This document shows, piece after piece, positions 1 to 64,000 of a stretch of 64,000 nt of DNA; positions within the stretch are counted from its first letter, which is position 1; the number at the start of each line of letters is the position of its first letter. Position numbers and translations under genes: made by a program. The notes beneath the pieces were generated by a model. The model did not search any database. It saw nothing but the letters and a program-made list of their open reading frames with translations, and was not told the origin of the DNA. This stretch comes from Brevibacillus humidisoli (GTDB lineage: Bacteria; Bacillota; Bacilli; Brevibacillales; Brevibacillaceae), in assembly GCF_020923435.1 (NCBI RefSeq), contig NZ_CP087263.1:4746001-4810000 (forward strand), given 5' to 3'.

Positions 1-1318
1 ATCGATCATCGACTCGGGGCAGCTTGATGAGGCACGTATCGCAGAACTGCTGAGGGAGGCTGACACTGCGTTCCGGGTGATGAGCGGTTATCTGGACAAC
101 CTGGTTGCGATCAATAGTGAAGGAGCGGAACAGGCGACTGCCTCCGCCAAACACATCTTTGTGTCGGCACAGCAAGAAACGCTATGGTTTTTGGGAGGTG
201 CCTTGATTGCCAGTTTGCTGATTGCCTTGGGGTTGGCCCGTACGATCGTCAATCCGTTGAAAAGCATAACGGCAAACGTGAAGCAGGTCGCTGCAGGTGA
301 CTTGACTGTAGTCCCGCCCTCCTTCCGCTTTCGTGATGAGATCCGCGACCTCGGGGCGGACTTTCAGCAGATGAGTGAACAACTCCGGGCGATCGTGAGT
401 GATGTAAACAGATCGGCAACCAAGGTAGCGGCATCCTCGCAGGAACTGTCAGCTGGAGCGGAACAAACGTCGACGGCCAACCAGCAAGTAAGCGAGATCA
501 TTCAAGAGATTGCCGCCGGTGCAGAACAGGTGGCAGACGGTTCAGAGGCAAGCACTGGTGCCATACAGGCGGTCTCGGGTGGAATCGAACGGATGGCTGA
601 GGCATCGGGCTCTGTCATGCAGGCAACTCAAGCGGCACGTCTGGAGGCCGTTCAAGGCAACGAATCGATCACTCAGGCGGTCGGTCAGATGAGAGGGGTC
701 AACCAGGCGATTGGCTCGTTTGCCTCCCTGATCGAACGGCTGGACGAACGCTCACAGGAGATCGGCGAAATTGTCGGGATGATCGGCAGCATCGCTGCCA
801 TGACCAATCTGCTGTCGCTCAATGCGGCGATTGAGGCCGCACGAGCAGGAGAAAGCGGCCGGGGCTTTGCGGTAGTGGCCGACGAAGTGCGAAGTCTTGC
901 CGAGCAGTCAGAACAATCCGCCGACCGCATCGCCCAATTGATTCGTGACGTCCAGACGGATACGGCACAAGCGGTAAAGGCGATTCAGTCGATTACCGGT
1001 GAAGTGCAGCAGGGAACGGACGACGTGGCTGCCGCAGGTGACGCATTTGAACGGATTCTGGCCGCGATGGAGGAGATGAGCAGGCAGATGGAGCAGATTC
1101 ATGCCGTCTCAGCCGACTTGCGTGCTGATTCGCGAGAGGTGACCGAGACGGTCCAGGCATTTGCCGAAATCGCCGCCGACACATCTGAGCAGACACAAAA
1201 CGTCGCGGCGGCCACTGAGCAGCAGGCCGCAGCCATGCAGGAGATGGCCAACTCGGCGGAACTGCTTCACCAACTGTCTGAAGAGTTAAAAGAAGTGGTG
1301 GGGCGGTTCCGTTATTAA
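1..1318 (+). CDS. Methyl-accepting chemotaxis protein, C-terminal part (cut by window edge)
   Basis: The frame is open to the window edge, so the true start lies to the left; the first in-frame GTG at 77 is not taken as the start. Visible parts in order are the end of an extracellular helical sensor region, one transmembrane helix ([19 protein letters not shown]), a HAMP linker, and a long coiled-coil signalling domain. The receptor tip is recognisable ([17 protein letters not shown]) and is the CheA/CheW contact in this family. The Glu/Gln-rich helices fit methylation by CheR and demethylation by CheB. It acts at the membrane and passes ligand information to the flagellar motor; its ligand cannot be read. 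A terminator follows directly. Confidence 0.93.
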
Positions 1319-1334
1319 AAAACGATAGGGATGA

Positions 1335-1376
1335 AACAGGGATGCCCTGCACGTCAAGGCATCCCTGTTCCTTTTC
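1335..1376 (+). terminator. Rho-independent terminator after the chemoreceptor gene
   Basis: A perfect 12-bp stem (AACAGGGATGCC at 1335-1346 with its complement at 1358-1369) is followed by CCTTTTCT. It lies 17 bases after the stop codon. Confidence 0.85.
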
Positions 1377-1386
1377 TATTAGACAA

Positions 1387-1470
1387 GTTTTCCGTAGCGA
1401 TAGATTCGTTTTTCGTGCTGACAGATATGGTTTTCCGTAGCGATGGATTAGTTTTCCGCGCTGACGGTAT
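1387..1470. repeat. Imperfect 43-bp tandem duplication over the 3' end of the RND gene
   Basis: Two adjacent units start at 1387 and 1430, each beginning GTTTTCCGTAGCGATRGATT and continuing with a related GCTGAC-containing tail. The second unit covers the last codons and stop of the RND transporter gene on the minus strand, so the spacer unit looks like a duplication of that coding end. Confidence 0.7.
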
Positions 1471-4400
1471 CTTGTCTGATTCGCTTGATCAACGGGTGCA
1501 GCAGTTTCTTCAGCCAGACCACGAGATCATCCAGTAGGGTGTACACAACCGGGATGACAATCAATGTCAGCAGGGTGGAGAAAATCAAGCCGCCAACGAC
1601 CACGGTCGCCATCGGTGCCTGGCTTTCTGCCCCTTCTCCCCAGCCTAGCGCCAGCGGAAACAGGGCCAGCGATGTGGTTAAGGTGGTCATAATGATCGGA
1701 CGCAGTCGAATCGGCCCGGCGGTCAGAATCGCCTTTGTACGGTCTGCCCCCTGCTTTCTCAACATATTGGTAAAGTCAATCAGCACGATCGCATTACGGA
1801 CGACGATACCCGCCAGCAAAACAACTCCAATCAGCGCAGGGACACTGATGGTACGTCCGCTCACCCATAGGCTGAACAGTGCTCCCGTAAAGGAGAGGGG
1901 GACCGACAAGATGATCGACAGGGGATGGACGATCGATTCGAATTGGGCGGCAAGGATCATGTAGACGAGCGCTACAGCCAATCCGAAGGCAAAGATCAAT
2001 CCGCTAAACGACTCTGCCATCTGTGCGTCCTGCCCTTGCTTCTCCACCACGTATCCCGCTGGAAGGGGGAAGGAGGCGATCACCTGATCAAGCTGTTCGC
2101 TGACGCTTCCCAGATCGTAGTCCGGTGCCAACATCGCTGTCACGTTTACCACTTTTGCCGAATTGTACCGCTGGATCGTTTGCGGTCCGACTCCCATGGT
2201 GACAGTTGCCACATCTTTTACCTGCACTCTTTCCCCTTTCGAGGTAACCAGCGTCAGGTTCTGTATATCCTCCAGATCAGATATCTGACCGCTCTCGAAC
2301 TTGAGGGTGACATCGATCTCTGTCCCGCCGCTTTCCAACTGCGTGGCCACCTGGCCGTCCAGCCATTCTCTCAGGAGCGTCGGAATTGTCGATTGTTCGA
2401 TCCCTAAGTCCGCTGCTTTTTTGCGGTCGAGGGAGATGTGGACCTCGCTGCTGGTCTCCTCCAGTGAGGTATCCGCTTCCCGGATGCCCTCCACTTGACT
2501 GATCTGTGCAGCCAGGCTTTCTGCAAGCTCTTTCAGCATCTGATCATCATTGCCGCGTAGAGCGTAGGAGATCGGTGTAGCGCCGCCCATGCCTCCCACA
2601 CGTCCGCCGCTAAAACCGCCTCCTAGTCCGGGCATCGTATTGCTGCTTGCTTCACTGATGCGGATGCGGGCACCAGGGAAGATATTAAGCACAGTGCGCA
2701 GTTCTTCTACGACTTCCGCCGTGCTCCGCTCCCGTTCGGACAAATCTTTGAGGCGCAGGGTGAAAGCCCCGGTATTTGCGGAACTGCCTCCGAACCCGGC
2801 ACCTGTTCCACTGCGACTGCCTACACTGGAAAAGATCGTCTCTACCTCAGGGAATTGTTCAATCAACTGGTAAGCCTTTTCCACTGTTTCGCGCGTCGTC
2901 TCCAGCTGCGTGTCTGACGGCAGCTGGATGGAAACGTTGATCTCGCCCTGATCTGTAGTCGGCATGTACTCGGAGCCGATGAACGGAACCAGACTAAATC
3001 CGCCTGTCATGGCCAGGATCGCAATCACGACTACCGATTTCCGATGGTGCAAAGCCCAGTTGAGCATCTTTTGATAAAACAGCACCCATCCCGCTTCTTG
3101 ACTCAGCTCACGCACAACGGGTGTACGCTTCGCCTGTCCCTTTTGCCGGGTGGAGATCCAGCGAGAGGCGAGCATAGGGGTCAGGGTGAGCGAAACGATC
3201 AGCGAAACGAGCAGGGAGAAGGAGACCGTCACAGCCATGTCGCGGAACAACTGAGAGGTCACCCCTTCGACAAACACGATCGGCAGAAATACGGCGACCG
3301 TCGTCAAAGTGGCTGCGATGACCGGCATCGCCACTTCTTTTGTCCCTCGGAAAGCGGCTTCCCGGCTGCTTAGCCCACTCTCCTTGTTGCGATAGATGTT
3401 CTCCAGTACGACGATGGCGTCGTCCACAATCATTCCCACCCCGAGGGTTAGACCGCCCAGACTCATGATGTTGATCGACATGTCGGTGAAGTACATCAGG
3501 ACAAAGGTGCTGATGATCGAAATCGGGATCACCATGCTGATGATAAACGTATTTTTAACACTCTTCAGGAAAAAGAGGATGATAAACATCGCCAGGATCC
3601 CGCCGATGTAGGTGTCGTGAACCAACGTGTCGATCGATTGGCGGATAAAGGACGATTGATCGGAAATCGTCTCCACTTGAATATCATTTGTAAAGGAAGC
3701 TTTGACCTGATCCAATTCCTCATTGATCGCATCGACGAGGGCAACTGTGTTGGTTCCCGACTGTTTTTGTACGGTTACAGAGACGGTGGGGACACCGTTC
3801 AGCTTGCTTTCCACTGTCACTTCCTGGTAGCCGTCCCGAATCACGGCGATGTCTTGCAGATTGACATAGCCGTCCTGGAGCGGGATCGATATCTCCCGGA
3901 TATCCTGCACAGATGAGAACTTACCGATGGAGCGTACCAGATAGGAGGAAGAGCCTTCGGTCACGTTTCCGGCGGAAGCGTTCGTGTTTTCGCTGCTTAA
4001 CTGCCGGGAGATGTCTGACATCGTCAAGCCGTATTGTTCCAGTCGGTATGGATCAACGAGGATTTCAATCTCCCGCTCCAGTCCTCCGGAAACGGTGACG
4101 GAGGCTACACCCTCAATCTTCTCCAATGAGGGGACGACCGATTGTTCGACCAGTGCCTTTAGCTGTGCCGCATCCATTTCAGATGAGACGGCGAATGTGA
4201 GCACAGGGGAGCTGTTTGGGTCGTAGTTGGCTACCGTTGGTGTATCAACATCGTCTGGAAGGCTGCGTTTCGCCCGTTCCAGTTTCTGCTGCATCTCGGC
4301 GATCACTTCATCCATATCCGTTCCGTAATCGAATTCTGCCATCACCATGGATGAGCCTTCACGTGAGGTGGAGCGGAGCGATTTGAGCCCGGCGACGGTA

Positions 4401-4615
4401 GATATGGCATTCTCCACTGGCTTGGTGATCAGATTTTCGATCTCCTCTGGTCCTACGCCGCTGTAGGAGGTGATGACGGCAGCCGTCGGGATCTCAATAT
4501 CGGGGTAGAGATCGATGGGAATGCGGGTCAGCGAAATGATGCCCAAGATGATGACGATCAGGACGCCCATCATGACGGTTACCGGTCTCTCGATGGAATG
4601 CTTGGATATTTTCAT
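1448..4615 (-). CDS. RND-family multidrug efflux transporter (AcrB/SwrC type)
   Basis: This 1055-residue protein has the normal length and plan of hydrophobe/amphiphile efflux RND pumps. It has an N-terminal membrane helix, a large extracytoplasmic porter domain, helices 2-6, a second porter domain (with a glycine-rich stretch near residues 645-675), and helices 8-12. The helix 4 proton-relay motif GMIVDDAIVVLENI is visible. In Gram-positive bacteria such pumps (e.g. SwrC/YerP of Bacillus) export lipopeptides and other amphiphiles by proton antiport. The ATG at 4615 has an AGGAGGTGAT ribosome binding site. The gene lies 16 bases after the adaptor lipoprotein gene, so the two are surely cotranscribed. 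The 3' end falls in a tandem duplication. Confidence 0.93.
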   Translation of the reverse strand: MKISKHSIERPVTVMMGVLIVIILGIISLTRIPIDLYPDIEIPTAAVITSYSGVGPEEIENLITKPVENAISTVAGLKSLRSTSREGSSMVMAEFDYGTDMDEVIAEMQQKLERAKRSLPDDVDTPTVANYDPNSSPVLTFAVSSEMDAAQLKALVEQSVVPSLEKIEGVASVTVSGGLEREIEILVDPYRLEQYGLTMSDISRQLSSENTNASAGNVTEGSSSYLVRSIGKFSSVQDIREISIPLQDGYVNLQDIAVIRDGYQEVTVESKLNGVPTVSVTVQKQSGTNTVALVDAINEELDQVKASFTNDIQVETISDQSSFIRQSIDTLVHDTYIGGILAMFIILFFLKSVKNTFIISMVIPISIISTFVLMYFTDMSINIMSLGGLTLGVGMIVDDAIVVLENIYRNKESGLSSREAAFRGTKEVAMPVIAATLTTVAVFLPIVFVEGVTSQLFRDMAVTVSFSLLVSLIVSLTLTPMLASRWISTRQKGQAKRTPVVRELSQEAGWVLFYQKMLNWALHHRKSVVVIAILAMTGGFSLVPFIGSEYMPTTDQGEINVSIQLPSDTQLETTRETVEKAYQLIEQFPEVETIFSSVGSRSGTGAGFGGSSANTGAFTLRLKDLSERERSTAEVVEELRTVLNIFPGARIRISEASSNTMPGLGGGFSGGRVGGMGGATPISYALRGNDDQMLKELAESLAAQISQVEGIREADTSLEETSSEVHISLDRKKAADLGIEQSTIPTLLREWLDGQVATQLESGGTEIDVTLKFESGQISDLEDIQNLTLVTSKGERVQVKDVATVTMGVGPQTIQRYNSAKVVNVTAMLAPDYDLGSVSEQLDQVIASFPLPAGYVVEKQGQDAQMAESFSGLIFAFGLAVALVYMILAAQFESIVHPLSIILSVPLSFTGALFSLWVSGRTISVPALIGVVLLAGIVVRNAIVLIDFTNMLRKQGADRTKAILTAGPIRLRPIIMTTLTTSLALFPLALGWGEGAESQAPMATVVVGGLIFSTLLTLIVIPVVYTLLDDLVVWLKKLLHPLIKRIRQDTVSAEN

Positions 4616-4631
4616 ATCAGATCACCTCCTG

Positions 4632-6014
4632 TCAGTTGGCGGAATTGGTGCGACCGCCTTGCGGATCGCGGGTACCCGATCCTCGCTGGGAGTCGCTCCC
4701 CTGCTGTATTTTCGTTTTGCCCTGATCTTGTGAGGTGTTTTCCGTATCGTTTGGGTTGGTGTCGATGGCGTTGCCCTGATTCATGATGGTGACCGCACTT
4801 CCTGGATAGAGCGTGTTTTGCCCTTTGACGACGATTTGCTGGCCTGCGGTTAGACCGGATGTAATCTCCGTGCGCTCGCCATCGGATTCACCTGTGGTTA
4901 CCTCTACCTGGTTAGCCGTATTGTTTTCCACGACGTAGAGGTATGTCTTGTTGTCTTTGGTTACAATCGCTTCGCTGGGTACGACGATGGCGTTGCGCTG
5001 ATTTTTATGTAGCTCCAGTGATGCCAGCATCCCCACCTTTGCTTTCCCTTCCGGATCGGAAATGCTGATCTCGATCGGATACATCTTGCTGTCGTCTGCT
5101 TTCGGGCTGACCGAGATGACGTTCCCGTCTGTCTGATAGCCGATGGACGACACATCCACCTGGAAGGTTTGCCCCACTGCAATCGTTCCTACCTGGCTCT
5201 CACTGACGGATGTGACCACCTTCATTGTGCTGATGTCGGTAATCGTCGCAATCGCCGAACTGGTTCCGATCGATTCCCCGACAGAGACGGGCAGTTCCGC
5301 GATCACACCGTCGATCGGGGCGGCAATCGCAGCATTGTCGTAGTTGGACTGGGCGATCGTGTAATCCGTCCGCGCTTGTGTCAGCTGAATCTCCAACACC
5401 TTGAGCGAGGATTCGGTCGGTCCGGATTGCTCCATTTCAAGTGACTGCTGCAGATTTTCGTAGGACGTCTTGGCGCTGATCATCTGCATCTCGGCTTCTT
5501 CGACGACTTGCTGCGAGACGGCTCCTTCCTCATAGAGGGTCTGGTTCCGTTCGAAGTTTTTTTGGGCTGCTTCGTACTTCGCTTTCGCTTCGGCTACCGA
5601 GTTTTGCATCTGCGCCAGCGACTCAGGTCTGGTTGTGCTTTTCCCTTCTTCATAACGGGCGTTCGCAAGTGCCAGCGCTTCTTCTGCCTTCTGCAGCTCC
5701 AGCTTTAGATCTTCTTCATCGAGTCGGGCGATGATCTGCCCGGCTTTTACGGACTCACCCACTTTTACCAAGATCTGCTCGATGCGCCCGGAAGCTTTCG
5801 GCGTAACCGTTACCTCCTGATTCGCTTCCAGACGACCACTAAACGTGCTCGTTTCAGCAAACGGTTCTAAGGCTGCCGTACTTACTTCCACCGGCACAGA
5901 TTGTTGATTGCTGCGCTGCATCCTTGCTGCTGTTTCGTTTGCTGCGGAGCAGCCTGTGATGAACAACAGCATGGACAGGAGCGCTGCCGCTACATGAAAC
6001 GGTTTCTTCTCCAA
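4632..6014 (-). CDS. RND efflux periplasmic-adaptor (membrane fusion) lipoprotein
   Basis: This is a 460-residue HlyD/MFP-family adaptor. The N-terminus is a lipoprotein signal peptide with lipobox ITGC, so the mature protein should be lipid-anchored outside the membrane. Next come a biotinyl-lipoyl-like segment (VTVTPKASGRIEQILVKVGE), a long coiled-coil hairpin (about residues 105-220), a second lipoyl half, a beta-barrel and a membrane-proximal domain. The C-terminal 50 residues are low-complexity, Gln/Thr/Gly rich. The start is TTG at 6014 with AGGAGGAG upstream. It partners the RND pump encoded just downstream. Direct-repeat boxes upstream suggest control by the neighbouring response regulator. 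Confidence 0.9.
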   Translation of the reverse strand: MEKKPFHVAAALLSMLLFITGCSAANETAARMQRSNQQSVPVEVSTAALEPFAETSTFSGRLEANQEVTVTPKASGRIEQILVKVGESVKAGQIIARLDEEDLKLELQKAEEALALANARYEEGKSTTRPESLAQMQNSVAEAKAKYEAAQKNFERNQTLYEEGAVSQQVVEEAEMQMISAKTSYENLQQSLEMEQSGPTESSLKVLEIQLTQARTDYTIAQSNYDNAAIAAPIDGVIAELPVSVGESIGTSSAIATITDISTMKVVTSVSESQVGTIAVGQTFQVDVSSIGYQTDGNVISVSPKADDSKMYPIEISISDPEGKAKVGMLASLELHKNQRNAIVVPSEAIVTKDNKTYLYVVENNTANQVEVTTGESDGERTEITSGLTAGQQIVVKGQNTLYPGSAVTIMNQGNAIDTNPNDTENTSQDQGKTKIQQGSDSQRGSGTRDPQGGRTNSAN

Positions 6015-6043
6015 GATACTTCTCCTCCTAAGGTAACATAGCG

Positions 6044-6120
6044 TTCTGACAACGGGACAAAATAACTGTCTGCTTCTGACAAAGCCTACCAGACAAACAT
6101 GTCAGACAAATGTCAAAGCC
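6044..6120. promoter_or_regulatory. Direct-repeat boxes upstream of the efflux operon (candidate response-regulator sites)
   Basis: Read on the minus strand, the 30-110 bases before the adaptor gene contain several copies of TTTGTCTG/TTTGTCAG spaced about 13-14 bases apart, plus two further TTGTC elements nearer the gene. OmpR/PhoB-family regulators bind such direct repeats. The box at 6100-6114 recurs with one change at 9522-9536, before the repeat-protein gene. The regulator assignment is inferred. Confidence 0.5.
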
Positions 6121-6154
6121 CGATGGTACCGGGACGTGGAGCAGATAATGGCAA

Positions 6155-6186
6155 TAAAAAAGACAGTGTGGCTTTGCCATACCGTC
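6155..6186 (-). terminator. Terminator after the histidine kinase gene
   Basis: On the minus strand an 11-bp stem with one mismatch (GACGGTATGGC / GCCACACTGTC, loop AAA) is followed by TTTTTT. It separates the two-component genes from the efflux genes as distinct transcription units. Confidence 0.8.
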
Positions 6187-6203
6187 TAAGAATGCCGTTT
6201 TTG

Positions 6204-7625
6204 CTATTTTGCCACCAGCAGAGTAAAGATGGACCCTTTTCCTGGGGTGCTTTTCGTCAGCAGCAGATCGCCTCCGAGGGCTTTTGCGATCATTTTGCTA
6301 AAAGGGAGTCCCAACCCTAAGCCCCTGACCCGATGTTTTTTCTCTGCTCCCCGAAAGAAGCGTTCAAAAATCAGATGCTGTTCTTGCTCCGGGATGCCGC
6401 TGCCGTTGTCCTGAACGTCAACCTGGATGTAATCATCTTGTTGGCGGAGAAAAACATCGATCGTTCCTTCTTCGCCGATTGCTTGTTTGGCGTTGTTGAG
6501 CAAGTTGTACAGGATTTGCTGGATTCGCATAGGATCCGTATCGGCCGAGATCGTTTCGTCAGGCAGATGGGTACGCAGGGTAAAGCGGTTCTCTTCATGT
6601 CCAATCGTCCATTGGTAGACGATCTCTTGCACCAGTTGATTCATGTTTTGTCTCTCTTTTCGGACGGTGATCTCTCCAACAGCCAGGGAATTGAAGTCAA
6701 GCAGATCCTCTACCATTTTTTGCAGGCGATTGGTCTCTTTCGTACAGATCTGCAAAAACTCTTTGGCTTCTTCACCTGTTACGATCCCATCCTGAACGGC
6801 TTGGATCAGCCCGCTAATCGATGTGACAGGCGTTTTCAACTCATGTGTGACCCCTGCCAGCAATTCGGTCCGCATCATCTCCAATTGACGCAGACGGTCA
6901 GCCATCTCTTTAAATGAATCGATCAGTTCGTACAGCTCTAATTCCTTGACGTCCGGCTGCAGGGCAACATCGTAATTGCCGGATACAATCTGTTTGGCGG
7001 CGTCAGCAACCTCTTTGATCGGTCGGGAGAGTTTGCGGGTGAGCAAATAAATAACACCCCATCCCAGCAACCCCAGGCTTCCCAGCATGATGATCAGGAA
7101 TTGCATCTGTTCCTTATTTTGGGTCAGGTCTTCTTCGTGCAGCAGCAGCGCAACCCAGCCGATCGTAGCTCCGTTGCTGACGATTTTACGTTTGACCAGA
7201 TGCAAGGTATCATCATTCATTCCTGTGATGGTTTCGACTGCACTCTCTTCGTTCGGCGGTACAAAGAGAGAGGGCGGCAGCGACACGTGAGGCGGGAATC
7301 CTTTTGGTTTGAACAAGATTTGTCTGTTTTGGCTGATGACGAACACAATGATCTTGCTGTCTGGCTCCAGAAAACGCTCACGACTGGCAATCAACCTGGG
7401 CAGCGTCGGAGCAATCCGGATTCGTCCATATTCATCATCTACGATACGATCAGCCAGTTCTTCTGCTATCAGTTTCATCATGCCCAAGCGTTTTTCCGTC
7501 ACGCTGTGTTTGATCCAGTACGTGGAGATGATGCCGATCACCAGCAAGCCAACACACAAGATCAGCAGATAACGTGTCGTCCAGAATTGCAGCAGTGAGA
7601 TGCGGTGTTCATCTTTCGTTGACAT
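6204..7625 (-). CDS. Sensor histidine kinase (HAMP-HisKA-HATPase)
   Basis: This 473-residue membrane kinase starts at the ATG at 7625 (MSTKDEH); the open frame runs further upstream, but that part overlaps the regulator gene and is not conserved-looking. TM1 is about residues 18-38, followed by an extracytoplasmic sensor of about 135 residues, TM2 at 176-195, and a HAMP linker. The HisKA phospho-acceptor is His261 in VTHELKTPV. The HATPase domain shows an N-box (LLNNAKQAI) and G-boxes (DNGSGIP, GLGLGLPFS). It overlaps the response regulator gene by 17 bases and so is translationally coupled to it. Its position beside the pump and boxes suggests it senses an agent the pump exports (inference). 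Confidence 0.93.
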   Translation of the reverse strand: MSTKDEHRISLLQFWTTRYLLILCVGLLVIGIISTYWIKHSVTEKRLGMMKLIAEELADRIVDDEYGRIRIAPTLPRLIASRERFLEPDSKIIVFVISQNRQILFKPKGFPPHVSLPPSLFVPPNEESAVETITGMNDDTLHLVKRKIVSNGATIGWVALLLHEEDLTQNKEQMQFLIIMLGSLGLLGWGVIYLLTRKLSRPIKEVADAAKQIVSGNYDVALQPDVKELELYELIDSFKEMADRLRQLEMMRTELLAGVTHELKTPVTSISGLIQAVQDGIVTGEEAKEFLQICTKETNRLQKMVEDLLDFNSLAVGEITVRKERQNMNQLVQEIVYQWTIGHEENRFTLRTHLPDETISADTDPMRIQQILYNLLNNAKQAIGEEGTIDVFLRQQDDYIQVDVQDNGSGIPEQEQHLIFERFFRGAEKKHRVRGLGLGLPFSKMIAKALGGDLLLTKSTPGKGSIFTLLVAK

Positions 7626-8295
7626 ATAGTTGATACCCCAATCCTCGCAGCGTTCGGATTTCTCCCTCAGATGACGGCCAGTTCTCCAGTGTTCGTCTGA
7701 TCCGTTTGATCGCCAAATCGACAGCCCGATCACTGCCCTCATAATCAAGTCCCCATACATGTTCGATTAACTGTTCCCGGGTAAAGGTTTGGTTCGGGTG
7801 GCGGGCCAGAAATAAAAACAGGGACAAGTCCCGTGGTGTAAAAGCGAGCTCCAGCCCATGCAGCGTTACCGTATGAGCTTTGAAGTCGACCTTCAGACCG
7901 CCGAGGTATTTGATTCTCTGATCCTCCATGACGCGTGCTGGTCGTCGCAAAACGGCATTGACCCGAGCCACTACCTCTTCTGCGATAAACGGCTTCGTAA
8001 TGTAATCGTCTGCTCCTTGATTCAAGCCTGACAGTTTATGATTGATTTGTCCGAGGGCCGTCAGCATGATCACCGGACAGGAGCTCCTCTCGCGTATATA
8101 CTGTAAAATGCTCCATCCATCCTGTTCCGGCAGCATTACGTCCAGCAGGACAAGTGAAGGAGTAGAAATAGCAAACTTTTGAATCGCTTCTTTACCGGTA
8201 AACGCTTGTTCCACCTGGTACTCTGCTTTTTCCAGGTAAGCCTTTAGGACTCGCGATATAACGAGTTCATCTTCAACAAGCAAGATCTGTTTCAT
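7609..8295 (-). CDS. OmpR/PhoB-family response regulator
   Basis: A 228-residue regulator. The receiver domain has acidic residues in VEDE, phospho-acceptor Asp52 in LLDVMLPEQDG, and the conserved Lys of YITKPF. A winged-helix DNA-binding domain occupies the C-terminal 100 residues (LIEHVWGLDYEGSDRAVDLA and RTLRGLGYQL). The start is the ATG at 8295, preceded by AAGGTGAGG; longer in-frame starts add a non-conserved tail. It forms an operon with the kinase. Direct-repeat boxes before the efflux operon and before the repeat-protein gene are candidate targets. Confidence 0.93.
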   Translation of the reverse strand: MKQILLVEDELVISRVLKAYLEKAEYQVEQAFTGKEAIQKFAISTPSLVLLDVMLPEQDGWSILQYIRERSSCPVIMLTALGQINHKLSGLNQGADDYITKPFIAEEVVARVNAVLRRPARVMEDQRIKYLGGLKVDFKAHTVTLHGLELAFTPRDLSLFLFLARHPNQTFTREQLIEHVWGLDYEGSDRAVDLAIKRIRRTLENWPSSEGEIRTLRGLGYQLYVNER

Positions 8296-8463
8296 GAAGC
8301 ACCTCACCTTGGCGCATAAAATCTTGGTAAGCTGTTTGGCATCCACATCATGACAGGCACGATGCGGGGGTGTGTCATGTCCGGTCATGATCCGCTTCTA
8401 TTGCCCATCATTGTATCACGAAAGCTGCAACACATATATGACAGTGAGAGGAGGGGGTTCCAT

Positions 8464-8505
8464 CAAAAACAGCAGAGGGGAACATGGTTGTCCCACCATG
8501 TTCCC
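8464..8505 (-). terminator. Terminator after the repeat-protein gene
   Basis: A perfect 10-bp stem (GGGAACATGG at 8478-8487 with its complement at 8496-8505) is followed on the minus strand by a run ending GTTTTTG. It isolates this gene from the two-component operon downstream. Confidence 0.75.
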
Positions 8506-8516
8506 GCGCATCTGGG

Positions 8517-9446
8517 TTATTCTGCTTTTTGCTCCGCCTTTTCTTGCAGTTCCGACAGCATCTGTTCCAGCAACTCATGGATTTGGTCTGTGTCGTTTGC
8601 CTCAACTGCCTGCTGCAACTGGCTCCACTTCTCATCGTGTTGGACTTTTACACGGAACGGCACACCCAGCTCGGCCAACTGAGCTTCGGCTTCTTCTTGT
8701 GTGATCGATCCGTCTTTCAACTGCTGGCGGATCTCATCCAGTTTTTGTTTGGTAGCTTCGTCCAGTTCAGGACGGTTCATGATCTTGAGGAAGGGGGGAT
8801 GTTCGATGCCCAGCTCGGCCAACTGAGCTTCGGCTTCTTCTTGTGTGATCGATCCGTCTTTCAACTGCTGGCGGATCTCATCCAGTTTTTGTTTGGTAGC
8901 TTCGTCCAGTTCAGGACGGTTCATGATCTTGAGGAAGCGGGGATGTTCGATGCCCAGCTCGGCCAACTGAGCTTCGGCTTCTTCTTGTGTGATCGATCCG
9001 TCCTTCAACTGCTGGCGAATCTCATCCAGTTTTTGCTTGGTAGCTTCGTCTAGTTCAGGACGGTTCATGATCTTGAGGAAGCGGGGATGTTCGATGCCCA
9101 GTTCAGCCAACTGTGCCTCAGCTTCTTCTTGTGTAATGGATCCGTCTTTTAGCTGTTGGCGGATCTCATCCAGCTTTTGCTTGGTGGCCTCGTCCAGCTT
9201 CGGATGAAGCTGCTCGAAGACGGCTTCAAAGTCATCAACCAAATCAGGTGCATAGGTGTTGATGAGATTCATCAACTGCTCATGTTTTCCCATACCAGCG
9301 TCTGGCCCCCGCTGAGCCACTATTACCTGCTTTTGCAGACTATCGTCCGCTGTGGTATCGGCGTTGGTAGCTGCAAACACGGAGAAGGGGGCAACCACAG
9401 AGAGGGCCAGGGCTCCAGTTAGAATTGGGGTAGTGATTCGTTTCAT
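8517..9446 (-). CDS. Exported protein with four tandem 48-residue helical repeats
   Basis: 309 residues. A Sec signal peptide (MKRITTPILTGALALSVVAPF, cleavage near AATNA) is followed by a spacer and then tandem repeats from residue 84 to about 262. Each unit contains LDEATKQKLDEIRQQLKDGS, ITQEEAEAQLAELG and a linker with HPRFLKIMNRPE; the fourth is partial. The C-terminal tail is acidic and coiled-coil-like. The repeats resemble the short helix-turn-helix units seen in YckD-like (DUF2680-type) secreted proteins, but I am not certain of family membership. The promoter region shares a 15-bp box with the efflux operon, suggesting an envelope-stress role (inference). The start is the ATG at 9446 with AAAGGAG. 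Confidence 0.82.
   Translation of the reverse strand: MKRITTPILTGALALSVVAPFSVFAATNADTTADDSLQKQVIVAQRGPDAGMGKHEQLMNLINTYAPDLVDDFEAVFEQLHPKLDEATKQKLDEIRQQLKDGSITQEEAEAQLAELGIEHPRFLKIMNRPELDEATKQKLDEIRQQLKDGSITQEEAEAQLAELGIEHPRFLKIMNRPELDEATKQKLDEIRQQLKDGSITQEEAEAQLAELGIEHPPFLKIMNRPELDEATKQKLDEIRQQLKDGSITQEEAEAQLAELGVPFRVKVQHDEKWSQLQQAVEANDTDQIHELLEQMLSELQEKAEQKAE
8661..9197. repeat. Tandem 144-bp coding repeats (about 3.7 units)
   Basis: A marker near GTGATCGATCCGTC recurs at 8701, 8845 and 8989, and in altered form at 9133, exactly 144 bases apart. Units 1-3 are nearly identical at DNA level, which indicates recent duplication or homogenisation; the unit nearest the gene start is the most divergent. 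Confidence 0.9.
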
Positions 9447-9521
9447 ATGATCGTGCTCCTTTCAAAATCTTGATTATGGTGGAGGGGTGAACCTCACAGT
9501 CCAAAGAATAGAGAAGCAATG

Positions 9522-9536
9522 TGTCAGGCAAATGTC
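9522..9536. promoter_or_regulatory. Box shared with the efflux operon
   Basis: TGTCAGGCAAATGTC here matches TGTCAGACAAATGTC at 6100-6114 at 14 of 15 positions. The two lie 76 and 86 bases upstream of their start codons, a difference of about one helical turn, in the same orientation relative to the genes. Confidence 0.5.
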
Positions 9537-9584
9537 CACCTTATGGAAAACTGATGGAAAGTGTAAAAGGAATGCGTTTTGTGA

Positions 9585-9614
9585 TTGAAATACACTAGGG
9601 GGGTATTGTATAAT
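9585..9614 (+). promoter_or_regulatory. copZ promoter with CsoR-type operator in its spacer
   Basis: A -35 TTGAAA (9585-9590) and a perfect -10 TATAAT (9609-9614) are separated by 18 bases. The spacer holds TACACTAGGGGGGTATTGTA (9591-9610), closely like the G-tract copper operator of Bacillus copZA bound by CsoR. This implies copper-induced expression of the genes to the right, with csoR itself encoded nearby. Confidence 0.75.
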
Positions 9615-9620
9615 AGCAAT

Positions 9621-9807
9621 GTCGCTACTTGTTCCTGTGCCGTGCTAAGTACATTGTTTGTAGGGATATAGGAGCATTGGTGGGCATGCTTTAGATAACG
9701 AGCTTTCTCGTCAAGGGTATAGGCCGCACCGCAATACACGCCAATCCGCGTCCTAAGATGAGGCAACCCTTGGCGATGATGACCAAAGGAAAGAAAGGAG
9801 GGGAACC
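9621..9807 (+). other. Long structured 5' leader before copZ
   Basis: From the expected transcription start to the copZ start codon there are about 185 bases without a convincing gene. An 11-bp helix with one G-U pair can form between 9708-9718 (TCGTCAAGGGT) and 9766-9776 (ACCCTTGGCGA). It closes a loop just before the ribosome binding site, and a small ACGAG/CTCGT hairpin lies next to it at 9698-9711. I do not recognise a known riboswitch class. A minus-strand frame over this region is probably spurious. Confidence 0.4.
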
Positions 9808-10014
9808 ATGATCACGACGACTCTACAGGTAAAAGGAATGTCCTGCAATCACTGTGTCAACGCCATCGAGGGATCGGTGGGAAAACTGGCTGGTGTGAGC
9901 AGTGCCACTGTTGATCTGGCTGCCGGCGAGGTCACCGTATCCTATGATGAAGCACAGATCGGAATCGAAAAAGTAAAAGAGACGATCGAAGAGCAAGGAT
10001 ACGATGTTGTATAA
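9808..10014 (+). CDS. copZ: Copper chaperone, heavy-metal-associated domain
   Basis: This 68-residue protein is a single HMA domain with metal site MSCNHC near residues 11-16 (GMSCNHCVNAIE) and the usual beta-alpha-beta-beta-alpha-beta length. It binds Cu(I) in the cytoplasm and normally passes it to a CopA ATPase. No copA is adjacent in this window, which is unusual for the operon type. The ATG at 9808 has GAAAGGAGGGG upstream. Expression is likely governed by the CsoR-type operator in the promoter about 190 bases upstream. A terminator follows immediately. Confidence 0.93.
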   Translation: MITTTLQVKGMSCNHCVNAIEGSVGKLAGVSSATVDLAAGEVTVSYDEAQIGIEKVKETIEEQGYDVV

Positions 10015-10040
10015 AGTTGTATAAAAACGAAGTTTCATGG

Positions 10041-10078
10041 AAAAAGCTATGCGCACTCATGGCGGATAGCTTTTTTTG
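10041..10078 (+). terminator. Terminator between copZ and csoR
   Basis: A 9-bp stem (AAAAGCTAT at 10042-10050, ATAGCTTTT at 10066-10074) carries a loop that can pair further and is followed by a T run. csoR therefore probably has its own promoter (a TATAAT lies at 10094-10099). Confidence 0.85.
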
Positions 10079-10185
10079 TACGATCAGAAGTATTATAATT
10101 GCCGATGACTGGATAAGAGGTGACAACGATTCCCGGTCTTGTTAGCTGTGGATCGCCAATCGAGTTTGACAGAGGAGGAACTGCG

Positions 10186-10512
10186 ATGAATACAGAGCAG
10201 GAGCTGCATTGTGAGGAGTGTGCACACACCGAGGAGCGCAAGAGCCATCACTCTGACAAGGTAAAGAGCAATCTGACCGCTCGATTGAACCGGATCGAAG
10301 GGCAGATTAGAGGGATAAAAGGAATGATCGAAAAGGACGTCTACTGCGACGATGTGTTAAATCAGATTGCCGCCGTGCAGTCCGCTTTAAATGCCGTCGG
10401 CAAAATGCTGCTGGAAGGGCATATGAAGTCCTGTGTTGTGGAACGTATTCAGGAAGGCGATCAAGAGGTAATCGATGAACTGATGAAAACGGTAGCCAAG
10501 CTGATGAAGTAG
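10186..10512 (+). CDS. csoR: Copper-sensing repressor CsoR
   Basis: A 108-residue CsoR/RcnR-family repressor. The N-terminal tail is His/Cys rich (HCEECAH). The family core starts at ARLNRIEGQIRGIKGMIE, and the Cu(I) ligand triad Cys-His-Cys is present in DVYCDDV and EGHMKSCV. The protein is an all-helical tetramer that releases DNA on binding Cu(I). The ATG at 10186 is preceded by AGAGGAGG; a longer in-frame start at 10120 lacks such a site. It probably represses the copZ promoter, whose operator overlaps the -35/-10 spacer. Confidence 0.92.
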   Translation: MNTEQELHCEECAHTEERKSHHSDKVKSNLTARLNRIEGQIRGIKGMIEKDVYCDDVLNQIAAVQSALNAVGKMLLEGHMKSCVVERIQEGDQEVIDELMKTVAKLMK

Positions 10513-10557
10513 CGACCCATTGCCGTTCTCTCTTTCACGACTGATTTGCTAAAAAAA

Positions 10558-10612
10558 TTGACAGAGACTTCCTGTTACGTATATGATGATAGTAAGTTAG
10601 TCAAATAACTAA
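10558..10612 (+). promoter_or_regulatory. Promoter and palindromic operator of the tetR-type gene
   Basis: TTGACA (10558-10563), an 18-base spacer and TATGAT (10582-10587) form a strong sigma-A promoter. An inverted repeat TTAGTCAAATAACTAA (10597-10612) sits at the likely transcription start, a typical autorepression site for a TetR-family protein. Confidence 0.6.
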
Positions 10613-10713
10613 TAGTGCTGTTTTCCATTAGATACTCCTAGCTTTGTGCCCTGCCTTAAGAGGCGACTAGGGAAGGGGAAGAGTGGAAACAGACGAATCA
10701 AGAGGAGGAAGCG

Positions 10714-11307
10714 ATGGCCAAACCAAATACGGTCTCCAAACAAGAGCTCATCAAATCGGCACAGGAGTGCATCGTCAGGGATGGTCTGCAAAAGTTGACG
10801 CTGCAGGCCGTGGCCAAAGGGGCAAATGTTACGCAAGGTACCGTCTACTATCACTTTCGCAGCAAAGAACAACTGCTGTTGGACATCGTCGAGGATGTTT
10901 GCCGAACATCGTGGCAATCACTCGCCCGAACCGAAGAAAACGGAGAGGACCTGGTGGTTCGCGGGCTGGAATCGGCTCGCAGCCGTTGCACCGAGGATTC
11001 GTTTTATCATCAATTGTTCCTATCGCTGGTCGTGGCCGGGTTCGCCAATCCCAATATCAGAAGGCGCCTGGGGAAGCTGCTAGATGAGGAGAACGGATGG
11101 CTGACGGATCGGCTGAGCCAGCAATGGCAGGAGTCACCGGTAGAGGGCGTATCGCTTGCAACCTGGAGTGTGCTGATGAATGCGCTGGTTGACGGATTGG
11201 CTCTGCAGGCGCTGTTAAGGGAGGACTTTTCGGCCGACCAGGTGTACGCTGAGCTGGAAGTCTTGCTGCGTTTTATCATGCAATCGGGAGAAAAACGGGA
11301 GGGGTGA
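10714..11307 (+). CDS. TetR/AcrR-family transcriptional regulator
   Basis: 197 residues. The N-terminal helix-turn-helix of the TetR family is clear (LTLQAVAKGANVTQGTVYYH and FRSKEQLLLDIV, about residues 25-60). The C-terminal ligand-binding domain is helical and not assignable to a ligand. The ATG at 10714 is preceded by AAGAGGAGG. The downstream membrane protein gene starts within 6 bases of the stop, so the pair is an operon and that protein is the obvious regulated target. The upstream promoter carries a palindrome expected for autorepression. Confidence 0.9.
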   Translation: MAKPNTVSKQELIKSAQECIVRDGLQKLTLQAVAKGANVTQGTVYYHFRSKEQLLLDIVEDVCRTSWQSLARTEENGEDLVVRGLESARSRCTEDSFYHQLFLSLVVAGFANPNIRRRLGKLLDEENGWLTDRLSQQWQESPVEGVSLATWSVLMNALVDGLALQALLREDFSADQVYAELEVLLRFIMQSGEKREG

Positions 11308-11312
11308 TCGCT

Positions 11313-11723
11313 ATGTTGTTGCAGCATGCATGGCGTGCGATGATCGGAGGTTTGCTTGTCTGGGCGGGGGCGACGCTTTTCTTTATCTGGTTGGGCGATA
11401 CCGTGCTGGTGGAACCTGAGCAGAGCGGTTTTTGGCTCACCATCTGCCTGCTCGAGGCAGGAACGGCTTGTTTGCTGTATCTGGTCCTCATCTTGTACCG
11501 GCTGTTCGACTCAGCTCCGCATGCCGGTGTGAGACTAGGGGTATGGGGGACAGCGATTGGATTGTTGTTGGACAGCGTGCTGCTCTTCCATCATGACCGC
11601 TTGTTTCCCGATTTTACGGAAGGCCAGCTCCTGTCTTTCATGATCTGGATGGTGATCGCCTATTTTCTGTATTTGTTGATTCCGCTGTTAGTTGAGCGTC
11701 AACCGTACAGATCAGCCTCTTGA
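11313..11723 (+). CDS. Small four-helix membrane protein (DUF5367-like)
   Basis: 136 residues with four hydrophobic helices: about residues 9-28, 40-60, 75-95 and 105-127. A short conserved-looking segment WLGDTVLVEP sits between helices 1 and 2. It resembles small DUF5367-type membrane proteins often paired with TetR regulators, but the match is from memory and tentative. The ATG at 11313 has GGAGGGG at a good distance; a GTG at 11304 overlaps the tetR stop and is the alternative. Function unknown. A hairpin overlapping the stop codon (AGCCTC/GAGGCT) precedes a long palindromic repeat. Confidence 0.75.
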   Translation: MLLQHAWRAMIGGLLVWAGATLFFIWLGDTVLVEPEQSGFWLTICLLEAGTACLLYLVLILYRLFDSAPHAGVRLGVWGTAIGLLLDSVLLFHHDRLFPDFTEGQLLSFMIWMVIAYFLYLLIPLLVERQPYRSAS

Positions 11724-11740
11724 CCAGGAGGCTAGAGCTT

Positions 11741-11972
11741 GTAGACAGAGGGGGAGCGGCGCGGGGGAGAACAGCTCTTTTCCTCCAGTCACTCCATTGC
11801 CAACCTGCGAGGAAGCGAGACTGTCCGCTGCACCACCCAGTCCAAAGCGGTCGGGCGCAAAAGTCGTCAGCGCTACGAGGTATCCCAGGGGTGCGCCCGA
11901 AAGCCCCCGCTTCGGACTGGCTCCGCTAGCTGGTTGACAAAAGTTGCTCCTTCCGGAGTAGAGCTGCTTGTA
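11741..11972. repeat. Long palindromic intergenic element, copy 1
   Basis: About 230 bases whose two halves are inverted relatives. The left arm includes GAACAGCTCTTTTCC and AGTCCAAAGCGG; the right arm includes TGCGCCCGAAAGCCCCCGC, TTCGGACT and GTAGAGCTGC. The same element recurs at 33979-34250 with high similarity. The right end is shorter than in copy 2. It follows directly after the hairpin at the end of the membrane-protein gene. The rest of 11973-12117 holds nothing I recognise. Confidence 0.8.
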
Positions 11973-12117
11973 TCGGAGGTAGGAAGAAGTGATACCGGCC
12001 AATTTGTGGGGAGAGCAGCAATTGGCTATGAGTCACGGGATGAGGGAAAGCAAGCAAAAGCAAGGATTAGAAGGGAACATGAAGCCAATCGAATGGCAAA
12101 ATACACCATTTCATAAG

Positions 12118-12135
12118 TCCAATTCAATAATTGGA
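12118..12135. promoter_or_regulatory. Palindrome upstream of the TRAP transporter genes
   Basis: TCCAATT-CAAT-AATTGGA is a perfect 7-bp inverted repeat, about 90 bases before the dctP-type start. It is a candidate operator; the binding protein is unknown. Confidence 0.45.
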
Positions 12136-12158
12136 TATTGCGGATTCCAGGACAAATG

Positions 12159-12173
12159 ATTATTCTGAATAAT
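12159..12173. promoter_or_regulatory. 7-1-7 palindrome upstream of the TRAP transporter genes
   Basis: ATTATTC-T-GAATAAT is a perfect inverted repeat with a single central base, 50 bases before the start codon. The geometry resembles Fur/PerR-family boxes but the sequence does not match their consensus. Confidence 0.45.
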
Positions 12174-12222
12174 ATAAAGATTAAGGGTTTTGCCAACCTG
12201 CGATCAACAGAGGGGGATTCCT

Positions 12223-13272
12223 ATGAAAAAGAGATTTGTGAACATGGCGCTTGTGTCTCTGCTGGCAGCAGTATCTCTGGCTGGCTGCGGCGGACAAGCC
12301 GGGGAGCAGTCGCAAACGGCAGGTGGTTCCGGTGGAGATTCTTCCGGGGCTCAAAAAGAAGAATTGAAGTTTAAGGTGAGTATCACCGTTTCGGAATCAG
12401 ACACTTGGGGTGTTGCAGCGAACAAGTGGGCTGAGGATTTGGAGAAAAAATCGAACGGCCGGATCAAGTTGAAGATCTATCCGAATGAGTCCCTATCGAA
12501 TGGGAATCAGCCGAAAGGAATTGAAGCCGTTCAAAACGGTTCTACTGAAATCTCTGTCCACTCGACGATCATCTACAGCGTCTTGGATCCGAAGTTTTCC
12601 GTACCATCACTCCCGTGGCTCATACCTGACTACGAGCAGGCAGATAAGGCGATGAACGGAGAGGGCGGCGAGAAGCTAAAAGAGCTTGTTCGCAGCAAAG
12701 GGATTGAACCTTTGGCCTTTGGTGAAAGCGGTTACAGACAGATCACCAACAGCAAAAAGCCGATCGTCACACCGGAGGATCTGAGTGGATTGAAGATCAG
12801 AACCCCCTCCATGGAAATGATGGTCGACACATACAAAGCGTTTGGTGCCGATCCAACGGTGATGAACTTCGCCGAAGTGTTTACTTCACTGCAGCAAGGA
12901 GTGATTGACGGACAGGAAAACCCGCTGCCGATCATTCTCAACTCCAAGCTCTATGAAGTGCAGAATCAATTGACGATTTGGAACTACATGTACGATCCGC
13001 TTGTCTTCGGTATGAATAAAAAACTGTACGACAGCCTCGATCCCGAGACGCAGCAGCTAATCAAAGAAACGGCACAGGAAGCAGCACAATACCAAAAAGA
13101 GCTGAACCGACAGCAGGATGCGGAAGTACTGGCCAAGTTGAAAGAACACGGGATGCAGGTAACCGAGCTGACTCCGGAGCAGATCAAGGCGTTCCAGGAA
13201 AAGGTGAAACCGGTTATCGACAAGTACGAGGGGATTGTCGGCAAAGAACTGTTAGACGCGTTCCGCAAGTAA
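12223..13272 (+). CDS. TRAP transporter solute-binding lipoprotein (DctP family)
   Basis: 349 residues. A lipoprotein signal peptide with lipobox LAGC (mature Cys near residue 22) is followed by a Gly/Ser linker and a DctP fold. The family signatures are visible: NGRIKLKIYPNESL, the ligand-carboxylate region GLKIRTPSMEMMVDTYKAFG, and VFTSLQQGVIDGQENPLPII. It captures a carboxylate outside the cell and hands it to the DctQM permease encoded next. The ATG at 12223 has AGAGGGGG upstream. The neighbouring oxoacid dehydrogenase genes suggest the ligand is an organic acid or a related product feeding that complex (inference). Confidence 0.92.
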   Translation: MKKRFVNMALVSLLAAVSLAGCGGQAGEQSQTAGGSGGDSSGAQKEELKFKVSITVSESDTWGVAANKWAEDLEKKSNGRIKLKIYPNESLSNGNQPKGIEAVQNGSTEISVHSTIIYSVLDPKFSVPSLPWLIPDYEQADKAMNGEGGEKLKELVRSKGIEPLAFGESGYRQITNSKKPIVTPEDLSGLKIRTPSMEMMVDTYKAFGADPTVMNFAEVFTSLQQGVIDGQENPLPIILNSKLYEVQNQLTIWNYMYDPLVFGMNKKLYDSLDPETQQLIKETAQEAAQYQKELNRQQDAEVLAKLKEHGMQVTELTPEQIKAFQEKVKPVIDKYEGIVGKELLDAFRK

Positions 13273-13276
13273 GAGG

Positions 13277-13306
13277 AAAAAGGGGCTGTCTTGGCCCCTT
13301 TTTTTG
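13277..13306 (+). terminator. Attenuating terminator between dctP and dctQ type genes
   Basis: AAAAAGGGGC pairs with GCCCCTTTTTTT across a 7-base loop. Such an internal terminator would let the binding protein be made in excess over the membrane subunits. Confidence 0.8.
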
Positions 13307-13330
13307 CAATTTGTCAGGGAGGGATCACCG

Positions 13331-13837
13331 ATGAAGTTATGGGTTCGTCTGGAAGAGTGGCTGCTGGTCCTGATGATGAGTGTCATCTGCCTGCTGACGA
13401 TGGCCAATGTTTTATCAAGGTACGTTTTGGCCTCTTCCTTTTCTTTTACCGAGGAGCTGACGACCAACCTGTTTGCTTTCGTTATCTTTATCGGTGCGGC
13501 GCTGTTGGCCAGAGAAAGTGGCCATATCGGCTTTTCGCTGCTGACCGATCTTGTACCGGTACCTTTGCGAAGGGCAGCTCTCATCGTAGTCGGCTGTCTC
13601 ACCTCCGTCTTTTTTGCCGTTTTGCTCTGGTATGGGCTGGAGATGGTGATGCAGCAATACGAGTATGGGCAGAAGACACCGGCGATGGGGCTGCCGGCCT
13701 GGTGGATGGGGCTTTCTGTTCCGTTGGGGGCCGTGCTCTGCTTGTTCCGTTTTTGGGAGGGGTACATTCGCGTATGGTCAGCTATGACCGAGATAGAGGA
13801 TGGGCCTGATGGTGAAGACAGGAGGGGAGAGGAATGA
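13331..13837 (+). CDS. TRAP transporter small permease (DctQ family)
   Basis: 168 residues with four predicted membrane helices (about 9-30, 45-65, 85-107 and 128-148). The family pattern is MANVLSRYVL near the end of helix 1, then FTEELTTNLFAF. It forms the membrane part of the TRAP transporter with the DctM-type protein; uptake is driven by an ion gradient, not ATP. The ATG at 13331 is preceded by GGGAGGGATC. It overlaps the next gene by 4 bases, so translation is coupled. Confidence 0.9.
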   Translation: MKLWVRLEEWLLVLMMSVICLLTMANVLSRYVLASSFSFTEELTTNLFAFVIFIGAALLARESGHIGFSLLTDLVPVPLRRAALIVVGCLTSVFFAVLLWYGLEMVMQQYEYGQKTPAMGLPAWWMGLSVPLGAVLCLFRFWEGYIRVWSAMTEIEDGPDGEDRRGEE

Positions 13838-15120
13838 GCGAGACGGCGATTTGGCTATTTGGGTCGTTCTTTGTGTTTCTCTTTTTAAACATGCCGATTG
13901 CGGTAGCGCTGGGACTGGCTACTGCCGTTACGCTCTTGATGTTTGATCTGCCGATTCAATCGCTGCCTGGGACGATGTACTCGGCGATGACCGGCTTTAC
14001 GTTACTGGCCATCCCGTTTTTCTTTCTGGCGGGACTCATCATGGAGCGGGCAGGCATATCCCGTCGGCTGATTACCCTCGCTGAAAAGCTGTCTGGGCAC
14101 TACACGGGAGGGTTGGCGATTGTTGCCGTGGTTTCGGCCTGCTTCTTTGCCGCCATTTCCGGCTCTGGACCGGCTACGATGGCTGCTGTCGGGGCGATTC
14201 TGATCCCGGCCATGACGAAAGCGGGGTATCGCAAAGGGATGGCTGCCGGGCTGTTGGCGACGGCGGGAGGGATCGGGATCATCATCCCGCCCAGCATCGC
14301 CTATATCGTCTATGGTGTAGTGGCGGAGGTCTCGATTGCCAAGCTGTTTATGGCGGGGATCGTGCCCGGTTTGCTGGTTGGCGTCCTGCTGGCGGTCACC
14401 AGCTACTTCATCGCCAAAAAAGAAAAGATTCCGACGATGCCGAGAGCGAGCGGAAGTGAGCTGCTGCGAGCCCTGCTCGACGCCGCCTGGGGGCTGTTGG
14501 CGCCGGTCATCATCCTCGGCGGGATTTACAGCGGGATCTTTACCCCTACGGAATCCGCTGTCGTTGCCGTCTTCTACGGCTTGTTCGTCGGTCTGTTCGT
14601 GTATAAGGAGATCAAGCTTCCGCAGCTGCCGAAGATTATCCTGGAATCGGCCAAGACGACGGCGATGGTGATGCTGATCATCGCTTCTGCCTCTGCGTTC
14701 GCCTGGTTGATCACGGTGGAAGGAATCGCAGAGGAACTGGCTGACATGATGATGAGTTTTGCTCCGGACAAGTTTACCATGCTGCTGATGATCAACCTGA
14801 TTCTGCTGTTGGCCGGGATGTTTGTCGATGCGATTTCCGCCTACTATATCTTTCTGCCGATCTTCCTGCCGATTATGGCAGCGATGCAGATCGATCCCGT
14901 TCACTTCGGCGTCTTGATGACGATCAACCTGGCGATTGGCCTGGTCACGCCGCCAGTGGGAATCGATTTGTACGTCGCCTGCGGTCTGGCCAAGGTTTCC
15001 CTCAGGGAAATCTCCAAAGGCGTGATTCCTTTTATCCTCGCGTCGATTGTCGCACTCCTGATCATCACCTACGTACCGGAGATCTCGCTCTGGCTGCCCA
15101 ACCTGCTGGGCATGGAATAA
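13834..15120 (+). CDS. TRAP transporter large permease (DctM family)
   Basis: 428 residues and about 12 hydrophobic helices, the normal size for DctM. Recognisable family stretches are LNMPIAVALGLATAV, AIPFFFLAGLIMERAGIS, the SGSGPATMAAVGAILIPAM loop and IIIPPSIAYIVYG. It carries the transport pathway and coupling ions. It is the last gene of the three-gene TRAP set. The MocR-type regulator gene starts 14 bases downstream, so that gene may belong to the same transcript. Confidence 0.93.
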   Translation: MSETAIWLFGSFFVFLFLNMPIAVALGLATAVTLLMFDLPIQSLPGTMYSAMTGFTLLAIPFFFLAGLIMERAGISRRLITLAEKLSGHYTGGLAIVAVVSACFFAAISGSGPATMAAVGAILIPAMTKAGYRKGMAAGLLATAGGIGIIIPPSIAYIVYGVVAEVSIAKLFMAGIVPGLLVGVLLAVTSYFIAKKEKIPTMPRASGSELLRALLDAAWGLLAPVIILGGIYSGIFTPTESAVVAVFYGLFVGLFVYKEIKLPQLPKIILESAKTTAMVMLIIASASAFAWLITVEGIAEELADMMMSFAPDKFTMLLMINLILLLAGMFVDAISAYYIFLPIFLPIMAAMQIDPVHFGVLMTINLAIGLVTPPVGIDLYVACGLAKVSLREISKGVIPFILASIVALLIITYVPEISLWLPNLLGME

Positions 15121-15134
15121 AGGGGGAGAGTTGA

Positions 15135-16604
15135 ATGTCATCGCCAGTCTGGGGTCAGCTCAAGCTGGATCCGCAGCATCGGCTGCCACTTTACAAACAG
15201 ATTTCGCAGCAGACGGAGCAGATGGTACACGAAGGAAAACTGAAGCCTGGGGTCCGCCTGCCTTCCGAGCGGAAGATGGCAGAGATTCTACAGGTGAGTC
15301 GTATGACGATCACGCTGGCATACGAAGACATGAAAGCGCGTGGGATCCTGCGCAGCCAGCAGGGTAGTGGTACGTTTATCATGCGCGGCCCGCGGATTGA
15401 GCGGAGTGAGCAGGCGGTGACCTGGCATACCCAGTTTGCCTACGAGACGGGCAATATCAACTACGCGATGGAAGAGGTCATGCGCTTTGGACGGGACCCT
15501 AAACTGATCCCGCTCGCCGGGGTCGGTACAGCCCCTGAGGTTCATCCTGGGATTGAACTGAGTCAATTCTTTGCGGAACATCTCCGGCGCAACCCGATTC
15601 TGCTGCAGCTGCCAACACCGACACAGGGATATGAGCCGCTGCGCCACGATCTGCTCGGCTGGCTGGAGGAGAGTGGAATCCATGCCGCACCGGAGGAGAC
15701 CATGATCGTTTCGGGTGCGATGCAGGGACTCGATCTGATTAGCCGGTTATTTCTCGGGCCGGGTGACTACGTGATCATGGAGGACCCGGGGCTGCCCGCG
15801 GCATCCGATGCCTTTACGGCATCAGGCGCCAAAATTTTACGAATTACGCTGGACCAGCAGGGGATTCGCACTGAGAGTTTGGAGAACCTGCTGATGCAGT
15901 TCCCTGTCAAATTCATCTACGTCAACCCAACATTTCATAACCCTACCGGAATCACCATGTCTTTGGAGCGTCGAGAACACCTGCTCTCACTGGCCAAAAA
16001 ATATCGTGTCCCTATTGTTGAAGATGATCCAACCAGCCTGCTTTTCTACGGCAGCAAACCAACCATCCCGCTCAAGGCGATGGATCGGGACGATCTGGTG
16101 ATCTATTTGCGGACATTTTCCAAGTATGTGTTTCCCGGTCTGCGGGTGGCTGTGTTGGTCGCTCCGGAGGCGATTGTCACCAATCTGCTCAAGGTGAAGC
16201 AGCGAATTGACCTGCACAGCAACAATCTGAGTCAAATCGCGGTCCACGCCTTTCTGATGGAAGGACGTCTGGAGCGGCACCTGGAACGACTGCGCAGCGC
16301 GTACGCATCTCGCATCGCGTTGTTGAGGGAAGTGATTGGAGCGCATCCGGACATCAGCTGTCATTTTCCAGAAGGCGGTGTGTTCCTCTGGTGCAAATTA
16401 CCTTCTCATATTCGCGCAGAACGGCTGCTGCAGATTGCCATCCGCAAAGGAGTCGCTTTCGTCCCTGGCAATTGGCTTAGCGGCGTAGGGCTGGGAGATC
16501 ATTATTTCCGCCTCGCTTTTACCCATCCTTCCCTTGATTTGTTGAAAGAAGGGCTGAAGCAGATTGATCAGGCGATTGCCGAGCACGACTCATACCAATG
16601 TTGA
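15135..16604 (+). CDS. MocR/PdxR-type GntR regulator with aminotransferase-like domain
   Basis: 489 residues. The N-terminal winged helix is of GntR type (residues about 10-75; LPLYKQISQQTEQMV, SRMTITLAYEDMKARGILRS and QQGSGTF), and the rest is a fold-type I aminotransferase domain. The PLP lysine lies in TFSKYVFPGLR and the PLP-phosphate and Asp regions (VNPTFHNPTG, VEDDPT) are present. MocR proteins use the PLP-bearing domain as an effector sensor rather than as an enzyme. Its place between the TRAP genes and the dehydrogenase complex makes it the likely regulator of both. A real aminotransferase activity cannot be excluded. Confidence 0.88.
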   Translation: MSSPVWGQLKLDPQHRLPLYKQISQQTEQMVHEGKLKPGVRLPSERKMAEILQVSRMTITLAYEDMKARGILRSQQGSGTFIMRGPRIERSEQAVTWHTQFAYETGNINYAMEEVMRFGRDPKLIPLAGVGTAPEVHPGIELSQFFAEHLRRNPILLQLPTPTQGYEPLRHDLLGWLEESGIHAAPEETMIVSGAMQGLDLISRLFLGPGDYVIMEDPGLPAASDAFTASGAKILRITLDQQGIRTESLENLLMQFPVKFIYVNPTFHNPTGITMSLERREHLLSLAKKYRVPIVEDDPTSLLFYGSKPTIPLKAMDRDDLVIYLRTFSKYVFPGLRVAVLVAPEAIVTNLLKVKQRIDLHSNNLSQIAVHAFLMEGRLERHLERLRSAYASRIALLREVIGAHPDISCHFPEGGVFLWCKLPSHIRAERLLQIAIRKGVAFVPGNWLSGVGLGDHYFRLAFTHPSLDLLKEGLKQIDQAIAEHDSYQC

Positions 16605-16649
16605 GAATGGTTATAGGAACTCTCGGCAATTCCCTGTAGTCTGAAGATG

Positions 16650-16665
16650 ATGAAAGCGCTGTCAA
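16650..16665 (+). promoter_or_regulatory. cre-like site before the dehydrogenase complex genes
   Basis: ATGAAAGCGCTGTCAA matches the catabolite-responsive element pattern WTGNAARCGNWWWCAW except for one position. CcpA binding here would repress the E1-E3 genes when preferred sugars are present. Confidence 0.5.
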
Positions 16666-16686
16666 AGAGGGGGAGGGGTGTATCTA

Positions 16687-17679
16687 GTGGACGTACATCA
16701 CGTGACAGATCAGCTTGTGCAAGAGTGGTATTACAAGATGCTGCTGATTCGCCGGTTTGAGGAAAAGGTGAACGAGAAGTTTCTGGCCGGAGATATTCCT
16801 GGCTTCGTTCACCTCTACATCGGTGAAGAAGCAACGGCTGTCGGCGTGTGCTCTGCACTCACGCGAGCGGACTATATCACCAGTACACACCGTGGACATG
16901 GCCACACCATCGCCAAAGGAGCCGACGTCAAGCGGTGTATGGCCGAGTTGTACGGGCGTAAAACCGGTTATTGCAAAGGAAAGGGCGGTTCGATGCATAT
17001 AGCCGATTTTGGAGTTGGTATGCTCGGAGCAAATGGCGTCGTCGGAGGAGGCATCAATCTCGCTGCAGGCGCCGCGCTTGCTGTACAACTGCGTAAGGCA
17101 AAAGAAGTGGCTGTCTGTTTCTTCGGGGACGGGGCAAGCAATCGAGGGACATTCCATGAGGGACTCAACATGGCTGCCGTGTGGAAGCTGCCGGTGGTGT
17201 TTGTCTGTGAAAACAACCAATGGGCTTCGACAACGCCGCTGCACGAGGCGACGGCCGTCACCGACATCTCGCAGCGTGCGACGTCGTATGCGATCCCCGG
17301 TGTGATGGTTGACGGGAACGATGTTTTTGCCGTGTACGAGGCTGCGCAGCAGGCAGTCGAACGGGCCCGACAGGGAGAGGGACCTACCTTGCTCGAATGC
17401 AAAACCTACCGCATAAAAGGTCATTTCGTGGGCGATCCGGAACAGTACCGGACACGCGAAGAGGTAATGGCCCAGATGGAAGAGCGGGACCCGATCAAAA
17501 AGCTCTTGGAACGCATCCTTGCCGACGAGCTGCTTACGGAGGAGCAGCTGCGTGAGATCGAACGGAAAGTGGAACAGGACGTGGCGGAGGCGGTTCGGTT
17601 TGCGGAAGAGAGTCCCTTCCCCGATCCGGAAGAGGCGTTTGAAGACTTGTACGTAGAGGGGGAAGCGGACCATGCGTAA
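16687..17679 (+). CDS. acoA: 2-oxoacid/acetoin dehydrogenase E1 component, alpha subunit
   Basis: About 330 residues. Thiamine-diphosphate motif GDGASNRGTFHEGLNMAAVW ends near ENN, and the alpha-subunit pattern STHRGHGHTIAKGAD is present. Length and sequence style fit acetoin dehydrogenase E1 alpha (AcoA) and related small E1 subunits more than pyruvate dehydrogenase, but the substrate is not proved. The start is taken as GTG at 16687, since the purine-rich GAGGGGGAGGGG ends just before a nearer GTG at 16678 that would leave no spacing. It overlaps the beta gene by 8 bases. It is the first of four genes of one complex. Confidence 0.87.
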   Translation: MDVHHVTDQLVQEWYYKMLLIRRFEEKVNEKFLAGDIPGFVHLYIGEEATAVGVCSALTRADYITSTHRGHGHTIAKGADVKRCMAELYGRKTGYCKGKGGSMHIADFGVGMLGANGVVGGGINLAAGAALAVQLRKAKEVAVCFFGDGASNRGTFHEGLNMAAVWKLPVVFVCENNQWASTTPLHEATAVTDISQRATSYAIPGVMVDGNDVFAVYEAAQQAVERARQGEGPTLLECKTYRIKGHFVGDPEQYRTREEVMAQMEERDPIKKLLERILADELLTEEQLREIERKVEQDVAEAVRFAEESPFPDPEEAFEDLYVEGEADHA

Positions 17680-18649
17680 CATTTCGTTTTCCGACGCTAC
17701 TCTGGAAGCGATGCAGGAGGAAATGCGGCGCGATGAGCGAGTCTTTATTATGGGAGAAGACATTGCCAGTCAGGGCGGAATCTTTGGACAGTTTAAAGGG
17801 TTGCCCAAAGAGTTTGGCCTGGAGCGGGTTCGGGACACGCCGATTTCCGAGACGGCCATAGTCGGTGCCGGCATCGGGGCTTCATTGGCCGGAGCCGTAC
17901 CTGTGATTGATATGCACTTTGCCGACTTTATCGGCGTGGCGATGGACGAAGTGCTCAATCAGATGGCCAAGATCCGCTACATGTTCGGTGGACAGGCGAC
18001 CCTGCCGCTAGTCCTGCGAGCGCCGGATGGTGTGACCCGATCGGCGGCTGCCCAGCATTCGCAGTCGCTGGAAGCCTGGTTCCTGCATATCCCGGGATTA
18101 AAGGTGGTCATCCCTTCCAATCCCGCAGATGCCAAAGGTTTGTTGAAAGCAGCGATTCGGGATCCCAATCCCGTGATTTACTTTGAGCATAAAGATCTGT
18201 TCCGACAAAAGGGACCGGTACCCGATGGTGATTATCTCACTCCGATCGGTAAAGCGGCAGTCGTACGCCAGGGTGACGACGTGACGATCGTCTCGTATTC
18301 CGCCATGCTCGGCAAGGTGCAAAAGGCCGCAGAAATCCTGGCGGAACAGCATCAGATCAATGCGGAAGTGATCGATTTGCGGACGATTGTACCGATGGAT
18401 CTGGAGACTGTCTACACATCCGTCAAAAAAACCAAACGGTTGGTCATTGCCCACGAGGCCGTAAAGATTGGCGGTGTTGGTGGGGAGATCGCGGCGGCTG
18501 TGAGTGAGAACATCTTGGAATACCTGGACGGTCCCATCGTCAGGGTGGGTGCTGCCTTTACACCCGTACCGTTTAGTCCTCCGCTGGAAAATCGAGTGAT
18601 TCCACAAGTAGAGGATGTCGTGAATGCCGTGCTGACTGCCCGGTGGTAG
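17672..18649 (+). CDS. acoB: 2-oxoacid/acetoin dehydrogenase E1 component, beta subunit
   Basis: 325 residues with the transketolase pyrimidine-binding domain first (MGEDIASQGGIFGQFKGLP, then RVRDTPISETAIVGAGIGA) and the C-terminal transketolase domain after residue 190 (VTIVSYSAMLGKVQKAAEIL, then EVIDLRTIVPMD). Together with the alpha subunit it decarboxylates the oxoacid or cleaves acetoin and loads the acyl group on the E2 lipoyl arm. The ATG at 17672 lies inside the end of the alpha gene. A 16-base gap leads to the E2 gene. Confidence 0.9.
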   Translation: MRNISFSDATLEAMQEEMRRDERVFIMGEDIASQGGIFGQFKGLPKEFGLERVRDTPISETAIVGAGIGASLAGAVPVIDMHFADFIGVAMDEVLNQMAKIRYMFGGQATLPLVLRAPDGVTRSAAAQHSQSLEAWFLHIPGLKVVIPSNPADAKGLLKAAIRDPNPVIYFEHKDLFRQKGPVPDGDYLTPIGKAAVVRQGDDVTIVSYSAMLGKVQKAAEILAEQHQINAEVIDLRTIVPMDLETVYTSVKKTKRLVIAHEAVKIGGVGGEIAAAVSENILEYLDGPIVRVGAAFTPVPFSPPLENRVIPQVEDVVNAVLTARW

Positions 18650-18665
18650 CGAGAGGGGGATATAG

Positions 18666-20114
18666 ATGGCACACCTGATCACAATGCCGAAGTTTGGCCT
18701 GACGATGACAGAAGGTACGGTCTCCCATTGGTGCAAATCGGTTGGCGAGCGGGTCGAGGCCGGTGAAGTGCTGTACGAAGTGCAGACGGAGAAGATCAGC
18801 AACGAGGTGGAAGCTCCCGCCGCAGGCATCTTGCGTCATATCTTTGCCGAAGCAGGAGCTACGCTGGAGGTAGGGGCTCCCTTAGCCGTGATTGCGGCTG
18901 AGTCGGAGGACATCAGTCAACTATTGTCTGGTACGCCCGGAATGGAGAACGACGCTGCCGCTCAGCATGCAGCCCCCGCAGCAGCAGAAGGGGCAACAGC
19001 AGGCGCTGTGGCAGAGGCAACATCGACTGCTTCGGAGACGCTCGCCACTTCTGGCAGCAGCGATTCATCGCGATCAGCAGAACGGATCTTGCGGGCCACT
19101 CCATTCGCCCGGAAACTGGCGCGTGAGCAAGGATTTTCGCTCCAGACCATTGCCGGGACAGGGCCGGCTGGAATTGTGGTTGCCCGAGACGTGCAAGCCC
19201 ATTCGGAAGCCACACCGTCGATATCGCCGATGGCCCGGAAATGGGCGGAAGAGCACGGGGTGGCTTGGGAGCAGCTTGACGTGAGAGGACGGATCATGCT
19301 GCCCGATGTGATTGCAGCTCACTTGGGGGCGGGGTCTGAAACGGATGGCGTCAACGGAAGCAAAGGATATTCCCGGATGGAGGGGATGGCAGCAGGGGTG
19401 GATTCAGCCCCTGTGGCCAGCACACCGATGAAGGGGATGCGCAAGGTAATCGCCGAGCGGATGACAGCCAGCTGGCAACAGATTCCCCACGTCACGCTGA
19501 CCCGAGAAATCGACGTGACTGAACTGCTTGCCGCGATTAAACGACTGCAGCCGGATGCGGCACAGATTGGATTCAAGCTAACCCTCACCCACTTTCTGAT
19601 CAAGCTGACGGCCGCCGCGCTCGGCCGCCACCCCGAACTGAACGCCTGGTGCGACGGTCAAACGATCACCCCTCACCAAGAGGTAAATATCGGTGTAGCC
19701 GTATCGGTACCGGGTGGCTTGCTCGTACCAGTCATTCGACAGGCCAACCGCAAAGATCTCGGCGCCATTGCCCAGACGCTCGGCGATCTAAGCGTTCGTG
19801 CCAGAGAGCAGCGGCTGTCAGCGGAGGAGATACAAGGGGGCACTTTCACGATCAGCAACCTGGGTATGATGGGGGTTGACGGTTTTACCCCAATCATCAA
19901 TCCACCTGAGACCGGCATTCTCGGAGTTGGCCGGGTAGTAGACAAACCGCTTTTCGTCGGCGATCAACTGGAGAAGCGATCCGTCGCCATGTTCTCCCTC
20001 TCCTTTGACCATCGGGCGCTGGATGGGGCGGAAGCAGCAGCCTTTTTGCAAACCCTCGATTTCTACATTCAGGAGCCGATGCGGCTGCTCGTGCAAGGAG
20101 GGGAAGTGCGATGA
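18666..20114 (+). CDS. acoC: Dihydrolipoyl acyltransferase E2 with two E3-binding-like domains
   Basis: 482 residues. The lipoyl domain (1-76) has its lipoylated lysine at 43 in QTEKISNE. An Ala/Ser-rich linker is followed by a subunit-binding domain (about 139-172, TPFARKLAREQGFSLQTIAG). A second stretch of the same pattern comes next (about 180-217, SPMARKWAEEHGVAWEQLDV). The catalytic domain begins near residue 255 and ends with active-site DHRALDGAEAAAFL. E2 usually of this type has one such domain; a tandem pair is unusual. It forms the core that binds E1 and E3. The gene overlaps the E3 gene by 4 bases. Confidence 0.9.
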   Translation: MAHLITMPKFGLTMTEGTVSHWCKSVGERVEAGEVLYEVQTEKISNEVEAPAAGILRHIFAEAGATLEVGAPLAVIAAESEDISQLLSGTPGMENDAAAQHAAPAAAEGATAGAVAEATSTASETLATSGSSDSSRSAERILRATPFARKLAREQGFSLQTIAGTGPAGIVVARDVQAHSEATPSISPMARKWAEEHGVAWEQLDVRGRIMLPDVIAAHLGAGSETDGVNGSKGYSRMEGMAAGVDSAPVASTPMKGMRKVIAERMTASWQQIPHVTLTREIDVTELLAAIKRLQPDAAQIGFKLTLTHFLIKLTAAALGRHPELNAWCDGQTITPHQEVNIGVAVSVPGGLLVPVIRQANRKDLGAIAQTLGDLSVRAREQRLSAEEIQGGTFTISNLGMMGVDGFTPIINPPETGILGVGRVVDKPLFVGDQLEKRSVAMFSLSFDHRALDGAEAAAFLQTLDFYIQEPMRLLVQGGEVR

Positions 20115-21544
20115 GAAGAAGCGTGCTGGTGATTGGCGGTGGACCAGCCGGATATACGGCAGCGATCCGCGCAAGCCAGTTGGGCGCTGATGTGACACTT
20201 GTAGAAAAGGGGCTGCTGGGGGGAACTTGTCTTAACTTGGGCTGCATTCCGACGAAGAGTTTGCTCGATTCTTCTCACAACTGGGCGAAAGCAGCGGAAC
20301 TGTTTTTTTCGGGACATGCAGGCGGACCGGAGCACGAGAAGACAGAAAACCGGCAGTCAGGCGAGATGAGAGCCAGTTATCCGATCCCTTGGCAGGCGAT
20401 GCTCGATCGGAAAAATGAAGCAGTCCAGCAGCTTCGGGCGGGTGTCGTCGGACTGCTCCAGGCAGGCAAGATCAAGGTAGTGACCGGCACCGCTACGTTC
20501 ACACCTGATCGGCAAGTGAACGTCCGGGAAGCGAATGGACAGCAGCAGACCCTGTCTGCAGACAGCGTAATCCTTGCTGTTGGAAGCAGGCCGATTTTGC
20601 CGCCCATTCCCGGTATGGAGACGGCAGGAGTGGTGACGAGTGATGAGATCCTCTCCTTGCCCAGCCTGCCGGGAAGTCTTGCGATCATCGGCGGTGGTGT
20701 GATCGGCCTTGAGTTTGCCACGCTGTTCGCCGAAGTGGGTGTAAAAGTGGCTGTGATCGAAGCCGCTCAACGGGTACTGCCGGGCATGGATGCCGACATC
20801 TCGCAGGGATTGAAAGCACACCTGGAACGAAAACAGGTACGGTTTTACACCGGGCGGACAGTGACAGCGGTGGAGAATGCGGCACAGGGAGGGGCTTGTC
20901 TGGTTCTCTCCGATGGCCAACGCCTGCAAGCAAATCTGGTGCTTGCGGCAGTCGGGCGGAAAGCCGCCCTGGACGAACTGACGCCGGAAACCGCCGGATT
21001 GGCGGTAGAACAGCATAAGATAAAGGTAAACCGTTATCAGCAAACCAATCAACCTGGCATTTATGCGGCTGGTGACTGCTGCAGTCCGATGATGCTGGCT
21101 CATGTAGCGATGGCCGAAGCCAGGATAGCGGTCGAACATGCTTTGGGACAGAATCCCCAACCGGTTGCCTACGACCATGTGCCGCAGTGTGTCTACTCAC
21201 ACCCTGAGGCAGCAGCGGTTGGCCTGACCGGTGAAGAGGCGAAGAAGCGAGGTTTCCAGGTGCAGGAAGGGGTTTTCCCCCTTGCGGCGAGTGGAAGAGC
21301 GCTAGTCGAAGGGGAGGCTGGCGGATTCCTCAAGATCGTCGCCGACAAGCAGTATGGGCGCGTGCTGGGCGTACATTTGTTGGCCCCTCATGCGACGGAG
21401 ATGATTTCGGAAGCGGCCCTGGCACTAACATTGGAAGCAACTGTTGACGAACTGCTGCAAACGATTCATCCTCACCCGACGGTTGCGGAGGGACTGTCCG
21501 AGGCTGTGCTGACGATGAGCGGACAGGCGATTCATTTGCCGTAG
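20111..21544 (+). CDS. acoL: Dihydrolipoyl dehydrogenase (E3)
   Basis: 477 residues. FAD-binding GGGPAGYTAAIRASQLGADV near the N-terminus, redox disulfide GGTCLNLGCIPTKSLL, NAD-binding GGGVIGLEFATLFAEVGVKV, a second FAD contact YAAGDCC, and the C-terminal dimer-interface base His-X4-Glu in HPHPTVAEGLSEA are all present. It reoxidises dihydrolipoyl groups of E2 and makes NADH. An insert of about 20 residues (near 65-85, GHAGGPEHEKTENRQSGEM) sits between the redox site and the rest. It is the last gene of the complex and is followed by a clear terminator. Confidence 0.93.
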   Translation: MRRSVLVIGGGPAGYTAAIRASQLGADVTLVEKGLLGGTCLNLGCIPTKSLLDSSHNWAKAAELFFSGHAGGPEHEKTENRQSGEMRASYPIPWQAMLDRKNEAVQQLRAGVVGLLQAGKIKVVTGTATFTPDRQVNVREANGQQQTLSADSVILAVGSRPILPPIPGMETAGVVTSDEILSLPSLPGSLAIIGGGVIGLEFATLFAEVGVKVAVIEAAQRVLPGMDADISQGLKAHLERKQVRFYTGRTVTAVENAAQGGACLVLSDGQRLQANLVLAAVGRKAALDELTPETAGLAVEQHKIKVNRYQQTNQPGIYAAGDCCSPMMLAHVAMAEARIAVEHALGQNPQPVAYDHVPQCVYSHPEAAAVGLTGEEAKKRGFQVQEGVFPLAASGRALVEGEAGGFLKIVADKQYGRVLGVHLLAPHATEMISEAALALTLEATVDELLQTIHPHPTVAEGLSEAVLTMSGQAIHLP

Positions 21545-21597
21545 CAGCCAATACGGAGAGGCAGTACGGTTTGAAAAACGATCATTTTTCTATCATG

Positions 21598-21648
21598 CCT
21601 CGGCTCCAGATGACTGGTGTAGACCAGTTGCTGGTGCCGAGGTTTTTT
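21598..21648 (+). terminator. Terminator after the dehydrogenase complex operon
   Basis: CCTCGGC (21598-21604) pairs with GCCGAGG (21636-21642); inner ACTGGT/ACCAGT segments can extend the stem. TTTTTT follows. Confidence 0.88.
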
Positions 21649-21692
21649 GTGACGATGGATGCGGGCGCGGACCTGACACCCCTACAAGCTAC

Positions 21693-21722
21693 TGCATGAA
21701 ATTTCCTTGTAGAGGGAAAATA
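21693..21722 (+). promoter_or_regulatory. Possible sigma-G promoter of the ger operon
   Basis: TGCATG (21693-21698) and GAAAATA (21716-21722), 17 bases apart, resemble the forespore sigma-G pattern TGMATA / CATAMTA (five of seven matches in the -10). Germinant receptor operons are known sigma-G targets. Confidence 0.4.
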
Positions 21723-21756
21723 AAGGAACCTGGTTAACGTTAGCAGAGGTGGTACG

Positions 21757-23418
21757 ATGAGCGTCCGACACTCCCATCCCCAAACGACCGAACAGAAACT
21801 GCTAGAACATCGAGATCAAGCCGTCTACGGCAGTCTAAAGGAATCGATTCGCTTTATCCTTGATATGTTGGGAGAAAACGACGATTTTGTGATTCGCCGA
21901 TTTCGCTTGTTCCATCGTTACGATGCTGCTTTGCTCTATATCAGCAATCTAAAGGATGAAGAGGTGATTAGCAGGGACATCCTGAAACCGCTGATGATTC
22001 CCTATGCTCATCTCGATCAGCCGACCCAGGAACTAAGCCGCCTGCAGGACGTGATCACTTGTGACGCCCTGTACCATAGTGTCATCGACTGGCAGCGGCA
22101 GCTTGTTTCCTTGGTAGACTCAATCCTGCGAGGACGTAAGGTACTGCTGGTCGATGGTTTGACAGAAGCGGCCAGTATCGGCTCCCGTCATGTGGAAAAG
22201 CGCTCTATCAACCAACCGGAAACGGAACAGACCGTACGTGGACCACGGGAGGGGTTTATTGAGCAGTTAGGGACCAACATCTCCCTGCTGCGTTACCGGC
22301 TGCCGACGGCCGACTTTCGCGTCAAGATGATGGAGATCGGACGGCTGACCAAGTCAAAGGTAGCCGTCTGCTTTATAGAAGGCGTGGCCAATCCCGAACT
22401 GGTCGATGAGGTGTTTGATCGCCTGCAGGCGATTCAGATTGACGGGATCCTCGATACGGGTTATTTGGAGCAGTTTATCGAAGAGAATCACTTCTCTCCG
22501 TTTCCGCAGGTGCAGAATTCCGAGCGGCCAGATAAAGTGGTGGCCAACCTATTGGAGGGGCGGGTAGCCATTCTGGCGGATGGTTCACCGTTTGCCTTGA
22601 TTGTTCCGGTTGTGTTTAGTCAATTCTACCAAACCACCGAGGATTATTCGGAACGGTTTATTCTCTCCAGTTTTGTCCGCATAGCACGTGTAGTTGCCCT
22701 GGTGTTTTCGCTGATTTTTCCTTCCCTTTATGTGTCGGTCATCTCGTTTAACCCGGAATTGATCCCGACGGAGTTTGCAGTGGCGGTCGCAGGAGGGAGA
22801 GCGGGCGTGCCTTTTCCTGCTGTAATGGAAGTGCTGATCATGGAAGTATCGATGGAGGTACTGCGAGAAGCAACCGTTCGCTTGCCGCAGCAGGTAGGCG
22901 GGGCCTTGTCGATTGTCGGTGTGCTGGTCGTCGGACAGGCGGCGGTATCGGCTGGATTTGCCAGCCCGATTACGGTGGTTGTGATCGCCTTGACGACGAT
23001 CGGTTCGTTTGCCACACCTGCCTACAATGTTGCTCTGGCGCTGCGGCTGCTACGCTTTCCGCTGGTATTGCTGTCCGGGATCTTCGGGCTGTACGGACTG
23101 ATGGTAGGGCTGATCATCATTGGCAACCACATGCTTTCCTTGCGCTCATACGGAGTTCCGTACATGACCCCAATTGCTCCCGGCAATTGGCAGGGAATGA
23201 AAGATACAGTCTTTCGCGCCCCCTTTTGGACGATGACCAAACGGCCGCAGCACCTTCAATCCTCCAATCAAAAGCGGCTTGGCGGCCTGGCGTTCAAACT
23301 GCGGCAGCCGCCAGGCAATACCTTAGAGCCGGTCAAAACCGGCAATCAAAGGTGGGATGACACGGATGGAATATCCACGCCGGATCACGCTGATGCAAGC
23401 AATCGCGATTCTGACTAG
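21757..23418 (+). CDS. GerA-type germinant receptor, A subunit
   Basis: 553 residues. A large N-terminal cytoplasmic region (about 1-300) is followed by five or so membrane helices and a hydrophilic C-terminal tail. Family hallmarks are GRVAILADGSPFALIVPVVF, PFPAVMEVLIMEVSMEVLRE and the MTPIAPGNWQGMKDTVFR end. It sits in the inner spore membrane and, with the B and C subunits, senses germinants and triggers ion release. The ATG at 21757 is preceded by AGAGGTGG. The gene overlaps the B-subunit gene by 62 bases. Confidence 0.95.
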   Translation: MSVRHSHPQTTEQKLLEHRDQAVYGSLKESIRFILDMLGENDDFVIRRFRLFHRYDAALLYISNLKDEEVISRDILKPLMIPYAHLDQPTQELSRLQDVITCDALYHSVIDWQRQLVSLVDSILRGRKVLLVDGLTEAASIGSRHVEKRSINQPETEQTVRGPREGFIEQLGTNISLLRYRLPTADFRVKMMEIGRLTKSKVAVCFIEGVANPELVDEVFDRLQAIQIDGILDTGYLEQFIEENHFSPFPQVQNSERPDKVVANLLEGRVAILADGSPFALIVPVVFSQFYQTTEDYSERFILSSFVRIARVVALVFSLIFPSLYVSVISFNPELIPTEFAVAVAGGRAGVPFPAVMEVLIMEVSMEVLREATVRLPQQVGGALSIVGVLVVGQAAVSAGFASPITVVVIALTTIGSFATPAYNVALALRLLRFPLVLLSGIFGLYGLMVGLIIIGNHMLSLRSYGVPYMTPIAPGNWQGMKDTVFRAPFWTMTKRPQHLQSSNQKRLGGLAFKLRQPPGNTLEPVKTGNQRWDDTDGISTPDHADASNRDSD

Positions 23419-24487
23419 CACGATCATCGGGGTTGGCGTGTTGGCCCTGCCCTTGATTGCTGTGCGGGCGGCAGACACGGGAGCACCGTTGGTTACCTTG
23501 CTGGGAGTCTGCCTGGCCTTTGCAGGCCTGTGGATCATCACCATACTAGGCATGCGCTTCCCGAACCAATCGATTATCCGGTATAGCGAGCGGATCGTAG
23601 GACGGTGGCCAGCCCGTTTGGGCAGTGTGATGATCATTATTTTCTTTATGCTGCTGACTGCCTTAACGGCACGAGAGTTTGGGGCGGTAGTCGTAACGGC
23701 GGTGCTCAGGCAAACGCCGTTAGAAGTGACTGTCATCGTGATGCTGCTGTTGGCTGGGCTGCCTACCCGAAACGATATGGGGACATTTGCCAGCATCCAC
23801 CTCTTCTACTTGCCGTTTTTGCTGGCTCCGGCATTGGTCATCGTGGCTCTCTCCCTCAAAAACGCCAACCTGCTCTATCTGCAGCCGCTCTGGGGCAATG
23901 AACCTAGTGGCATGTTGACCGGTGTGGCCACCGTAGCGGCGTTGTTTCAGGGAGCTTTTATCATGTCCATTGTGATACCGTCCATGATAGAGCCTCGAAA
24001 AGCAATGAAGGCCAGTATCTGGGGGATCATGATTGCCGGCGGTCTGTATCTGGTGACAGTGATCGCCACGGTAGCCGTGTTCGGCCCCGAAGAAATAAAA
24101 GAACTGCTCTGGCCGACACTGGAACTGGCCAGGACTACCTCGTTGCCGGCCAATGTGCTGGAGCGGCTGGATATCGTCTTTCTGTTTGTCTGGGTAACGG
24201 CCGTATTTACCACGCTTTATTCCAGCTACCAGCTTACCGTTCACGCGATGAGTGAATTGTTTCGCCTGCGCGATCACAAACTGTTCTCTCTGTTCCTTTT
24301 GCCGTTTATCTTCATCATTGCGCTGCTGCCGCAAAATACCCTGCAGCTGTACCAATTGATCGGCACGGTCGGCCGATTCGGTCTCTATATCACCATTGTC
24401 TATCCCGCACTATTGCTGCTCATGGCAGTCGTCCGCGGGAAAAGGGGGGACCGGAGTGCGGCCAATAAAGCCGGCAACATTTCGTAA
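23357..24487 (+). CDS. GerA-type germinant receptor, B subunit
   Basis: 376 residues, ten predicted membrane helices, a member of the APC-like spore germination permease family. It begins RRITLMQAIAILTSTIIGVG, which is typical. The B subunit is known to bind the germinant amino acid or sugar. The ATG at 23357 lies within the A gene and follows GGTGGG; an ATG three codons later is possible. The end overlaps the C-subunit gene by 32 bases, so the whole operon is tightly coupled. The ligand cannot be read from sequence. Confidence 0.94.
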   Translation: MTRMEYPRRITLMQAIAILTSTIIGVGVLALPLIAVRAADTGAPLVTLLGVCLAFAGLWIITILGMRFPNQSIIRYSERIVGRWPARLGSVMIIIFFMLLTALTAREFGAVVVTAVLRQTPLEVTVIVMLLLAGLPTRNDMGTFASIHLFYLPFLLAPALVIVALSLKNANLLYLQPLWGNEPSGMLTGVATVAALFQGAFIMSIVIPSMIEPRKAMKASIWGIMIAGGLYLVTVIATVAVFGPEEIKELLWPTLELARTTSLPANVLERLDIVFLFVWVTAVFTTLYSSYQLTVHAMSELFRLRDHKLFSLFLLPFIFIIALLPQNTLQLYQLIGTVGRFGLYITIVYPALLLLMAVVRGKRGDRSAANKAGNIS

Positions 24488-25685
24488 TCTGCTGATCCTC
24501 TGCTGTCTGATCACCACCTTGTTGAGTGGTTGTTGGGATCGCCAGGAGATTGAAGAGCGGGCCAATGTGCTTGGCGTAGCGATCGACCTGATTGACGAAC
24601 GAGCGGAGAAAAGGGAGCCAAGCGTCTCTCACTTTAATGGCGGATTTCCGGAACCCGAAAGGCGAATGCTGCAACTGACGGCTCAGATCGCGGTACCGGG
24701 CCGCATACCACTCGGACCGGAAGCCGGGGGTGGCGCGCCACAGCAAAAGCCGGTCTGGGTACTAAGTGTTGTCGGCCACACCATTGACGATGCCATGATG
24801 AATCTGCAGCAGCAGTTGGCCGATCGGCTCTTTTTAGGGCATCTGCGGGTGATTATCATCAGTGAAGAGCTGGCCAGAAAAGGAATCAGGGAGTTGAACG
24901 ACTATTTACGCCGTAATCCGGAAGTACGGCGAACGGCATGGATGTTGGTTGCCAATGGAAGAGCCGCCGCCGCAATGGAAGCTTCGCCGGAGTTGGAACG
25001 AGTGCCCACCCTCTATCTGACTGCGACGATGAATCAGGCAGTAGGACTAGGCAAGTTCCCCAACGACTTTTTGGGGATTTTTTGGACTGCGCTGTCCAGC
25101 AAGGGAATGGATCCGTATCTGCCTTACATCAAGGTGTTAAAAAAGGACAACATTTTGATCGCAGGACTTGCCTACTTCCGGGGAGATCAGATGGTCGGAG
25201 TAGCAGAGCCGATGGAGATCGGCTTTTTTATGGCGGTGAAAGGATTTGAACAGGGTGGGTATGGCGGATTTACCCCTGTTCCGGGTAAAGAGGGGTCGGT
25301 ACTGCTACGGGCAACGAGGCGCCACACGAAGGTTAATGTTAATCTGAAGGGCGGACAACCCCATTTTGCGGTTAAGGTTCATTACGAACTGGAAGTGGAT
25401 GAAAAGACGAGTACCCGATTCTCGCTCAACAAGCCGGAGCTGCTGCGCAAGATCGAGAGGGAAGCGGCTCAGGGAGCAAAACTAACGATTGAGAAACTGA
25501 TCAAAAAAACAAAACAAAAAGGATCGGATATCTTTGGGTTTGGTGAGTACGTAAGGGCCAAGCTGCCCGGCTATTGGAACCGGCACATTGGTACAACGGA
25601 GAAATGGAGGCAGATGTATAAAGATGTCCCTGTTGATGTTAAGGTCATGGTTCACATTCGTCGGATCGGAATGAAGGGCCGCTAA
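24456..25685 (+). CDS. GerA-type germinant receptor, C subunit (lipoprotein)
   Basis: About 409 residues. The start is GTG at 24456, preceded by AAAGGGGGGA; a longer open frame exists upstream but lacks a signal peptide start. The signal peptide ends at lipobox LLSGC followed by the family motif WDRQEIEERANVLGVAIDL. Diacylglyceryl attachment at that Cys anchors it to the inner spore membrane. The C-terminal domain ends near PVDVKVMVHIRRIG. An acidic, variable insert lies at about residues 50-100. It works with the A and B subunits. Confidence 0.93.
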   Translation: MRPIKPATFRNLLILCCLITTLLSGCWDRQEIEERANVLGVAIDLIDERAEKREPSVSHFNGGFPEPERRMLQLTAQIAVPGRIPLGPEAGGGAPQQKPVWVLSVVGHTIDDAMMNLQQQLADRLFLGHLRVIIISEELARKGIRELNDYLRRNPEVRRTAWMLVANGRAAAAMEASPELERVPTLYLTATMNQAVGLGKFPNDFLGIFWTALSSKGMDPYLPYIKVLKKDNILIAGLAYFRGDQMVGVAEPMEIGFFMAVKGFEQGGYGGFTPVPGKEGSVLLRATRRHTKVNVNLKGGQPHFAVKVHYELEVDEKTSTRFSLNKPELLRKIEREAAQGAKLTIEKLIKKTKQKGSDIFGFGEYVRAKLPGYWNRHIGTTEKWRQMYKDVPVDVKVMVHIRRIGMKGR

Positions 25686-25706
25686 GGATGCAGGGAGGGA
25701 TGAGCG

Positions 25707-25910
25707 ATGCCCAACATTGGCTTTGTCTACTATGCTGTGTTTCTGTTTCTGCTCACGGGGTGGCTGCTGCTGCGGTATGACCAGAAGCTGTACCAGATGG
25801 CCAACATGAACAGGGAAAGAAAAGCAGCCCGACTGGCGGGCTGGCTAAACATTTGGCTAGCTGTTGCCAGCAGCGCTGCCAACTGGCTGTTTCAGCGGTT
25901 TTTCCAGTAG
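25707..25910 (+). CDS. Small two-helix protein, probable germinant receptor D subunit
   Basis: 67 residues: one hydrophobic helix at about 5-22 and a second at about 44-63, separated by a basic loop (NMNRERKAARLAG). The gene is 21 bases after the C-subunit gene, has GGGAGGGA before its ATG, and is clearly in the same operon. Small proteins of 60-80 residues with two membrane helices are known as D subunits of GerA-type operons and modulate germination rate. The assignment rests on size, topology and position, not on a sequence motif. Confidence 0.65.
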   Translation: MPNIGFVYYAVFLFLLTGWLLLRYDQKLYQMANMNRERKAARLAGWLNIWLAVASSAANWLFQRFFQ

Positions 25911-25948
25911 AGCGAGACAGTAGTAAACACATACTGTCAGTCAAGACA

Positions 25949-26908
25949 CTAGCTGTACTGCCGCTTGGACCGGAGTCGACCGAACAACGGCTCCCACGTG
26001 ACAGCAATCAGCGCTCCGACGGATGTATTGGTGATCATATTGGCTACCGCAGGCACCGCGGCGATCGGACTGATATGATGCATCGCCAGCAGGGCTGCCA
26101 AGGCCGTATTGCAAATGCCGAACTCATAGGATAGGGCCCGCCGCTCAGCTTCTTCCGCCCGCAGACCTGCGCCGAACAGGTAGCCAAACAACATCGGCAG
26201 CGTCACCTGCAGGAAGACGCACAGGAACAGCAGCGGCAGGAGAGAAAGGTAGGTTTGCAGCATCGCCTGAGCCCCGGAGACGACAGCCAGGTTGATGATC
26301 AATACAGCAACGGTTGACAAAAGCGGGATGACCTGGCGCACCTGTGTCAGATGCTTTTCCCACTTCCACTGCACCAGCAGGCCAAGTGCGATCGGCAGCA
26401 GAACCACATAAACCATCTGCATAAACACCGGAAAGAACTGGACAGGTACGACACTGCCGACTGTCTTTTCCATAATGATCGGGGTCAAAAATGGGCCGAT
26501 CAGCGTGTCAATCGCCGACATGGTGATGCTGAGCGCCAGAGCCCCACCAGCCATATACGTATACAAGTTGGCCGTCGTGCCGCTGGGAACCGCCCCTGCC
26601 AGTACAACTCCAGCCAACAGAGCGGGATTGTCAGGGAAAAACAGCACGGCCAGCAGGACGGAGATACCGAGCGTGACGGTCCACTTTCCGCCTACGCCCA
26701 ACAGGGCCACCTTAGGACGAGTGATCACCCGGCGGAGGCTTTCTCGCGAGAGGGTCAGCCCCATCGTAAACAAGATAAAAGCAAGCGAGGGAGCCGTCCA
26801 ACTGTGCAGGAACGAAAACACATGCGGTTGTTGATACGCCAGAATGGAAGCGCAGATAATCCAGAACGGCAGCAGTTTGGTTGCAATCATCGTGATTCGT
26901 GCCAGCAT
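25949..26908 (-). CDS. Bile acid:sodium symporter (BASS) family transporter
   Basis: About 319 residues, ten hydrophobic helices. Characteristic family stretches are FILFTMGLTLSRESLRRV, AVPSGTTANLYTYMAGG and SYEFGICNTALAALLAMHH, which include the sodium-site region. Bacterial BASS members move organic anions such as pantoate or 2-oxoacids with sodium; the substrate here is unknown. The ATG at 26908 is chosen because in-frame codons before it fall in the ribosome-binding region (GAGAGGGAGATGTTGG). It is convergent with the ger operon, with only 38 bases between the two stops. Confidence 0.88.
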   Translation of the reverse strand: MLARITMIATKLLPFWIICASILAYQQPHVFSFLHSWTAPSLAFILFTMGLTLSRESLRRVITRPKVALLGVGGKWTVTLGISVLLAVLFFPDNPALLAGVVLAGAVPSGTTANLYTYMAGGALALSITMSAIDTLIGPFLTPIIMEKTVGSVVPVQFFPVFMQMVYVVLLPIALGLLVQWKWEKHLTQVRQVIPLLSTVAVLIINLAVVSGAQAMLQTYLSLLPLLFLCVFLQVTLPMLFGYLFGAGLRAEEAERRALSYEFGICNTALAALLAMHHISPIAAVPAVANMITNTSVGALIAVTWEPLFGRLRSKRQYS

Positions 26909-26991
26909 ACTCCAACATCTCCCTCTCAACTTGGATCATAGAGGCGGCGATACGGGCTGCGGACTCGCCAGGCTGCTGCAGTGATCGCACT

Positions 26992-27765
26992 CTACTTGAC
27001 CGTCCAACCTCCACATACGTTCAACGTCTGTCCGGTGATATAGGCGGCAGCGTCTGAGGCAAGAAAAGCGACCGCCTGCGCCACATCAGTCGGAGAGCCC
27101 AGTCTGTCCAGCGGTATGTCACCGGTAAACTGCTTGAGAGCAGCCTGGGAACCATTACCGGATGAAGCGGCCATCTGATCGGCCATGCGGGACAGCAGCT
27201 CCGTCTCCGTGGCACCGGGACAGACGGCATTGACACGGATCCGGCGCGGAGCCAGCACGATGGAGGCCGTTTTGGTTACACTGACGACGCCGGCTTTGGA
27301 AGCGGCATAGGCGACGGCCAGCGGTCGCGGACTGTTGGCGGCAACAGAGGCAATGTTGACGATCGCTCCCCCGTCGCAGAGGTGTGGTGCGACCGCCTGC
27401 ATCATAAAAAAGACGGCCTTCAGGTTGATATTCATCACCAGATCCCAATCAGAGCTGGTTAGCTGATCCATCGGCTTGAGCGGATTGATCCCGGCATTGT
27501 TCACGAGCAGATGGAGTCGACCCACGGTCTGCACGATTTTGTCCACCGTAGGATGGATGGCATCGGTGTCAGACAGGTCAATCTCCTGAGTATGAACTTG
27601 GTATCCGCGTTGTTTCAAATGTTCAGCGGCTTCGGCTAACCGTTGCGCTTGGCGGTCGAGCAGGACAAGCTGATAGCCGGCTGCTCCCAGCTCTTCTGCG
27701 ATTGCAAAGCCCACCCCCTGGGCAGCGCCGGTCACTACAGCCGTTTTCTGTTTTGCTTCCTCCAT
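26992..27765 (-). CDS. Short-chain dehydrogenase/reductase
   Basis: 257 residues, a classical SDR. It has the NAD(P)-binding TGAAQGVGFAIAEELGAAGY, NNAG (VNNAGINPL), catalytic Ser (NIASVAANS), Tyr-X3-Lys (AYAASKAGV), and the C-terminal YITGQTLNVCGGWTV typical of 3-oxoacyl reductase-like enzymes. The ATG at 27765 follows AAGGAGGGAG; an upstream TTG would use that site itself. An adjacent BASS transporter gene 80 bases downstream points to a shared small-molecule role, but the substrate is not evident. Confidence 0.9.
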   Translation of the reverse strand: MEEAKQKTAVVTGAAQGVGFAIAEELGAAGYQLVLLDRQAQRLAEAAEHLKQRGYQVHTQEIDLSDTDAIHPTVDKIVQTVGRLHLLVNNAGINPLKPMDQLTSSDWDLVMNINLKAVFFMMQAVAPHLCDGGAIVNIASVAANSPRPLAVAYAASKAGVVSVTKTASIVLAPRRIRVNAVCPGATETELLSRMADQMAASSGNGSQAALKQFTGDIPLDRLGSPTDVAQAVAFLASDAAAYITGQTLNVCGGWTVK

Positions 27766-28085
27766 GTGGACTCCCTCCTTCAACTCTCTATTCTGTCAGT
27801 ATGAGACGTTTGGGACGATCCGTCCAGAACCACTTTGAGAAATGGTATCACAGTTGGTTTCTTTTCCAACTGATTGGCTATTTGGTTTAGGTGTCGACGG
27901 ACCGAATCGGGCGATCAGGTTAGAAATGCGAAAGCGGTGCATGCGATTAAGGCATACGTGATGACTTCCAATAGAAAGATTATAATGGAAGCTAGGGAAT
28001 CGATATCACGAATCGCTAAGTAACAGGGAAAACGAATGCCAGTGAAAAAAGAGACGTTCAAAACACGTTCAGGGAGATAACGCTG

Positions 28086-28709
28086 ATGAAAGACAGTAGA
28101 CGCATTGTACTATACCTGCTGATTTTCTTATTTCTCTTTCCGATCCTTTACTTTTTGGCTTATTACATGGGGCGAGTTAGTTTTGAAATATCAACAGGTA
28201 CCTATATCGATAGACCAACCCAAACAAGGCTTGTTTCCTTTTTAGTCATCGGGACACAGAAAGGCTGGAGTAAACTTGTACTCCAGCCTTTTCCTATCCT
28301 CACATGCCTACAGCTCAAATCGTTTCATCACATCTTCCAGCTCATTGGCCATCTGGTTCAACGTGCTGACGGAAGAGGAAATTTCCTCGATAAACGCAAG
28401 CTGCTGCTGCGTAGTCGCGGCGACGCTTTGCGTATTGTCGGAGGACTCTTGGGCAATGCGTGCCAACTCATCCACTGTTGCTGCCACTTCTTCGGAACTA
28501 GCCGAGATTTCTTCGGTGACGGCAGAGACTTCGGCAATCTGGTCGGCCACGTGCTGAGTAGCAACGAGGATTTTTTCGAAAGCCTGTCCGGCTTCGTTGA
28601 CGATCTCGATGCCGAGCTGCACTTCCTGTGTTCCTTTGTCCATCGTGTCTACGGCACGGTTGGTTCCAGACTGAATCTCTTCGATGATCTTGGTGATTTG
28701 TTGCGCTGA
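28086..28709 (+). CDS. Doubtful membrane-protein reading frame
   Basis: A frame with AGGGAG before ATG 28086 starts with a strong hydrophobic helix (residues 8-27, [20 protein letters not shown]). From about residue 58 it runs through a terminator hairpin and then antisense to the chemoreceptor gene, so the C-terminal two thirds are unlikely to be genuine. It may be the remains of a short gene, or chance. The stretch 27784-28085 holds a TATAAT at 27981-27986 but no convincing -35. Confidence 0.25.
28261..28292 (-). terminator. Terminator after the chemoreceptor gene (bidirectional)
   Basis: AAGGCTGGAGT and ACTCCAGCCTT form an 11-bp stem with an 8-base loop and T-rich flanks on both sides. 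It lies 16 bases after the chemoreceptor stop codon. Confidence 0.85.
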
Positions 28710-30215
28710 TCCGGCTGTTTGTTCCGCCAGTTTTCTCACCTCATTGGCTACGACGGCAAACCCTTTGCCGTGTTCACCGGCCCGCGCCGCCTCAATCGTG
28801 GCGTTGAGGGCCAACAGGTTGGTCTGGGAGGCAATGTCGGTAATCGTGTTGACGATTTTGCCGATGTTGCGGGAGTGTTCAGCCAACACTTTGACGGCTG
28901 AGGCTGATTCTCCGACGGAACTTTCGATTGTGTTCATCTGGTTGATCGCCTTCTGGATCGAGACGTTTCCTTGTTCTGCTTCCTTGGCCGTATCCTGCGA
29001 TGACTCCGATACAACCTGCGCTGTTTCGGTAATCCGCTGGATCCCCAGGACCATCTCATTGATCCCCAGTTTGCTTTCTTCCACGCTTTTTACTTGTACT
29101 TCCGCACCGCTTGCCACTTCTTCAATCATGGTGGCAATCTGGTTGACAGCCGTTTTGGTTTGCTCCGCACTGGACATCAGCTCATTGGACGATGTGGTTA
29201 CCTTTCCGCTGGACTGCTGAACCTGGCGGATCAATACGCGAATATTATCGGACATCTGGTTGAACGCTTCGCCAAGAATCCCCAACTCATCTCTGCGGTT
29301 GATCTGTATCTGCTGCTGCAGCCTGCCCTGCGCGATTTCCTGAGCGGCGTGTACGACCAATCCCAATGGTTTGACGATGGAGCGGGCCATGGCTTGACCG
29401 ATGATGATCGAGAGAAGGATCGCCAGCGCGACTAGCCCAATCTGAATGTAGAAGATGTTTTGCTGCAGGTTATGGGTCTCGGTATAACTGGAACGGGCCA
29501 ATTCGTTGTTTAAGGCGACCGTCTCTTGCAGGTACTCGGTTAGTACGCCGATCTTTACCGCCAGTTTGGTGTTAAAGGTGCTGATCGCCAACCCCATTCC
29601 ATCACTGGAACCGACTGCCTGGTCTCCTTTGCGGATCCATTCCAGAATCCCGTCCAGATCAGAGGAATATCCATTCCAGATCACCAAAAAGGTCTCCAGA
29701 TCACCGCTGTCAATCCCGTAACGGGCCTGGTTTTCCTTTAGCTTGGCGATTTGATCACTCACTTTTGCCTTTAGTTCCGAGATGAGATCAGCCTGCTCTT
29801 CCGCCTTTGCATACTTGGATAGGAGGGCCGAGGCCATCATGGAGTTTAGTTTCTCGAAGTCGGTGGAGAGAGTGAGCAGATCGGCCACAGACTGCAAACG
29901 GTCTTCATACAAGCTTTGGGTGGCAGCAGCGATTTGCTGCTGGGCATAGATCGCCACCCCGCCTACGGCTAACATAAAGACAAGAATGAGTACGTATGAG
30001 GTATATAGCTTGTATATTAACTTACCGTTTCGCTTTTTCGGCTGCCGGCTGCCGTTCTGCTGTTGGTCGTCTGTCTTCGGTTTTTTCCTGGCAAACAGGG
30101 ATGAAAAGAACTGTTTCAACGGTTTTGGAAAGCTAGGCAGTTTTGACGGTTTCCTCAGCTTTGGCAGTTTCGACAATTTCAACCGCGAGAGTACCGCACG
30201 TAATCTGTTTTTCAT
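28308..30215 (-). CDS. Methyl-accepting chemotaxis protein with a basic N-terminal extension
   Basis: 635 residues. The ATG at 30215 (MKNRLRAV) has AGAAAGGAG upstream; the frame continues upstream without a better start. The first 70 residues are Lys/Leu/Pro/Ser rich (e.g. [20 protein letters not shown]) and cytoplasmic, which is unusual. TM1 follows at about 77-100, then a four-helix extracellular sensor, TM2 near 270-292, HAMP and the signalling coiled coil with the tip [20 protein letters not shown]. It would couple to CheA/CheW. The ligand is unknown. Confidence 0.92.
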
Positions 30216-30532
30216 CTGTCTACTCCTTTCTGACTGCAAGACAAGTTCGTTCGTTTGATGCATTGCTGTCACCCATGTGCAGGACGGGATTCCTATATGT
30301 AATGTTCTTACTCCGATCATCCGGATGTCCAGAGCCAATCGGAAAAAGTGGCTGAAGGCAGGTCCAACCTGATCTCTTTTTTCTTTTCCCATTTTAGTGT
30401 GGGAATAAACACCAGAACAGGTGCATAGTAAAAAAGTTATGGTTTTTTTGTTGAAACCCATCAGGGTCGTCATGCGTCTAATAATAGTGGCCGTTATCAG
30501 CCGTTATCAATAGAGACACAGGAGGAGAAACG

Positions 30533-32137
30533 ATGTACAGAAGAGCTTTGTTATGCGCCGTACTGCTTATCTTCACCAGTGCAGTCCCGGTGTTTGCCTA
30601 TGATGTTGACCTTCGTCCGTTTTCGGATGTCAACCAAACGGACTGGGCCAAAGACTCCATCTACACATTAGCTGCCTTGGGACATGTGGCAGGCTATCCG
30701 GACAAAACCTTCCGGCCTGATCAACAGGTGTCCCGAGAAGCTTTTGTGAAGATGCTGGTCGCAGCGACCAAGCTGCCGGAGACAGGGGGAGGGTCTGCGC
30801 CGAACTGGACGGACGTAGATACGACTCGTTGGTCTTACCCTTATTTTGTGACTGCTGCCCGCCACGGACTGTTGGCATCGCTTGGGGAGGGGCAGCATCT
30901 CTCTCCGGAGGTGGCCATCACACGGGAAGAAGTGGCGGCATTGGTCGGGATGTACTTGCTTAACCAGACCTCCGCCGAACAGAAGAATCAGTGGCTTGCC
31001 TCTGGCTGGCGTGCTGTGCAGCAGACACATGCCTTTGGAGATCAGGCCCAGATCAGCGAAGGGCTGGCCCCATACCTGTACTACACGGCAAGCAAGTCCG
31101 TGATGCAGGGAGATCGTTCGGGTACATTTCGCCCACAAGATTCGCTGTCGCGACGAGAAGCGGCGGCAATCCTCCATCGTTTAACCGATCTGCAAGCACA
31201 GCAGACGCCAACGGAACTGCTTGGTTTTTATGCGATTTCCTCCTACGCCAATCTAGACAAAACCAGTTACCTGGACAGGATGGCATTTGGATGGGCAGAG
31301 CTGGACTACAGCGGGAGCGGACAGGCCAACTTGAGGGTCGATCAAGGCACATGGAAGATTCCCGAAGGATGGCAGGAGGTAGTGAATACAGCGGAACAGC
31401 ACCAGGTGCAAAAAGAGCTGATGGTCTTTGCCAACAAACCCAATCTAGTCTCGTTTCTCCAGGATGAACCGGCTCGCACTTCATTTGTCGAGTCCTTGGC
31501 GGGGGTGCTGGCCGACGAACGCTTCGGGTTTACGGGCGTCTGCATCGACTTTGAAGGATTAAAGACGGCTGACAGCAGGGCATCCTTCGCCAGCTTTCTG
31601 CAGCAGGTGAAGGGAGCGATCGGGGAGAAAAGCCTGACGGTGGCTGTTCCCCCAACAATCTACTACCAGGGCTACGATCTGCAAGCCATTGGGCAAGCGG
31701 CTGACACGGTCGTTCTGATGGCCTACGATTATACCGATCAGGCCAGCGGACTCCCCTCTGCACCGCTACCGCTGGTAAACGACACGGTGACAGAAGCACT
31801 CCGGGTCATCCCGAAAGAAAAGCTGCTGCTGGGTATCTCCAAGCAGGCCAATCAATGGGTAACCACAGGAGAAGGTGTTCAATACTATCAACCGGCTATC
31901 GATAAAGTGGAGGAACGACTGAAGCAGTCAGAAACCGAGATGGTTTTCTCTGTTCCCTACTTCCTGCAGCAGATCAGCTTTGCGGATGAGCGGGGAGAGC
32001 ACCAGATCTGGTACGAAGATGAGCAGAGCATTGAGAAAAAGATTTGGCTGGCCAAGTATCACGGTCTGCGGGGCGTTGCCCTGTGGCACATGGGCAGTTT
32101 TACGTCTGATGATTGGCAGGTCATCGGGAAGCAGTAG
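30533..32137 (+). CDS. Surface-anchored GH18 hydrolase with three SLH domains
   Basis: 534 residues. Signal peptide (1-23, ending VPVFA); three SLH repeats to about residue 205 (FSDVNQTDWAKDSIYTLAAL, YPDKTFRPDQQVSREAF, then FRPQDSLSRREAAAIL). A GH18 barrel follows from about 225. The catalytic strand reads FTGVCIDFEGL, the DxE form used in spore cortex-lytic and YdhD-like enzymes, and WHMGSF-type barrel end ALWHMG is present. SLH domains bind pyruvylated wall polymer, so the enzyme probably acts on peptidoglycan amino sugars at the cell or spore surface. GGAGGAG precedes ATG 30533. A direct repeat CCGTTATCA (30491 and 30501) lies just upstream. Confidence 0.9.
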   Translation: MYRRALLCAVLLIFTSAVPVFAYDVDLRPFSDVNQTDWAKDSIYTLAALGHVAGYPDKTFRPDQQVSREAFVKMLVAATKLPETGGGSAPNWTDVDTTRWSYPYFVTAARHGLLASLGEGQHLSPEVAITREEVAALVGMYLLNQTSAEQKNQWLASGWRAVQQTHAFGDQAQISEGLAPYLYYTASKSVMQGDRSGTFRPQDSLSRREAAAILHRLTDLQAQQTPTELLGFYAISSYANLDKTSYLDRMAFGWAELDYSGSGQANLRVDQGTWKIPEGWQEVVNTAEQHQVQKELMVFANKPNLVSFLQDEPARTSFVESLAGVLADERFGFTGVCIDFEGLKTADSRASFASFLQQVKGAIGEKSLTVAVPPTIYYQGYDLQAIGQAADTVVLMAYDYTDQASGLPSAPLPLVNDTVTEALRVIPKEKLLLGISKQANQWVTTGEGVQYYQPAIDKVEERLKQSETEMVFSVPYFLQQISFADERGEHQIWYEDEQSIEKKIWLAKYHGLRGVALWHMGSFTSDDWQVIGKQ

Positions 32138-32331
32138 TGAACCTTCTGATCGTTTCCAGAATCGTTGGACGCTCACGTGTTTGGCGAGTGTGAGAACGAT
32201 GTTGTCGTGATCTCGATTGCGCACTAGAATAGAACATCTGGCTAAACCGCCCTGCACATGAGGTGTTTTGATTTGCCTCATTATTCCGGGGTGTTTACCA
32301 ACGAATGTGGGTTTCAGGTATCTGCCACGGA

Positions 32332-32371
32332 TTGACAATGGGTTGCCTAACGTAATAAAATGTTTTTACGT
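32332..32371 (+). promoter_or_regulatory. Promoter and inverted-repeat operator of the ArsR-type gene
   Basis: TTGACA (32332-32337), 18 bases, TAAAAT (32356-32361). ACGTAA (32350-32355) and TTACGT (32366-32371) form an inverted repeat flanking the -10, as expected for autorepression. The 32138-32331 stretch before it shows no gene. Confidence 0.55.
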
Positions 32372-32403
32372 AACAAATCACATGTATGATTGAGGTGTCT
32401 TTG

Positions 32404-33003
32404 GTGAAGGAACAAATCGCGGAAACGTACTTTGTAGAATCGGCAGAACAGGCGATGACTCTGCTGCACCCGCTGCGAGCGGAGATGTTGTCCCGGCTGA
32501 CGGAACCGGCTTCCGCTACAGAACTGGCGCGTGGTCTCAACGAAACACCGCAGCGAATCAACTATCATCTAAAGACACTGGAAAAGGTAGGGCTGGCCCG
32601 ACGGGTGGGGACGCGACAGGTGAGAAACCTGGTGGAGGTGCTGTATCAGGCGATTGCTAGGACATTTGTGTTGTCGGAATCGCTCGGTCTCGCTCCGGAG
32701 ATGATGCAGCGGCTGAAAGACCAGAGCGCTCTCTCGCATCTGGTAGCTGCTTCTGAGCGGATCAAACGTGACGCTTTATTGCTGTTGGAACGCTCGGAGC
32801 AGCAGGAAGAGGTACCAAGTGCAACGCTTCACACCAAGGTGCACCTGCCTGATCACGATGCGCGGCAGGCCTTTGTCGAGGAGTACGTCAGTCTGGTTAA
32901 GCAATTAGCGGAGAAGTACCAAGCGAGCGGCGCGGATTCGGAGCCCTATAGTGTCGTCCTCGCCGTTTACCCAGAACCGAGAAAAGGAGCGGATCAATCA
33001 TGA
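32404..33003 (+). CDS. ArsR-like helix-turn-helix regulator
   Basis: 199 residues. An N-terminal winged helix (about 15-85: ALTLL-type start TLLHPLRAEMLSRLTEPASA, recognition region NETPQRINYHLKTLEKVGLA) is followed by a helical C-terminal region with an acidic segment. No cysteine metal site is visible, so it is probably not a metal sensor. The GTG at 32404 has GAGGTG at a good distance; an ATG at 32386 is the alternative. It overlaps the next small gene by 4 bases (ATGA). The inverted repeat in its promoter suggests it controls itself and that gene. Confidence 0.82.
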   Translation: MKEQIAETYFVESAEQAMTLLHPLRAEMLSRLTEPASATELARGLNETPQRINYHLKTLEKVGLARRVGTRQVRNLVEVLYQAIARTFVLSESLGLAPEMMQRLKDQSALSHLVAASERIKRDALLLLERSEQQEEVPSATLHTKVHLPDHDARQAFVEEYVSLVKQLAEKYQASGADSEPYSVVLAVYPEPRKGADQS

Positions 33004-33293
33004 GGAAGCCTGCTGAAGAAAGCAGCCGCAAACCTGCCCCGACCATCGTATGGGAGCGAACATCCAACGTGTCTGCTGATCCTGAATCGATGCGAAAACC
33101 GGCTGACGGAGTGGTGATCCCTCTGCAGCCGCGTCGGCAGGAAGACAGTCGCACGCTGGAAGAGACGGTGACAGAGTGGACAGTCGTAAAAAGAGAGGAC
33201 GGAGCCAGTGTCAAGGTGACGATGGTCTCGTCTGGATTTGGCCGGGTGGTGCGTACGCCATCCTCTACCAGTCCACGGTGTCGTGCTGCCTGA
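33000..33293 (+). CDS. Small hypothetical protein coupled to the ArsR-like gene
   Basis: 97 residues, soluble, rich in charged residues, Pro and Thr. A duplicated RKPA motif lies in the N-terminus (residues 2-5 and 32-35) and a more structured segment TVTEWTVVKREDGASVKVTM at 57-76. No signal peptide or membrane helix. It overlaps the regulator gene by 4 bases, which supports real translation by coupling. I do not recognise a family. Confidence 0.55.
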   Translation: MRKPAEESSRKPAPTIVWERTSNVSADPESMRKPADGVVIPLQPRRQEDSRTLEETVTEWTVVKREDGASVKVTMVSSGFGRVVRTPSSTSPRCRAA

Positions 33294-33344
33294 TCTCAAG
33301 TGTAGTGATTTTTGAAAACAGGTGTATGAGGAGGTTGGAGTAGA

Positions 33345-33938
33345 GTGAATCTGGTACCGGTAGTTGTCGAGCAGACCAATCGTGGCGAACGTTCGTATGA
33401 TATTTATTCCCGTCTGTTAAAAGATCGGATCATCTTTATCGGCTCTGCCATTGATGACAATGTGGCCAATTCGGTAGTGGCCCAACTGCTGTTCCTGACT
33501 GCGGAAGACCCTGAAAAAGATATTAACCTCTATATCAACTCACCGGGCGGCTCTACCACGGCCGGGATGGCGATCTACGATACGATGCAGTTTATCAAAC
33601 CGGATGTCTCTACGATCTGTATTGGTATGGCGGCATCAATGGGAGCGGTTCTTTTGGTAGCAGGTGCAAAAGGAAAACGATACGCGCTGCCCAATTCGGA
33701 AATCATGATTCACCAGCCGTGGGGCGGGGCACAGGGGCAGGCATCCGATCTCAAGATTCAGGCTGAACGGATTTTAAAGACCCGCGACATGCTGGCAGGA
33801 ATCATTGCCGAGAGAAGTGGTCAGCCGAAGGAAAAAGTGGAGCGGGATATGGATCGCGACTTCTTTATGACAGCAGAGGAAGCCAAAACATACGGATTGA
33901 TCGACAAAGTGATCGAGCAGTCTCCGCAGCAGGGATAA
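33345..33938 (+). CDS. clpP: ATP-dependent Clp protease proteolytic subunit
   Basis: 197 residues, standard ClpP length. Catalytic triad regions are all visible: Ser in [15 protein letters not shown], His in [13 protein letters not shown], Asp in [13 protein letters not shown]. The protein forms a double heptamer and degrades proteins delivered by ClpX/ClpC ATPases. It starts at GTG 33345 after GAGGAGGTTGGAG. No CtsR-type operator is evident just upstream (only 51 bases separate it from the preceding gene). Its terminator hairpin has been split and duplicated by a palindromic element. Confidence 0.96.
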
Positions 33939-33954
33939 GCGGGGGGTCAAGAGA

Positions 33955-34274
33955 GGCCATGCCATTGTACGGCATGGCGCTCAGTCTGTAGGCAAAGGGG
34001 ACCGGTGCGGGGGAGAGCAGCTCTTTTCCTCCAGTCGCTCCGTTGCCAACCTGCTAGGAAGCGGGATTGTCCGCTGCGCCAGTCCGAAGCGGGCGGGCGC
34101 AAAAGTAGCGCCGCTACGAAGAAGCATCTCAGGGTTGCGCCCGAAAGCCCCCGCTTCGGACTGACTCCGCTAGGCTGGTTGGCAAAAGTCGCTCCTTCCC
34201 GGAAAAGAGCTACTCTCCGCCTCTACGGAAGCGCTTGTCTACACACCTAAGGCCATGCCATTGTACGGCATGGC
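33955..34274. repeat. Long palindromic element, copy 2, inside a duplicated terminator hairpin
   Basis: Positions 33955-33978 and 34251-34274 are identical 24-base copies of a hairpin (GGCCATGCC...GGCATGGCC). The left copy keeps the outer GAGA and the right copy keeps the outer TCTC of what was one longer clpP terminator stem. Between them (33979-34250) lies a 272-base element with near-palindromic arms: AGTCCGAAGCGGG matches CCCGCTTCGGACT, and GAGAGCAGCTCTTTTCC matches the far-end complement. Terminal TGTAGRCAA repeats are present. It resembles copy 1 at 11741-11972. No protein is encoded. Confidence 0.85.
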
Positions 34275-34379
34275 CTCTCTATTTATGAGCAAATCCCTCT
34301 TAGTAGTCGGCCCTGCGCCAGACTGAGTTGGAAAATGTAACTCCTGCAGCCTACAATAAAAGAAAAGAGGTGGGGGTTA

Positions 34380-35471
34380 ATGGTGATGAATTGCTTTTAC
34401 ACGAGGTTTTGTGAGCGGTTTTCCCTGCAGGTGCCCATCATCCAGGCTGGCATGGCCGGGGGAATCGTGTCCTCCGAACTGGTGGCTGCCGTATCGGAAG
34501 CAGGAGGTCTCGGTACTTTGGCCGGCGCTTACGTCAAGCCGGATGATTTGCGTCGGTCGATTCGGCGTGTGAAGGAACTGACGAAGCAGCCTTTTAGCGT
34601 CAATCTGCTATTGTACGAGGAGCCGGGGGCGTATGCGGTGACGCCGGAACTGGTTGATTGGCTCAACGGGATTCGCTCCGAACTCGGGTTGGCGCCCTGG
34701 GATGGAGAGATACCGGGCAGTACGGATGAAGTAGATGAATGTTTTTCCGTGATCCTTGAAGAAAAAGTGCCGGTGTTCAGTGTTGCATTCGCTCTGCCTG
34801 GAAAGTACGGATCGGCGGCCAAAGCAGCCGGGATGAAACTGATTGGCATGGCGACGACACTGGACGAAGCAAAAGCCTTGCATGCGGCAGGCGTGGATGC
34901 GATCGTTGCCCAGGGAGGCGAGGCTGGCGGGCATCGCGGCACGTTTTCGGTAGAGGGAAAGCCAGCAGGAGAGAGCGTCGGGACGATGGCGCTCGTGCCG
35001 CTGCTCGTTGATGCGCTGCCGGACACACCTATCGTTGCGGCAGGCGGAATCATGGATGGCCGCGGTTTGGCAGCCGCCCTTTCGCTGGGAGCAGATGCCA
35101 TACAGGTCGGCACCCGTTTTTTGACCTGTCGGGAGAGTACAGCCCACGTCGCTTATAAGGAGCGGCTGCTTACGGCCAAGGAAACAGATCCGCAGATTAC
35201 ACGCGCCTTCTCCGGTCGTCCCGCGCGGGGAATTGCCAACCGGATCATGCACCGGTTTGCAGAGAGTGGAATCACCGCTCTGCCGTATCCGGTGCAGAAC
35301 AGTTTGACACGTGAGATCCGTGCCGCTGCCGCTCGTCGTAATGATGCAGAGTATATGTCCTTGTGGGCCGGGCAGGGGGTTGCCATGGTGAAGGAAGCAG
35401 GTCAATCGGCGGCCGAGATTGTAGAGATGTACATGGCGCAGGCAGAAGAAGTGGTCAAGCGCTGGAGGTAG
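34380..35471 (+). CDS. Nitronate monooxygenase / FabK-like flavin enzyme
   Basis: 363 residues, FMN-binding TIM barrel of the 2-nitropropane dioxygenase family. Signatures are VPIIQAGMAGGIVSSELVAA near the N-terminus, catalytic-His loop AQGGEAGGHRGTF, and the phosphate-binding VAAGGIMDGRGLAAALSLGA and QVGTRFLTC. It oxidises propionate 3-nitronate or similar nitronates in known members; related FabK reduces enoyl-ACP, so the exact reaction is uncertain. The ATG at 34380 has AAGAGGTGGGGG upstream; an ATG two codons on is possible. It stands alone after the palindromic element. Confidence 0.87.
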   Translation: MVMNCFYTRFCERFSLQVPIIQAGMAGGIVSSELVAAVSEAGGLGTLAGAYVKPDDLRRSIRRVKELTKQPFSVNLLLYEEPGAYAVTPELVDWLNGIRSELGLAPWDGEIPGSTDEVDECFSVILEEKVPVFSVAFALPGKYGSAAKAAGMKLIGMATTLDEAKALHAAGVDAIVAQGGEAGGHRGTFSVEGKPAGESVGTMALVPLLVDALPDTPIVAAGGIMDGRGLAAALSLGADAIQVGTRFLTCRESTAHVAYKERLLTAKETDPQITRAFSGRPARGIANRIMHRFAESGITALPYPVQNSLTREIRAAAARRNDAEYMSLWAGQGVAMVKEAGQSAAEIVEMYMAQAEEVVKRWR

Positions 35472-35487
35472 GTTGGAGTTTTCGAAA

Positions 35488-35574
35488 AGAGAGCGAGGCT
35501 CAGCCAAAAGAGCATGACTCCGGCAAGAGAGCGAGGCCCTGGCAAGGGAGCATGACTCCGACAAGGGAGCATCG
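35488..35574. repeat. 38-bp tandem repeat in a spacer
   Basis: Units start at 35488 and 35526 (each AGAGAGCGAGGC, later GAGCATGACTCCG) with a partial third from 35564. It fills the gap between the monooxygenase and LysR-type genes. No coding sense is apparent. Confidence 0.75.
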
Positions 35575-35618
35575 TTTTAACAAGAAAGTGTGCCTTGTGT
35601 TGAAAGGAGAGGTTCCCG

Positions 35619-36518
35619 ATCGACTTAAAAGTACTGCAGACATTCGTAGTTGCCGCTCAGTACGAGAACTTCCACCAGACAGCGGAAACCTTGTACATCG
35701 CACAGCCGACAGTGACCCAGCATATCCGCCAGCTGGAGCGGGAGTTAGGGACAGAGCTGTTTGTCCGCACAGGGAAGCGAGTGAAACTGACATCGGCAGG
35801 CAAACGATTCCTGCTGCATGCCAGGAGCATCCTGGAACAGTGGAATGAAGGGGTGGAAGATCTTGTAGCCTGGCAGCAGGGGTACGTCGAAACATTGCAA
35901 TTGGCCGTCTCCCCGATCATCGCTCATACATCGCTGACTCATCTGATTCGTCGCTACACCAAGGCGTACCCGGAGGTGGACATCTCCATCCAGATCGCCG
36001 ATTCCAAAGAGATCGGCCAGCTAGTCAGCAGCGGTCAGGTGGACATCGGCCTGACCCGCAGCGTGCCGGGAGATCTGCCATTGGCGACCCACCTGATCCA
36101 GTATGATCCGATCGTCTTTGTCGTCCCGCCAAACGGAGGAGACATGGAAGCGCCGCTGCCGGATTGGGAGCAGGAACTCTCCTCACGAAGGCTCATCACT
36201 TACAACCATCCCGGGTACTGGGATGAGCTGCTGTATTCCCTGCGGCAGCGAGACCTCTCCTTTCGCACGATGGTGGTGTCCCGCGTAGACATCACCAAGC
36301 GCTTCGTCGAAGAGGGGGTGGGAGTCTCCTTTCTGCCTCGATCGGCGATTAGCCGGGAATTGTTTGAGAATCGTTTCATCGAACTGGCCACGCCGGGATT
36401 GCAATTGCCGCAGGTAGCATCGTATCTCGTTGTGCCGAGGAGAGATCCTTCCCAGGCAGCTCAGCGATTTATTGAGATACTGGCCGCTTTGTATCCGCCG
36501 CTGCCGCTGGTCACCTGA
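35619..36518 (+). CDS. LysR-family regulator, apparently starting at an ATC codon
   Basis: 299 residues if begun at ATC 35619, giving DLKVLQTFVVAAQYENFHQT as the first helices of a normal LysR domain, then TLYIAQPTVTQHIRQLEREL. AAAGGAGAGG sits six bases before that ATC. No ATG, GTG or TTG exists in frame between the stop at 35601 and TTG 35691, and starting at 35691 would delete the first helices. The effector-binding domain follows (about 90-299). It lies upstream of and parallel to a citrate synthase gene, like CitR/CitA of Bacillus in partnership though not in divergent arrangement. Confidence 0.8.
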   Translation: MDLKVLQTFVVAAQYENFHQTAETLYIAQPTVTQHIRQLERELGTELFVRTGKRVKLTSAGKRFLLHARSILEQWNEGVEDLVAWQQGYVETLQLAVSPIIAHTSLTHLIRRYTKAYPEVDISIQIADSKEIGQLVSSGQVDIGLTRSVPGDLPLATHLIQYDPIVFVVPPNGGDMEAPLPDWEQELSSRRLITYNHPGYWDELLYSLRQRDLSFRTMVVSRVDITKRFVEEGVGVSFLPRSAISRELFENRFIELATPGLQLPQVASYLVVPRRDPSQAAQRFIEILAALYPPLPLVT

Positions 36519-36645
36519 TTGCTTGCTAATTATGTTTTGTAATCAATTGGTGTTTTTTCTTTTATTTCTCCTTTTAAAAAAAGAGACGTATACTAAAAGG
36601 AAGGAAAGAACGTGTCAGAAACAGATACAAAAGGAGTGAAAGTGG

Positions 36646-37746
36646 ATGGGAACCAAGCATATCGCCATTGGGCTGGAAGGGATTGTGGTAGCGGAAAGCG
36701 ATCTCAGCCTGGTGGATGGACTGAACGGACATCTCGTGTACCGGGGACATTGGGCGCGTGACCTGGCGATTCAGCATACGTTTGAAGAAGTGGCGCATCT
36801 CCTCTGGTATGGTCACCTGCCGAACGAAACCGAGCTGCAGCAGCTAAAAAACAAGCTGGCCGAGAATCGTACCCTGCCGGAGCATGTGAAAAAAGCGCTG
36901 GACGGGATTCCTGCCGACGTGGACATGATGAGTGCGCTCCGTTCCGGTGTCTCGCTGCTAGCTGAACAGGGGCATGGTTGGCCGCCCACACTGGAACAGG
37001 TGATCTCCATCACGGCCAAGATACCGACGATTGTCGCCTACCGATACGCCCGTCAGGAAGGGAGAGCGCCGATCGATCCGCGCCCTGATCTGGGTCACAC
37101 GGCAAACTACCTTTACATGTGCAAAGGGCAGGAGCCTACTGTGGCCCATGTACGGGGTCTGGACGCCTATCTGATCCTGACACAGGAGCACGGCATGAAT
37201 GCGTCAACTTTTGCCGCTCGCGTCGTCTCCTCGACGCGCTCCGATCTGGTCTCTGCGATTACTGCAGCGATCGGCGCGCTAAAAGGGCCGTTGCACGGAG
37301 GAGCGCCGTCTGAAGTAACGGAGATGATGGAGGCGATCGGGACAAAAGAGAATGCCGAACCCTGGCTGCGCCAAGCGCTTGAGAACGGGGAGCGGCTGAT
37401 GGGTTTTGGACATCGTGTCTACAAGACAAAAGATCCGCGGGCGACCGCGCTCAGTGTGGTGGCCTCCGAACTCTCCAAGGACGATCCCTGGTTTGAACTG
37501 GCTACCCACGTGGAGCAGGTGGGCGTAAAACTGCTGGCTGAGTACAAACCGGGCCGCCAGCTCAATACCAATGTAGAGTTTTACGCGGCAGCCGTGATGC
37601 GAGCAGTCGGACTGCCGGATGAATTGTTTACGCCTACTTTTGCCGTCAGCCGGACCGTCGGCTGGTGTGCACATGTACTGGAGCAGGCCGCCAACAATCG
37701 AATCATTCGACCAGAGTCCAACTACACCGGTCTCATGCCGGAATAG
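36646..37746 (+). CDS. citA: Citrate synthase (CitA/methylcitrate synthase type)
   Basis: 366 residues, the short bacterial type II-like citrate synthase. Substrate and catalytic residues are seen in TQEHGMNASTFAARVVSST, GPLHGGAPSEV, MGFGHRVYKTKDPRA and FYAAAVMRAVGLPDELFTPT. It condenses oxaloacetate with acetyl-CoA; 2-methylcitrate synthases look alike and cannot be excluded. The ATG at 36646 follows AAAAGGAGTG. It stands 127 bases after the LysR-type gene, which probably controls it. A possible -10 TATACT is at 36589-36594. Confidence 0.9.
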   Translation: MGTKHIAIGLEGIVVAESDLSLVDGLNGHLVYRGHWARDLAIQHTFEEVAHLLWYGHLPNETELQQLKNKLAENRTLPEHVKKALDGIPADVDMMSALRSGVSLLAEQGHGWPPTLEQVISITAKIPTIVAYRYARQEGRAPIDPRPDLGHTANYLYMCKGQEPTVAHVRGLDAYLILTQEHGMNASTFAARVVSSTRSDLVSAITAAIGALKGPLHGGAPSEVTEMMEAIGTKENAEPWLRQALENGERLMGFGHRVYKTKDPRATALSVVASELSKDDPWFELATHVEQVGVKLLAEYKPGRQLNTNVEFYAAAVMRAVGLPDELFTPTFAVSRTVGWCAHVLEQAANNRIIRPESNYTGLMPE

Positions 37747-37901
37747 AACCTGTAGAATTCGATTTTCCGGGTGAACCGTTGTCTGGTATTTGCCGTACCA
37801 GGTTCTTCCCGCGATTATTTCCACCCCTTTTCATGCTGCCCCACACAGGGCAGTACGAGAGGGGTGTTTTCCTTGTCAGGAGGCTCGTCTATCCGTTATA
37901 A

Positions 37902-37916
37902 TGATAATGATTATCA
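37902..37916 (+). promoter_or_regulatory. Fur box
   Basis: TGATAATGATTATCA is a perfect 7-1-7 inverted repeat matching the ferric uptake repressor consensus. It lies 34 bases before the FhuF-like start codon. Confidence 0.85.
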
Positions 37917-37949
37917 ACATCGCTTTGTTTAACAGGGAGGGAACGCATC

Positions 37950-38732
37950 GTGCCGCAGCCGTTCATCGAAGATGATCTCTTCGAGCAGAAGTTTCGCGTG
38001 GAGTTTTCTGATCCTTCACAGGGGAAAGTGCGCAGTCCATACACGTTGACCGGGAGTGACCTGTTTGCTGCCGATCAGCGAGATCAGATTTTGGATAGGT
38101 TTAAGGATCTGATAGAGGCTCCCTCGAGAGATGTGGCGGCTTCCCTGTTTGCAAAATGGTACACCTTGCCGATGGCGGCCTTGTACGCGATGAGCCGTTA
38201 TCAGTACGGGATTGATGTGTCACCTGAGCGATTGCGGGTTCGTGTAGACAAATGGCCCTACTTTCTGGTAGAGGAGACAGGTGCCTCCGTATGTCCGCAA
38301 GAAGGCAGGGAACAGTGGCGTGCAGATCTTCTCCGTCAGTTGTTTTCCCGTCACGTCGATCCGCTCTACCGGTCGCTAGCAGAGTACTCCGGGCTGTCGA
38401 TTCACGCCTTTTGGGCTCACACAGCCTATGTGATCGGCTACTGGTATCCGCTGTGGATCAGTCAAACAGAGTCCCAGCCGGTGCAGCAAAGCCTGAGGAT
38501 GGATTACCGTTTTCTAACCCAAGAGGCTCCAGCCGAACTGTTTGGCCCATATGACAAAAATCCTTTATCCACACGCTTCCGCACCATTGAGCATCCTGCG
38601 GAACCGGATAACCAGGTGCGGATTCGCAAACAGTGCTGTTTTATCTACAAGCTGCCCAGCGTGGGCCGCTGCTGCTATACGTGTCCCAGGCTGACCGAGG
38701 AGGAGAGGGTGGAGCGGTTGCAGACATTGTAG
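37950..38732 (+). CDS. FhuF-like ferric siderophore reductase
   Basis: 260 residues, soluble. The C-terminus carries a Cys cluster CC-X10-CC-X2-C (residues about 230-246, CCFIYKLPSVGRCCYTCP), which in FhuF binds a [2Fe-2S] centre used to reduce siderophore-bound iron. The N-terminal part is the siderophore-interacting region of this family (KWYTLPMAALYAMSRYQYG). The start is GTG 37950 after GGGAGGGAACG. A perfect Fur box upstream predicts induction by iron shortage. No siderophore transporter genes are adjacent; the gene is followed at once by the AT-rich island. Confidence 0.83.
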   Translation: MPQPFIEDDLFEQKFRVEFSDPSQGKVRSPYTLTGSDLFAADQRDQILDRFKDLIEAPSRDVAASLFAKWYTLPMAALYAMSRYQYGIDVSPERLRVRVDKWPYFLVEETGASVCPQEGREQWRADLLRQLFSRHVDPLYRSLAEYSGLSIHAFWAHTAYVIGYWYPLWISQTESQPVQQSLRMDYRFLTQEAPAELFGPYDKNPLSTRFRTIEHPAEPDNQVRIRKQCCFIYKLPSVGRCCYTCPRLTEEERVERLQTL

Positions 38733-38859
38733 AATTTGCAACTGATTTTGAGGATATTTTCACACGACACAGTCATCGATTGAAAAAACGGATTGACAAC
38801 TGGTCTCTCAAAATAGACATTGGAAAAGCTCTTACAAAAACAGCTATTATGTAGGGATA

Positions 38860-39290
38860 CGCTCATGAAATTGGAAAGAATGTAGGGTTTGTTGGGGGGT
38901 AGAGAAATCCATGCTGAAGGGGAAGGTAAGTGATATCTCCAATCCAGAGCGTGTTTTTCGTCTTTGCTTCAAACGCACGTTTCACCAAATTGTCCATGAC
39001 TCCTGATCCTTTTGGTTTTCGTCCGATCCGACTTTGTTTTCGATAAGAAACGACAGCCAGTCCCATCCGTTGCATAAGGCGAGCGACACGGTTTTTGCTG
39101 GTAAATAAGCGGCGTTTGCAGAACTCTAAAGCTATCCGGGGACTGCCATATCGGCCTTTGAAATTCTTTGTACACTTGCAAAATGGCTTCCTCGAGAAGC
39201 TATCTTGAAGGCTTTGTCATACTTTTTACGCACCATAGAAAAACAACCCCTTTACACAAAGTTATCCTTGGTCTTAACTCCGTGTAAAAA
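38860..39290 (-). mobile_element. Decayed IS3-family insertion sequence (OrfA start fused to OrfB remnants)
   Basis: On the minus strand, the start of a typical OrfA (ATGGTGCGTAAAAAGTATGA near 39236) runs after a short interval into OrfB pieces in shifting frames. The best is 38863-39075, with RLMQRMGLAVVSYRKQSRIG and the integrase-core start NTLWIGDITYLP. The DDE catalytic core is missing beyond the first Asp. The end of the element at 38860 joins sequence after the FhuF-like gene. Not functional. Confidence 0.7.
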
Positions 39291-39417
39291 GATTTGATGA
39301 AAGTGCATAATTCGAAGGCTATTCCATTTCGGCGAATATGAGATGGCCCAATGAGAGTGCTGACACACAGTCAAATCCTCCACAGTGATTGCGAGTAAAT
39401 AGCATTAAATTTCTTTT

Positions 39418-39450
39418 ATTCTTAATTTGATGGCAATAAGGATTAAGAAT
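39418..39450. repeat. 9-bp inverted repeat in AT-rich spacer
   Basis: ATTCTTAAT (39418-39426) and ATTAAGAAT (39442-39450) are perfect inverted repeats. The spacer from 39291 to 39530 otherwise shows no gene. Confidence 0.5.
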
Positions 39451-39530
39451 TGAGTATGTATTGTTTTAGGTGGGCTTTATAAGTAAAAAAGGAAAGATGA
39501 GAACACTTCTCTTTTCAAATTTACAAAAAA

Positions 39531-39558
39531 TTGACTCGAAGGGATTGGATGGTATCAT
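39531..39558 (+). promoter_or_regulatory. Sigma-A-like promoter before the broken exported-protein gene
   Basis: TTGACT (39531-39536) and TATCAT (39553-39558) are 16 bases apart, about 125 bases before the gene. Confidence 0.5.
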
Positions 39559-39683
39559 TATAAATGGATTTAATATCCAATAATGTAAGAAGAGGGGTGG
39601 TGGCCTATTAGTTAAAAAGATTAACAGTGTTGCGTGGTTTCAAGGGTAATAATGAAAATTTGTTTTGAAAGAGAGGTCCGAAT

Positions 39684-40166
39684 GTGAAAAAAATCATTGG
39701 AACTGCTGCATTTGTGATTACAGTTTTCGCTGCCAATAGTGTTTTTGCTGATGTATAGGGAGAGTTCGACCTAAGTGATCGGAAAACTACTTATGTGGCG
39801 GGGGCAGAGGGCGAAAGCTCGGATGGAGATTTACAATATTCTTATGTTCATGAAAATGAGATTGAAGGCAATAGAGATGAAGCTACAAAAGCATACTTTA
39901 CAATGATTGGTGTAAGAGATGGGGATTCCGATCCATCTGGAGCTCAATTTGGTACCTACAAAATTGTGGATTCCGCAGGATCTACAACAGAAAAACGTTA
40001 TCTATATTTCTACAGTGACTCAATTAGTAGAGACCAATCTTTTGATATAAACTACACTGCTGACGTTGAAGATTTGTATACCGAAATGGTTGTCTACGCT
40101 GATGAAAAGGGTATTGATGGAGCTCAAGCTAACATCAGATATGACAGATTTGCATACACACCCTAA
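39684..40166 (+). pseudogene. Exported protein gene interrupted by an in-frame TAG after the signal peptide
   Basis: GTG 39684, preceded by GAGAGG, begins a clean signal peptide (MKKIIGTAAFVITVFAANSV then FADV). The next codon, 39756-39758, is TAG. The same frame then stays open for 135 codons to 40166. The downstream part is acidic and Tyr/Asp rich (YTADVEDLYTEMVVYADEKG) with no recognised domain. A restart at GTG 39795 would make a version without export signal. It may be a recent nonsense mutation, a sequencing error or, less likely, readthrough. The next gene has a similar signal peptide and is close behind. Confidence 0.6.
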
Positions 40167-40186
40167 TTTATAGAGAGGTGCATAAA

Positions 40187-40732
40187 ATGAAAAAAGGTAT
40201 TGCAATGGTTGGCTTGTTAGCAACGATGACGCTAGCCTCTTCAGGTTTATTATATGCTGACACAAATAAAGTGCAACATAAACAGATGGCAGACAATCAC
40301 ATTGTTTCACAACCCGCAACTGTCTCAATGAATGAAGCGGAAAAGCTTATGTCAAATATTAAGATATCTACACCTGAGGAGATCCCGGAAGGGTATCAAC
40401 TGGATGGTATTATCTATAACGAACCGCCTAAAGAATTTGCCAACGGTGTTAAACCAGATATCACGTCTCAAAAGGAAGTGGTGATGAGATACAAGCATCA
40501 AACTAAATCGGGTAATTGGATTGAACATACCATTAAAAGCGGTAAGATATCTATTGGTGATGAAGGAAAAAAAGCAATTAAGCTGAATGGAGTTAAAGGA
40601 GAAATACTCGAATATCCAGAAGAGGGTATAATTGCTCTAAATTGGCACAAAGATGGAGTGAGTCATTTTGTGTTGTCTAAAGGTGATTTGGCAAAAGAAG
40701 AACTAATAAAATTTGCTGAATCAATAAAGTAA
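40187..40732 (+). CDS. Exported DUF4367-like protein
   Basis: 181 residues. The ATG at 40187 follows GAGAGGTG. A Sec signal peptide (1-25, KKGIAMVGLLATMTLASSG then LLYAD) is followed by a Lys-rich linker and a C-terminal domain. That domain has the pattern IPEGYQLDGIIYNEP, GVKGEILEYPEEGIIALNWH, DGVSHFVLS and a final helix EELIKFAESI, as in DUF4367/RsgI-associated sensor-like domains. AT-rich codon use differs from flanking chromosome. It probably forms a unit with the broken exported-protein gene 20 bases upstream. Confidence 0.75.
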   Translation: MKKGIAMVGLLATMTLASSGLLYADTNKVQHKQMADNHIVSQPATVSMNEAEKLMSNIKISTPEEIPEGYQLDGIIYNEPPKEFANGVKPDITSQKEVVMRYKHQTKSGNWIEHTIKSGKISIGDEGKKAIKLNGVKGEILEYPEEGIIALNWHKDGVSHFVLSKGDLAKEELIKFAESIK

Positions 40733-40735
40733 CTG

Positions 40736-40880
40736 TGGGGCTGTCCCAAAAGTGATATGCTCCCCTTATAGAAGACAGGTCAAATAATAAAACCTGTACT
40801 CTGAGGGGAGCTTTTTCATGCCTAAAGGACAATATAGTGTGTCAGAAAAACTTGCTATCCTTGACCCAAGTTTGACACGA
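40736..40880 (+). mobile_element. Remnant of an IS end with the start of an OrfA
   Basis: The segment starts with a typical terminal repeat (GGGCTGTCCCAAAAGTGATA). About 75 bases later it carries a transposase start, MPKGQYSVSEKLAIL, which breaks off near 40865. Only the left end of an IS3-type element remains. Confidence 0.6.
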
Positions 40881-41543
40881 TGCACGGTTGAAAAGCCCTA
40901 AACAACTATTCAGGGCTTTGACGAACAAACCTGCCACTCCATTTCTGACTGCCAGGCTTCATTCAGGATACGAGGCGGAGCTTGTGTGCCAATGGCAACA
41001 AAAGCGGCGTAAAGAGCGTTCGTTGCCGAACCTTTACCTCTATCCGAAACGTTTGACAAACTTGGAGATATTGACGGAGCGAGCCGCCCTTGTTTTTTCT
41101 GTGAGATCCGACTTCGCCACTACTAAAGTCTGAGTTGCGTAGGTTGCCCACTCAAACAATCCTGTACGAAAGCAAAAGGTAATCAAGAAGTAAGGATGAA
41201 TCTACCCTACTTCCATTTTAAGCAGCAAGTACGGGAAAAATTCCGTAAGTGACGAAGGATATAAAACTAGCGTTTCGTCGAATAATTGAACAGGAGAGTG
41301 TGTTTGGGAAAGTCAAGAATAATTGAGGGTTTCGTCGTTTACTGCTTTGTGGCTTATCAAAGTAAGCCTGGAGGTCGGGTGGCTTTCCCTTGCCCACAAT
41401 TTGATGAAAAAGGCTTCCATAGACCAGAAAAAAAGAGATCAGTCGGCGAGAATAGCCTCCTTACCCGACTGATTTTACTCCTAATGAACAGATTTTTGAG
41501 GAGAAGTGGCTATCCCTCTGTAGAAAATCCACTTATGCGACAG
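40881..41543. other. Gene-free stretch within the AT-rich island
   Basis: Short frames exist on both strands but none has a good ribosome binding site with a recognisable product. A hairpin AAAGCCCT/AGGGCTTT lies at about 40892-40919. It may be further decayed mobile DNA; I cannot identify it. Confidence 0.4.
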
Positions 41544-41561
41544 CACCACACTAGTGTGGTG
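41544..41561. repeat. Perfect 18-bp palindrome at the end of a small gene
   Basis: CACCACACTAGTGTGGTG is its own complement with no spacer. It includes the last codons and stop of the minus-strand small membrane protein. Confidence 0.6.
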
Positions 41562-41742
41562 GAATTCTTTCGTTGGTATTGTCAAGAAATGTTTCTTTAT
41601 ATACTTGTTCTGAAGGACTTGCATTTTTTATAGATGTTTGAATTTCCTCGGAAGATCTTTTTCGCTTAGTAAGGACATCGTAAGCAATTCCAAAAAGGAG
41701 TAAGCCACCAAATATAACTAAAGCAAATAACCATAAAGGCAA
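41551..41742 (-). CDS. Small single-pass membrane protein
   Basis: 63 residues: a membrane helix at about 4-24 (WLFALVIFGGLLLFGIAYDV) with a positively charged stop (LTKRKRSS) and a hydrophilic tail. The start is TTG 41742 with AAGGAGGGAG at normal spacing, which is the main evidence that it is real. Similar short proteins with a helix and basic tail are common in spore-formers, but I do not recognise this one. Confidence 0.6.
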   Translation of the reverse strand: MPLWLFALVIFGGLLLFGIAYDVLTKRKRSSEEIQTSIKNASPSEQVYKETFLDNTNERIPPH

Positions 41743-41823
41743 TCTATAACTCCCTCCTTAAAAAAACAGGTTTACTTATTATACGTATGATCCAGACGAA
41801 TGTTTCACCCTTGGTGATGATTC

Positions 41824-42124
41824 TTACACTCTTGAAATGCTCATAGCTCGTGGCAGATTTTCCTTAGAGCCTATCCGGCCGCCGGGGGCGAGTGCGGCGT
41901 AAACCTGATCAAACAAGGGAGCGAGTTCTTCGGGGGAATGAAGCGCCAGGCATCCCCGCAACCTAGATCGAGAATACACAGGTCTTGGGGGGAAGCTAGC
42001 AGCTAGCAGTTCAAAAAAGTTCGGTCGCTCCAGCGTATCATTGGCGTTTGTTTCACGCTCTACACTGCCAGTAAGCCTCAAAAACCCGATCCTGATCGTA
42101 AAAGGCAGGTCCGTCGTATTTCAT
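41824..42124 (-). pseudogene. Remnant of a class I SAM-dependent methyltransferase
   Basis: On the minus strand three frames carry pieces in the correct order. ATG 42124 gives MKYDGPAFYDQDRVFEAYWQ. A second frame gives ETNANDTLERPNFFELL. A third gives the SAM-binding motif LCILDLGCGDAW (around 41960-42000). The earlier frame then returns as HSPEELAPLFDQVYAALAPG. The central part after motif I is deleted. The gene is plainly dead. Confidence 0.75.
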
Positions 42125-42253
42125 CAGGCGATTGTCCTCCTTCCGGGTGGACGACAAGGATATCCCCAAAACGTAGTAGTGATTTGGACGATCTTTCCCT
42201 ATATTTGGCAAACTGCTACAATGATCATAATACATAGAAAAAGGGGGAGAGCC

Positions 42254-42943
42254 ATGAAACGGATCGGCATTGTTGGCGGTCTCAGTGCGGAATCAACTGC
42301 GCTGTTTTATCAGTCGTTGACACGTCTCTACATCGAACAGCATGGAGATACGGCATACCCGGAAATGGTTATCTTTAGTGTGCGATTCCACGATTTCTAC
42401 CAGGCTGCAAAAGCAGGCAATTGGCAGGAATGCGCTGCTTATATCGCTGCGGCGCTTCATGCGTTGGAGAGAGCAGGGGCCGATTTTGCCCTTATTTCTG
42501 CCAATATGCCCCATATCGTGTACGATGATGTTGCCAGACAGGTATCCTTGCCGCTTCTGCACATCGCTGATGCAGTGGCAGCAGAAGCGAAGGAGAGAGG
42601 ATATAAAAAGATCGCTTTGCTTGGCACGAAGGCGACGATGAATGCCAGCTTTTATCCTGATCGATTGGCTCAGCACGGGATGGAATGTCTCACGCCAAGC
42701 GATAGCCAAAAGGACATGGTCAACCAGGTACTGGAGGATGAACTGTTTAAAGGTATCATACGAGAGACATCACGAGAGGCATACCTGCAACTTTGCCGGG
42801 AGTTACGGGAAGAAGGGGCAGAAGCCGTTATTTTAGGATGTACCGAAATCCCGATGCTGCTGAATCCGGAAAACAGTCCGCTTCCTATGTTGGACTCGTC
42901 TCTGCTGCTGGCTCAAGCCGCATTGCAGAAAGCGTTGGTGTAA
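42254..42943 (+). CDS. Aspartate/glutamate racemase-family protein
   Basis: 229 residues. Start motif MKRIGIVGGLSAESTALFYQ (the family has GGMSxEST). The second catalytic Cys is present in ILGCTEIP (near residue 196). At the first catalytic position, where active racemases have Cys or Thr before an Asn-Thr pair, this protein reads LISANMPHIVYDD, so the usual residue seems absent. It may be an altered racemase or a different isomerase/lyase of the fold. The ATG at 42254 follows AAGGGGGAGAG. It is divergent from the methyltransferase remnant. Confidence 0.82.
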   Translation: MKRIGIVGGLSAESTALFYQSLTRLYIEQHGDTAYPEMVIFSVRFHDFYQAAKAGNWQECAAYIAAALHALERAGADFALISANMPHIVYDDVARQVSLPLLHIADAVAAEAKERGYKKIALLGTKATMNASFYPDRLAQHGMECLTPSDSQKDMVNQVLEDELFKGIIRETSREAYLQLCRELREEGAEAVILGCTEIPMLLNPENSPLPMLDSSLLLAQAALQKALV

Positions 42944-43002
42944 TCTGTTACAAGCAGCACCTACCAATCTTTCTTGCAGAGGGGTGGAGAGTTAACTGCG
43001 GC

Positions 43003-43062
43003 GCGAGAGTGTCTCTTGTCCAGCAGTCGCTCTCTTTGAGAAAAGGAAAAGACACTCTTCGC
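43003..43062. repeat. Imperfect inverted repeat downstream of the racemase gene
   Basis: GCGAGAGTGTCTCTTGTCC (43003-43021) pairs with GGAAAAGACACTCTTCGC (43045-43062) except for small bulges. It is too far from the stop codon to be the simple terminator and has no T run. The whole 42944-43101 gap holds no gene. Confidence 0.55.
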
Positions 43063-43101
43063 CTACTGACCAAGGCTTCCGGACCATAGCTTTATTGCAT
43101 T

Positions 43102-43136
43102 ACCCGATCTTTCCTCTGGTGAAAGATCGGGTTTTA
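43102..43136. terminator. Terminator shared by convergent genes
   Basis: ACCCGATCTTTC (43102-43113) and GAAAGATCGGGT (43121-43132) form a perfect 12-bp stem followed by TTTTA. It sits 8 bases after the stop of the DUF4129 gene on the other strand. Confidence 0.8.
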
Positions 43137-43143
43137 TGCTGAT

Positions 43144-44445
43144 TCAACGCAGCTTGCGCAGTTTCTCTACATCCGACTGCAGCGAGGCGAGATCCTCTGG
43201 CGATAGCGGGGTAGAGGAGTAACGATGCTGCTCGTAATACCGCGTGATCCTATTGGCCAAGGCAGTCAAGGAATCGTCCTGCCGTGTGCTGCCGATCCGG
43301 CGCAGGTACTCTTGACTGGTCTCGTTTTTGCGGATCGGCATCCCTTTCGCTGCCATCGCCAGCAGAAACTGATAGTAGGAGTGACGTACAGGATCATCAG
43401 GGGTTGTCCGCCGTTTGAAAAATGCCTTGATCTCCTCCGTCCAGGAGAGAGAGCTGCCATCTCCATCCGCCACCGCCGTGATCGTTGCGGTTTGCTGGGC
43501 AGATCGATCGAGCTGTTCCGTCTCCGGGACGTATCGGCGCGTCCGCCAGATCCGCCAACCGAACCAGAGCAGAAAGCAAAGCACAATCGCTCCTGTGAGA
43601 TAGGGCGCAAGCTGAGAAATCAGGGATTCGCCCAGCGCATCGGAACCGATCGGAACAGACTCGTCAGCGCCTCCCTGACCCCCGATCAGGTTTTCAGATC
43701 GCTGATCCTCTGCCACCAGATTGGCTAACTGCTCGATCCACTGTTCCAGCAGTTGCAGCAGCGGTCCGGTTAACGTAACAGCGAGGGAGTACAGCAGCTG
43801 CTTCACTGTCTGCCACAGAGCAGCCAATACCGCAAGCACCAGTCCGGCACAAGCGGCGTAGGCGGCGAGGGTGAGCAGTTGCAGTTGAGCCAGTTGACCG
43901 CTCAGGGAGGCGAGCGCCTTCCCGGATGTGTGAGCTCCCGCCGGCTTGTCGCGCGTGATATACTCAGCGCCGCTGACGACGATAAACCACAGAGTGGAAA
44001 CAGCCAGCATCCCGAGGATAGGCGCTACCTCACCCGCCAAAAACAGCGTGTACAGGAACAGGCAGCCTGCATAGAGCAGTGTAGCCCAGAGAAAGCGGTG
44101 CAAAAAGGCCTTTTGCTCGGTGAGCTGGGAGGTGGAGACGGCGTGGATGCGCCAGTAGTAGCCCCCTGCCAGCAGCAGAGCCAAAAGCACAGATTGATAC
44201 AACAGATAACCAGCCACGCCTACAGCTAGTGCAAGCGGATAGAGCAGCAGATGCAGGGTCATGCTGAAGCCGCCGCCTTGGTAAAGCCAGGCGCCAACCG
44301 CCAACAGCAGGGACATGGCTGCAAAAAATCCGAATAACTGGACAAAATCGAGCGGCAGATAGCGCAGGGCGAGCAGCAAGGCTGCTGCCGCCTGTGCTTC
44401 CAGTGACAGAATCAAGGCGATACGTGTATAGGAGGAGGTGTTCAT
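43144..44445 (-). CDS. DUF4129-domain membrane protein
   Basis: 433 residues. About six N-terminal membrane helices are followed by another pair (near 200-230 and 280-300) and a cytoplasmic C-terminal DUF4129 domain (YYQFLLAMAAKGMPIRKNET, then SQEYLRRIG and ALANRITRYYEQHRYS). In Bacillus the third gene of the MoxR-DUF58 operon also carries a transglutaminase domain; here that domain is absent. The start overlaps the DUF58 gene by 4 bases. Role unknown, probably envelope related. Confidence 0.82.
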   Translation of the reverse strand: MNTSSYTRIALILSLEAQAAAALLLALRYLPLDFVQLFGFFAAMSLLLAVGAWLYQGGGFSMTLHLLLYPLALAVGVAGYLLYQSVLLALLLAGGYYWRIHAVSTSQLTEQKAFLHRFLWATLLYAGCLFLYTLFLAGEVAPILGMLAVSTLWFIVVSGAEYITRDKPAGAHTSGKALASLSGQLAQLQLLTLAAYAACAGLVLAVLAALWQTVKQLLYSLAVTLTGPLLQLLEQWIEQLANLVAEDQRSENLIGGQGGADESVPIGSDALGESLISQLAPYLTGAIVLCFLLWFGWRIWRTRRYVPETEQLDRSAQQTATITAVADGDGSSLSWTEEIKAFFKRRTTPDDPVRHSYYQFLLAMAAKGMPIRKNETSQEYLRRIGSTRQDDSLTALANRITRYYEQHRYSSTPLSPEDLASLQSDVEKLRKLR

Positions 44446-45635
44446 CGAAGAGCACCCCCTGCTGCGCCATGGCTGCGAATAGTGCCGATGCGGTGTAGTG
44501 CTACGACTTCATCGCTCGTATCCAGGATGACCAGCTCGTGTCCGCGTCGTGCCAGCCGTTCCAAGGCAGTCATCATCACTTCGTCGAGACGCGGGCTGAT
44601 CAGCAAGATAGCCTGCTTCTCCCGACTCTGCTCCAAACGGCGGAGCACGGCCAACAGCGATCCCGGGGCGAACAGATGAAGTTGAGCCAACTGGGTCATC
44701 ACCTGCACATGATGGGCTTTGCCGCTCCCCTTGGCGAATTGCAGGAACTCTTTGCCACGCCATTTGACGTTGATCCACAATTCATAAGGCAGTCCGCTCC
44801 GGCGGCACTGCACAGCGGCAGAAGCCAGCGTTGAGATCGTCCGTTCGTTCAACCCGTCATTGTGCTTCTGCAGCAGCGGCTCATACGACGGCAGGATATG
44901 GCCGAGGATCAGCCAGTGTGGTTGGGACGTGTACTCCAACTGGCGTGTCTTTAACGACTGTGTCTTGGCACTTGCTTTCCAATCGATCAGTTTCAGCCGA
45001 TCTCCCCCCTGATACGGACGAATACCGCGGATGAAGGCACTGTCATCCTGGACACGCTGCCGGGACAGACGCCGTCCGAGCGGTTCCGTATCGCCAAACG
45101 AGACAGACGGGATCGGCAGTAAAGCGGGGTACACCAGCAGGGAAAAAGGCATCCGCAACTCTGTCTGAATGCTCTCGGGCCAAAACGAACCGATCAGTTC
45201 GGTCTCCACTGCGGTCAGCCAGACGATACCGCGCTTTTGCGGGATCAAGGTGATGCTCCTCTCCACCTGGGACCGGCGCGGGACACTTAGCCAGAGCTGA
45301 ATTACGTGGCGCTTGTTCTGCAGTTCCAGCTTGTCCGCTCCCTCGACGAGGACATGCTCCGGCAGGGTAAAGCGAATAGTGGTGTACGGGAGCGGGAACC
45401 AGGAACGGTTGCCGAGCACCAGACGTACTCTGACTGCAGTTCCTGGCATCACCCGGGAGCCGTCTGCTTGACAGGAGATGGAGATCCAGCGGGGCAGGTT
45501 GCGCTTCCACCAACGATGCCAGACGACTACGAAAAAGAAAAATCCGCCAAGCAGCCAGAGAAACCATTCTCCCGAGATCAGTCCGAAGAAGAGGAACAGG
45601 CTGCCGAACAGTTGATACAATTGCCGTGCACCCAT
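44442..45635 (-). CDS. DUF58-domain protein
   Basis: 397 residues with two N-terminal membrane helices (about 8-40), a beta-rich middle and the DUF58 core: RRLSRQRVQDDSAFIRGIRP then YQGGDRLKLIDWKASAKTQS, followed by a von Willebrand A-like fold. DUF58 proteins pair with MoxR ATPases, which may act as chaperones for VWA-domain partners. The ATG shares a base with the stop codon of the MoxR-type gene, so translation is coupled. Confidence 0.87.
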   Translation of the reverse strand: MGARQLYQLFGSLFLFFGLISGEWFLWLLGGFFFFVVVWHRWWKRNLPRWISISCQADGSRVMPGTAVRVRLVLGNRSWFPLPYTTIRFTLPEHVLVEGADKLELQNKRHVIQLWLSVPRRSQVERSITLIPQKRGIVWLTAVETELIGSFWPESIQTELRMPFSLLVYPALLPIPSVSFGDTEPLGRRLSRQRVQDDSAFIRGIRPYQGGDRLKLIDWKASAKTQSLKTRQLEYTSQPHWLILGHILPSYEPLLQKHNDGLNERTISTLASAAVQCRRSGLPYELWINVKWRGKEFLQFAKGSGKAHHVQVMTQLAQLHLFAPGSLLAVLRRLEQSREKQAILLISPRLDEVMMTALERLARRGHELVILDTSDEVVALHRIGTIRSHGAAGGALR

Positions 45636-46576
45636 TACTGCACGCCTTCTTCTACCGGAGCGGGCACCGATTGCAGAATCTCGGCAACCACTTCGCTCTC
45701 TGAGATATGCAGCTCTGCTTCCATGGTCAGCACGATGCGATGCGTAAACAACGCAGGAACAACCCGTTTGACATCGTCAGGCAGCACAAACGAACGACTC
45801 TGCATATAGGCGAGCGCTTGCGCGGAGCGGACTAGAGCCAACATGGCACGGGGACTGATGCCCACTTCTATCGACTTGTGTTCGCGGGTCGCTTCGACCA
45901 GATCGATCACATAATCTTCGATTGCTTGACTAACATGGACTTCTTTTACCGCTTGCTGCATGGTCATCACGTCTTCGATGGTGAGAACCGGTTGGATCTG
46001 TTCCAGCGGCGAATCACTGCGGAACCGGCGCAGCATCTCCCGGGACTCCTCCCGGCGGCCATACCCTAGTGAGAGGCGGAACAGGAAGCGGTCCAGTTGT
46101 GCCTCAGGCAGGGGATACGTCCCCTCCGATTCGATCGGATTCTGGGTGGCGATGACGAAGAAGGCAGGAGGCAGCGGCAGGGTGATTCCCTCGATCGTTG
46201 CTTGACGCTCTTCCATGCATTCCAGAAGTCCTGACTGCGTGCGAGGCGTCGCCCGGTTAATCTCGTCGGCCAGCAGTACATCGGCAAACACCGGACCGCG
46301 CCGCAGTTCGAATTCACTCGTCTGGGGATTGAAGTAGTGAAGTCCGACCACATCGGAAGGAAGCAGGTCGGAGGTAAACTGAATCCGGCGAAACTCCCCG
46401 CCAATCCCCTGAGCCAGCGTTTTGGCCAACATGGTCTTGCCCATGCCGGGGAGATCCTCTAACAGCACGTGACCACGTGCCAGTAAAGCAGCGACGAGCA
46501 GCTGTGTTTGCTCTTCTTTTCCGACGATGACGCGATTGATGGACTGAAGCAGTTGTTCGAGCTTTTGGTTCTCCAT
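45635..46576 (-). CDS. MoxR-family AAA+ ATPase
   Basis: 313 residues. Walker A (LPGMGKTMLAKTLAQ), Walker B (VLLADEINRATPRTQSGLLE), sensor 1 (FFVIATQNPIESEGTYPLPE) and the C-terminal lid domain are present. MoxR ATPases work with VWA/DUF58 partners in maturation or envelope-related processes. It is the first gene of a three-gene operon. The ATG at 46576 has AAAGGAGAAGG upstream on the minus strand. Confidence 0.93.
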   Translation of the reverse strand: MENQKLEQLLQSINRVIVGKEEQTQLLVAALLARGHVLLEDLPGMGKTMLAKTLAQGIGGEFRRIQFTSDLLPSDVVGLHYFNPQTSEFELRRGPVFADVLLADEINRATPRTQSGLLECMEERQATIEGITLPLPPAFFVIATQNPIESEGTYPLPEAQLDRFLFRLSLGYGRREESREMLRRFRSDSPLEQIQPVLTIEDVMTMQQAVKEVHVSQAIEDYVIDLVEATREHKSIEVGISPRAMLALVRSAQALAYMQSRSFVLPDDVKRVVPALFTHRIVLTMEAELHISESEVVAEILQSVPAPVEEGVQ

Positions 46577-46704
46577 ACACCTTCTCCTTTTTCTCTAAAT
46601 CGTTTCATAATTAATCCTATTATAGTTTGCCAAAAATTTTTTTACCATATAATAGTAAGCAATGATGAAAGAATGATTTCCTATTTCTGAAAGTATAAAA
46701 TTTA

Positions 46705-46733
46705 TTGACATTTGTGGGTGGGTGGTTTATTTT
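46705..46733 (+). promoter_or_regulatory. Promoter of the BCCT gene
   Basis: TTGACA (46705-46710), 17 bases, TATTTT (46728-46733). The repeat operator begins 17 bases after the -10, so a bound repressor would block initiation or early elongation. Confidence 0.6.
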
Positions 46734-46750
46734 TTAGATAACCATCTTGC

Positions 46751-46768
46751 ATGGTACATGGTACATGG
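46751..46768 (+). promoter_or_regulatory. ATGGTAC repeat operator, site 1
   Basis: ATGGTACATGGTACATGG: two and a half copies of the 7-base unit ATGGTAC. Sites 2 and 3 have the same or nearly the same sequence before the GntR gene and before the monooxygenase operon. Confidence 0.7.
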
Positions 46769-46806
46769 AACAATATGTCATGCAAGTTGTCGTATGGCAA
46801 CAAGTT

Positions 46807-46835
46807 AAGAAAGTCCATTTGTTATGGACTTTCTT
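46807..46835 (+). other. Perfect 12-bp hairpin in the BCCT leader
   Basis: AAGAAAGTCCAT (46807-46818) and ATGGACTTTCTT (46824-46835) with loop TTGTT. It is followed by TAGGAGGTGG rather than a T run, so it may act on translation or RNA stability instead of termination. Confidence 0.6.
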
Positions 46836-46846
46836 TAGGAGGTGGA

Positions 46847-46862
46847 ATGAAAGCGCATACAA
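46847..46862 (+). promoter_or_regulatory. cre site, full consensus match
   Basis: ATGAAAGCGCATACAA fits WTGNAARCGNWWWCAW at every position. It lies in the transcribed leader of the BCCT gene, where CcpA is known to act as a roadblock. It also contains the ATG of the leader frame 46847-46969. Confidence 0.65.
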
Positions 46863-46969
46863 ACAGAGGAGAGGTTGCTCTGGAAGCCGCCCTGTTTCTG
46901 TCGGTCAGTAGAACGAGAAGAGAATGTGAAGGAGGAGATCAACGGTGCAGAATAAGTGGGAATCCGTAA
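46847..46969 (+). CDS. Possible 40-residue leader peptide overlapping the BCCT start
   Basis: ATG 46847 follows an excellent AGGAGGTGG and opens a 40-codon frame that ends at 46969, 25 bases inside the BCCT gene in another frame. The peptide (MKAHTNRGEVALEAALFLSV then a basic tail) matches no family I know. It could couple translation of the transporter, or be chance. Confidence 0.35.
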   Translation: MKAHTNRGEVALEAALFLSVSRTRRECEGGDQRCRISGNP

Positions 46970-48516
46970 GCAGCAAGATCGATTGGCCTGTCTTTTATAT
47001 CAGTGGAGGACTCTTGCTGCTATTTGTCATCCTTTCGCTCTTTAATGTGGAAGCGGTAACAACGTTTGTAAATACAGGTTTCGAACTTTCGATCCGTTAT
47101 TTCGGCGCGTACTGGCAGTTGCTGCTGCTGGCCACATTTGCCGTTGGGTTGGGGCTGTCTTTTTCCCGGTACGGAAGCGTGAAACTGGGGAATGTGGCTA
47201 AGCCAGAGATGAGTATGTTTAAATGGGTCGCGATTATTGTGGTATCAGGATTAGGAGCAGGGGGCGTTTTCTGGGCGGCAGCGGAGCCTATGTATTATTT
47301 CATGGATGTGCCTCCGATGCACGAGGGAATCGAGGCCAGTACGCAAGCAGCAGTAGCTCCGGCACTCGCACAAGCTTTTATGTCTTGGGGGTTTACGGCA
47401 TGGGCGGTATATGGATCAATCAGCGCGGTTATCATCATGTACGCCCACTATCATAAAGGGATGCCGTTAAAGCCTAGAACGTTGCTGTATCCGATTTTGG
47501 GGGATAGAATCCTGACGAGCAAATGGGGAACGTTCGCCGATTCCTTTTGCATTATTGGGGCGGCAGCTGGGACCATCGGGCCGATTGGTTTTCTGGGGCT
47601 GCAAGTCAGCTATGGTCTCAATTCGATTTTCGGCGTTCCAGATCATTTCATAACCCAAGCGTTGATTATCATCGGTTTGATTAGCATCACGATTGTTTCA
47701 ACAATCACCGGAATTGACAAAGGGATTCAATGGCTTAGTAAACTAAATGTATCGATGGCCATTATCATTGCGATTTTTTTGTTGATGTTTGGACCCGGTC
47801 GTTTTATTATTGATTCGTTTGTATCCTCACTTGGCTTTTATTTGAGCGAGTTTATTCACATCAGCACGTATCGTGGAGATCAAGAGTGGCTTGGCTGGTG
47901 GATGCTCTTTTTCTTTGGCTGGTTTATTGGATTTGGGCCGATGGTCGCTTTGCTGGTGGCCAGAATCTCGAGAGGACGCAGTATCAGAGAGGTGTTTTTA
48001 GCGGTTTCTGTGATCTCCTCGTTAACAACCAACTTTTGGTTTACCGTATTGGGAGGTTCGGGAATCTTTTATGAACTGAGCAATGCCGGTTCGGTAAGCG
48101 GGCCATTGCAAGAGAATGGGCTGCCGGCGGCGATCATTGCCATCGCGCAGCAAATGCCGCTCTCCGTCATCATGCCTTCTGTTTTCTTGATCTTGACGAT
48201 TCTCTTCGTCGTCACAACAGCAGACTCCATGTCCTACACGCTGGCTATGGGCGTCACGGGTGAAGGAGATCCGCCCAATGTTTTACGTGTATTCTGGGGT
48301 GTGCTGATGGGCTTTATCGCCATTATTCTGATCAATATCGGATCTGGCGGTGTTGGCGCCCTGCAATCCTTTGTCGTCATTGCGGCTGTTCCGGTCTCCC
48401 TTTTGCTACTGCCTTCCTTGTGGCATGCACCTCAGCTGGCTAAAAAGATGGCCATTGAACAAGGGATTGTTAAAACGGAGACAATGGAAGTAAAGGAAAA
48501 GGAAGTAGTCGTGTAG
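46945..48516 (+). CDS. BCCT-family transporter
   Basis: 523 residues, 12 membrane helices. The family region around helix 8 is WWMLFFFGWFIGFGPMVALL followed by VARISRGRSIREVFLAV. In glycine-betaine carriers this helix has a Trp-rich box; here two of three key Trp positions are Phe, so the substrate may not be glycine betaine. The C-terminal tail is short, without the long osmosensing extension of BetP, which suggests uptake for catabolism rather than osmoprotection. The start is GTG 46945 after GAAGGAGGAG. It is preceded by the repeat operator and a cre site. Confidence 0.92.
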   Translation: MQNKWESVSSKIDWPVFYISGGLLLLFVILSLFNVEAVTTFVNTGFELSIRYFGAYWQLLLLATFAVGLGLSFSRYGSVKLGNVAKPEMSMFKWVAIIVVSGLGAGGVFWAAAEPMYYFMDVPPMHEGIEASTQAAVAPALAQAFMSWGFTAWAVYGSISAVIIMYAHYHKGMPLKPRTLLYPILGDRILTSKWGTFADSFCIIGAAAGTIGPIGFLGLQVSYGLNSIFGVPDHFITQALIIIGLISITIVSTITGIDKGIQWLSKLNVSMAIIIAIFLLMFGPGRFIIDSFVSSLGFYLSEFIHISTYRGDQEWLGWWMLFFFGWFIGFGPMVALLVARISRGRSIREVFLAVSVISSLTTNFWFTVLGGSGIFYELSNAGSVSGPLQENGLPAAIIAIAQQMPLSVIMPSVFLILTILFVVTTADSMSYTLAMGVTGEGDPPNVLRVFWGVLMGFIAIILINIGSGGVGALQSFVVIAAVPVSLLLLPSLWHAPQLAKKMAIEQGIVKTETMEVKEKEVVV

Positions 48517-48605
48517 AAAATGCCATAGTCGGATAATGGAAAACGCAGGGATCAGTGGAATGTTTATCTTGCCTGTTGACGAAGAGGACGAGGAGTGGTG
48601 AATAG

Positions 48606-48986
48606 ATGGATCAAAAACGATTTCAAGAGGGACTTGAGGTTCGGCGTGCGGTTTTAGGCGCAGAGTATGTGGATCAATCCATTCAAAACGCGACCGACTT
48701 CAATCGTCCGATGCAGGAGTTGGTCACGGAGTATTGTTGGGGAGAGGTGTGGAGTAGGCCTGGCCTTTCCAGAAAATCGCGCAGCATGATCAATCTCGCC
48801 ATGCTGACGGCGTTAAACCGTCCGCATGAGCTGAAGCTGCATGTGCGCGGCGCCATTCAGAATGGCTTGACCAAAGAAGAGATCAGAGAAGTGTTATTGC
48901 AGACGGCGATCTACTGTGGGGTTCCTGCAGCGATTGACAGCTTTAGACTGGCACAAGAAGTGTTTCATGATTTGGACATCGAGTAA
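48606..48986 (+). CDS. Carboxymuconolactone decarboxylase-family protein
   Basis: 126 residues, close in length to PcaC (gamma-carboxymuconolactone decarboxylase). The domain runs from about residue 30: SRKSRSMINLAMLTALNRPH, then LKLHVRGAIQNGLTKEEIRE and VLLQTAIYCGVPAAIDSFRL. The CxxC of the peroxidase-like AhpD branch is absent, favouring the decarboxylase/lactone branch. It is 89 bases after the BCCT gene and probably cotranscribed. Its real substrate in this cluster is unknown. Confidence 0.85.
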   Translation: MDQKRFQEGLEVRRAVLGAEYVDQSIQNATDFNRPMQELVTEYCWGEVWSRPGLSRKSRSMINLAMLTALNRPHELKLHVRGAIQNGLTKEEIREVLLQTAIYCGVPAAIDSFRLAQEVFHDLDIE

Positions 48987-49084
48987 AGTAGTAAAGCAGT
49001 CTGGATACGGTCATGGTGTGCCAGGCTGATGATCGATGACACGGAATGAATCTGTTGATTACCGTGGGTGTACCAGCAGATCAG

Positions 49085-49109
49085 GTGCATGGTACATGGT
49101 GCATGGCAC
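49085..49109 (+). promoter_or_regulatory. ATGGTAC repeat operator, site 2
   Basis: The core GCATGGTACATGGTGCATGG differs from sites 1 and 3 by one base in the second unit. It is flanked by GT on the left and CAC on the right, making the ends GTGC/GCAC symmetrical. It ends 24 bases before the GntR start, so it probably mediates autoregulation. The rest of 48987-49133 shows no gene. Confidence 0.7.
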
Positions 49110-49133
49110 AGAAAAAGATAGAGAGGTAGGTGT

Positions 49134-49811
49134 TTGGGATTGAATCTTACTGTTTCTACTCAGAGCATTCATACACAAGTAACAAATGTGCTGCGAAACG
49201 CGATCGTATCCGGAGAGTTCGCATTGGGGGAAAAACTGTCAGAAACCGCTCTTGCACAGCGTTTGGGTGTCAGCAGGACGCCTGTCCGCGAGGCGTTGAA
49301 ACAACTGCAGCAAGAGGGGTTAGTTGAAATCATTCCACGTGTAGGTACCTGTGTTAGGAAGCCAACTGAAAAAGAGATCTTTGAATTGTTTAAAATCAAA
49401 GAATCTCTGGAAGGGCTTGCTGCAGGTTTGATGGCTGAAAGAGGAGAGATACCGGAATCGAATCAACTGGTCCAGGCGATGGAAAGCATGGAAGAAGCCG
49501 TAGAAAAGAGGGATATTGATCGGTACGTGGAAAGCAACGGGCGGTTTCATGATGCCATCCTGAGGGGGTCTGGCAACAGTAAACTGCTGTACCATTTTAA
49601 TCTGCTGATCAATCAGCTTCCCTACAAAAGATTTGTGTATATCACGTTGGATCAGCCGGATCGCCTCGAAAAATCAATCAATGAACATCGACGAATTGTA
49701 GAAGCGATCCAAGCAAGGGATACTGAATTAGCAGAAAAACTGATGAGAGAGCACGTCAAAGCGAGTGGCGACAAGTTAATCCAAGTAATGAAAGCGGAGT
49801 TGTATGGATAG
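49134..49811 (+). CDS. GntR-family (FCD/FadR type) regulator of the catabolic cluster
   Basis: 225 residues. A GntR winged helix occupies about 8-75 (VLRNAIVSGEFALGEKLSET, LAQRLGVSRTPVREALKQLQ, EGLVEIIPRVGTCV). An FCD all-helical domain follows with metal-site-like His residues (SNGRFHDAILRGSGN, NEHRRIVEAI, REHVKASGDK). It is likely a repressor released by a pathway acid. The start is TTG 49134 after GAGAGG; TTG 49140 is possible. Three repeat operators around it are its probable binding sites. Confidence 0.9.
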   Translation: MGLNLTVSTQSIHTQVTNVLRNAIVSGEFALGEKLSETALAQRLGVSRTPVREALKQLQQEGLVEIIPRVGTCVRKPTEKEIFELFKIKESLEGLAAGLMAERGEIPESNQLVQAMESMEEAVEKRDIDRYVESNGRFHDAILRGSGNSKLLYHFNLLINQLPYKRFVYITLDQPDRLEKSINEHRRIVEAIQARDTELAEKLMREHVKASGDKLIQVMKAELYG

Positions 49812-49832
49812 CGGAATATTGGCATAAACAGA

Positions 49833-49861
49833 TTGACAGGCGTAAGCAGAGTCTGTAGCAT
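49833..49861 (+). promoter_or_regulatory. Promoter of the monooxygenase operon
   Basis: TTGACA (49833-49838), 17 bases, TAGCAT (49856-49861, four of six). Operator site 3 starts 22 bases further on, the same layout as at the BCCT promoter. Confidence 0.5.
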
Positions 49862-49883
49862 TATACCCATAAACAACACTTGT

Positions 49884-49901
49884 ATGGTACATGGTACATG
49901 G
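49884..49901 (+). promoter_or_regulatory. ATGGTAC repeat operator, site 3
   Basis: ATGGTACATGGTACATGG, identical over 18 bases to site 1, 81 bases before the monooxygenase start codon. Confidence 0.7.
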
Positions 49902-49982
49902 CAGGAGATCGAGACGTCTTGTTTCAAGTAGGAGCTTATATCTCAAGTGATGATGCAGATGACAAGGGAAAGGGGTATGGAC

Positions 49983-51113
49983 ATGAAATTTGGCATATTT
50001 GCAAACTTGGCAGGCCCGGGAAGAGAGCAGGAATTTGCCAAGGTGATTGAGGAAGCAAGGGAGCAGGCCGTCTACTGTGATCAAGCTGGGTTTGACTCGA
50101 TTTGGTATACGGAGCACCATTTCGGACATGAAGGATACGAATTGATTCCCAACCCGATTTTGATGGGTGCCGATATTGCGGCTCACACCAAGAACATTCG
50201 CATCGGCCAAGCAGCCAACATCATCACCTTTTGGCATCCGCTCCGTTTGGCAGAAGATATCGCCTTGTTGGATCAGTTGAGTGGCGGTCGCGTCGATGTA
50301 GGCATCGGGCGTGGGCTCTACGGTCGGGAAGCGATGAATCTGAATCAACTGGCCGACCCGCGTGATCAGGAAAAGAACAGGGCGCTGTTTGAAGAGACTT
50401 ACGAAATCGTAAAGAAAGCGCTGTCGCAACGGTTCTTTTCCCATCAGGGAGAGTTTTACCAGTTTCCTGCGCCAGGCTTGAAGTGGAATCATCCGCTAAG
50501 CCCGCAAACGGATGAGTATATCGATATGGAAAAGGGCGAAATCAAAAAGATGTCGATCATGCCGCCGCCGCTTCAAAAGCCGCATCCTCCGCTCTGGCAG
50601 GTAATCGATACGCCGCGCTCGATCAAATGGGCAGCTGAACACCAAGTGAACGGGATCTTCTGGATGCCGACGGTAAAGGAATTGAAAATCCGCTTTGAGC
50701 TTTATCGCGAGAGCTTGTCACAAGCGAAGGGAACAGAGGCGGAATTGGGTGAAGGGCTCGCGCTTGTTCGCGATTGCTACGTGGCTGAGACGATGGAAGA
50801 AGCGCGCAGGGATGCCGAAGCTGCTGTCCTCCATACGTACCGTTGGATTTGCCACTGGCGCGGGCTGGGGAACTTGCTGGATCCGGGCGAAGAGCTGAAG
50901 CCGGGAACCGAACTGAGCTATGACTTTCTGCATCCGCGAAACCTGCTGTTCGGAACGCCGGATTATGTAGCGGAAAAAATCCAGGAACTGAAAGAAGAGC
51001 TAAACTTGAAACACTTGCTGCTCTGGACCAATCACGGCAGCTTGTCCCATGAAAAAATCATGCGCAGCACGAAGCTGTTCGCAGAAGAAGTTATGCCAAG
51101 ATTCCAATCATAA
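49983..51113 (+). CDS. LLM-class (bacterial luciferase-like) flavin-dependent monooxygenase
   Basis: 376 residues. TIM-barrel family signatures are FDSIWYTEHHF near residue 42, IRIGQAANIITFWHPLRLAE and GRVDVGIGRGLYGREAMNLN. It should use reduced FMN from a partner reductase, supplied by the gene at 54161, and oxygen to hydroxylate or open its substrate. LLM-class enzymes open pyridine-type rings in the pyr pathway of Arthrobacter and the trigonelline pathway of Acinetobacter. The ATG at 49983 is favoured by its distance from AAAGGGG; ATG 49977 is close behind that site. It is the first gene of the nine-gene run. Confidence 0.9.
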   Translation: MKFGIFANLAGPGREQEFAKVIEEAREQAVYCDQAGFDSIWYTEHHFGHEGYELIPNPILMGADIAAHTKNIRIGQAANIITFWHPLRLAEDIALLDQLSGGRVDVGIGRGLYGREAMNLNQLADPRDQEKNRALFEETYEIVKKALSQRFFSHQGEFYQFPAPGLKWNHPLSPQTDEYIDMEKGEIKKMSIMPPPLQKPHPPLWQVIDTPRSIKWAAEHQVNGIFWMPTVKELKIRFELYRESLSQAKGTEAELGEGLALVRDCYVAETMEEARRDAEAAVLHTYRWICHWRGLGNLLDPGEELKPGTELSYDFLHPRNLLFGTPDYVAEKIQELKEELNLKHLLLWTNHGSLSHEKIMRSTKLFAEEVMPRFQS

Positions 51114-51151
51114 CGTCTTTTCAGAAATAAAAGGTATGGAGGAAAAAGAGT

Positions 51152-51730
51152 ATGCTGGAAATCCGCAAAGTATATACACACGTCGAAGAAACGTTTCTCG
51201 AAGGAGGAAAAGAAGTCCGGCCATCGATCAAAAACATTGCGACGGTAGCCGTAATCAAGAATCCTTGGCATGGCAGGGGGTATGTAGAGGATCTGAAACC
51301 GGAAATTCTCGCCTGCTGTCCGGAGTTGGGAGAGCTACTGGTCAAGAAGTTATTCGAAGTGATCGGTTCAGCAGATGAAGTAGAAGCGTTCGGAAAGGCA
51401 GCGGTTGTAGGAGTGGATGGAGAGTTGGAACATGCCTCCGCGATGATCCACACCTTCCGTTTTGGCAACAAGTTCCGCGATGCTGTCGAAGGAACAAGCA
51501 TTTTATCCTTTACCAACAAGCGTGGCGGTCCAGGCACCTATGTGACCATCCCGATGGTTCACAAGACGGATGAATCCCAGCGGTCCCATTTCCTCACGTT
51601 TGAGATGAATATCCCGGATGCTCCGCGAGCGGACGAGATCGTGGTGGCGATCGGGGCGGCAACCGGAGGCAGACCCCATCCACGTATTGGCGACCGCCAT
51701 CAAGACATGGTGGAGATGGGATTGAAATAA
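51152..51730 (+). CDS. PF06684 (AA_synth, DUF1185) protein
   Basis: 192 residues of the family labelled amino acid synthesis (formerly DUF1185). Typical stretches are VAVIKNPWHGRGYVEDLKPE, GVDGELEHASAMIHTFRFGN, SFTNKRGGPGTYVTIPMVHK and the C-terminal GAATGGRPHPRIGDRHQDM. The family has solved structures but no established reaction; its members occur beside flavin monooxygenase and hydrolase genes. It is 38 bases after the monooxygenase gene and 1 base before the hydrolase gene. In this pathway it may handle a ring-opened or lactone intermediate (inference). Confidence 0.85.
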   Translation: MLEIRKVYTHVEETFLEGGKEVRPSIKNIATVAVIKNPWHGRGYVEDLKPEILACCPELGELLVKKLFEVIGSADEVEAFGKAAVVGVDGELEHASAMIHTFRFGNKFRDAVEGTSILSFTNKRGGPGTYVTIPMVHKTDESQRSHFLTFEMNIPDAPRADEIVVAIGAATGGRPHPRIGDRHQDMVEMGLK

Positions 51731-51731
51731 C

Positions 51732-52547
51732 ATGGAGCAACCGATGGCAACTTCTCCATTCACGCACTATACAGAAGCGGGAAATGGTGCCCCTGTCATT
51801 TTCATCCATGGTGTCGGTTTGGACGGAACGATTTGGAAACAGCAAGTGGAGGCGTTATCGAAAGCATACCGGGTCATCTGCTATGACATGATCGGGCATG
51901 GTCAATCGGCCTGCCCGGCCGGTCCTTACACGTTGGCACAGTTTGTGAAGCAGTTGGAAGATCTGTATGAGGAACTGGAGTTGGATCAAGCGCATGTCGT
52001 CGGTTTCTCGATGGGGGGACTGGTGGCCCAAGGCTTTGCCGCCCTGCACCCGGAAAAAGTCTCTACCTTGACGATCGTCAGCTCTGTGGCCAAACGCACC
52101 GAAGAGCAGCGTAGAGCGGTGCTTGCCCGGGTGAGAGAAGTAGAGCAACGCGGCCATCAGGCGACCATTGAAGCGGCGATTCAACGGTGGTTCAGTCCAG
52201 CGTACATGGCGAAGCATCCGCAAGTGATCGAGAGCATCCGTCACCGCTTGCGGGCCAATCATCCGGATGCCTACCTGGCCGCTTACCGCGTATTCGCCGC
52301 CGCGGATGAGGAGTTGTATCAACAATTGCCCCTCATCTCCTGCCCGGCATGGATCGTTACGGGTGAGCTGGATCGAGGGTCAACCCCTGAGATGGCGGAG
52401 CTTATGGCCAAACGGATTCCCAAGGCGGAAGTGACGGTGCTGCCGGGAATCAGGCATATGCTGCCGATCGAAGCGGCAGAGCGGTTCAATCAGCTCCTGA
52501 TTTCGGCATTCGAGAAGTACGAGGGAGAGGTGCGGAGAAATGGCTGA
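51732..52547 (+). CDS. Alpha/beta hydrolase (enol-lactonase / amidase-like)
   Basis: 271 residues. Oxyanion loop FIHGVGLDGTIW, nucleophile elbow GFSMGG, acid Asp in TGELDRGSTPEM and catalytic His in GIRHMLPIEA. It is of the PcaD (3-oxoadipate enol-lactonase) and RutD-like type. In the analogous trigonelline and pyridine pathways a hydrolase cleaves the formamide intermediate, which would be its role here by inference. It overlaps the aldehyde dehydrogenase gene by 8 bases. Confidence 0.88.
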   Translation: MEQPMATSPFTHYTEAGNGAPVIFIHGVGLDGTIWKQQVEALSKAYRVICYDMIGHGQSACPAGPYTLAQFVKQLEDLYEELELDQAHVVGFSMGGLVAQGFAALHPEKVSTLTIVSSVAKRTEEQRRAVLARVREVEQRGHQATIEAAIQRWFSPAYMAKHPQVIESIRHRLRANHPDAYLAAYRVFAAADEELYQQLPLISCPAWIVTGELDRGSTPEMAELMAKRIPKAEVTVLPGIRHMLPIEAAERFNQLLISAFEKYEGEVRRNG

Positions 52548-54024
52548 ATGGAAAAAATACCGCATGTATATCAATGGGGAATGGGTGGAAGCAAGCAGCG
52601 GCGAATACTTTGAGAGCTATAACCCGGCAGAGGGGGAGCCTTGGTGTCTCGTTGCCAAAGGTACGGAGCAAGATGTCGATCGGGCTGTACAGGCGGCACA
52701 GAAAGCCTTTGAACACCCTCGCTGGGCCTCGATGACCTATACGCAGCGCGGAAAATTATTGAGACGTCTGGGAGATTTAATCGCAGAGCGTGCAAGTGAA
52801 CTGGCTGTCTATGAGACGCTTGACAATGGCAAGCTGATTCGCGAGATGCGCGGGCAGCTGCAGTATCTACCGGAGTTTTTCTATTACTATGCCGGCTTGG
52901 CTGACAAGATTCACGGTGAGACGCTCCCGATCGACAAGCCAGATATGCTAGCGTTTACATCCCGTGAACCGCTCGGTGTAGTGGCTGCGATCACACCTTG
53001 GAACTCTCCGCTCTACCTAACAACGCTGAAGCTGGCACCAGCATTGGCGGCTGGCAATACCATCGTGATCAAGCCTTCAGAGGTTACGTCGGCATCACTG
53101 CTTGAACTGATGCCGCTGATCGAAGAAGCTGGCTTCCCGCCAGGTGTTGTCAATGTTGTAACCGGTTTCGGAGATCCGGTAGGAAGTGCCTTAACCAGTC
53201 ATCCGCTCGTTCGTCGCGTTGCCTTTACCGGTGGTCCCGAATCAGCTCGTCACGTGATCCGCAATTCAGCGGAGAACTTTGCCCGGGTCACCTTGGAACT
53301 GGGCGGGAAATCACCCAACATCGTGTTTGATGATGCGGACGCAGATAATGCCGCGATGGGGATCATCGCCGGGATTTTTGGAGCGGCCGGCCAGAGCTGT
53401 GTCGCCGGTTCAAGGGCATTTCTTCACAAGAAGATTTACGATCAGGTGCTGGAAAAAGTGGCCGACCGGGCGTCCCGCATCATCATTGGCGATCCGATGG
53501 CGGCTGAGACTGAGATGGGACCCTTGGCCACTGAAGCTCAAGTGAAAAGAATGGAGCATTATGTGAATGCTGGTCGACAGCACGGTGCTCGCCTGGTTTA
53601 TGGCGGCAAACAGCCGGAGGCCGGAGGGAGTGGCTGGTATTTTGAGCCGACCATTTTTGAACATACAGATCCCAAGAGTCCCATCGCCCAAGAGGAGATC
53701 TTCGGCCCCGTGCTTACGGTGATTCCATTCGAGACAGAAGAAGAGGCGATTGCTCTGGCCAATGGCACCAATTACGCTCTGGCAGCCGGGATCTGGACTA
53801 ATCACCTGGCAAAGGCTCATCGCGTGGCCAAATCGGTGAGGGCGGGGATCGTCTGGGTGAACACCTATCGCAGCATTTCCCCGATCGCCCCGATCGGCGG
53901 CTCCCATTGGAGCGGCTACGGACGAGAAAGCGGTTATGAGGCGATATACGAGTATACGCAGAGCAAAGTGGTCTGGGTGAATACGTCTGGCGAGCCGATG
54001 CCGGATCCGTTCATCATGCGGTAA
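52540..54024 (+). CDS. NAD(P)-dependent aldehyde dehydrogenase (first)
   Basis: 494 residues. Family sequence around the oxyanion Asn (ITPWNSPLYLTTLKLAPALA), catalytic Glu (TLELGGKSPNIVFDDAD) and catalytic Cys (AAGQSCVAGSR), and the end region GPVLTVIPFETEEEAIALAN. It oxidises an aldehyde made in the pathway to an acid; in the pyridine and trigonelline routes this step follows ring opening. Overlap with the hydrolase gene implies coupled translation. A 136-base gap with a 10-bp repeat follows. Confidence 0.92.
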   Translation: MAEWKKYRMYINGEWVEASSGEYFESYNPAEGEPWCLVAKGTEQDVDRAVQAAQKAFEHPRWASMTYTQRGKLLRRLGDLIAERASELAVYETLDNGKLIREMRGQLQYLPEFFYYYAGLADKIHGETLPIDKPDMLAFTSREPLGVVAAITPWNSPLYLTTLKLAPALAAGNTIVIKPSEVTSASLLELMPLIEEAGFPPGVVNVVTGFGDPVGSALTSHPLVRRVAFTGGPESARHVIRNSAENFARVTLELGGKSPNIVFDDADADNAAMGIIAGIFGAAGQSCVAGSRAFLHKKIYDQVLEKVADRASRIIIGDPMAAETEMGPLATEAQVKRMEHYVNAGRQHGARLVYGGKQPEAGGSGWYFEPTIFEHTDPKSPIAQEEIFGPVLTVIPFETEEEAIALANGTNYALAAGIWTNHLAKAHRVAKSVRAGIVWVNTYRSISPIAPIGGSHWSGYGRESGYEAIYEYTQSKVVWVNTSGEPMPDPFIMR

Positions 54025-54040
54025 CGGACGGAAGCGCTGG

Positions 54041-54080
54041 CTGACCGATACTGACCGATATTGACAGGTACTGGCTGATC
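54041..54080. repeat. 10-bp tandem repeat in the spacer before the FMN reductase gene
   Basis: CTGACCGATA at 54041 and 54051 is exact, then TTGACAGGTA and CTGGCTGATC are degenerate copies; TACTGACCAG-like pieces continue to about 54115. No known function. Confidence 0.55.
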
Positions 54081-54160
54081 CTCTGTTACTGACCAGTTCT
54101 TGACTGACAGCTTTGGCAGGGTTGTACCGATACAACGTTGGAAAAAGGAGAGGAATAGAA

Positions 54161-54694
54161 TTGAAGCTGCTGGCTATCTCGGGTACGATTACCGGATCAA
54201 AGACACGGGTTGTCGTGCAAAAAGTGTTGGAGGAAATCAAGCAAGCCAACCCGGAGATCGAAGCCGAAATGCTTGATTTGAAAGATTATGACGTTCAGTT
54301 TTGCGATGGGAGAGATCCGTCTACCTACACAGGGGACACGAAGAAAGTGATCGATATGGTCGCATCGGCTGATTTCTACATCATTGGGACGCCGATCTTC
54401 CAGGGCTCGATTACCGGGGCTTTGAAAAACCTGTTTGATTTGGTGCCTCCCCAAGCCTTTCGCCACAAGGTGATGGGATTTGTCGCCACCGGAGGAACGT
54501 ATCAGCATTATTTGGTCATCGAGAACCAGTTGAAGCCGATCGCCGGCTATTTCCGGGCTTTTGTTGCCCCTGGCTACGTGTATGCCCATCAGGATCATTT
54601 CAGTAAACAGAATGAATTGGTCGCCCCCGAAGTATTGGAACGCGTGTCCGATCTGGCAAAAGAATTGGTCCATATGCAGAAAGCGTTGAAATAA
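54161..54694 (+). CDS. NADPH-dependent FMN reductase (SsuE/MsuE type)
   Basis: 177 residues, flavodoxin-like fold: N-terminal LKLLAISGTITGSKTRVVVQ for the FMN phosphate, then GTPIFQGSITGALKNLFDLV and GFVATGGTYQHYLVIENQLK. It makes reduced FMN for the LLM monooxygenase as the second half of a two-component system, as SsuE does for SsuD. The start is TTG 54161, after AAAGGAGAGG; the frame upstream has no such signal. It is 27 bases before the RibB/riboflavin kinase fusion gene, so FMN making and FMN reduction are coded side by side. Confidence 0.9.
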   Translation: MKLLAISGTITGSKTRVVVQKVLEEIKQANPEIEAEMLDLKDYDVQFCDGRDPSTYTGDTKKVIDMVASADFYIIGTPIFQGSITGALKNLFDLVPPQAFRHKVMGFVATGGTYQHYLVIENQLKPIAGYFRAFVAPGYVYAHQDHFSKQNELVAPEVLERVSDLAKELVHMQKALK

Positions 54695-54721
54695 GGGGAC
54701 AGTTGAAGGGAAGGGAAAGGC

Positions 54722-55732
54722 ATGAACAACAGTAGAGTTGAACGTGGGCTTCGTGTATTGAGAGAGGGAGAATTGATTGTTCTGTTGGATGACGTTCATA
54801 CCGGGATCGGTGTCCTCGTAGGAACTGCCGAGCATGTAACTCCCAAAAAGGTGAATATGATGACCAAAGCGGGGAAAGGACTGGTTAGCGTCTGTCTGCC
54901 CGAATCAGTAGCGCAGAAGCTGGATCTTCCCTTCATGGTGGAGGACCCCATGAAACCCTTCACTCTCTCTGTAGACTACAAAACTTGTACGACTGGCATT
55001 TCCTCCTTTGAACGGGCCGAAACGATCAAAGCGTTTACGAGAGAGGATATCCGGCCAGAAGATTTTCGCAAGCCTGGGCATGTCTTCCCTCTGGCAGGAA
55101 AAGAGCACGGAATCTTGCAACGAACAGCTCTGGTAGAGGCGGTGATCGATTTGGCCAAGGAGACTTCTGCTTCGCCAGTAGGCTATGTCTGCGAGATCCT
55201 CAATCAGCAGGGAGAGATCGCATCGATCCAGGACATCGAAAAACTGGCTCGCGAATGCGGCTTCCCGGTGCTAACCGTCAGCGAGATCGTTGAGATGAGA
55301 AGAGAAGATGTGTTGTGCACGTTTGTTGGCCAGGTGATCCACGGGAAACAGATCGGTCGTAAAATTGGATTTCCGACGGCCAATCTACAGGTAGATTCAA
55401 AAGAGGGGCAACTGCCCAATGGCGTCTATGGCGTAAACGTTCACTACGATAACAGGCGATTTCTCGGGATTATGAATGTGGGGCTCAGACCGACCATTCA
55501 TCCGGAAGAAACCGCTGTTCATTACGAGGTGCATATCTTTGACTTCGATGAGACGATTTACGGCGAGAAGCTGCAAATAGAGGTCGGATTTTTTGTGCGT
55601 GAGGAACGTTCTTTTGCGACGATGCATGATCTGATTTCGCAAATCAAGAAAGATGTGGAGTTTGTCAAACATCGCCGGCATATCGCGGCAAAAGCGGAGG
55701 AAAGGCCTGCTCGCATAGGAGGAGCGGAATGA
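54722..55732 (+). CDS. Fusion of a divergent RibB-like domain and a riboflavin kinase domain
   Basis: 336 residues. Residues 1-195 follow DHBP synthase (RibB): SVCLP with Cys58, TTGISSFER, KPGHVFPL (117-124) and CE at 157-158 are kept. But the Mg/substrate loop that reads DDEDRENEGD in RibB is DDVHTGIGVL here, and the catalytic GHTEA is ALVEA (136-140). DHBP synthase activity is therefore doubtful. Residues 198-316 are a riboflavin kinase: GRKIGFPTAN, NGVYGV, NVGLRPT and the catalytic Glu in HYEVHIFDFDETIYG. No FAD synthetase domain is present, so it should make FMN. It overlaps the next gene by 4 bases. Confidence 0.88.
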   Translation: MNNSRVERGLRVLREGELIVLLDDVHTGIGVLVGTAEHVTPKKVNMMTKAGKGLVSVCLPESVAQKLDLPFMVEDPMKPFTLSVDYKTCTTGISSFERAETIKAFTREDIRPEDFRKPGHVFPLAGKEHGILQRTALVEAVIDLAKETSASPVGYVCEILNQQGEIASIQDIEKLARECGFPVLTVSEIVEMRREDVLCTFVGQVIHGKQIGRKIGFPTANLQVDSKEGQLPNGVYGVNVHYDNRRFLGIMNVGLRPTIHPEETAVHYEVHIFDFDETIYGEKLQIEVGFFVREERSFATMHDLISQIKKDVEFVKHRRHIAAKAEERPARIGGAE

Positions 55733-56043
55733 GTCAAGCGAGAGATGAGGAGATCCACTTGCCCGACTTGTGGTTTATCAACATGTGCGAGTCCCGCTAC
55801 GGCATAAATCGCGGAATATACAATACGATCGATGCCTGGTTTTTTCGACAAGGCATAAAAGATATTTTGCATCGTCGCCAAACTATTTTGTCTTTTCTCG
55901 AGTTCATGCGGAGCCAATCGGATCGCCAAGGAAACGCTCGCCGCAAGTTCGGTCCTGGTGGCTTATCGGTTAAGTTGGAAACCTACTATTCAGCCGACGC
56001 GTCGCAGGTGGGATCATCGGAGAGAATCAAGGGATGGGGGTAG
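55729..56043 (+). CDS. Unknown small protein in the catabolic operon
   Basis: 104 residues, soluble, no signal peptide. The first two thirds look well structured and aromatic-rich (LPDLWFINMCESRYGINRGI, then IDAWFFRQGIKDILHRR); the last third is polar. It overlaps the fusion gene by 4 bases (ATGA) with GGAGGAG just before, and ends 4 bases before the next dehydrogenase, so it is embedded in the operon. I recognise no family. It may be a subunit or binding protein for a neighbouring enzyme. Confidence 0.6.
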   Translation: MSQARDEEIHLPDLWFINMCESRYGINRGIYNTIDAWFFRQGIKDILHRRQTILSFLEFMRSQSDRQGNARRKFGPGGLSVKLETYYSADASQVGSSERIKGWG

Positions 56044-56047
56044 AGAG

Positions 56048-57481
56048 ATGGGAACATCGCAAAAAAGAAAGTTGTGGATCGATGGCCAATGGATACAGAC
56101 GGAGACGTATAGTTTGCTGCGTTCTCCTTATACCGGGGACGTGATCGCCGAGCTCCCTGTCGCCACCGAGAAGCAAACCGATCAGGCGATTGAAGCGGCT
56201 TACCAGGCACGCGGCAAGATGGCCAAGATGCCGGCGCACCAACGATCTGCCATTTTGTACGAACTGGCTCGTCTGTTAAAGGAAAGAGCGAACGAAGCAG
56301 CGGAGATCATCGCGCTGGAAGCGGCCAAGCCGCTAACTACTGCCAAAGCGGAAGTCGCGCGGACGATTGAGACCTATCGATTTGCTGCCGAGGAAGCCAA
56401 GCGGATTCACGGGGAATCGCTGCCGCTGGACGCAGCGCCTGGCGGAGAAGGGCGGCTCGCTTATACAACCAGAGAGCCGATTGGCGTGATCGGAGCGATT
56501 ACTCCGTTTAATTTTCCAATGAATCTGGTTGCCCATAAAGTAGGCCCGGCGATTGCCGCCGGAAATACGGTTGTGTTGAAGCCAGCTTCGCAGACGCCTC
56601 TATCCGCTTTCTTTATCGCGCATCTGCTGGAAGAGGCGGGGCTGCCAAGTGGAGCGCTAAATGTGATTACAGGCAGTGGCAGAGTAGTAGGAGACCGCAT
56701 TGTGACCGATGACCGAGTCGCTATGATCACATTTACCGGAAGCCCGGCTGTCGGGATTGGGATCCGCAATAAGGCGGGATTAAAACGAGTGACGTTGGAG
56801 TTGGGCTCCAATTCGGCGCTGATCGTGGATCGAGGGGTTGACTTGGAGAAAATCATCCCCCGCTGTGTTTCAGGAGCTTTTTCCTTTCAGGGGCAGGTAT
56901 GCATCTCGCTGCAACGGGTGTATGTGCATGAAGAGATCTATGACCAGTTCGTGGAAAAGTTCGTGGCAGAGACCAAAAAGCTGGTGATCGGCGACCCGCT
57001 TGACCCGAAGACAGAACTGTCTGCATTGATTACTCCTGGAGATGTACAGCGCTGTCTCAACTGGATTGAGGAAGCGAAGCAAGGGGGAGCGGTCGTCGCT
57101 GCGGGCGGTACGGCAGAAGGAAATGTCCTGCTTCCGACCGTGCTGCTGAAAGCAGATGCTGCCCTAAGCGTTTCCTGCCAGGAAGTGTTCGCTCCCATCG
57201 TATTGATCAATAAGGTATCGTCCGCCCAGGAAGCGATTGACCTCGTAAACGACTCACGCTTTGGGCTGCAAGCAGGGATCTATACCGAAAACGTTCACCT
57301 GGCGTTGACAGCAGCGGAACAACTGCACGTCGGGGGTGTGTTGATCAACGACATCCCTACATTCCGCGTGGACCATATGCCATACGGCGGGGTGAAGGAG
57401 AGCGGAGTCGGTCGAGAGGGACTCAAGTATGCGGTGGAAGAAATGACGGAATTGAAGTTGGTCATCTGGAACCGAAACTGA
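56048..57481 (+). CDS. NAD(P)-dependent aldehyde dehydrogenase (second)
   Basis: 477 residues starting at ATG 56048 (MGTSQKRKLW) after GGGGGTAGAGAG. Motifs: ITPFNFPMNLVAHKVGPAIA, catalytic Glu in LELGSNSALIV, catalytic Cys in FQGQVCISLQRV, and EVFAPIVLINKVSS. The ELGSN variant is seen in lactaldehyde- and semialdehyde-type dehydrogenases. It probably takes the last aldehyde of the route, such as a succinate-semialdehyde-like compound, into central metabolism (inference). YciI-like gene follows after 25 bases. Confidence 0.9.
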   Translation: MGTSQKRKLWIDGQWIQTETYSLLRSPYTGDVIAELPVATEKQTDQAIEAAYQARGKMAKMPAHQRSAILYELARLLKERANEAAEIIALEAAKPLTTAKAEVARTIETYRFAAEEAKRIHGESLPLDAAPGGEGRLAYTTREPIGVIGAITPFNFPMNLVAHKVGPAIAAGNTVVLKPASQTPLSAFFIAHLLEEAGLPSGALNVITGSGRVVGDRIVTDDRVAMITFTGSPAVGIGIRNKAGLKRVTLELGSNSALIVDRGVDLEKIIPRCVSGAFSFQGQVCISLQRVYVHEEIYDQFVEKFVAETKKLVIGDPLDPKTELSALITPGDVQRCLNWIEEAKQGGAVVAAGGTAEGNVLLPTVLLKADAALSVSCQEVFAPIVLINKVSSAQEAIDLVNDSRFGLQAGIYTENVHLALTAAEQLHVGGVLINDIPTFRVDHMPYGGVKESGVGREGLKYAVEEMTELKLVIWNRN

Positions 57482-57506
57482 TCACGTTCTGTAGGAGGAA
57501 GTGAGC

Positions 57507-57785
57507 ATGGCGTATTATGCGGCCATTTTGCATATGCTGGATCCGGAAAAAAACAAAGAGGTGCTCCCGCGCCACATCGCTTACCTGGATAAGCTCGATC
57601 AGCAGGGAAAAGTTTTTGGCAGGGGTCCCTTTGCAGATGGATCGGGCGGGTTGGTCATCTACATCGCCGACACGTATGAAGAAGCCTGGCAAATGGCCAA
57701 CCATGACCCTCATGTTGTGGAGAAGGTTCGCCGTTTGGAACTGAAGGAATGGAAGAGGTTGTCGAAGACAGAGAGCCCGTCTTGA
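57507..57785 (+). CDS. YciI-family protein
   Basis: 92 residues, ferredoxin-like YciI fold. Conserved His/Asp positions are seen in LPRHIAYLDKLDQQGKVFGR and the GPFADGSGGLVIYIADTYEE and NHDPHVVEKVRRLELKEW segments. Members act in breakdown of chlorinated or cyclic aromatic intermediates or as small dehydratase-like enzymes. The ATG at 57507 is chosen for its spacing from AGGAGG; GTG 57501 is the alternative. Last gene of the operon. Confidence 0.83.
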   Translation: MAYYAAILHMLDPEKNKEVLPRHIAYLDKLDQQGKVFGRGPFADGSGGLVIYIADTYEEAWQMANHDPHVVEKVRRLELKEWKRLSKTESPS

Positions 57786-57879
57786 GAGAGCCGCCAGGAG
57801 AGGGAAGGGAAGCCTTTCTCTCAAACAGAAAGCGTCACTGGGGGAGAACGAGGCGATAGATAGGGAAAGCATTTCTGAT

Positions 57880-57913
57880 GAGAAACCGGCTGTGTCTGGT
57901 TTCTCTTTTTTTT
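57880..57913 (+). terminator. Terminator of the catabolic operon
   Basis: GAGAAACC (57880-57887) pairs with GGTTTCTC (57898-57905), followed by eight T. Confidence 0.9.
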
Positions 57914-58066
57914 CTCAGAGACTGCTATTGGAGAAATCTGGTGTCTGCGTAGAAAACATGCGGCAGATTTGATAAAATCGAACTGTTTCAAATGTAGAGA
58001 ACATCTGTCACAAATGTTTATCCAAACGAGGAAATCACTAATCAAAACGACAGTTGAGGTAATGAT

Positions 58067-59179
58067 ATGTCACTCCAACATCTCTACGTACGGTTCAATC
58101 AGTCTCCACGCGGAGTGCGGTTCATCATCACATGTTTGGTGGCGATGGCGGGAGGAACCCTGTTCTGGACACTTCATTCCCCCCTGCCTTGGCTGCTTGG
58201 GCCGCTGATTTCACTGGTCGTCTGCGTCATTCTTGGGTTTGATCGTCTCTGGGTGCCCGCCTGGTTCCGCAGGATGGGTCTAATTATCGTCGGGGTCACC
58301 TTGGGTCTGAGGATCACGCCGAGTATCTGGCAGACGATGGCAGAGCATATCGGAGAGATGGTTCTGGCAACCGTGATTACGCTGGCATTTGGCCTGTTAA
58401 GTGCATGGGTGCTCTATAAGGTACACAAAGTAGATCTGACAACAGCGGTATTTAGCAATATTCCGGGCGGCCTGTCGGAGATGGTCTCTCTAGGGCAGAG
58501 TCAGGGAGGCAATCTACAGATCATTTCGATGTTTCACTCCATTCGTGTCATGATCATCGTCGTCTTGACTCCTTTTCTGGTGATGCTGCTCTCCCATCAC
58601 GGTGTCCTGCCGCCAGCAGCACCGGTCAATCAGACACTGGGAGGGGTCCAAACCGTTATTCTTCTGCTTATTGGCGTGGCAGCAGCAGCACTAGCCGCAC
58701 GCCTGTCCGTACCTGCCCCGTTTTTGCTAGGCCCTTTCTTTCTTACTATGGCCATTTCCCTGTTCAGTACGTTGGTCGGGGAGAGACACGCATTGGCGGG
58801 AATTCTGGTGAGCAGTGCCCAATTGTTGATCGGGATGAGCATCGGGGTGGAGTTTAAGCGAGAGGAAGTGATTCACTACCGCAAACTCTGTATCTGGGCT
58901 TTGCTGTTCTCGCTGCTCCTGCTGTTGATGAGCTTCTCGCTGGCGGCCATCCTTTCTTACACCGCTGGGATCGATCTGATCACCAGTATCTTGGCGACAG
59001 CACCTGGCGGTCTTGCAGAGATGAGCCTGACAGCAATCGCCACAGACGCTGATCCGCTTCTTGTGACGGCCTTTCAACTGTTTCGCGTTCTTTTCATCGT
59101 GACGATACTGCCTGTGTTTGTCCGCTGGTTTGTGCTGCGTGTAGGCAACAGGGGGAGAAATAGAGGAGTGAGGGAATAG
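58067..59179 (+). CDS. AbrB-family membrane protein (putative transporter)
   Basis: 370 residues, about ten membrane helices forming two repeats with the family pattern: GPLISLVVCVILGF and IPGGLSEMVSLGQ in the first half, LLGPFFLTMAISLF and TAPGGLAEMSLTA in the second. The doubled PGGLxEM motif is the hallmark of the AbrB duplication family (often mislabelled ammonia monooxygenase regulators). Substrate unknown; its place just after the catabolic operon may be chance because a terminator intervenes. The 57914-58066 gap shows no gene. Confidence 0.85.
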   Translation: MSLQHLYVRFNQSPRGVRFIITCLVAMAGGTLFWTLHSPLPWLLGPLISLVVCVILGFDRLWVPAWFRRMGLIIVGVTLGLRITPSIWQTMAEHIGEMVLATVITLAFGLLSAWVLYKVHKVDLTTAVFSNIPGGLSEMVSLGQSQGGNLQIISMFHSIRVMIIVVLTPFLVMLLSHHGVLPPAAPVNQTLGGVQTVILLLIGVAAAALAARLSVPAPFLLGPFFLTMAISLFSTLVGERHALAGILVSSAQLLIGMSIGVEFKREEVIHYRKLCIWALLFSLLLLLMSFSLAAILSYTAGIDLITSILATAPGGLAEMSLTAIATDADPLLVTAFQLFRVLFIVTILPVFVRWFVLRVGNRGRNRGVRE

Positions 59180-59199
59180 CCCTTCCTTTGGCCACATGC

Positions 59200-59310
59200 A
59201 GCACTACAGATACATCATGAATGACTGCAGCACCAACAAATACAGAGCCTACGGATACATGAACGGATACAGCACGAACGGATGCAGCACCAATAGATAC
59301 ACAGCGAAAC
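59200..59310. repeat. Imperfect short repeats downstream of the AbrB-family gene
   Basis: GCAGCACCAACAAATACA (about 59227) recurs as GCAGCACCAATAGATACA (about 59284), with GGATACATGAACGGATACAG and related pieces between. Low complexity; no gene seen. Confidence 0.5.
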
Positions 59311-59312
59311 CC

Positions 59313-59357
59313 AAAGCCCCTGTCACGCCGGAACACTGCCGGTAACAGGGGCTTTTT
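59313..59357. terminator. Bidirectional terminator between convergent genes
   Basis: AAAGCCCCTGT (59313-59323) and ACAGGGGCTTT (59345-59355) form an 11-bp stem; inner GCCGG/CCGG pairing can lengthen it. T runs into the right side. Confidence 0.8.
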
Positions 59358-59431
59358 GGTCGGTGTTTTCGTAGTATATGTTGGTAGTTGGTATGTTTGG
59401 TCCGTCGCCTATGCTGGCAGGTCTAGCCGGT

Positions 59432-60724
<1,293 letters not shown>

Positions 60725-60747
60725 TCACTCCTTCTGATTGGTTGCAT

Positions 60748-60780
60748 CAAAAAAGCCTTCTTCTGAGTAGAAGAAGGCTC
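60748..60780 (-). terminator. SAM-dependent terminator of the riboswitch
   Basis: On the minus strand AGCCTTCTTCT and AGAAGAAGGCT form an 11-bp stem with a 4-base loop, followed by TTTTTT. It lies between the aptamer and metY. Confidence 0.88.
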
Positions 60781-60803
60781 TCGCACACGAGTCCGGTCGC
60801 ACG

Positions 60804-60907
60804 TTCATCTCTCAGAATCCACTGATTCTGCAGGAATTAGCACCTTGCATGTCGCCATGCCGGTTGCTGGGCTTCATAGGGCCAGTCCCTCCGCCGCTCT
60901 GGATGAA
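60804..60907 (-). promoter_or_regulatory. SAM-I (S-box) riboswitch aptamer
   Basis: Reading the minus strand, the S-box order is plain: CATCCAGAGCGGCGGAGGGA, then CTGGCCCTATGAAGCCCAGC and AACCGGC, then AAGGTGCTAATTCCTGCAG and a hairpin. The aptamer closes with a P1 helix TTCATC/GATGAA at 60902-60907 and 60804-60809. It senses S-adenosylmethionine and controls metY. Confidence 0.95.
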
Positions 60908-60932
60908 AACTTTTTTTCTTTTGTATTTTCAC

Positions 60933-60961
60933 ATTATAGGGGAGTGTTGCCATGCTGTCAA
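60933..60961 (-). promoter_or_regulatory. Consensus sigma-A promoter of metY
   Basis: On the minus strand TTGACA (60956-60961), 17 bases, TATAAT (60933-60938): a perfect consensus promoter just before the riboswitch. Confidence 0.88.
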
Positions 60962-61020
60962 TCAGAAATGAGGAACCCAGTAGATTATGGGACGAGCTAT
61001 GATGCATCGTTAGCCCGTCG

Positions 61021-61681
61021 TCAACGTTTCACTTGTGCTTTCAGCTTGGCGAGCAACCTGGAGCCAGACATTTCCGACTCTCCTGCATTGATCCGGTACA
61101 CTTCCCCGTTTCCCGGCGTGTTGATCCCCTCCTTGGTCGTAAAAAACAATTCGATTCCCAGTTCTCGTCCGATGCTGATCACTTGATCGTTGTAGGCACC
61201 GAAAGGAAAAGCCAGCAGTTTGGGCTGCGGTCCCAGTTCTTGTTCCAGTCGTTTGTTCATAAAATCGAGATCGCTTTTAATGCGGGCACGATACTCGTCC
61301 ATCGTTTCCGTACGCTGTTTGCCCTCTAGAAACAAAGGCTGGGTCAGAGCTGGCATCGATTTGAAACCCTTCTTTTTTCAACAAGTGGAGATGTTCCCGG
61401 AACAGCCCAACGGTAACGGTGCTGGGGTTCCCTTTGGCCGGGCTCTCATCTGATACGATCTGATGGTAGATCAGGACCAGTGCTTTGTCCTGGTAGAAGA
61501 TCGGGCTAGTTGTTGCCTCTTCCCTTTGGCTCCATGCTCCCATGCCGACGCTGATCACGCATAAGATGATGAGGAACACGCTGATCATGAAATGAATCAT
61601 GCTTTTCCTGAACGTCTTGATCGTTCGATTCGCTTTTTTCCTCGCGGCCTGATCAGCAGAATCGTCTGAAGGAAAAAACAT
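61021..61681 (-). pseudogene. Polysaccharide deacetylase gene with internal deletion and frameshift
   Basis: The first frame (from ATG 61681) gives a membrane anchor (about residues 26-48) and the start of a deacetylase (ALVLIYHQIVSD, then TVTVGLFREHLHLLKKEGFQ). It then shifts frame, and the second frame (ending 61021) continues with the late part PALTQPLFLEGKQRTETMDE and LLAFPFGAYNDQVISIG. The middle, which holds the TFDDG and His-X3-His metal motifs in PgaB/NodB-type enzymes, is missing. It cannot be active. Confidence 0.78.
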
Positions 61682-61888
61682 TTGAGCCCCGCCTTATCTC
61701 TATATAGTTCGGTGATGCCCAAGCGCTTGGACTATTTATTTGATCCAGGCTGCCCTTTTTTGTGACAGAAAAGGGTAAAAAACTTTTTGATAGAAAACAA
61801 CCTGACTTGGAAAGACTCTAAGCATTTTCACCCCGGGGGCAGCTTATGCTATGATGAGAAAAGCAAGACCCCCCGAAGGAGGATTACG

Positions 61889-62200
61889 ATGGATGCTGAG
61901 GTAAAAGAGATCACTCCGGAAGAACTGCAGGAAAGAATCAACCGGGGCGACAAGCTGCAAATCATCGATGTGCGCGAACCGCATGAGTGGGAGGAAGGAC
62001 ATATCCCGCAAGCGACATTGATACCACTGGCGACACTGCCCGTGCGCCTAGAGGAGCTAGACAAGGAAACACCGATTGTGATGGTTTGCCGCAGCGGCGC
62101 CCGCAGTTGGAATGCGACGGCGTACGTGCAGCAGTTCGGTTATCAGGCGGAGAACATGGCGGGCGGGATGCTTGCCTGGAACGGCGAAGTCGAGAAGTAG
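61889..62200 (+). CDS. Single-domain rhodanese-like protein
   Basis: 103 residues. Active-site loop with Cys: VMVCRSGARSWNA; the preceding LQIIDVREPHEWEEGHIPQA is the standard rhodanese strand. It carries sulfane sulfur as a Cys persulfide in the cytosol. The ATG at 61889 has GAAGGAGG. It lies alone between a dead gene and a convergent VOC gene. The 61682-61888 gap shows no gene. Confidence 0.92.
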   Translation: MDAEVKEITPEELQERINRGDKLQIIDVREPHEWEEGHIPQATLIPLATLPVRLEELDKETPIVMVCRSGARSWNATAYVQQFGYQAENMAGGMLAWNGEVEK

Positions 62201-62210
62201 AGGGCGATAA

Positions 62211-62240
62211 GAAAAACCACCTTGGCATAGGTGGTTTTTC
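62211..62240. terminator. Bidirectional terminator
   Basis: GAAAAACCACC and GGTGGTTTTTC form an 11-bp stem with an 8-base loop between the rhodanese and VOC genes. Confidence 0.88.
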
Positions 62241-62274
62241 TCTATTTGGCGCAACCATACTCTTTCTATCACGC

Positions 62275-62697
62275 TTACTGCTGCTCTTGACTTACTGCAC
62301 TTTCATCCATATAGATCAATTCCCACAGGTGACCGTCGATATCCTGAAAGCCCCATTCATACATAAATCCATGGTCGACCGGATCTTTCGAAGGCGTTGC
62401 GCCAGCCGCCAGGGCCTTGTTCACGATCTCGTCCACCTGTTCCTTGCTTTCAGCAGACAAGGCTACCAACACTTCTGTGCTTTTGGTTGCATCGCAAATC
62501 TCTTTTTTGGTGAACGTTTGAAAAAACTCCTCAACCAGCAGCATGGCAAAGATATGATCACTGATGACCATGCATGCTGCCTTTTCATCGGTGAAGTGGG
62601 GGTTGAATTCGAACCCTACCTTGCTGAAGAAGTCCATCGTTCGATTCAGGTCTTTGACTGGCAGGTTGACGAAAATTTTTTCTGCTCTGGTTGCCAT
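62275..62697 (-). CDS. VOC-family (glyoxalase/dioxygenase fold) protein
   Basis: 140 residues. Start KIFVNLPVKDLNRTMDFFSK, later DPVDHGFMYEWGFQDIDGHL followed by WELIYMD, the typical VOC fold with candidate metal-binding residues His and Glu near the end. It resembles uncharacterised lactoylglutathione-lyase-like proteins. Substrate unknown. ATG 62697 with AGGTGATTTCAC upstream on the minus strand. Confidence 0.88.
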   Translation of the reverse strand: MATRAEKIFVNLPVKDLNRTMDFFSKVGFEFNPHFTDEKAACMVISDHIFAMLLVEEFFQTFTKKEICDATKSTEVLVALSAESKEQVDEIVNKALAAGATPSKDPVDHGFMYEWGFQDIDGHLWELIYMDESAVSQEQQ

Positions 62698-62919
62698 GTG
62701 AAATCACCTCGACATGATAATATCGTTATGTACGCATGTGTAGGACTTCCTACATTATAGCGTGACTGAGACATTGTGATTTCTTTTCGATTGCTGTTTT
62801 TGCCCGCCTGTTGTAAGGAATGATGTTTGATCAGCTCGAAACCGTCACAACCTTGACACAGAACAATCGGCTGGCTCACGATACAATCAACATGTAGAGA
62901 AGTATGAGGGGGTAAACAA

Positions 62920-63558
62920 ATGAGTGGAATCAACGATGGGCAGCAGCACGCCCCAAGTTTTTGGCAAAAATACAAAATGCTCCTGTTTGCCGCTGTGATG
63001 GTAATTGCACTGGCAGGTGTATTGATGTACAAGCTGGTCTGGTCCATAGAACCTATCCCGGTGTTAAAGCAGATGGACAACTTCACCTTGCAAAACATGA
63101 ACGGCGATACGTTCAACTTCGACGATACCGCGGGAAAAGTGCGGCTGGTCTCCTTTATCTTCACCAACTGCCCAGATGTTTGCCCGGCTACTACCCACTT
63201 GATGGCCCAACTGCAAGACGACTTGCAGAAAGAAGGGTTGTTCGGGAAAGAGGTGGTGTTTGTGACCGTTGCCTTTGATCACGAGCGAGACACGCCAGAG
63301 GCATTGCAAAAGTACGCGGAAGCGTTTGGGGCCGATACCAGCGGCTGGTACTTCGTTCGCGGCGGTCAGCAAGAGATCAAGCAGGTGGCGGACATGTTCG
63401 GCGTCTACATTCAGAAGAACAAGCAGGGTCTCTACGATCATTCCATGTATACGTTTTTGATCGACGGTGAGAGCAATCTGCGAAAACTGCACGGAATGGC
63501 CTCTGACTTGGATCTCGAAGAATTGAAGTTGGATATTAAACAACTCGTCGAAGAATAG
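62920..63558 (+). CDS. SCO1/SenC-family copper chaperone for cytochrome oxidase
   Basis: 212 residues. One N-terminal membrane helix (about 19-41) anchors a thioredoxin-fold domain outside the membrane. The copper site is Cys-X3-Cys in TNCPDVCPATTHLM plus a distal His in LYDHSMYTFLIDG. In Bacillus the homologue inserts copper into the CuA centre of cytochrome c oxidase. The ATG at 62920 follows TGAGGGGG. A terminator follows, so it is monocistronic. Confidence 0.93.
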   Translation: MSGINDGQQHAPSFWQKYKMLLFAAVMVIALAGVLMYKLVWSIEPIPVLKQMDNFTLQNMNGDTFNFDDTAGKVRLVSFIFTNCPDVCPATTHLMAQLQDDLQKEGLFGKEVVFVTVAFDHERDTPEALQKYAEAFGADTSGWYFVRGGQQEIKQVADMFGVYIQKNKQGLYDHSMYTFLIDGESNLRKLHGMASDLDLEELKLDIKQLVEE

Positions 63559-63577
63559 TCGTCATTTGATGAATAAC

Positions 63578-63622
63578 GCCGCCGTTTTCCCTTGGTCAGG
63601 ATGGGGGGAACTGCGGCTTTTT
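63578..63622 (+). terminator. Terminator after the SCO gene
   Basis: GCCGCCGTTTTCCC (63578-63591) pairs, with small mismatches, with GGGGGGAACTGCGGC (63603-63617), followed by TTTTT. The following 63623-63848 holds no gene I can support. Confidence 0.7.
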
Positions 63623-63848
63623 GGTTATCCTGAGTATGTTCGCATTCATCGGATTTCTGATTAACAAGTGACTCGTCCGATCGTGAAAACAGACGCGGAT
63701 GATGTTCGACTGCGGTCATTCGTTTTCTAACAGCGCGTTGTTCTTAATTTTTAGCGTTATCCTTTCTCTCTCCCCCAGTCGGTCTTGATGACTTCCCTCT
63801 CTGTTCCTGAGCGCAATGAATCCCTTTTTCCCAACCGGTTCGGCAAGT

Positions 63849-63877
63849 TTGGCAAGACAGGAGTGACCAGCTATAAT
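63849..63877 (+). promoter_or_regulatory. Promoter of the last (cut) gene
   Basis: TTGGCA (63849-63854), 17 bases, TATAAT (63872-63877), about 95 bases before the TTG start at 63971. Confidence 0.7.
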
Positions 63878-63970
63878 ACAATAAAGATAAGACAGGTGGA
63901 CGGCTGATATTTTTTGTGAAAGAGAAAAGAAGCTGAACGAACCTAGACGAACCAAGTAGGAGGAGTACGA

Positions 63971-64000
63971 TTGAGTGAAGTAAAAATATTTGCGCTGGGT
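63971..64000 (+). CDS. Start of a gene, probably ribonuclease J (cut by window edge)
   Basis: TTG 63971 follows AGGAGGAG and begins SEVKIFALG, which fits the start of the RNase J metallo-beta-lactamase domain (IFALGGVGEIGKN in that family). Only ten codons are visible, so the call is tentative. A consensus promoter lies upstream. Confidence 0.5.
   Translation, partial: MSEVKIFALG

Follow-up and report, generated by a model that had tools for sequence, protein, structure and literature searches.

The window, i.e., the whole 64,000-nucleotide stretch of Brevibacillus humidisoli DNA analyzed here, contains a co-directional gene cluster in the order GntR, LLM, AA_synth, alpha/beta hydrolase, aldehyde dehydrogenase, FMN reductase, RibB*-kinase, RibR-C, and aldehyde dehydrogenase; no gap between them exceeds 135 bp. 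Here, RibB* denotes the family of RibB-fold domains without catalytic residues, RibR-C denotes homologues of the C-terminal half of Bacillus subtilis RibR, and residue numbers follow the host's own RibBA unless stated otherwise. The features are as follows:

46945–48516, plus strand: BCCT transporter, upstream of the cluster (PF02028)
49134–49811, plus strand: GntR/FCD regulator, first gene of the cluster (domain matches)
49947–51113, plus strand: luciferase-like (LLM) monooxygenase (PF00296)
51152–51730, plus strand: AA_synth protein (PF06684)
51732–52547, plus strand: alpha/beta hydrolase (domain matches)
52540–54024, plus strand: aldehyde dehydrogenase (domain matches)
54155–54694, plus strand: FMN reductase, MsuE/SsuE-like (domain matches)
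54722–55306, plus strand: RibB* domain, fusion residues 1–195, metal/catalytic loop residues and catalytic His missing (PF00926, residue table, AlphaFold model)
55313–55669, plus strand: riboflavin kinase domain, fusion residues 198–316, motifs intact (PF01687, alignment of fusions and stand-alone kinases)
55729–56043, plus strand: RibR-C, 104 amino acids, homologue of the C-terminal half of B. subtilis RibR
56048–57481, plus strand: second aldehyde dehydrogenase, 4 bp after RibR-C (domain match)

The FMN reductase gene ends 27 bp and the LLM gene about 3.6 kb upstream of the fusion gene in the same co-directional cluster, in agreement with the first-pass annotation, which had placed an FMN reductase and an FMN-dependent monooxygenase next to it. 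An FMN reductase also lies near the kinase/RibR-C genes in L062, L064, L065, L067, L068, and L069 (64–81% identity), and the BCCT transporter also neighbors L096/L068, L103, and other loci. The cluster from the BCCT transporter to the second aldehyde dehydrogenase (46945–57481) recurs elsewhere, AA_synth being found in 23/80 loci (the best 80 of 199 RibR-C relatives), and it is present in Staphylococcus xylosus as well (L136). Two catabolic assignments were considered and dropped: a riboflavin-catabolism cluster (rca genes) gave no match in the literature search, and searches for trigonelline- or homarine-like catabolism yielded no support; the gene set may be reminiscent of such N-heterocycle breakdown, which we treat as a lead only. 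Elsewhere in the window, a SAM riboswitch (60802–60909, minus strand, 89 bits) precedes the minus-strand gene of a Cys/Met metabolism PLP-dependent enzyme (59432–60721, PF01053).

The fusion is encoded by the ORF at 54722–55732 (plus strand, 336 amino acids). Its residues 10–191 match Pfam DHBP_synthase (PF00926, E = 6.1e-53) and its residues 200–316 match Pfam Flavokinase (PF01687, E = 4.8e-36), both over the cut-off; Pfam gave no FAD_syn match in the protein, and the NCBIfam ribB and ribF equivalogs match it with scores far below their own cut-offs. Among PDB sequences, the first half matches entries of RibB/RibBA, and the second matches mainly those of riboflavin kinase/RibF. In the alignment with other fusions and stand-alone kinases, the kinase half carries GFPTANL, NGVYGV, MNVG.RPT, YEVH, and YGE, which we take to be the conserved riboflavin kinase motifs. 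An AlphaFold model of the fusion has a mean pLDDT of 85.6 (input alignment of 22 rows, 10 of which cover the kinase only), and Foldseek matches its first half to RibB crystal structures, e.g., 4ffj with the highest TM-score by target (0.90) at 2.1 Å; judged by this model, the RibB half keeps the DHBP-synthase fold. The first-pass annotation had read the protein as a RibB-derived N-terminal half joined to a complete riboflavin kinase without an FAD synthetase half, had called this architecture non-standard, and had proposed an overlay of a predicted structure on RibB; the domain matches, the motifs, and the overlay all agree with that reading, i.e., a RibB-fold domain without catalytic residues is joined to a riboflavin kinase. 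An artefact or frameshift is ruled out by a 61% identical fusion in an Ammoniphilus genome (G197) and by fusions in four further genera.

The residues of 13 RibB* (window included) were compared with those of 57 ordinary RibBs from kin genomes. In the alignment, DDEDRENEGD of host RibBA reads DDVH-TGIGV in the window, one residue shorter, and RRAGHTEA reads QRTALVEA. E24, R26, E27 (the metal ligand column), D31, and H141 are lost in 13/13 RibB* and kept in 57/57 ordinary RibBs; the H141 column is aliphatic in all 13, and the E29 column holds Glu in 2/13 and Asp in 1/13. The loss of the DRENEGD loop and of the active-site His, noted earlier for the fusion with the caveat that equivalent acidic or His residues might lie elsewhere in the fold, is thus seen throughout the 13 sequences, none of the lost columns having a substitute acid or His conserved across them. 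In V. cholerae RibB, Glu39, Glu41, and His154 are catalytic, with mutants cited for activity loss, and Thr108/Asp114 are written with primes, which is taken here to mean residues of the other subunit (PMC5228156). From the aligned motifs, the former three correspond to E27, E29, and H141, and their equivalents are all absent from the window fusion; Thr108/Asp114 correspond to T95/E101, both positions being kept in 13/13 RibB*.

Much else of the domain is conserved. D22, D23, T95–S98, E101, R102, P122–H124, F126, P127, and E143 are kept in 13/13 RibB*, R138 in 6/13, and T142 in 1/13. New residues have also become fixed: all 11 closer RibB* carry C58 and K78 (window numbering) in place of the Pro and Thr of 57/57 RibBs, Y155 and S187 are present in 10/11 of these RibB*, and the RibB Thr82 column is Lys or Arg in 13/13. 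A 14th copy, on plasmid L217 and outside the 13-sequence counts, has Ile for the His, Asp for E143, and a longer loop. On these alignments, the catalytic loss is a family trait of RibB* and not one accident, and the sequence supports a RibB half that is non-catalytic for DHBP. Because motifs kept in 13/13 and new residues invariant in the 11 closer RibB* stand beside the catalytic loss, RibB* looks repurposed, not merely decaying.

The host genome (4.9 Mb) holds one other RibB-family match, i.e., the RibBA of ribD-ribE-ribBA-ribH, which keeps all catalytic residues; this rules out that the fusion replaces a lost host RibBA. The host RibF has both the FAD-synthetase and the kinase domain, and the fusion kinase half is 48% identical to it; RibB* and RibBA are 35–46% identical. 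The only FMN riboswitch found in the host (leader at C1:328316–328461) precedes an ECF S-component gene that is RibU-like (riboflavin importer) and 36% identical to the riboswitch-linked gene in L209 of genome G436; none was found before the host rib operon. A riboswitch inside the cluster was also looked for, and none reached the gathering score in the window or in seven RibB* loci. In G197 and G167, the single FMN riboswitch found precedes rib genes. Another genome of the host's family, G027, gave no RibB match (fusion query, E 0.001; RibB* profile, 1e-48) and has an FMN riboswitch ahead of a RibU-like gene (L211); it is perhaps a riboflavin auxotroph relying on import.

The RibR-C gene overlaps the fusion gene by 4 bp (ATGA) and has an AGGAGG ribosome-binding site at 55717–55722. 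Its product is 43% identical to residues 135–221 of B. subtilis RibR (E = 7.8e-21) and scores 122 bits with the RibR-C profile; no Pfam or NCBIfam family matched it. The B. subtilis RibR sequence used as the query is 100% identical over 230/230 residues to a protein in G436. Its gene there adjoins two LLM genes, a gene of the M20 peptidase family, and genes for an ABC transporter of the amino-acid type. The window RibR-C has 15 K/R and 12 D/E, i.e., it is not strongly basic, and it is predicted to be all-helical (pLDDT 82.7). No PDB structure matches this model, and a known RNA-binding fold was rejected on that ground, so RNA binding by RibR-C is proposed here from its homology to RibR. Reviews describe RibR as an RNA-binding protein whose N-terminal part is a kinase and whose C terminus resembles no protein of known function; it seems to interfere with the working of FMN riboswitches and is part of a transcription unit concerned with the uptake and degradation of sulfur (PMC7693651; PMC9863419, the latter from 2023).

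An alignment scan for RibR-C over genome contigs (84,980 species by the collection's description) gave 199 relatives. The best 80 were analyzed with flanks of up to 10 kb, some of which stop at contig ends, and were classed by profile matches to a kinase within 1.2 kb and to RibB* within 2.5 kb of RibR-C. Among these best 80 of 199, 47 have neither kinase nor RibB* nearby, 21 have a separate kinase (partial matches in L095 and L100), 3 have the kinase fused to RibR-C as in RibR, 4 have a RibB*-kinase fusion, 2 have a separate RibB* and a separate kinase, 2 have RibB* without a kinase, and 1 has RibB* fused directly to RibR-C without a kinase (L101, Paenibacillus validus). Anywhere in the locus, RibB* occurs in 11/80 and is absent from 69/80; in L098 and L123 its distance to RibR-C is 4.5 and 2.6 kb, and it lies on the opposite side. 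LLM genes are found in 65/80 of these loci, flavin reductase genes in 54/80, and either in 72/80 (tblastn, 1e-5); as a density control, five genomes of about 26 Mb together hold 34 LLM genes.

The search for further fusions of RibB and flavokinase, which the first-pass annotation had proposed, found them in the window, L071 (Ectobacillus), L096 (Ammoniphilus), L099 (P. xerothermodurans), L103 (Alkalihalobacillus), and L123 (Peribacillus kribbensis). Single chains of kinase and RibR-C, i.e., the RibR form, are seen in L082, L090, L125, and L062, and RibB*, kinase, and RibR-C are three separate neighbors in L093 and L118. Please note that not all loci are independent: L096 is the locus of G197, L118 is that of G167, and L105 and L111 are near-identical. 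The order RibB*, kinase, RibR-C is the same in all seven three-way adjacent cases (window, L071, L096, L099, L103, L093, and L118), and the fusions therefore look like joins of neighboring genes. The general idea of the first-pass annotation, i.e., a RibB domain put to another purpose together with a dedicated FMN supply, fits these results, but that annotation had overlooked the RibR-C gene next door and its shuffling with the other domains; with both included, the other purpose narrows towards RibR-type control of flavin supply.

RibB* was also surveyed without RibR-C as the anchor. Among 39 genomes of the host's GTDB family (host included), a full-length fusion match occurs only in the host; across 398 genomes of the class, in a first search in which 30 places with loci and L070 were inspected one by one, the fusion query found RibB* in G197 (two places), G167, and the window. 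With the RibB* profile, these four places score 290–311 bits and none of the other listed places exceeds 226, a gap that is partly by construction because the profile was built from sequences including all four. The three places outside the window first surfaced with the fusion query, before RibR-C entered the analysis. RibR-C occurs in 31/398 class genomes, including all three RibB* genomes, and three of the four RibB* places are directly beside RibR-C or one gene off. The fourth, L070 (G197:C1), has the kinase followed by RibB* with no RibR-C nearby, the sole RibR-C match of this genome being on another contig. An LLM gene lies within 10 kb at 4/4 RibB* places, and the three RibB* genomes (G000, G197, and G167) hold just 4, 9, and 6 LLM genes.

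In an independent plasmid collection, a Peribacillus frigoritolerans plasmid (L217) carries LLM, lactonase-like, RibB*, and kinase genes in this order, with RibR-C, a second kinase, and a flavin reductase 7–9 kb away. Database names are misleading here, since a plasmid RibB* is listed as a DHBP synthase (WP_048689270.1) and a RibR-C as a hypothetical protein (WP_065421230.1). On a plasmid of Peribacillus sp. R9-11 (L218, 8968–9935), RibB*, intact in L217, is split into two annotated ORFs. RibA remnants were tested in six longer unfused RibB*: those of L217, L111, and L105 beat all 1000 shuffles and that of L118 is marginal (4/1000 as good), and in L093 and L098 remnants found no support (634 and 618 of 1000 shuffles equally good). 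From the remnants in L217, L105, L111, and marginally L118, RibB* is probably a former RibBA. In the quick tree, a single origin of RibB* takes one change, but the support is 69 and long branches meet, so a single origin is at most tentative.

Compared with known systems, the window locus shares with B. subtilis RibR a kinase without an FAD synthetase half (46% identical), a RibR-C beside it, and the LLM neighborhood; RibR, however, is one chain without a RibB-like domain, whereas RibR-C in the window is a separate overlapping gene. With RibB/RibBA the fusion shares the fold and the identity given above, but its metal/catalytic loop residues are gone, and so is the catalytic His. Its second half, by flavokinase domain and conserved motifs, belongs with the riboflavin kinases and is homologous to the kinase half of RibF, the host RibF differing by its FAD synthetase half. 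RibBX of A. baumannii (PDB 6mnz), the model's top Foldseek hit by E-value, likewise combines a RibB fold with a second C-terminal domain, presumably not a kinase, but the entry is titled DHBP synthase. Arabidopsis RIBA3 is a RibBA relative that has lost DHBPS activity and retained GTP cyclohydrolase II activity (PMC3509567); it resembles the fusion in its inactive RibB half, and the passages of that paper on RIBA3 describe no kinase half. The titles and abstract openings listed in a search of mostly open literature contained no RibB-riboflavin kinase fusion. On sequence grounds, we file the locus as a variant of the RibR kind: it is not RibR proper because kinase and RibR-C are not one chain, and not a DHBP synthase because the catalytic residues are missing.

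Pairs of LLM monooxygenase and FMN reductase create a demand for FMN, and RibR is reported to interfere with riboswitches. Our best explanation, to which we give a probability of roughly 0.6, is that the locus is a RibR-type module for FMN supply and riboswitch override in a catabolic operon, with the non-catalytic RibB* as a platform or sensor. It builds on the domains, lost residues, RibR-C homology, gene order, and fusions, all of which are read from the sequences. The host catabolic operon would be built on a two-component FMN monooxygenase; once it is on, the kinase half, which we infer to be active, would convert riboflavin to the FMN that the reductase and the monooxygenase need. RibR-C, translated together with the fusion and probably complexed with it, would interact with an FMN riboswitch and thereby override it, i.e., riboflavin import (or synthesis) would stay on despite FMN rising during catabolism. 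The target in the host would be the riboswitch ahead of the RibU-like importer, the only one found. RibB* would make no DHBP; we hypothesize that this decayed RibBA paralogue survives as a domain that is non-catalytic and probably dimeric, and that may hold kinase and RibR-C together or may sense a phosphorylated ligand or the housekeeping RibBA. In line with a dimeric platform or sensor, RibB* keeps the motif taken as contacting the partner subunit in RibB. Several observations weigh against the RibR-type module: RibR and most RibR-C loci do without RibB* (69 of the best 80 of 199), 47 of these 80 RibR-C genes have no close kinase or RibB*, one of the four class-survey RibB* places (L070) is kinase-first without RibR-C nearby, RibB* is distant and on the other side in L098/L123, RibR-C lacks a strongly basic character and no solved fold fits its model, and no riboswitch was found before the host rib operon. 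A wider version, in which a complex acting against riboswitches across Bacilli contains RibB* as a pseudoenzyme subunit that, with kinase and RibR-C, senses the state of the flavin pathway and overrides FMN riboswitches to the benefit of catabolic operons that depend on flavin, is tentative and in our view rather doubtful.

It may instead be that RibB* modulates the housekeeping RibBA, with mixed dimers raising or lowering DHBP production and the kinase only making FMN. In favor of this, the active site sits where the subunits touch and RibB* retains the motif taken to serve the partner's site, the host RibBA is normal (that of G197 shares 71% identity with it across the 219 residues covered), and the RibA remnants point to descent from RibBA; however, identities of just 35–46% between RibB* and RibBA, together with the RibB*-RibR-C fusion in L101, which would be left unexplained, make this unlikely. 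A different reaction, or metal-free binding of a sugar phosphate or flavin phosphate, would agree with the many pocket motifs kept and with Lys/Arg at the RibB Thr82 column in 13/13, but no alternative catalytic constellation was found in RibB*, all 13 have an aliphatic residue at H141 and lack the metal ligand E27, and R138 and T142 remain in 6/13 and 1/13 only, so we consider it quite improbable.

That RibB* is merely a decaying RibBA paralogue carried along by a useful kinase seems to us very improbable. The decayed or lost RibA half, the long branches, and the split copy on L218 speak for decay, but open frames are retained in several genera, new residues are invariant, the model has a RibB fold, and RibB* has been fused and shuffled repeatedly. 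RibR is an unusual case, i.e., a protein reported to interfere with a riboswitch. Here, its C-terminal half is seen to form a gene family of its own (199 relatives in the scan) with a kinase and a dead RibB shuffled around it, so that the sufficiency of RibR-C by itself and the contributions of the kinase and RibB* become open to experiment.

Two minor observations concern the surroundings of RibB* and related clusters. In Ammoniphilus resinae, group II intron RNA domains and two reverse-transcriptase-like ORFs lie beside RibB*/kinase/RibR-C (L118, 11736–15509; L069, 14219–17429). Rfam BsrG sRNA matches lie near two RibB* clusters (L103, 13840–14104, 85 bits; L118, 16920–17198, 93 bits).
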